Origin: a virus | IMG/VR virus record: IMGVR_UViG_3300024290_000013 | Coordinates: 1 to 20,432 of that record | DNA: 20,432 nucleotides | Strand: one strand, 5' to 3' | Part shown: piece after piece, positions 1 through 20,432 of the stretch | Position numbering within the stretch: position 1 is the stretch's first letter | Layout of the letters: every line of letters begins with the position of its first letter | The notes under the pieces: generated by a model | What the model was told of the DNA's origin: nothing | Seen by the model: the letters and a program-made list of their open reading frames with translations, nothing else | Databases searched by the model: none | Program-made: the position numbers and the translations under genes

Positions 1-115
1 GGGGGCGCTGACCTCGGTGCTCGAATAATTTTGGATTTTTTCGCGTTTTCGTCTCCGATCAGGGGGTTTTTCGGAAGAAACCCCTCTCACTCCGGCGGAA
101 ATTAATTAATTAAAG

Positions 116-143
116 TTGGGACAGTACCCGTTCACTGTCCCAA
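116..143. repeat. Perfect inverted repeat, 10-bp arms
   Basis: TTGGGACAGT at 116-125 and its exact reverse complement ACTGTCCCAA at 134-143 flank an 8-bp centre. This is the most symmetric site in the repeat cluster and a natural candidate for the primary dimer-binding site. The AT-rich run ATTAATTAATTAAAG lies immediately to its left. Confidence 0.85.
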
Positions 144-405
144 GGTACTGTCACATGGTCGGCCCCCCATGAAAAAGGCTTGTTTTCCAGTGTTTTTGAG
201 GCCTAGGTTTACTGCGCGAAAGGGGTCTTGGGACAGTGGGACAGTGACTTCTTCTCTCTACGGGGAAAAAGTAAACGTTGCACTGCAACATTAAACTTCT
301 CGCGTATGGAGAAGGTACTGTCCCTACTGTCCCTACTGTCCCAAATTAAAAGAAATAACACTGGAATCAACAGCTTAGACATGGGACAGTACCTTGGGAC
401 AGTGA
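132..405. repeat. 26-bp inverted repeat pair (132-157 and 380-405)
   Basis: The segment 132-157 matches the reverse complement of 380-405 at 25 of 26 positions; the single difference is A153, where the partner has C. Each arm contains two copies of the 8-bp motif at 13-bp spacing. The arms bracket 222 bp that hold five more copies. The pair could be two composite binding sites in mirror orientation or could form a large cruciform. Confidence 0.85.
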
Positions 406-524
406 TCCAAAACCGGCTCAAGCAGGCCCAATTAATTGGTACTGTCCCAGTTTTCCGTACGGTTTGAGTTTTTTCCGTATGTGACAGTACCCTATTTCTA
501 ATTAAAAAATTCCAATTCTTTCGT

Positions 525-553
525 TTTTTCCGGCAATTGTTTCGTGCTATGCT
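525..553 (+). promoter_or_regulatory. Candidate extended -10 promoter for the 597-1270 genes
   Basis: TATGCT at 548-553 is preceded by TG plus one base (545-547), which is an extended -10 arrangement. The position 17 bp upstream (525-530, TTTTTC) is only a weak -35. The predicted start near 560 would give a short leader with a small GCCGG / CCGGC hairpin (560-575). This is a motif reading only. Confidence 0.4.
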
Positions 554-596
554 CCGAGGGCCGGAAACTCCCGGCTACCGAGAAAAGAGAAACGCG

Positions 597-1025
597 ATGA
601 CAACCGAACAGGACTGGAAAGAGGCCAGCCGCAGCGATTTCGAGGAAGAGATATACCGCGAGTATTTTTTGCGGTCGATCCACAAGCCGGAACCAGGCGG
701 GTCGTTCTTGCGGACGGACGCCGTGACCAAGGCCGAGCTTTGCAAGAGGGACGGCGACAGCTACGAGCGGCCGGAAGTGTTCGCGATGTGGTTCGGCTGG
801 TGCATGCACCAGAAATACCAGCACCAGGCCAAGTACCCCGGGCTGAGCGAGGCGGGCGTGGTGGGGTTCGTCGTCGACAGCGGACGCGACATCCCGAAGA
901 CTCCGGTCTCAGGCGATATCCCGGAGGAGGTCTACACCGGAACCCGTCGGGAACCGCAGGCCTGGCTCGATGGCGCGAAGGCTTGGCACGAGAAGTGGCT
1001 CAAGTCGCTCGGGGTCACAAAATGA
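597..1025 (+). CDS. Hypothetical phage protein, 142 aa
   Basis: I do not recognise the family. The frame also opens at 537, but the ATG at 597 is preferred because a purine-rich AAGAGA (585-590) lies six bases upstream and the 537 start would fall on the candidate promoter. The protein is soluble and acidic at its N-terminus, with many aromatic residues in the middle (the MWFGWCMHQKYQHQ stretch) and a lysine/tryptophan-rich C-terminal helix (WLDGAKAWHEKWLKSL). There is no signal peptide or membrane segment and no catalytic motif that I can name. It overlaps the next gene in an ATGA arrangement, so the two are probably translated together. Its position beside the repeat region and outside the conserved replication set suggests an accessory or early host-interaction role, which is inference. 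Confidence 0.7.
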   Translation: MTTEQDWKEASRSDFEEEIYREYFLRSIHKPEPGGSFLRTDAVTKAELCKRDGDSYERPEVFAMWFGWCMHQKYQHQAKYPGLSEAGVVGFVVDSGRDIPKTPVSGDIPEEVYTGTRREPQAWLDGAKAWHEKWLKSLGVTK

Positions 1026-1270
1026 GCGTGAAGTTCAGTGACGCCAACCGGGAGAAGATGAAGCGCGTTGCAGAAAAGCTTCTCGGCTCCTGTTCATCGG
1101 TCGATGATGTTCTGCAAGAAGTATTCGGTGACGAAGAGCTGACACTGACCGATTTCGACGCTGAGCTTCTTCGCGAACTGGACGACATGACGATGGAGTG
1201 CGTGGTGTGCAACTGGTGGTGCGAGCTACACGAACTTGACGACGATCAGGTGTGCGACGACTGTCGTTGA
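1022..1270 (+). CDS. Small zinc-ribbon-like protein, 82 aa
   Basis: The start codon overlaps the stop of the previous gene (ATGA, 1022-1025), implying coupled translation; the Shine-Dalgarno is weak (CGGGG). Residues 1-35 form a basic, helix-prone segment (FSDANREKMKRVAEKLL), followed by an acidic region. The last 25 residues carry CVVC and CDDC pairs plus a third cysteine (CVVCNWWC), consistent with a small zinc-binding ribbon or knuckle. Such C-terminal ribbons are common in small phage regulators and nucleic-acid-binding proteins, but no specific family is recognised. The gene ends six bases before a strong bidirectional terminator that it shares with the opposing operon. Confidence 0.65.
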   Translation: MSVKFSDANREKMKRVAEKLLGSCSSVDDVLQEVFGDEELTLTDFDAELLRELDDMTMECVVCNWWCELHELDDDQVCDDCR

Positions 1271-1275
1271 CAAAG

Positions 1276-1303
1276 AAAAACCCCGGGTCGCCCCGGGGTT
1301 TTT
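1276..1303. terminator. Bidirectional intrinsic terminator between convergent operons
   Basis: AAAAACCCCGGG (1276-1287) pairs perfectly with CCCGGGGTTTTT (1292-1303) around a TCGC loop. An A-run on one side and a T-run on the other make it work in both directions. It sits between the rightward gene ending at 1270 and the leftward gene ending at 1329. Confidence 0.9.
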
Positions 1304-1328
1304 CGTTTCTTGCAGCAGGCCTTCTCGG

Positions 1329-1571
1329 TTAGGCTGAGTCGCCGGCCGGCGTGAAATCCACGTAGTAACGCTGACCGGCCTCGAACTTGCCGAACAGCGC
1401 GGGGTTTGCGATCGAGAACTTGGCCTCTCCGTTCGGCGTGAACTTCGCGAACGTGTTGTCCTCGTCGCTGCCGTCTTCCGGATAACCGCCGTTCTTTGCG
1501 ACTGCGCGGAACGAAACGCGTTCGTGGGTCTGGAAACTCTCGACCCCGGTGACTTCCATCTTGGCTCTCAT
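1329..1571 (-). CDS. Conserved small phage protein of unknown function, 80 aa
   Basis: This is the last gene of the leftward operon, 39 bases downstream of the primase-helicase gene. The ATG at 1571 is supported by AGGAG seven bases upstream (reading GGCCACGAGGAGAAGCGAG). The C-terminal half (TFAKFTPNGEAKFSIANPALFGKFEAGQ and then YYVDF) has the pattern of a small all-beta protein that I associate with conserved phage proteins of unknown role, containing a T-P-x-G-x-x-x-x-x-I-x-N-P core followed by an F-x-x-G-x-x-Y-Y-V-D-F end. No catalytic residues or membrane segments are visible. Co-transcription with the primase-helicase hints at a replication-associated role, but this is inference from position only. 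Confidence 0.75.
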   Translation of the reverse strand: MRAKMEVTGVESFQTHERVSFRAVAKNGGYPEDGSDEDNTFAKFTPNGEAKFSIANPALFGKFEAGQRYYVDFTPAGDSA

Positions 1572-1610
1572 CTCGCTTCTCCTCGTGGCCCGGGATTGGG
1601 CGGCTAGATA

Positions 1611-4112
1611 TTACGTCTTGATCGCACAAAGCTCAAGGAAGTCGCGTATCCAGGCTTGCAGGTTTGGCCGAACGACGACATCCGGCGATCGAGACCAATA
1701 CCGGGCCTGCTTTCCGTCAGCGCCTCGCGCCTTGCCGACGTACACGAAGCCTTTCGAGGTCAGGAAGTTCGACAGCTTCGGCCCGTACGGAACCCCGCAA
1801 GAAAAATCAGAAGCGACATCCCGGAGCCGGCTGACGTTGAGCAGCATCGAGTTCACTTCCGGGTCTCGACCCTCTGCGATCAGTTCTTCGATGTCGTCCT
1901 CTTCGTCCCCGCGGGCCAGGTCGATCATCCTCGCCTTCGCATCGGTCATGGGCGCGTGCCCGTCCGGATTGAACTCCGGATGCAGCGGGTAGTCTTCGAG
2001 CCATTCGCGGAGAGCGCCGGCATGGCTGGCGATGGCGTTGAAGATGTCGTCGTAGTGGTCCGGGTGCCGCTCGCGGAACTTCTCGACCATCTGTCGCGTC
2101 TGGAAATGGGTCGAGATGACGAAGTACCTTCGGTCGGCGTCGTAGACCGGCAGCGCGTCGCTGTGGTTTGTCAGGATCATCGTCGAGGTCACGTTCGGAA
2201 CGTTGTAGCTGTCCGTGTGCATTCGCCGGATCGAGACCACGTCGTTCGTAATGTACGGCTTGAGCTTGTCCATCACAGCGTAGCGCGACGTGCCGTGGAT
2301 TCGTGCCTCTTCGAGAACGACGACCTTGCGCGAATCGTAGAAGCCGGTGTACTTCTCTTCGAGCGCCTGAGCGTTCACGACCTCGACGTTATTGCGCGAC
2401 ATGATCGCCATGAGCATTTCGCCGATGAAGCCCTTGCCGGCGCCGTCTACGCCTTGCATCACTACCGCCCACCGAATCTTCTTGTCCATGCGCTTGATCG
2501 TGTAGGCGAGCCATGACAGCAGGATTTCACGCTCCCGAACGATCGGGTATGAAATCTCGAAGTGACGCTTCACCGCCTCCACTGCGCGCCTCGCGCGGCC
2601 GGTCAGCTTTTCGGGAACCGGCACTAGGTCATCCGGGTTGAACCTGTTGACGTGCTTGCGGCCTTCCCACTCGACGATACGATCGGCGCCCGGCAAGTAG
2701 ACGTAGCCGCTGACGACTGGCACCTGGTAGACGTTCAAGGCCAACGCCGCGGCCTGCTGTTCCGGCGACGCCTCCATGTTCGCTCGGTCCTTCTTCGTCA
2801 GCAGGAACCGATTGTTGCGGGCGTTGAACGCGCGCTCGCTCAACGCGAGGCGGTTCTCCATGTAATAGAACTCTTCCTCCGCGTCGACGTACACCACGTC
2901 GTTGCACCAATGCGGAAGTTCCTTGTAGTTGAAATCGCTGTTCTTGAAACCCTCGTTGATCGCTTTGCGGACCAGATCGATTCGGATTTTCCGGCCGCTG
3001 AGTTCTTTCACTCGCTCGATGATCGCGCCGGCCAGCAAGTCAACCTGATAGTCATGCTCAAGAACGCGCCCCCATTTCGTCGCGAGCGATCCGAGGAGTT
3101 CCACTTCGCTGTTGCACTCGCGGACCTTGCGCTGAATCTTCTCGAACTGCTCCTTGGAATGTTCTTGGCGGTTTTCCTTCGCCATCTTTATGAGCGAGGC
3201 CGCGGTAGTGATGTTGCGGCCCATCTCGTCGTGAAATGAATTCCATTTCCTTTCGAGGATGTCGGCGTCGTAGTTGTGCGCTGTCTCGGACCACTCGTGC
3301 CAGAGCTGGAGGCCTTCCTCGTTGCCGTCGAATTGGTGGTGCAACGCCATGCCGACTTTGAGCCACTGCTCGTAGTCATCGGCGTCAGGAACCCACTGAA
3401 GAATTTCGCGAAGCTGGTCTTCGGTTAGGTTTTCGAGAGGCCTCTTGTGTTCAAGAAGGGCGTTGTCGTTTTCATCGTTTTCGTCCATCGACTCTCGCGG
3501 GGCGTTGTGCTTTTTCAACGTCCATCCGCGGCGTTGTGCTTCGAGCTTGAAGACGGAAAACAGCTCGTCGACATGGTCAGGTGTTATTTCCGGTAACAGG
3601 TCTGCCGGCACGCTCACCGGGGTCATGTCTTTGCCGGAAGTCCAACGGTACGGCTTCTTCGTGTCCGGATGTATGCCGATGCCTACGAACTGCTGGCCGT
3701 CCGCAAGAATTTCTACAGCCTGCTCGTCGCCGTCCGAGTCTAGAAAAGTCAGCTTTCGCTTCTGGAACGGAACGGATGTTCGATAGACGAGCAGTGTTTT
3801 CGGCGCCCGCCCTACGCGCGTCATCGTCTTGCCGATGATTTCCTGCGCGTGGTCCGACATGAGCTGTGCCATTTCTTCGTCGGTGATGTCGATGTCGACA
3901 GCCGGCGTGTACTTCGTGTGAAAGCCGATGTTGCCGTTTTTGTAGGCGCCGTTGCTCCACTTACGAACGAGCTTTTCGTTCGCTTGTATTTTTTGCCATT
4001 TGGGTTCGGTCGGACCTTTTCTTCCTGCCGGGATCGGCAAGATTGAGTATCCGTTTTCGAGGAGCTGTGCGCCGTATCTCCGGAGCACGCTCGTAACAGG
4101 TCGTCCGGCCAT
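1611..4112 (-). CDS. Primase-helicase: PrimPol-like N-terminus, PriCT-2-like middle, D5/DUF5906-type SF3 helicase
   Basis: This 833-residue protein probably primes and unwinds phage DNA. Residues about 10-175 resemble the bifunctional primase-polymerase domain, with the acidic motif VDIDI at 72-76 and GIGIHPD followed by PYRW at 144-157. Residues about 227-310 (LTEDQLREILQWV, then YEQWLKVGMALHH) resemble a C-terminal primase domain of the PriCT-2 type. Residues about 520-670 are a superfamily 3/D5-like ATPase: Walker A GVDGAGKG at 554-561, Walker B KVVVLEE at 596-602, sensor 1 ILTNH at 646-650 and an arginine motif DRRYFVI at 660-666. The Walker A lysine is followed by glycine rather than Ser/Thr, a variant I associate with DUF5906 proteins. 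The C-terminal ~100 residues may be a winged helix. GGAG lies seven bases upstream of the ATG. The regulator gene ends three bases before it, so the two form an operon. Confidence 0.88.
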   Translation of the reverse strand: MAGRPVTSVLRRYGAQLLENGYSILPIPAGRKGPTEPKWQKIQANEKLVRKWSNGAYKNGNIGFHTKYTPAVDIDITDEEMAQLMSDHAQEIIGKTMTRVGRAPKTLLVYRTSVPFQKRKLTFLDSDGDEQAVEILADGQQFVGIGIHPDTKKPYRWTSGKDMTPVSVPADLLPEITPDHVDELFSVFKLEAQRRGWTLKKHNAPRESMDENDENDNALLEHKRPLENLTEDQLREILQWVPDADDYEQWLKVGMALHHQFDGNEEGLQLWHEWSETAHNYDADILERKWNSFHDEMGRNITTAASLIKMAKENRQEHSKEQFEKIQRKVRECNSEVELLGSLATKWGRVLEHDYQVDLLAGAIIERVKELSGRKIRIDLVRKAINEGFKNSDFNYKELPHWCNDVVYVDAEEEFYYMENRLALSERAFNARNNRFLLTKKDRANMEASPEQQAAALALNVYQVPVVSGYVYLPGADRIVEWEGRKHVNRFNPDDLVPVPEKLTGRARRAVEAVKRHFEISYPIVREREILLSWLAYTIKRMDKKIRWAVVMQGVDGAGKGFIGEMLMAIMSRNNVEVVNAQALEEKYTGFYDSRKVVVLEEARIHGTSRYAVMDKLKPYITNDVVSIRRMHTDSYNVPNVTSTMILTNHSDALPVYDADRRYFVISTHFQTRQMVEKFRERHPDHYDDIFNAIASHAGALREWLEDYPLHPEFNPDGHAPMTDAKARMIDLARGDEEDDIEELIAEGRDPEVNSMLLNVSRLRDVASDFSCGVPYGPKLSNFLTSKGFVYVGKARGADGKQARYWSRSPDVVVRPNLQAWIRDFLELCAIKT

Positions 4113-4115
4113 GCG

Positions 4116-4385
4116 TCACTCCGAAATGAGTTCGTCGCCAACGAGGTCGTCGATGTTGAATCCGATAAGCCGATGATAGTCCTTGTGCAGAATGCTCGCT
4201 TTCGAGCGCGGCACAGAACCTATGCGCTGCCACCTGGAGACCGTGGTCTCGTGCCAGTTGTAGGCCTTGCAGATGGAATTGAGTCGCCCGGTAGGAGGAT
4301 CGAGGGCCAGAGCAATGCGCCGGAGTAGATAGCGGACGCGCGCGTCGGCGCTTTCCAGTGTGTCAAGGGTCGGGTCTCGGCGCAT
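4116..4385 (-). CDS. Cro/YdaS-like helix-turn-helix regulator, 89 aa
   Basis: This is probably a DNA-binding repressor of the divergent control region. The frame is open upstream to 4538, but the ATG at 4385 is preferred: the upstream extension would cross the whole divergent promoter region, and GAGGA lies just before this ATG, although closer than usual. Residues 35-65 (LNSICKAYNWHETTVSRWQRIGSVPR in two parts) read as a helix-turn-helix: a helix, the turn N-W-H, then the recognition helix ETTVSRWQ, followed by a G-x-x-P element typical of Cro/YdaS-like proteins. The C-terminus (NIDDLVGDELI) is acidic. It is the first gene of the leftward operon, directly before the primase-helicase gene, and faces the acidic protein gene at 4538. 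Autoregulation through the inverted repeats at 4417-4448 or 4459-4471 is inferred. Confidence 0.7.
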   Translation of the reverse strand: MRRDPTLDTLESADARVRYLLRRIALALDPPTGRLNSICKAYNWHETTVSRWQRIGSVPRSKASILHKDYHRLIGFNIDDLVGDELISE

Positions 4386-4416
4386 ACGTCCTCGCAGATA
4401 GGTGGATAGTGGCCCC

Positions 4417-4448
4417 GCTAAGTCGGTTTGAATGCCTATTGACTTAGC
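4417..4448. promoter_or_regulatory. Inverted repeat in the divergent control region (candidate operator)
   Basis: GCTAAGTC at 4417-4424 is exactly mirrored by GACTTAGC at 4441-4448, with a 16-bp gap (24 bp centre to centre, slightly more than two helical turns). The right arm overlaps the candidate -35 box at 4439-4444. It lies directly upstream of a helix-turn-helix gene, as expected for an operator of that protein. Confidence 0.55.
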
Positions 4449-4467
4449 ACATGAACGGGCGCATAGT
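4439..4467 (+). promoter_or_regulatory. Candidate sigma70 promoter for the rightward replication genes
   Basis: TTGACT (4439-4444, five of six consensus bases) is followed after 17 bp by CATAGT (4462-4467, four of six). Transcription would start near 4474 and give a leader of about 64 bases before the ATG at 4538. The -10 lies within the palindrome GCGCA-TAG-TGCGC (4459-4471) and the -35 within an arm of the 8-bp inverted repeat, so both elements could be covered by a repressor. Confidence 0.55.
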
Positions 4468-4471
4468 GCGC
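4459..4471. repeat. Small palindrome over the -10 box
   Basis: GCGCA (4459-4463) and TGCGC (4467-4471) flank TAG. The palindrome overlaps the candidate -10 element at 4462-4467 and could be a second operator half-site set. It is short, so chance occurrence cannot be excluded. Confidence 0.35.
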
Positions 4472-4537
4472 TCGCCGGGCCGGAAATGCAATCCACCCCG
4501 CAATCCCACAAACACCTTGAAAAAGGAGACATACGCA

Positions 4538-4987
4538 ATGTCGAAACTCAACGCGAAGACCCTCTCGGCGGCCATCGCCGCTGCGCTCGCTCCGGTCCTG
4601 GTCGAAGCCTTCGGCGGCGACAGCGACGGCGGCGACGGCGGCGACGACGAAGCGCCCGCGAAGAAGAAGCCGGGCCGTCCGCCGGGCAGCACGAAGGACA
4701 AGAGCGCGAAGACCAGCAAGAAGCCGCCGGCCGACGAGGACGATCCGCTCGACGACGACGGCGACGACGGCGACGGCGACGACGGCCTCGGCCTGGACGA
4801 CGGCGACGACGACATCACGCAGGAAGAACTCGTCAACGCCTTCAAGGCGCTGAAGGCGAGCCACGGCGTCGACAAGTGCCGCGAAGTGCTCGCCAAGCTC
4901 GGCGAGTCGAACGTGCTGAACATCCCGGCCAAGCGCTACAACGAGGCCATGAAGGAAGTCCAGCGCGCCGCGACCAAGAAGAAGTAA
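4538..4987 (+). CDS. Acidic phage protein with AT-hook-like motif, 149 aa
   Basis: This is the first rightward gene after the divergent control region. The ATG at 4538 is chosen because AAGGAG lies nine bases upstream and the codons become strongly G/C-ending from there; longer frames upstream are artefacts of base composition. The N-terminus (residues 1-27) is an alanine-rich helix. A basic patch with a KKKPGRPPGSTK core (GRP, AT-hook-like) follows at about 46-57, then a long Asp/Gly-rich disordered linker. The C-terminal domain, about residues 90-149 (ITQEELVNAFKALKASHG and then AKLGESNVLNIPAKRYNEAMKEV), is a helical module I associate with other phage proteins of unknown function. The strong ribosome-binding site and codon choice suggest high expression. 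It may bind or organise DNA in early replication, but the role is not established. Confidence 0.75.
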   Translation: MSKLNAKTLSAAIAAALAPVLVEAFGGDSDGGDGGDDEAPAKKKPGRPPGSTKDKSAKTSKKPPADEDDPLDDDGDDGDGDDGLGLDDGDDDITQEELVNAFKALKASHGVDKCREVLAKLGESNVLNIPAKRYNEAMKEVQRAATKKK

Positions 4988-5015
4988 TTCGGCCTGGTTG
5001 CGCGCACGACGTACC

Positions 5016-5043
5016 GAAACGCCCGGGCCTTCCCGGGCGTTTC
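5016..5043 (+). terminator. Intrinsic hairpin between co-directional genes
   Basis: GAAACGCCCGGG (5016-5027) pairs perfectly with CCCGGGCGTTTC (5032-5043) around CCTT, followed by TTTC. It lies after the acidic protein gene and before the DUF2800 gene. No promoter was found between the hairpin and 5074, so it probably attenuates rather than ends transcription; RNA processing or stabilisation is also possible. Confidence 0.75.
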
Positions 5044-5073
5044 TTTCAGAAGAACTTTCGACGAGAGGGCATC

Positions 5074-6264
5074 ATGGCTGGATCGCATGCACGCTTCGCT
5101 CCTTCCTCGGCGCATCGAATTTACGATTGCCCTGCAAGCTTGCTCCTCAACGAGAAGGAGCCGGACAAAGAAATATACGAAGGTGCTGAAGGCACCGTAG
5201 CGCACTACGTCGCTGAAATCTGCGCTCGCACACGGCGCGAACCTGAGACGTTTCTAGGAATGACGTTCGACAGTGGAGACCTCGACGCTGAGTACGACGA
5301 AGAACTTCATTCCTCGAAAGGTTTCGCCATCACGGTCGATCGGGAGATGGTGCAGGGAGTCGGAGACTACCTGGATCGCATCATGCGCCTGCCCGGGGAT
5401 CATTTCGTTGAGCAGCGGGTCAACATTTCTCCGTGGTGCCCGATACCGAATCAGTTCGGCACCTGCGATCACGCAGCTGCGCAACACCGAAAGCTCATCA
5501 TAACGGACCTCAAGTACGGTCGCGTTCAAGTCGACGCTCCGCAAAACAAGCAGCTCGTGATGTACGCCTTGGGCTTCATACACGAGTGGGACTGGCTGTA
5601 CGACTTCGATGAGGTTGTGATTCGCATCGCTCAGCCGCGGCTGGATCATTTCGACGTGTGGATCACCAGCAAAGCGGAATTGCTCGCTATCGGTGAAAAA
5701 ATCAAGGAGCGGTTTTCGCTTGCGCTCAAGCCGAATCCGCCGTTCGGGCCGAGCGAGAAAGCTTGTCGCTTCTGTAAGGTCAATTTCAAGTGTCGTGCTA
5801 ATCACGATTTCTTGTACCACGAGCGTATAATGCTGCTCGATGATGACGACGAGTTCGTCGAGCCTGATTTAATGCTCATGAGCGACGAGGAAATTGCGGC
5901 GCTCTGGTTGCGAAAAGGCATGTACGAGAACCGCATGCGAGCGGTCGAAGATTATTTGCATACGAAGGTAGCGGACGGCGATTTCGTGCCGGGCCTCAAA
6001 ACGGTAGCTGGCCGCAGCTCGCGCTATTTCACGAGCGAAGTGGATGCAGAATTGCTTCTGCTCGATGCAGGCGTTCCTGAATCGGAGTTGTACTCTAAAC
6101 CTGAATTTCTTTCGCCTGCGCAAGCCGAAAAGCTTGTGCGAGGCGAAGCGAGAAAGAATTTGCAGCGCTTCATTAAATCGAAGCCCGGCAAACCGTGTCT
6201 GGTCTCCGCAGACGACAAGCGGAAAGACCTGACGGTGCAGTCGCTCGAACTACTGGACGACTGA
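5074..6264 (+). CDS. DUF2800 family nuclease (Cas4/RecB-like PD-(D/E)XK), 396 aa
   Basis: This is a phage nuclease probably acting in recombination or end processing during replication. The N-terminus (SSAHRIYDCPASL, residues 11-23) is typical of DUF2800. Core motifs are E113 (FVEQRV), GTCD at 129-132, D145-x-K147 (ITDLKYGR) and Q160 (QNKQLVMYA), which fit the D...D-(E/D)xK...Q pattern of RecB/Cas4-type nucleases; here the catalytic acid-lysine pair is D-L-K. C19 together with C231, C234 and C240 (CRFCKVNFKC) could hold an iron-sulfur cluster as in Cas4-like enzymes. The ATG at 5074 has GAGAGGG upstream; the frame extends much further upstream only because the acidic gene lacks stops in that frame. 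DUF2800, DUF2815, polymerase, VRR-NUC and helicase genes recur together in phages. The exact substrate is unknown. Confidence 0.88.
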   Translation: MAGSHARFAPSSAHRIYDCPASLLLNEKEPDKEIYEGAEGTVAHYVAEICARTRREPETFLGMTFDSGDLDAEYDEELHSSKGFAITVDREMVQGVGDYLDRIMRLPGDHFVEQRVNISPWCPIPNQFGTCDHAAAQHRKLIITDLKYGRVQVDAPQNKQLVMYALGFIHEWDWLYDFDEVVIRIAQPRLDHFDVWITSKAELLAIGEKIKERFSLALKPNPPFGPSEKACRFCKVNFKCRANHDFLYHERIMLLDDDDEFVEPDLMLMSDEEIAALWLRKGMYENRMRAVEDYLHTKVADGDFVPGLKTVAGRSSRYFTSEVDAELLLLDAGVPESELYSKPEFLSPAQAEKLVRGEARKNLQRFIKSKPGKPCLVSADDKRKDLTVQSLELLDD

Positions 6265-6321
6265 TAGCTGTACGAATGCGCGAAAGCGAATTACGAAAAC
6301 CTAACTACGAGGAAAACGAAA

Positions 6322-7098
6322 ATGGCGAAGAAGAAAGTTGGTGACATCGTCGACAAGGGCAACGGGCGCTACCTGCTCAAGAATGTGCGGCTCAGCTATG
6401 CGTTCCTTTTCGAGCCGGATGAGCAGGAAGACGACAACGGCAACAAGAAGAAGTCGTACCGCGTGACCCTGCTGCTCCCCAAGACCACGCACAAGTCGGT
6501 CGCACAGAAGCTCGCACGCATCATTTCGGACCTGTGCGAAGCGGAATACGGCAACCCGAAGCTCTCGGCGGACCGCAAGTTCTTGCGTGACGGCGACGAG
6601 TCGGATGTCGAAGACCACCACGGCCACTGGACGGTCACGGTTCGTGAGTCCCGGAAGCCGATCCTGGTCGATCGCGATCGGCAGCCGACGACGGAAGAAG
6701 ACGAGCTGCTGTACAGCGGTTCCTGGGCCAATGTCGTCATTCGCCCGTGGGCGCAGAACGGCAAGTCGATGAAGAAGAAGAACAAGTACGGCAAGCGCAT
6801 CAACGCCGGCTTCGATGTCGTTCAGTTCGTGGATCACGACGACAACCTCTCGGGCAATTCGCGGCCTGACGTTGACGAAGTCCTCGACGAGCTGGACGAC
6901 GATGACTTCGACGACGATCCGGCGCCCAAGAAGTCGTCCAAGGCCTCGAAGGGCCGCTCTCGGGACGATGACGACGACGACGATGGTGACGGCGATGACG
7001 ATGACGATCGTCCGCAGCGCAGCCGCTCGTCGAAAAGCAGCAAGAAGAGCCGCCACCGTGACGACGACGACGACGACGACGACGATATCGGGTTCTGA
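6322..7098 (+). CDS. DUF2815 ssDNA-binding protein with acidic SSB-like tail, 258 aa
   Basis: This belongs to the family of the Enc34 phage single-stranded DNA-binding protein and should coat ssDNA during replication. The globular part is residues about 1-175: KNVRLSYAFLFEP at 20-32, a KSYRVTLLLPKTT strand, and a GSWANVVIRPWAQN segment followed by a INAGFDVVQF strand, which together suit an OB-fold. The remaining ~80 residues are a disordered Asp/Ser/Lys tail ending in nine aspartates and then I-G-F. That tip resembles the bacterial SSB C-terminal tip (DDDIPF), which recruits partner proteins. The tail is encoded in part by a (GAC)8 run at 7060-7083. ACGAGGA precedes the ATG. The gene lies between the DUF2800 nuclease and the DNA polymerase, and its codon choice is strongly G/C-ending, consistent with high expression. 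Confidence 0.88.
   Translation: MAKKKVGDIVDKGNGRYLLKNVRLSYAFLFEPDEQEDDNGNKKKSYRVTLLLPKTTHKSVAQKLARIISDLCEAEYGNPKLSADRKFLRDGDESDVEDHHGHWTVTVRESRKPILVDRDRQPTTEEDELLYSGSWANVVIRPWAQNGKSMKKKNKYGKRINAGFDVVQFVDHDDNLSGNSRPDVDEVLDELDDDDFDDDPAPKKSSKASKGRSRDDDDDDDGDGDDDDDRPQRSRSSKSSKKSRHRDDDDDDDDDIGF
7060..7083 (+). repeat. (GAC)8 trinucleotide run in the ssDNA-binding protein tail
   Basis: Eight uninterrupted GAC codons encode aspartates at the extreme C-terminus, followed by GAT. Such a run can gain or lose units by replication slippage without breaking the frame, changing tail length while keeping the I-G-F end. Confidence 0.9.
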
Positions 7099-7124
7099 TT
7101 TCGGGCGTTGTTGAGCACCACTAT

Positions 7125-7157
7125 CGGCCGCCCGGGTAATTCCGGGCGGTCGTTTTT
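7125..7157 (+). terminator. Intrinsic terminator-like hairpin before the polymerase gene
   Basis: CGGCCGCCCGG (7125-7135) pairs with CCGGGCGGTCG (7142-7152), with one G-T pair, around GTAATT, and is followed by TTTTT (7153-7157). It lies 15 bases before the polymerase ATG at 7172. It has the form of a classical rho-independent terminator, yet the following gene is in the same direction and no promoter separates them. Confidence 0.8.
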
Positions 7158-7171
7158 CAGAGAAATTCGCA

Positions 7172-9211
7172 ATGGACACGCTCCATCACGACTTCGAGAC
7201 TTTCAGTAAGTGCGACTTAAAAAAGCACGGCTTAGCGCGTTATGCGCGCCACAAGTCGACTGAAGTGCTTTTTCTCTGGTATGCGTTCAACGAGGAAGAG
7301 CCGGAAATATGGTTTCCGGCCACGCAACCTATGCCTAACAAGCTTAGGAAAGCACTGCAAGACCCAAACGTTTTGAAGTGCGCGCACAACGCTCAGTTCG
7401 AGCGCGCTATCTGGCTTCATGTTCTCGGAATCGATATCCCGGTAGAGCAATTCTACTGCTCCATGGCGCATGCTTTCTGGCTTTCGCTGCCCGGCAACCT
7501 CGACGAGCTGTCGAGCGTGCTGAGGCTCGGCGAAAACGCCAAGATGAAAGAAGGCAAGTCGCTCGTTAAATTCTTCTGCGGTCCGCGCAAGCCGACTAAA
7601 ACTAAGCCGCACACGCGCAACACGGCGAAGACCGATCCTGCCAAGTGGAAGACCTTCGTCGAGTACGGTCGCCGCGACGTGATAGCGGAGCGAGCAGCTT
7701 ACCGGCGTCTCTCGCAGTTCCCGATGAGCGACTTCGAGCGCAAGCTCTGGTTCATCGATCAGCACATTAACGAGCGCGGCATTCCGTTCGACAAGGAGTT
7801 CGTCGAGACCGCTCTCCGCGTCATCGCGAAGGAAAAGAGGCGCCTCCTGGGCGATATGAGCCGCGTTACCGGGTTGAGCAACCCCGGCAGCGTCGCGCAG
7901 TTGCTCCCGTGGTTGCGAGCGCGCGGCTACCCGTTCACTAACCTCAAGTCGGCCTCGATCAAGAAAGCTCGCGAGGACTGGGACTGGAACATGACCGACG
8001 AGGCGAATGCAGTGCTCGCGTTGCACGCGGAAGCAGCGCGTTCGTCGGTGACGAAGTTGCAGAAGATGCTCGACATCGAGGTAGACGGAGTGCTGTGCTA
8101 CACGATGCAGTTCGCAGGCGCAGGCCGTACGGCTCGCTGGGCCGGTCGTGCAGTGCAGGTGCAAAATTTGCCCCGCCCCCTTCGCGAACTAGAAGAGCAA
8201 GGGGCGCTGCTCTCGGCGCGAGAAGCGATCCTCCGAGAAGACATCGAATTCTTACGACTTCTCGTGTCGTCGCCGATGGGCGCGATTGCATCGTGCATTC
8301 GCACTGCGATCAAAGCGCCGCCCGGCTATGAGTACGCAACTTGCGACCTAGCGTCTATTGAGTCAGTCGTCATTGCGTGGCTGTCGGGATGCGACAAACT
8401 CATCGAAGTCTTTCAGAAAAATCTTGACGTGTACAAAGTATTTGCGTCGAAGATGTACAAGGTCTTGTACGAAGAAGTCGAGAAGTGGATGCGTCAACAC
8501 GCGAAGCCCGGCGTGCTCGGCGCGGGCTTCCGTCTCAGCGGCGGCGCGGAAGTCGGCGAGTACCCCGAAGTGGTCAAGACCGGATTGTGGGGCTACGCAG
8601 CGAACATGGGAATCGAAATGTCGCAGGCGGAAGCTGCTGCGGTAGTGAAGTTTTTCCGCGAAGAGTACACAGAGATTGTCGACCTGTGGTATGAACTCGA
8701 ACGCGCGGTTGCGAAGGTGATGAACACGAAGGAAGCAGTTCGCGTCGGCCCGATCCTCATGGACGTGAAGGGGCCTTTCCTGCGTATGCGTCTGCCTTCG
8801 GGCCGTCACTTGCATTACTTGCGCCCGAAGATGACATGGAAAAAGATCAAGGTCGGCATTGACAAGAAAACAGGTAAGCCGAAATACAAATCGAAGAAGG
8901 GCTTTACGTACGAAGGCTACAACACGAAAAAGAAGTGGACTCGCATCGATTCGCACGGCGGCAAGATCGTTGAGAACCTGGTGCAGGCGATAGCGCGCGA
9001 GCTTCTTGCGGCGGGCCTTGTCCGGGCGTGGGATGCGGACCTCGATGTCCGCATGCACGTTCACGATGAAATTGTAGTTCTAGTCAAGAAAAAACTAGCG
9101 GATATTGTGGCTAAGACGCTTGAAGATAACATGGTTAAAAAGCCTAAATGGTGGGGCGAAGATGTCCCGATCAGGGCTAAAGCCGATGTCGTGGAGTGCT
9201 ATCAGAAATGA
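7172..9211 (+). CDS. Family A DNA polymerase with 3'-5' exonuclease, 679 aa
   Basis: This is the replicative DNA polymerase. The N-terminal proofreading domain has D7 and E9 (HDFETF), HNAQFE at 72-77 and the YGRRD motif at 165-169. The polymerase domain has motif A CDLASIE at 391-397 (catalytic D392), motif B RQHAKPGVLGAGF at 441-453 and motif C HVHDE at 629-633. By alignment with the E. coli Pol I O-helix, R441 and K445 keep their roles, L449 stands at the Phe762 position and F453 at the Tyr766 position. The position equivalent to Arg712 appears to be V399. There is no 5'-3' exonuclease domain, as usual for phage enzymes. A weak site precedes the ATG, just after the hairpin at 7125-7157. The stop overlaps the VRR-NUC start (ATGA), so the two genes are coupled. 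Confidence 0.93.
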   Translation: MDTLHHDFETFSKCDLKKHGLARYARHKSTEVLFLWYAFNEEEPEIWFPATQPMPNKLRKALQDPNVLKCAHNAQFERAIWLHVLGIDIPVEQFYCSMAHAFWLSLPGNLDELSSVLRLGENAKMKEGKSLVKFFCGPRKPTKTKPHTRNTAKTDPAKWKTFVEYGRRDVIAERAAYRRLSQFPMSDFERKLWFIDQHINERGIPFDKEFVETALRVIAKEKRRLLGDMSRVTGLSNPGSVAQLLPWLRARGYPFTNLKSASIKKAREDWDWNMTDEANAVLALHAEAARSSVTKLQKMLDIEVDGVLCYTMQFAGAGRTARWAGRAVQVQNLPRPLRELEEQGALLSAREAILREDIEFLRLLVSSPMGAIASCIRTAIKAPPGYEYATCDLASIESVVIAWLSGCDKLIEVFQKNLDVYKVFASKMYKVLYEEVEKWMRQHAKPGVLGAGFRLSGGAEVGEYPEVVKTGLWGYAANMGIEMSQAEAAAVVKFFREEYTEIVDLWYELERAVAKVMNTKEAVRVGPILMDVKGPFLRMRLPSGRHLHYLRPKMTWKKIKVGIDKKTGKPKYKSKKGFTYEGYNTKKKWTRIDSHGGKIVENLVQAIARELLAAGLVRAWDADLDVRMHVHDEIVVLVKKKLADIVAKTLEDNMVKKPKWWGEDVPIRAKADVVECYQK

Positions 9212-9564
9212 GTTTTCTCAGCGATTGGCGCAATGTAATCAACGGAAAGCCTGTCGGCTACATCCGCGGCGACATTTTGTCGACGGATAAACACCGTTTA
9301 GAAAAAGACGTTGAGAAGAAATGGTGCGCCGTTGCGAGGCGGCTCGGATGGAAGGCGTACAAGTTTTCGTCGCCGGGCAACAGCAGCGTTCCCGACCGCA
9401 TGTTCATCCGCGACGGGTTTGTTTTTTTTATTGAGTTCAAGCGTCCCGGCGGCAAAGCGACGGAGAATCAGCTCGAAGAGCACAAAGAGCTTCGTCGCAA
9501 AGGGATGATCGTGCTTGTCATCGACTACTTCGACAAAGAATTTGCGGAGTGGATTTTTCAATGA
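9208..9564 (+). CDS. VRR-NUC nuclease, 118 aa
   Basis: This is a small stand-alone VRR-NUC domain of the PD-(D/E)XK class, related to the nuclease domain of FAN1 and to phage Holliday-junction-type nucleases. Motifs are E32 (LEKDVEKKW), the SSPGNSSVPDR segment ending in P62-D63-R64, E76-F-K78 (FIEFKRPGG) and Q88 (ATENQ), which fit the E...D...ExK...Q core. The ATG at 9208 overlaps the polymerase stop; an alternative ATG at 9196 lacks a better ribosome-binding site. The stop overlaps the helicase start in the same ATGA fashion. In phages this domain regularly lies between a polymerase and an SNF2-type helicase, and it probably resolves or trims branched replication intermediates; the exact substrate is not known. 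Confidence 0.88.
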   Translation: MSFLSDWRNVINGKPVGYIRGDILSTDKHRLEKDVEKKWCAVARRLGWKAYKFSSPGNSSVPDRMFIRDGFVFFIEFKRPGGKATENQLEEHKELRRKGMIVLVIDYFDKEFAEWIFQ

Positions 9565-10967
9565 AAGAGCTACTAAAGCGATCCGACCTCGACGAGTTTC
9601 AAATCGCTGCCGGCCTGTTCCTCGAACGGGTCGGTAGTTGCGCGTTGTGGATCGACATGGGTCTTGGCAAGACCGTCGTCGTGCTCACGCACGTTTCGGA
9701 CAAGGTGTTCTCGGGGCAGTGGAACCGCGTACTGGTCGTTGGCCCGCCGCTCGTCATTTCGGACACTTGGTCGACCGAAATAAAGAACTGGGAGCACACT
9801 CGGTTCCTCGACTATCAGGAACTCGATGGCGACACCGAGCACATGCGTACGCAGCTACAGCGGCCGTGCGAAATCGATGGCATTTCGGTGCATAAGCTTG
9901 GACGGCTGGCAGCTCTGTTCAAACGAGGCGACACTGTGCCCTGGGATGCGGTTGTGTTCGACGAAGCGAGTATGTTTCGCAACAAGTCGTCGAAGAGATG
10001 GAAGTACGGAGTTCGTTTGACTTGGGAGCAACCAAACGACGTGATCGAACTGACCGGCACGCCGAGCCCGAATGGCCTGCATCAAGTCTGGTCGCAGATT
10101 GCGATGATCGACGGCGGCGAGCGTTTAGGCTTGACCTACAAAAAGTTCTTGTTCCGTTGGTTCAAGCAAGAGTTCATGGGCCGCAAGGTTGTCCCGAAGT
10201 CGCACGCGATGGCGTCGATTACGAAGAAGCTCAGCGACATCGTCTACACCTTACGCGAAGAGGACTACGTCAAGCTGCCTCCGCTCCGCTCCACGTCTGT
10301 GCCGATCATTCTACCGCCGGATGTGATGGCTCGCTATCAGGAATTCGAGCGTACTTCTGTGCTGAAATTGGACGAAGAGCAAGACCCGGCGGTACGTGCG
10401 CTATCGGAAGGCGCGCTTTACGGAAAGCTGTTGCAATTCGCATGTGGTCGAATCTACACCGACAGCGAGACAAAACAATTTGTCGACATACACGATAAAA
10501 AAATAGAGCGACTGAAGGAAATTGTCGAGTTTAGCGACGGCTCTCCGATCCTCGTCGCGCGAACTTGGCAGCATTCTCGCGACCGCCTTCGGGATGAGTT
10601 TCCCGGCATTCGTTCGCTTAAGACCAAACGGGACTTAGCCGCATGGAACGCAGGCGACATTCAGATAGCGGAGACGCATCCAGCGAGCATAGGCCACGGC
10701 ACTAACCCGCAGAAAGGCGGCAATAATCTCGTGTGGTACGACCATACGCCAGACCTCGAATTGTACTTGCAGTTGCGTAAACGACTTCATAGACGCGGCC
10801 AGGAGAGAAGCCACGTCAACATGACTCATTTGACGACGGTAGGCACTATCGAGGAAGATTTGATTCGGCAGCTCGCTAAGAAGGAAGTCACTCAAGACGC
10901 CTTGAGAGAGCCGATGAGACGAAGAATCGAAGACATCCGCAAGGAGATAGCCAATGGCCGCGCCTAA
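9561..10967 (+). CDS. SNF2/DEAD-like superfamily 2 helicase, 468 aa
   Basis: This is an ATP-dependent DNA translocase or helicase in the replication set. The Q-like start DEFQ is at 11-14, Walker A DMGLGKT at 32-38, motif Ia VVGPPLVISDTW at about 59-70, the Walker B box VVFDEAS at 131-137, motif III LTGTPSPNG at 164-172 and motif VI RLHRRGQ at 408-414. The second RecA-like domain carries ILVARTWQHSRDRL and GHGTNPQKGGNNLVWYD, as in phage SNF2-type helicases. The ATG at 9561 overlaps the VRR-NUC stop, so the frame start at 9549 is not needed. The 3' end overlaps the small terminase gene by 14 bases. It probably acts with the VRR-NUC on branched or recombining DNA; a role in origin unwinding is less likely, since a D5-type helicase is also present. 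Confidence 0.92.
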   Translation: MKELLKRSDLDEFQIAAGLFLERVGSCALWIDMGLGKTVVVLTHVSDKVFSGQWNRVLVVGPPLVISDTWSTEIKNWEHTRFLDYQELDGDTEHMRTQLQRPCEIDGISVHKLGRLAALFKRGDTVPWDAVVFDEASMFRNKSSKRWKYGVRLTWEQPNDVIELTGTPSPNGLHQVWSQIAMIDGGERLGLTYKKFLFRWFKQEFMGRKVVPKSHAMASITKKLSDIVYTLREEDYVKLPPLRSTSVPIILPPDVMARYQEFERTSVLKLDEEQDPAVRALSEGALYGKLLQFACGRIYTDSETKQFVDIHDKKIERLKEIVEFSDGSPILVARTWQHSRDRLRDEFPGIRSLKTKRDLAAWNAGDIQIAETHPASIGHGTNPQKGGNNLVWYDHTPDLELYLQLRKRLHRRGQERSHVNMTHLTTVGTIEEDLIRQLAKKEVTQDALREPMRRRIEDIRKEIANGRA

Positions 10968-11544
10968 GATTGATTACGAAGAAGAGTTTTTCAACGGCAT
11001 GACTGTTCCGCGACTAGCGCAGTTGTTTCGGCTTGATCGACGTACAGTCACCGAAAAACTGCGCCCCCTTCGACCGACCGGCGAGCGTCACGGCGCACCC
11101 ACATATCACGTTGTTGACGCGGCTCCATACCTCGTCGATCCGATTGTCGACATCGCCAAGTACCTGGCAGAAATCGGTCCCGGCGAACTGCCTGCGCCCC
11201 TGCAAGCGCAATACTGGAACGCGCAGAACAGCAAGTTGAAGTACAAGAAGCAGTCGGGCGACTTGTGGCGCACGCAGCAGGTGCTCGAAGTGCTGACCGG
11301 CGTGTTCCGCTCGCTCACGCAGTCACTTCGCCTGCTGGCCGACCGCATCGAAGCGCAGACCGGCCTTACACCGGAGCAGCGCGCGATCATCGAGCGCGAG
11401 GTATCCGACAAAGCCATCGACATGCTGCGCAAGCGCCTCGTCGAAGACTTCGAGATTTACGTCGGCATCAAGGACAAGGAACAGCTTGCCGACATCAAGA
11501 TCGATGACATTGGCCTCGACGAAGAGGAAGACGACGATGCTTGA
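10954..11544 (+). CDS. Terminase small subunit (lambda Nu1-like position), 196 aa
   Basis: This is the DNA-recognition subunit of the packaging motor. AAGGAG (10941-10946) lies seven bases before the ATG, inside the end of the helicase gene. Residues about 13-45 (FNGMTVPRLAQLFRLDRRTVTEKLRPL) form a winged or plain helix-turn-helix of the Nu1/DUF1441 type, for binding the packaging site. The middle (YWNAQNSKLKYKKQSGDLW) is the basic helix typical of these small subunits, with a helical segment after it for oligomerisation and an acidic C-terminus (DEEEDDD). The length matches lambda Nu1 (181 residues). It overlaps the large terminase start by eight bases. The phage DNA site it binds is not next to the gene, because no non-coding space exists here. 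Confidence 0.8.
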   Translation: MAAPKIDYEEEFFNGMTVPRLAQLFRLDRRTVTEKLRPLRPTGERHGAPTYHVVDAAPYLVDPIVDIAKYLAEIGPGELPAPLQAQYWNAQNSKLKYKKQSGDLWRTQQVLEVLTGVFRSLTQSLRLLADRIEAQTGLTPEQRAIIEREVSDKAIDMLRKRLVEDFEIYVGIKDKEQLADIKIDDIGLDEEEDDDA

Positions 11545-13624
11545 CGGCAACTCTTTCAACGACCTCGGCGAGCTGGTTACGTTCGTCGCCGATAGCGTTC
11601 TGGTTCCGCCGGAGCGCTTGACCGTTTCTCAGGCGGCAGCGAAGTACCGCTACCTCGACAACGAGGGCTCGTTCGTCGGCGAGTGGGACAACGACGAAAC
11701 GCCGTACCTCGTCGAACCGATGGACGTGCTCACGAGCCGCGAGTTCGAGTCGTGCATCTTCGTCGGCCCGGCGCAGGGCGGCAAAACCGAAATTATCCTC
11801 AACTGGATCGCGTACACGGCGAAGTGCGACCCGGCCGACTTCTTCCTCATCCAGACAGCGCGCGATACTGCACGTGACTTCTCGTATCGCCGCATCGACA
11901 AGATGCACCGCGACAGCAAGGAGCTGGGCGCGATGCTGCGGCCCGGCAGCGACAACGACAACATCTTCGACAAGTTCTACCGCAACGGCATGATGCTGAC
12001 GTTGGGCTGGCCGACGATCAATCAGCTCTCCGGCAAGCCGGTGCCGCGCGTTGCGCTGACCGACTACGACCGCATGCCGCAGGACGTAGAGAAAAACGGC
12101 CCGCCGTTCCCGCTTGCGCGCAAGCGCACGACGACGTTCGGTTCGTTCGGCATGACGCTGGCCGAGTCGTCGCCGTCGTTCGACGTGAAAGACCCGAAGT
12201 GGAAGCTGCCGCACCCGGACTCGCATATGTTCCCGCCGACCGATGGCATCGGCGGCTTGTACAACGAAGGCGATCGTCGTTGCTTCTACTGGCAGTGCCC
12301 TCACTGCGGCGAGTGGTTCGAGCCGAAGTTCGCGTTGCTGAAGTGGGACTTCAAGAACCCCGATCCGTTCGAGGCTGCTGCGGCGACGATGATGGCGTGC
12401 CCGAAGAACGGCTGTGTGATCGAACCGAAGCACAAGTACGAAATGAATCGTCGCGGCGTGTGGCTGCGCGAAGGTCAGCGCCTCGACCGCGACGGCAACC
12501 GCCTCGGCGTCGGCGTGCGTTCGCGCAGTGCATCGTTCTGGCTGAAAGGCCCGGCGGCGCGCTTCATTACGTGGCAGACGCTCGTTGAGCGCTACCTGCT
12601 CGCGCAGCAGACGCTCGAACGCACAGGCGAAACGAAGGCGCTGAAGGCAACGGTCAACACCGATCAAGGCGAAGCGTTCTGGCCGCTCAACGCGAAGGAC
12701 TCGAATCGTCTGCCGGAAGACTTGCAATCAAAAGCGATTCAGTGGGCGGACAAGAAGGTGCCGTACGGCGTGCGCTTCCTGCTCGCGACCGTCGACGTGC
12801 AGAAGAGCCGCTTCGTCGTGCAGGTCTTCGGCATCGGCCCGAGCGATAACGGCGTCAACTTCGACCTGTATCTCATTGACCGATTCGACATTCAGAAGTC
12901 GAAGCGCAAGGACGAGGCTGGCGACACGCTATGGGTCAAGCCGTACGCCGTGCAAGAAGATTGGGACTTGATTACCGAGCAGGTCGTCGAGCGTGAGTAC
13001 GAACTGGAAGACGGTAGCGGCTTCATGTCGATCAAGATGGCCGGCATCGACTCCGGCGGTAAGTCGGGCTCGACGACGCGCGCGTACAACTACTGGCGTT
13101 CGATGCGTGACAAAGGCGAAGGCGCTCGCGTGCTGCTTATCAAGGGCGAGCCTAAGCTCGGTGCGCCGCGTGCTGAAGTCGACTTCCCCGACTCGGATCG
13201 TAAGGATCGTTCGGCCGGTGCTCGCGGTGAAATTCCGGTGCTATTTCTCAACTCGAACGTGTTGAAGGACATGCTGCTCGGCATGGTCGATTACGACGAG
13301 AAGACGACGCTCGGCGGTCGGCACTTCACGAACAAGTGGACGCCTGAAGTCGTGTACGCCGAACTCACTGTCGAGTTCCGCGATGACCGTGGCCGCTGGC
13401 AGAACCCAGGCAAGCGACGCAACGAAGCGTGGGACTTGGGCTACTACTGTCTCGGCCTGTGCGTCATCTTGAAGGTCGAAGGATTCGATTGGGACTCGCC
13501 CGAATCGTGGTACGCGGAGTGGAGTAACAACTCTCTTGTGCGCCGTGTGGATCAGGAAAAACGGTTTGCTTCGACGAGCAACACGGATTATGGTTTCGCC
13601 AAGTTCGGGAAGTCCTTGGGATGA
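11537..13624 (+). CDS. Terminase large subunit, GpA family, 695 aa
   Basis: This is the packaging ATPase and DNA-cutting nuclease. The ATG at 11537 follows a GAGGAAG and overlaps the small terminase stop; the frame's earlier ATG at 11486 would add residues outside the family. The ATPase domain has Walker A GPAQGGKT at 77-84 and an acidic Walker B-like segment VALTDYD at 172-178. A four-cysteine zinc site is likely at C254, C257, C288 and C293 (CPHC ... CPKNGC). The nuclease domain shows VDVQ with D420 and AGIDSGG with D505, the usual GpA metal-ligand pattern. The length is close to lambda gpA (641 residues). The stop is three bases before the W-like gene. GpA-type enzymes usually cut at cos sites, which suggests a phage with cohesive ends; this is inference. 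Confidence 0.95.
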   Translation: MLDGNSFNDLGELVTFVADSVLVPPERLTVSQAAAKYRYLDNEGSFVGEWDNDETPYLVEPMDVLTSREFESCIFVGPAQGGKTEIILNWIAYTAKCDPADFFLIQTARDTARDFSYRRIDKMHRDSKELGAMLRPGSDNDNIFDKFYRNGMMLTLGWPTINQLSGKPVPRVALTDYDRMPQDVEKNGPPFPLARKRTTTFGSFGMTLAESSPSFDVKDPKWKLPHPDSHMFPPTDGIGGLYNEGDRRCFYWQCPHCGEWFEPKFALLKWDFKNPDPFEAAAATMMACPKNGCVIEPKHKYEMNRRGVWLREGQRLDRDGNRLGVGVRSRSASFWLKGPAARFITWQTLVERYLLAQQTLERTGETKALKATVNTDQGEAFWPLNAKDSNRLPEDLQSKAIQWADKKVPYGVRFLLATVDVQKSRFVVQVFGIGPSDNGVNFDLYLIDRFDIQKSKRKDEAGDTLWVKPYAVQEDWDLITEQVVEREYELEDGSGFMSIKMAGIDSGGKSGSTTRAYNYWRSMRDKGEGARVLLIKGEPKLGAPRAEVDFPDSDRKDRSAGARGEIPVLFLNSNVLKDMLLGMVDYDEKTTLGGRHFTNKWTPEVVYAELTVEFRDDRGRWQNPGKRRNEAWDLGYYCLGLCVILKVEGFDWDSPESWYAEWSNNSLVRRVDQEKRFASTSNTDYGFAKFGKSLG

Positions 13625-13627
13625 GAG

Positions 13628-13858
13628 ATGGCGACTCTAGAGCAGCTGCAAACATGGCTTACGGAAGCACAAACCGCTTACCATAGCGTCATGACGGGCA
13701 ACAGCGTGACCGTCGCCGTCGACCAGAACGGAGAGCGGGTCGAGTACAGCCGAGCCAACGCGCTCGCCCTGTCCAAATACATAGCCAGTTTGCAGGCGCA
13801 GATCAATCTTCTACTGGGGGTCGCAGTAACGGGCGGCCCCCTTCGTCCGTTCTTCTGA
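13628..13858 (+). CDS. gpW-family head-tail connector, 76 aa
   Basis: This small protein is added to the filled head before tail joining. It matches the gpW pattern closely: an N-terminal helix (LEQLQTWLTEAQTAYHSVMTG), a beta hairpin with VAVDQNGERVEYS, and a second helix (ANALALSKYIASLQAQI). The length is near that of lambda W (68 residues), and it lies between large terminase and portal as in lambda. The start is three bases after the terminase stop, with a GGGATGAGAG purine stretch upstream. The C-terminal tail (TGGPLRPFF) is proline/glycine-rich and probably disordered, like the hydrophobic tail of gpW that is needed for activity. Confidence 0.9.
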   Translation: MATLEQLQTWLTEAQTAYHSVMTGNSVTVAVDQNGERVEYSRANALALSKYIASLQAQINLLLGVAVTGGPLRPFF

Positions 13859-13870
13859 GGGTAAAACGAC

Positions 13871-15535
13871 ATGGCCCGAGCACTCACTGTCGTTAGCTCC
13901 TCAGAGGGCGACGAAGCGTTCAACAGCACCGGCAAAGAGTCGGCATTCGGCGGTGCGTACGAAGGCGCAAAGAATCTCAATCGTCAAACGGCGATGTGGT
14001 GTGCGCCTTCTTTGCCTGCGGACCTTGAAATTCTTCCGAGCAAGACTACGCTTGATTCGCGCACGCGCGATTTGGTTCGCAACGACGGATACATTCAAGG
14101 CGCGCTCGACACCAGCGCAGATTCGATTGTCGGCGGACAGTACCTTCTGAACGCGCGTCCGGACTGGGAAACACTCGGGCTCAGCGAAGAATGGGCGGAA
14201 GAATTTCAGCGAATTGCGGAACGCCGCTTCATGCTGTACGCGGAGTCTCCGATGAACTGGATCGACGCATCGCGCAGGAACGGTTTGACGGGCCTCGTTC
14301 GCATGGCTCTCGGTCAGACTTTCATGGGCGGTGAAACGCTTGCAGCATCGGAGTGGCTGTCGAAGTCGGGAGGTCGTCCGTACCGAACGGCTATCAACAT
14401 GATCGACACTGACCGTCTGTGTAACCCCAACGATTCAAGCGATACCGCTTACATGCGTCGCGGTGTCGAAATCGACAAGTTCGGCGCACCGCAGGCGTAC
14501 CACATCCGCGCTACTCACCCGAGGGAGTCTTACTCGGATCGAGTGGGCGCGGTGTGGACTCGCGTTCCTGCGGTCAAGCCGTGGGGTCGTCCGCAGATCA
14601 TTCACATTGCGGAAATTCTTCGTCCGGGTCAAACGCGCGGCGTGTCGAAGATGGTCGCCGTGTTGAAAGAAATGCGGATGACGAAGACGTACAAGGACAT
14701 CGTTCTACAGAACGCTGTCGTCAACGCCACTTTCGCCGCCGCGATCGAATCCGAGCTTCCGAGAGAGATGGTGTTCTCGCAACTCGGCGCCGGAGACATG
14801 GGCTGGCTCCAGAAATACATGGGCGCTCTGGCGGAGTATGTCGGCTCGTCCGACAACCTCGCTATCGACGGCGTGAGGATTCCGCATCTCTTTCCGGGAA
14901 CGAAGCTCAACCTTCAGAACGCAGGGCAGCCTGGCGGCGTGGGAAGCGGATTCGAGGAGTCGCTTCTCCGCCACGTGTGTTCTGCTCTAGGCCTTTCCTA
15001 CGAGCAGTTCTCGAAGGATTACACCAAGACCAACTATTCTTCTGCTCGCGCCTCGATGATCGAAACCTGGAAGTACATGCAGTCCAGGAAAAAGCTCATC
15101 ACGGACCGATTTGCCACGCTCGTCTACATGCTGTGGCTCGAAGAAGAGTTGAACAACCCGCAAACCGATTTGCCGTTGCCGAAAGGTGCTGCTCACTTCT
15201 ACGAAGGAATCAATCGAGAGGCGTATTCTCGGTGCGACTGGATCGGCGCTTCGAGGGGCCAAATCGACGAGCTGAAGGAAACGCAAGCTGCGGTTCTTCG
15301 CATTGCGTCCGGCTTGTCCACCTACGAGGAAGAACTCGGTAAGCTCGGAAAAGACTACCGCGAAGTGTTCACGCAGCGCGCTCGCGAGATGAAGCTCATC
15401 GACGAGAAGAGGCTGGACTTCACGCTTTCTACGAGCAAAGGCGGGACGCAAAAAGCAACCGACAGCCGAGCCAACCAGAAGAACAGCAGCGACAACAACG
15501 CTGCACCGAACAACAAAACGGAGAAGAGCGCATGA
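13871..15535 (+). CDS. Portal protein, lambda gpB family, 554 aa
   Basis: This forms the dodecameric ring through which DNA enters and leaves the head. Family signs are the N-terminal SRTRDLVRNDGYIQGALDTSADSIVG segment (at about residues 62-87), IHIAEILRPGQTRGVS, which carries the R-P-G-Q-x-R-G-V motif, and the later YEQFSKDYTKTNYSSARASM region. The C-terminal ~40 residues are polar and rich in Ser, Asn and Lys, as in portals of this group that are trimmed by the head protease. The length matches lambda gpB (533). GAGGG upstream and the ATG at 13871 support the start. The stop overlaps the ATG of the protease gene (ATGA). Confidence 0.95.
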   Translation: MARALTVVSSSEGDEAFNSTGKESAFGGAYEGAKNLNRQTAMWCAPSLPADLEILPSKTTLDSRTRDLVRNDGYIQGALDTSADSIVGGQYLLNARPDWETLGLSEEWAEEFQRIAERRFMLYAESPMNWIDASRRNGLTGLVRMALGQTFMGGETLAASEWLSKSGGRPYRTAINMIDTDRLCNPNDSSDTAYMRRGVEIDKFGAPQAYHIRATHPRESYSDRVGAVWTRVPAVKPWGRPQIIHIAEILRPGQTRGVSKMVAVLKEMRMTKTYKDIVLQNAVVNATFAAAIESELPREMVFSQLGAGDMGWLQKYMGALAEYVGSSDNLAIDGVRIPHLFPGTKLNLQNAGQPGGVGSGFEESLLRHVCSALGLSYEQFSKDYTKTNYSSARASMIETWKYMQSRKKLITDRFATLVYMLWLEEELNNPQTDLPLPKGAAHFYEGINREAYSRCDWIGASRGQIDELKETQAAVLRIASGLSTYEEELGKLGKDYREVFTQRAREMKLIDEKRLDFTLSTSKGGTQKATDSRANQKNSSDNNAAPNNKTEKSA

Positions 15536-16866
15536 ACGAACTGCTTGCCGTACGTCTTTCGCTTGTCGAGGGGTTCAACGGCCGCCCGGCTTTGATCGAC
15601 CCTCGCGACGTGGAGAAGGTCGCAACGCTGTGCATGGCGATGGCGCAGGCCACGGTCCCACCGACCGCAGAGCAGCGTGCGCAAGCGGAACAGAGCATCA
15701 CCGCAACCGTCGAGAAGGCGTTTGACGTGTCGTTTCCTCGGGATCGAGCGAAGCCGTTTCTCTTCAACAACGGCATTGCTTTCATCCCCATGCGCGGGAC
15801 TCTCGTTCATCGCAACGGCGACCCGTGGTACGGCACTCGCGGCTACGACGACATTCGTCGCGAGTTCGATGCTGCACAGGCTGATCCGGACGTGGCCGGC
15901 ATCGTGTTCGACATCCACTCCGGTGGCGGCATGGTGTACGGTAATTTCGAGCTGGCCGAGCATATCCGTAAGGGTCGTGACGTGAAGCCGTCGATGTCCG
16001 TCGTCAATGCCGGCGCGATGTCCGGCGCCTATTCTCTCGGCAGCTCGGCGAAACGTATGGTGTCGACGCCTTCCGGCGACAGCGGCAGCATCGGCGTGTT
16101 GACGATGCATGTCGATATGAGCAAGGCTCTCGAAAAATTCGGTGTCGCTATTTCGCTCATCCATGCCGGCGAGCATAAGGTCGACGGCAACCCCTTCAGT
16201 CCGCTCCCCGACAACGTTCGCGCCGACATGCAGACGCGCCTGGACGGGATGTGGCAGAAGTTCATCTCCGTGGTTGCGATCAACCGCGGGATGTCCGAAC
16301 AAGCGGTTCGTGATACGCAAGCCCGCGTGTACCAGGCGGACGATGCGGTCAAAATCGGCTTGGTCGATGCGGTGATGTCTCCGCAAGACGCCATCGCGTC
16401 TTTCCGGGCCGAAATTTTCGGCTCTTCCACCAACGACAGGAGTGCAACCATGAGCAATACGAACAAGGCCGACGCCACCGTCGAGAACACGACCGCCGAC
16501 ACCAACGTCGACGCGGGCACGAAGCAGGGCGATCAGATCGATGCCGGCGTTGCCATGCAGCAGCGTTGCGCGGCGATCACCGGCTGCGAGGAAGCCAAGG
16601 GTCGTGAAGGCCTGGCGAACCATATCGCGTTCAAGACCACGATGTCGGTCGACGAAGCCAAGTCGATGCTGGCCGCTTCGCCGAAGCAGACCTCCGCCGG
16701 CACCGGCTCCGCGCTCGATGCGGCCATGGAGCGTACGGGCGGCGGCGCGGACATCACCAACAACGGCGGCGATACCAGCGGCACCGAGAGCGCCAAGGAC
16801 GAAGGCCTGCTCGGCTCTTACGTCCGCGCCACGGGCGACAAGGCCGTGCTGCGCGCCGTGAAGTAA
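15532..16866 (+). CDS. S49-type head maturation protease with C-terminal scaffold region, 444 aa
   Basis: This is the equivalent of lambda gpC. Residues about 78-300 form a SppA/ClpP-like serine protease domain: FDIHSGGG at 126-133, catalytic Ser164 in NAGAMSGAY, and Lys216 in GEHKVDG, which is the Ser-Lys dyad expected of S49 enzymes. A linker rich in Asn, Thr and Asp follows, then a C-terminal scaffold-like region from residue 307. An internal AGGAG (16438-16442) precedes an in-frame ATG at 16450, so a separate scaffold can be made from the same frame, as for lambda Nu3. Total length (444) is very close to lambda gpC (439). The start overlaps the portal stop. Codon choice becomes more G/C-ending in the scaffold part. 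Confidence 0.93.
   Translation: MNELLAVRLSLVEGFNGRPALIDPRDVEKVATLCMAMAQATVPPTAEQRAQAEQSITATVEKAFDVSFPRDRAKPFLFNNGIAFIPMRGTLVHRNGDPWYGTRGYDDIRREFDAAQADPDVAGIVFDIHSGGGMVYGNFELAEHIRKGRDVKPSMSVVNAGAMSGAYSLGSSAKRMVSTPSGDSGSIGVLTMHVDMSKALEKFGVAISLIHAGEHKVDGNPFSPLPDNVRADMQTRLDGMWQKFISVVAINRGMSEQAVRDTQARVYQADDAVKIGLVDAVMSPQDAIASFRAEIFGSSTNDRSATMSNTNKADATVENTTADTNVDAGTKQGDQIDAGVAMQQRCAAITGCEEAKGREGLANHIAFKTTMSVDEAKSMLAASPKQTSAGTGSALDAAMERTGGGADITNNGGDTSGTESAKDEGLLGSYVRATGDKAVLRAVK
16438..16442 (+). promoter_or_regulatory. Internal ribosome-binding site for the nested scaffold
   Basis: AGGAG lies seven bases before the in-frame ATG at 16450, inside the protease gene. This is ideal spacing for an internal start. 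It decides the call of a separate scaffold product. Confidence 0.75.
16450..16866 (+). CDS. Nested in-frame scaffold protein (lambda Nu3-like), 138 aa
   Basis: This is predicted from the internal ATG in the protease frame, not from a separate open frame. The product would be residues 307-444 of the protease polypeptide and would direct capsid shell assembly before being degraded. It starts MSNTNKADATVENTTADT and has a disordered N-terminus, a helical part (AMQQRCAAITGCEEAKGREGL, in two pieces, then SVDEAKSMLAAS) and a Gly/Thr-rich stretch before the end (LLGSYVRATGDKAVLRAVK). By rough eye count about one codon in eight ends in A or T here, against about one in four in the first part of the protease gene, as expected if this segment is translated in higher amounts. 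Size is near that of classical Nu3. Confidence 0.72.
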   Translation: MSNTNKADATVENTTADTNVDAGTKQGDQIDAGVAMQQRCAAITGCEEAKGREGLANHIAFKTTMSVDEAKSMLAASPKQTSAGTGSALDAAMERTGGGADITNNGGDTSGTESAKDEGLLGSYVRATGDKAVLRAVK

Positions 16867-16925
16867 AATCCACGCTCCATTTTTCAGGGGCACACTTACA
16901 ACCACGACATCCAAGGAGAAACCCC

Positions 16926-17366
16926 ATGACCGATTTCGCGCCCATCGCTTCGTACACGGCTCGCACCGACACCGATCAGGTCCAGCTGTTCGCGGGCGAG
17001 TCCGACATCGTCACCACGCAGGGCGAACTGCGCGTGCTCGATTCCGGCGATGCCCCGATCATCTACGCCGCCGGCCAGGTGCTCGGTCGCAACTCCACGA
17101 CGCGCATCTGGGAGCCCCACAACCCGGCCGCCACGGACGGCACGCAGAACGCCAGGGCGATCCTGGGCTACACGCCGCAGCCGAACGGCCAGGCGACGGC
17201 CGGCAAGCTGGAAGGCGTCTACACCGGCGGCGTCTTCAACATGGATGCGCTCATCTTCAACGCGGCGACCAACACCCGTGCCAAGAAGGCCGCCGTGTTC
17301 GACGGCACCAACATCGTCGCCCAGAAGCTCTACGGCAATCCGCCGGCCGGTTCCGGCCCGGTCTGA
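16926..17366 (+). CDS. Head decoration protein, lambda gpD family, 146 aa
   Basis: This should stabilise the expanded capsid by sitting as trimers on its three-fold axes. It fits the head decoration family: an ELRVLDSGDAP segment, an AAGQVLGR strand, a TQNARAILGYT segment and a GVFNMDALIFN strand, in the usual order. At 146 residues it is longer than lambda gpD (110), mainly through a longer N-terminus and insertions. AAGGAG (16913-16918) lies seven bases before the ATG. Codons are strongly G/C-ending, consistent with a product made in hundreds of copies. It lies between the scaffold and capsid genes as in lambda. Confidence 0.88.
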   Translation: MTDFAPIASYTARTDTDQVQLFAGESDIVTTQGELRVLDSGDAPIIYAAGQVLGRNSTTRIWEPHNPAATDGTQNARAILGYTPQPNGQATAGKLEGVYTGGVFNMDALIFNAATNTRAKKAAVFDGTNIVAQKLYGNPPAGSGPV

Positions 17367-17426
17367 TCGTCGACCCACCGCAACACCGCTTTTTCGTTTC
17401 GCAACTCAACCAAGAAGGAGACCCCG

Positions 17427-18452
17427 ATGGACCTTTTCAGCACCGCGGAACTGCGCAAGGTGGTCATCGACAGCCGACCGCCCGTGCAGTATTTCCTGGA
17501 CCGTCTGTACAAGGAGCAGATGGAATCGACCACGGAAGAAATCATGTTCGACGACCTCAAGCTGGGCCGGCGCATGGCCCCGTTCGTCGCGCCGAATCTT
17601 CAGGGCCGCGTGCTGAAACGCTCCGGCTTCTACACCCGCAGCTTCCGCCCGGCCTACGTCAAGCCCAAGGACGTCGTCACTCCGGGCCGCATGCTGCGCC
17701 GTCTGGCCGGCGAAGCGCTGACCGGCGAGATGACGCCCGGTGAGCGTTGGCGTGCCACCGTCGTCGCGTATCAGCTGGATCAGCGCAAGCAGATTTACCG
17801 CCGCTGGGAATGGATGGCGGCGCAGGCGGCGCTGTACGGCCAGGTGACGATTTCGGGCGAGGACTACCCGACCGTCACCATCGACTTCGGTCGTTCGTCG
17901 AACCACACCGTCGTGCTGACCGGCACCGCACGCTGGACGGATACCGTCAACTCCAACCCGGTCGACGACCTCGAAGACTGGGCCACCCGCGTGCGCGAGG
18001 CCGAAGGCTTCGCCGTCACCCGCGTCACCATGGGCGGCACGGCCTGGAAGGCTTTCCGCAAGCATCCGGCGGTCAAGGAGCTGCTGGAAACGCGCCGCGG
18101 CTCCACGTCGACCATGGAGACCGGGCCGAGCCTCGGTGAGTCCGTCGAGTACAAGGGCCAGGTCGGTTCGCTGAACATCTACGTCTACTCGGACGTGTAC
18201 GAGGACGAGGACGGCGTCGTTCAGCAGATGATGGACCCGCGCGACGTGTTCCTCGAAGCCGAAGCGGGTTACGAAGGCGTGCGTGCGTTCGGCGCGATCA
18301 TGGACGCCAAGGCCGGCCTCCAGCCGTTCGACATCTTCCCGAAGATGTGGGAGAACGAAGACCCGAGCGTCGTCTACCTCATGTCGCAGTCCGCGCCGCT
18401 CATGATCCCGAGCCGGCCGAACTGTACGCTGCGTGCTCGCGTCGTGAGCTGA
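17427..18452 (+). CDS. Major capsid protein, lambda gpE family, 341 aa
   Basis: This is the HK97-fold shell protein. Its length (341) equals that of lambda gpE. Recognisable parts are the N-terminal STAELRKVVIDSRPP, the ATVVAYQLDQRKQIYRRWEW helix (the long spine helix, two pieces), ARWTDTVNSNPVDDLEDW, the AFRKHPAVKELL helix, and the C-terminal PKMWENEDPSVVYLMSQSAPLMIPSRPN segment (in pieces), all characteristic of the gpE group. No cysteine pattern for cross-linking is evident. AAGGAG lies six bases before the ATG. Codon choice is the most G/C-ending of the structural genes, fitting very high expression. It follows the decoration gene after 60 bases with no visible promoter. Confidence 0.95.
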   Translation: MDLFSTAELRKVVIDSRPPVQYFLDRLYKEQMESTTEEIMFDDLKLGRRMAPFVAPNLQGRVLKRSGFYTRSFRPAYVKPKDVVTPGRMLRRLAGEALTGEMTPGERWRATVVAYQLDQRKQIYRRWEWMAAQAALYGQVTISGEDYPTVTIDFGRSSNHTVVLTGTARWTDTVNSNPVDDLEDWATRVREAEGFAVTRVTMGGTAWKAFRKHPAVKELLETRRGSTSTMETGPSLGESVEYKGQVGSLNIYVYSDVYEDEDGVVQQMMDPRDVFLEAEAGYEGVRAFGAIMDAKAGLQPFDIFPKMWENEDPSVVYLMSQSAPLMIPSRPNCTLRARVVS

Positions 18453-18465
18453 TCGTCGTACTTCC

Positions 18466-18489
18466 GGCAGCCCTGAATTTCGGGGCTGC
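18466..18489 (+). terminator. Weak hairpin after the capsid gene
   Basis: GCAGCCC (18467-18473) pairs with GGGCTGC (18483-18489), and the stem can extend by one T-G pair. TGATTTCAATAA follows, so the T-run is poor. It could be a partial terminator or 3'-end stabiliser that lets excess capsid mRNA accumulate over downstream head-completion genes. Confidence 0.45.
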
Positions 18490-18532
18490 TGATTTCAATA
18501 AGCAGTTCCACCAACCCGAAGGAGTGCCTACC

Positions 18533-18811
18533 ATGGCCGAAGAAAAGCAGAAGCCGAAGAAGACCTATTCGTTCATCGCCAAGGTCGCCGTGAAGGGCGA
18601 TTTCGATGCCGAAGACGGCCTGGGCGTCGCCGCCCAGGAAATCGCCGCCGGCCAGCGCGCCAGTACCGACGACAAGGCGCTGTACGATCTCCTCGTCGAC
18701 GAAGGCCACGTCAAGCCCGCGTCGAAGAAGGGCGCGAACGAAGACGAAGACGAAGAAGTGGCGGCGTCCAAGAGCAAGCCGCCGCCGGTCAAGGCGGACC
18801 CGAAGACCTGA
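18533..18811 (+). CDS. Small head protein at the lambda FI position, 92 aa
   Basis: No clear sequence family is recognised. The protein starts MAEEKQKPKKTYSFIAKVAVKGDFDAEDG in two halves: a basic N-terminus, then a compact domain (residues about 12-60) with KALYDLLVDEGHVKP at about 48-62, and a disordered Lys/Glu/Ala tail with an EDEDEE block. AAGGAG lies eight bases before the ATG, and codons are mostly G/C-ending, suggesting plentiful product. It lies between the capsid gene and the FII-position gene, where lambda has FI (a DNA packaging helper of 132 residues, also with acidic and Ala-rich composition). Assignment as an FI equivalent rests on position and composition only. Confidence 0.6.
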   Translation: MAEEKQKPKKTYSFIAKVAVKGDFDAEDGLGVAAQEIAAGQRASTDDKALYDLLVDEGHVKPASKKGANEDEDEEVAASKSKPPPVKADPKT

Positions 18812-18836
18812 TCTTCTTTCAGCCCAGGAGACGAAG

Positions 18837-19175
18837 ATGAACTGGCTGGACATTAAGAAGCGCGCTCGCGAAAACGTACATGGCGCGTTTAGCCTGCCGG
18901 CTCTTTTTCGTCGCAAGTCGGGCGGTGCTGAAATTTCTGGCACCGCCCGACTGCACTACAAAGTCCGGAAATTCGGTGATCTTGACCGAGAAGGATACGG
19001 CACTGTCGTAGAAAACATCGACAGCGTCGTGATCGATAATCGCGTTTTCACTGACGCAAAAGAAGGCGACAGAGTATTTTTTCCTGCGCTCAACAGAGCT
19101 TTCAAGCTTGACGTTCGCGGCGAATCGGAAGACGACATTTTTGTGAAGTGGGAAGTGACGGAGGTATCTCCGTGA
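18837..19175 (+). CDS. Head-tail joining protein at the lambda FII position, 112 aa
   Basis: This probably forms the ring that completes the filled head and receives the tail. Residues about 35-110 read as a small beta-barrel: GTARLHYKVRKFGDLDREGY in two strands, ENIDSVVIDNRVF, KEGDRVFFPALNRAFKLDV and a last strand with VKWEVTEVSP. This resembles the head-tail joining family, where a VEVD-type strand is followed by a G-D-x-x block. Length is close to lambda FII (117). Upstream is CCAGGAG (eight bases from the ATG). The stop overlaps the GTG of the next gene. Base composition falls relative to the capsid gene, as expected for a low-copy component. Confidence 0.68.
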   Translation: MNWLDIKKRARENVHGAFSLPALFRRKSGGAEISGTARLHYKVRKFGDLDREGYGTVVENIDSVVIDNRVFTDAKEGDRVFFPALNRAFKLDVRGESEDDIFVKWEVTEVSP

Positions 19176-19804
19176 CTGTTGAAGTTGGTTTCAAGGGCTT
19201 GGACGACGTGCGTAAAGCCGTTGCAGGCATTCCTGAAACTGTCGACAAAGCGTCGGCTTTCGCCATAAATGAAGCGGTGAAATTCGGTCAGGCTGAAAGC
19301 AGCCGAAGAATTCGAGAGCAAGTGGCGTTCAAAGCAGGATACATCGGAAGCTCGGACGATCCGAATGCGCGCTTGCGCGTTTCAAAGAAAGCGAGAGCCG
19401 ACGATCTTGAAGCCGTTATTTCCGGTCGTATGCGTCCTACGTCGCTGGCTCAGTTCACTACGGGAGTTAAGCTCGGAAAAGGCGGATACGTAAAAGTCAA
19501 AGTGTCGGCGTCGGGAGGCGCTCACAAAATTCCTAACGCTTTTCCGATCAAGCTGCGACGGGGAACTGGCGCATACGATCCGGAAAGCACTAACGCCGGC
19601 CTTGCTGTTCGCTTGCAAAAAGGAAAATTGCCGAGCGGACTGAACAAAAGACAGATGGTGCAAGTGAGCGGCAATTTGTATTTGCTCTACGGCCCCTCGG
19701 TCGATCAGGTTTTTCGAGACGTGAGATTCGACGTGCAGGCACCTATCGGAGATGTTCTGGAGTCGAGTTTTCTGAGGAACTACGGGAGGCTTAGCCGTGG
19801 CTGA
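19172..19804 (+). CDS. Minor tail protein Z-like (tail completion), 210 aa
   Basis: This is a gpZ-type protein needed to finish the tail and pass DNA. GTG at 19172 is the chosen start: a strong GGAGG (19160-19164) lies seven bases upstream and the codon overlaps the FII-position stop, whereas the earlier ATG at 19148 has no comparable site. The N-terminus (FKGLDDVRKAVAGIPETVDKA) followed by AFAINEAVKFGQAESSRRIR is the pattern of prophage minor tail protein Z, with a central basic part (KLGKGGYVKVKVSASGGAH) and a C-terminal LYLLYGPSVDQVFRDV segment. Length is near lambda gpZ (192). It overlaps the next gene by eight bases. Confidence 0.82.
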   Translation: MTVEVGFKGLDDVRKAVAGIPETVDKASAFAINEAVKFGQAESSRRIREQVAFKAGYIGSSDDPNARLRVSKKARADDLEAVISGRMRPTSLAQFTTGVKLGKGGYVKVKVSASGGAHKIPNAFPIKLRRGTGAYDPESTNAGLAVRLQKGKLPSGLNKRQMVQVSGNLYLLYGPSVDQVFRDVRFDVQAPIGDVLESSFLRNYGRLSRG

Positions 19805-20303
19805 CACCAAGCGATTGTTGCTGCTGAAAGAAATGTGCTCGTATCTGAAGAGCGAAATCCGTCTCGTTAACGGCTACAGCTTCAACCTGAATTCCGTCTA
19901 CAGAGGCAAGAAGAATTTCGGACGTGAAATCGAACTACCGGCAGTGGTCGTCCTGGAGAACTTCAACCCGGATCGAGCGCCGGAAACGGTTGGTGGTGTT
20001 GTAGGCACCAAGCAAAAATACGATCAGGTGTATCTGCTCAACGGATGGGCGGCAGGTTCCGGAGACGACGAAGGAGACGAAGACGCGGCGCACCGTTTGC
20101 TGGGCGACGTGAAGAAAGCTTTCGGAAAGTTGCTCGTTCCGAGAAATCAAAGCGGGTTTTTCGATGGCCTTGCAAGCGCGCTTTACATCGAGCCCGGGGT
20201 TGTTCGGCCTCCCGACGAACAATCAGAAAAGGCGTATTTCTGGATGCGTGTTCGTCTGGAAATCGTCGAAAAGGTGGGAGACCCGTACTGGATTCGTGAC
20301 TAA
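19797..20303 (+). CDS. Tail terminator at the lambda U position, 168 aa
   Basis: This probably caps the growing tail tube and joins it to the head. The start is a GTG at 19797 with GGGAGG eight bases upstream, inside the end of the Z-like gene. The sequence has an N-terminal helix (KRLLLLKEMCSYLKSEI), beta strands (ELPAVVVLENFNP, KYDQVYLLNGWAAG), an acidic loop (GDDEGDEDAAHRLLGDVKKAF, helix after the loop) and a C-terminal strand FWMRVRLEIVEK; this alpha/beta order matches tail terminator proteins. At 168 residues it is longer than lambda gpU (131). Assignment is by position, size and fold pattern, not by a diagnostic motif. Confidence 0.7.
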   Translation: MADTKRLLLLKEMCSYLKSEIRLVNGYSFNLNSVYRGKKNFGREIELPAVVVLENFNPDRAPETVGGVVGTKQKYDQVYLLNGWAAGSGDDEGDEDAAHRLLGDVKKAFGKLLVPRNQSGFFDGLASALYIEPGVVRPPDEQSEKAYFWMRVRLEIVEKVGDPYWIRD

Positions 20304-20331
20304 CCGTTTTACCAACAGAAAGGAGACCCTC

Positions 20332-20432
20332 ATGGGCAGCGAGAACTACACCCTCGGGCGTGGCGAACTCTTCTTCGACAAGTTCGTCGAAGGCACCTTC
20401 AACAAGACCGGCGAGCGCTACCTCGGCAATAC
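20332..20432 (+). CDS. Tail tube protein, partial (5' end only)
   Basis: The frame starts at ATG 20332 with AAAGGAG (20319-20325) upstream and runs off the window; 33 codons are visible. The start MGSENYTLGRGELFFDKF, followed by GTFNKTGERYLGN, resembles the N-terminus of a group of phage tail tube proteins (a YTLGRGxLxF opening and a G-x-R-Y-x-G-N element). Its position right after the terminator gene is where lambda has V, the major tail protein. The perfect ribosome-binding site and G/C-ending codons fit a high-copy product. Confidence 0.7.
   Translation, partial: MGSENYTLGRGELFFDKFVEGTFNKTGERYLGN

Follow-up and report, generated by a model that had tools for sequence, protein, structure and literature searches.

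A co-varying iteron array beside cos as the probable replication origin of a phage of the Casjensviridae

The window, by which is meant the whole stretch of 20,432 nucleotides that was analysed (IMG/VR record IMGVR_UViG_3300024290_000013), begins with the end of a phage genome, its position 1 being the cos end, which the initial annotation did not note. The order of features from this end is a repeat array, starting about 105 bp from the cos overhang, two small rightward genes, one small leftward gene, a primase-helicase gene and the gene of a Cro-like regulator, the last two leftward, so that three small genes separate primase and array. After the regulator come recombination and replication genes, and then TerS, TerL and structural genes. 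With its terminase and cos, and with portal, capsid and tail genes in relatives, the window belongs to a phage genome and not to a phage-inducible chromosomal island. The coordinates of the features are collected in Table 1.

Because the primase shares 84% identity with its counterpart in Xanthomonas phage AhaSv and 77% with the ones in Suzuki, Bhz60 and 'Clavibacter phage 33' (Clav33), the phage is assigned, by sequence, to the Casjensviridae, near Sanovirus and Salvovirus. The record OR548257.1, with the Gram-positive Clavibacter as recorded host, is a near relative of this group's phages of Stenotrophomonas and Xanthomonas, and the host label may be wrong. Of the two small rightward genes (together window 597-1270), the first has a weak counterpart (36-38%) in Suzuki, Bhz60 and Clav33 and none in AhaSv or Salvo. 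Upstream of these two genes, at 545-553 and about 60 bp from the last iteron, lies an extended -10-like sequence, TGCTATGCT.

Table 1. Features of the window, with position, strand and basis of assignment
Feature	Position	Strand	Basis
cos 5' overhang GGGGGCGCTGAC, phage genome end	1..12		Identical to overhang annotated in Stenotrophomonas phage Suzuki and to end of relative L002 (55,601 bp)
AT block AATTAATTAATTAA adjoining iteron 1; possible unwinding element	102..115		Sequence
Iteron 1 GGGACAGT	118..125	+	Sequence
Iteron 2 GGGACAGT	134..141	-	Sequence
Iteron 3, variant GTGACAGT	147..154	-	Sequence
Iteron 4 GGGACAGT	230..237	+	Sequence
Iteron 5 GGGACAGT	238..245	+	Sequence
Iteron 6 GGGACAGT, tandem triple (9-bp period)	317..324	-	Sequence; triple kept in relatives
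Iteron 7 GGGACAGT, tandem triple	326..333	-	Sequence
Iteron 8 GGGACAGT, tandem triple	335..342	-	Sequence
AT-rich spacer (72.5% A+T) separating inverted iteron sets; likely melting/loading core	343..382		Spacing common to relatives with other words
Iteron 9 GGGACAGT	383..390	+	Sequence
Iteron 10 GGGACAGT, 13-bp spacing	396..403	+	Sequence
Iteron 11 GGGACAGT	441..448	-	Sequence
Iteron 12, variant GTGACAGT	481..488	+	Sequence
Primase-helicase, 833 aa: Prim-Pol (AEP), PriCT-2, DUF5906 (SF3-type), C-terminal winged helix; proposed initiator	1611..4112	-	Pfam; PHROG 'DNA primase'
Winged-helix domain at the C-terminus (residues ~736-807), proposed to read the iterons	1692..1907	-	AlphaFold2 model (mean pLDDT 87.7), helices and wing hairpin
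Strand 1 of the wing (residues 790-796), containing K794; all GTGACAGT/GTGACACT relatives have R here	1725..1745	-	Comparison and model
Cro-like regulator, 89 aa, upstream of primase; disfavoured as iteron reader	4116..4385	-	Discordant pairs
Terminase small subunit (TerS), N-terminal HTH; disfavoured as iteron reader	10954..11544	+	Discordant pairs

The array at 118-488 consists of twelve copies of an 8-bp word in both orientations, ten of them exactly GGGACAGT and two reading GTGACAGT, with TTGGGACAGTACC as the longer consensus. This recount agrees with the initial annotation, and so does the composition of the region, which had been described as gene-free and AT-enriched: its A+T content is 53%, against 42% in the whole window, and it has no convincing gene, the two open reading frames of at least 50 amino acids running through the repeats. 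The spacings of 8, 9 and 13 bp given earlier apply inside the tight groups only, because successive copies start 16, 13, 83, 8, 79, 9, 9, 48, 13, 45 and 40 bp apart. The motif does not recur at equal density elsewhere, an outcome that had been named as counting against a dedicated site: there is no exact GGGACAGT in the remaining 19.8 kb of the window, and the six matches with one mismatch outside the array are at chance level. About 0.016 exact copies are expected by chance in positions 1-596, and an 8-mer occurring at least ten times arose in one of 2,000 first-order Markov resamplings of the array region.

In the relatives an array lies at the same place, from the primase 3' end to cos, and its word differs by lineage; of the earlier suggestion that the motif might be found at the same non-coding place in related phages, the location holds while the motif sequence is not conserved. 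The words GTGACAGT and GTGACACT occur in the Salvo-type contig L002, AhaSv, Suzuki, Bhz60, Clav33 and G002, AGGTCCGAAT in AH2 and Nazgul, AGGTTACAA in Seifer and Chi, TATTACAA in SPN19 and Enc34, and AACCTGCAAG in phiAxp-2, and further lineages carry other words. Where the count covered a whole or nearly whole genome, it came to about 12-15 copies per phage, nearly all in the primase-cos region; AH2 and Nazgul have two further copies beyond cos, on its far side. When 88 loci were searched for a single repeated exact 8-mer in a fixed stretch of 800 bp just 3' of the primase, such a word was over-represented (P<0.01) in 50. Among the 38 loci without a significant single word are G002, whose array lies beyond the 800-bp stretch, arrays whose copies have diverged too far to share an exact 8-mer, and perhaps loci that truly lack an array. 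An exact 21-bp pattern gave no match in viral contigs, because the motif shifts between lineages. In Pseudomonas phage SS2019XI (L038/L043), which has an integrase and whose terminase and primase are far apart, the repeat array and a cos-like sequence still adjoin the primase. The Chi-like phages Seifer, Season12 and Smarc6 (L041, L237, L242) have a small HTH gene between primase and array, which is absent from SPN19.

When the arrays of the window and of Salvo are aligned, they correspond site by site, and ten of the twelve sites differ by the same base, reading GGGACAGT where Salvo has GTGACAGT or GTGACACT. A concerted, site-by-site change of the same kind separates SPN19 from L101. The core layout consists of facing iteron sets, with their nearest copies 45-50 bp apart from start to start, around an AT-rich spacer (A+T 55-74%). 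It is present in the window (sets at 317-342 and 383-403, with 343-382 between them), Salvo, Suzuki, G002, Seifer, Chi, L101, SPN19, Enc34 and Salado, and some other lineages depart from it.

An ACA core is common to many of the words, across many lineages (GGTTACA, GGTAACA, ATTACA, GGGACA, TGACA, AAGACA), and the recognition helix, which is more conserved, may be what reads it. Triples of GGGACA[GC]T or GTGACA[GC]T with a 9-bp period are also seen in other phage contigs (L226:5620-5820, L227:6163-6363, L228:2888-3204, L225:8111-8483), close to the 3' ends of different replication genes (Prim-Pol with a VapE-like gene in L226 and L228, DUF3987 in L225), which suggests that initiators of other kinds are accompanied by the same word.

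The primase-helicase had been credited with an SF3 domain, and Pfam identifies this as DUF5906. The C-terminal domain has no Pfam match. An AlphaFold2 model of a 165-residue segment, built from 28 aligned C-termini, has helices at 68-79, 92-101 and 110-118 and a hairpin of strands 122-128 and 134-139, and this is read as a winged-helix topology. With Foldseek the domain matches related phage primases; similarity to the winged-helix domain of P4 is unproven, because no PDB structure matched at E<0.001. A profile search of PDB sequences gave no significant relative of the domain.

Three candidate DNA-binding proteins were compared as possible readers of the word: TerS, the Cro-like regulator and the C-terminal domain of the primase. 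Across 27 lineages, which are not independent of each other, the Mantel correlation (rho) with motif distance was highest for the regulator (0.50), followed by the primase C-terminus (0.46) and the TerS HTH (0.37). Since neither Mantel nor partial Mantel tests separated the candidates, the argument rests on discordant pairs, in which words differ while most proteins do not.

Consider SPN19 and L101, which carry different words. TerS and the regulator are both 100% identical between them, at every residue compared, and other replication proteins are 94-100% identical, while identity of the primase from residue 701 onward is 72%. Most of their DNA shows 83-100% identity, and a few bins are near 70%. 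From the last ~140 primase codons through the array, identity drops to 16-62% over most of the stretch, with about 60-79% in those codons and 16-57% in the array; nearer cos it is 83-97% again. Genome-wide, L101 matches 42 of the 57 SPN19 proteins tested at 90% identity or more. Those that fall short are the primase, at its C-terminus, gp70 (84%), and the products of accessory or tail genes; the accessory early genes among these may leave room for another reader. In a second pair with different words, L097 and L115, identity is 98% for TerS, 97% for the regulator and 95-98% for other large proteins, and 54% for the primase. In each pair with differing words and near-identical TerS and regulator, the C-terminal domain of the primase differs.

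The comparison can be brought down to single residues. Between Seifer and SPN19 the sole difference in wing and recognition helix is a change from K to C, and the word changes from AGGTTACAA to TATTACAA. Among the Chi-like phages a wing K pairs with GG and a wing C with TATT. Ten Chi-like phages fetched after this pattern had been noticed all fit it, nine with K carrying GGTTACA or GGTAACA and one with C (BSPM4) carrying eight [TA]ATTACA, although they do not amount to ten independent tests, because several are near-identical in the C-terminal domain. The window has the same recognition helix as Salvo and AhaSv, and K794 in the wing where these have R; Nazgul and AH2, with wing R and wing K respectively, yet share one word. 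A two-position wing code, in which the second position (V or L versus T or A) would correspond to the base before ACA, fits most lineages and was dropped as a rule because of the exceptions Smarc5 and L118. Since the array and the primase C-terminus adjoin, linkage could contribute to their exchange together. On these sequence comparisons it is the primase-helicase, in its C-terminal domain, that the word tracks, and neither TerS nor the Cro-like regulator, which are disfavoured as readers because each is 97-100% identical where the iterons change.

The initial annotation had kept two other roles for the array in view, and the same pairs bear on both. In the first, the array would be a cosB-like packaging site, where the N-terminal HTH of TerS binds the repeats beside cosN and starts DNA packaging, in the way that lambda gpNu1 binds R sites beside cosN. 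The array does lie beside cos, on the terminase-gene side of the genome, and TerS has an N-terminal HTH, but the site sequence does not track this DNA-binding domain: the HTH is identical in Seifer, SPN19, L101 and L102, which have three words among them, and the TerS helices of AH2 and Nazgul are different despite their common word. Furthermore, SS2019XI keeps the array, although in the stretch searched its TerS has no detectable similarity to that of the window, and Chi-like phages keep a well-conserved sequence between array and cos that is a possible terminase site of its own. A packaging role for the iterons is therefore improbable.

In the second, the array would be a set of operators through which the Cro-like regulator controls early transcription. 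This has in its favour that the regulator gene lies directly upstream of the primase gene, that regulator distance correlates with motif distance, and that the two small genes of the window run rightward, away from the array. Against it, the regulator is identical or nearly so in the two discordant pairs, the regulator helices of AH2 and Nazgul differ although the word is the same, and in AhaSv and Nazgul the flanking genes on both sides converge on the array region. The copies are not placed at the regulator's own promoter or a divergent one, as Cro-type operators tracking the HTH would be; near its own start (4380-4455) there is no copy, the best match being 6/8. Such an operator function is very unlikely.

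The reading that we prefer is that the array is a replication origin, with iterons bound by the C-terminal winged helix of the primase-helicase. The initial annotation had proposed recognition of an origin by this C-terminus, and the co-change and co-exchange of domain and word, the facing sets with their AT-rich spacer and the convergent, gene-free location all argue for it. An origin is suggested by the iterons, the AT-rich spacer, the adjacent gene of an SF3-type primase-helicase and the position between converging gene blocks, and we regard this reading as very probable, with binding, melting and firing at this site inferred from the sequences. An origin beside cos will, once the genome is circularised, sit in the gap between two converging gene blocks. 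In five relatives the minimum of the cumulative GC skew, which had been put forward as a check, is no more than about 3 kb from cos; its amplitude is small, and it agrees weakly with an origin. A point against it is that forks leaving the array would meet converging transcription.

Initiation might then proceed as follows. Several copies of the primase-helicase would bind the iterons through recognition helix and wing. Through the facing sets, two SF3 helicase rings would be positioned so as to flank the spacer at 343-382, which the rings would melt and the Prim-Pol domain would prime, and the primed DNA would be extended by the phage PolA-type polymerase with the single-strand binding protein.

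The best reading, by analogy, is that the origin works like those of P4 and of phage-inducible chromosomal islands (PICIs). The C-terminal winged helix of P4 alpha is described as binding short origin repeats, and its primase as Toprim-type (PMC4234260, citing for the former Ziegelin and Lanka 1995; Yeo et al. 2002). P4 alpha and the window protein share the combination of primase, SF3 helicase and C-terminal winged helix (in the window a modelled topology), with short repeats at the origin. They differ in that the window primase is of the archaeo-eukaryotic type (AEP Prim-Pol), for which reason the system is not a P4 homologue, and in that the array lies immediately 3' of the primase gene in most relatives, beside cos. 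The likeness to P4 drawn by the initial annotation therefore holds for the way of working and fails for homology. In the pri-rep-ori modules of PICIs, including SaPIs, the origin is directly 3' of the initiator gene and two iteron sets flank an AT-rich region (PMC6092414), a layout also found in the window, with three small genes intervening after the primase, and in its relatives; those elements are satellites, whereas here an autonomous cos phage family has its origin beside cos with about 12 copies in several groups. In PLEs, which are Vibrio satellites, the DNA-binding domain of RepA varies together with the iterons of the origin, and the two are exchanged as a unit (PMC8263062). The change of initiator domain and iterons together is thus alike, but RepA is a RepA_N-type initiator with three iterons of ~30 bp, and not a primase-helicase.

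A variant of the origin reading would have the inverted copies recognised as a large stem-loop instead of as double-stranded iterons. Berkner et al. (PMC4234260) argued for recognition of a stem-loop by AEP/SF3/winged-helix proteins such as that of BPP-1, and reported no origin iterons; in pRN1 a small repressor gene precedes the gene for such a protein, with the origin downstream. The pRN1 ORF904 and BPP-1/BIP-1 proteins are thus of the same kind as the window protein, also with the origin 3' of the gene, but a stem-loop is reported there and the window has a clear iteron array, in which the tandem direct repeats of the 9-bp triple change like the inverted copies. Downstream of the BPP-1 primase (L230), moreover, two plus two inverted GAGGCAA repeats with a 9-bp period surround an AT-rich spacer, so that this stem-loop can itself be re-read as facing iterons. 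There is accordingly little chance that a stem-loop is what the window initiator recognises.

We found no published iterons for these phages in the open-access literature searched. The double-stranded iterons preferred here mark where replication probably starts in a large family of lytic cos phages, which includes the Chi-like Salmonella phages and phages of crop pathogens, and the stem-loop origin proposed for replicons with BPP-1-type primase-helicases may be an iteron origin. It is possible, although we advance it tentatively, that the Casjensviridae have a fast-diversifying system of initiator-origin specificity, in which a few wing residues set the word, about 12 copies switch in concert, and C-terminus and origin are traded together as one cassette. 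The pressure behind this might come from satellites, nucleases or co-infecting phages that make use of the origin or target it; PLE and ICP1 reportedly offer a precedent for such pressure. The family would provide a natural series of initiator/site pairs, in which it can be followed how an initiator and about twelve sites change together. The role of reader is given to a domain without a Pfam match, and predictions of one-residue specificity follow: K794R should shift the preference of the window protein from GGGACAGT toward GTGACAGT, and a change of the wing K to C in Chi-like phages should shift it from AGGTTACAA toward TATTACAA.
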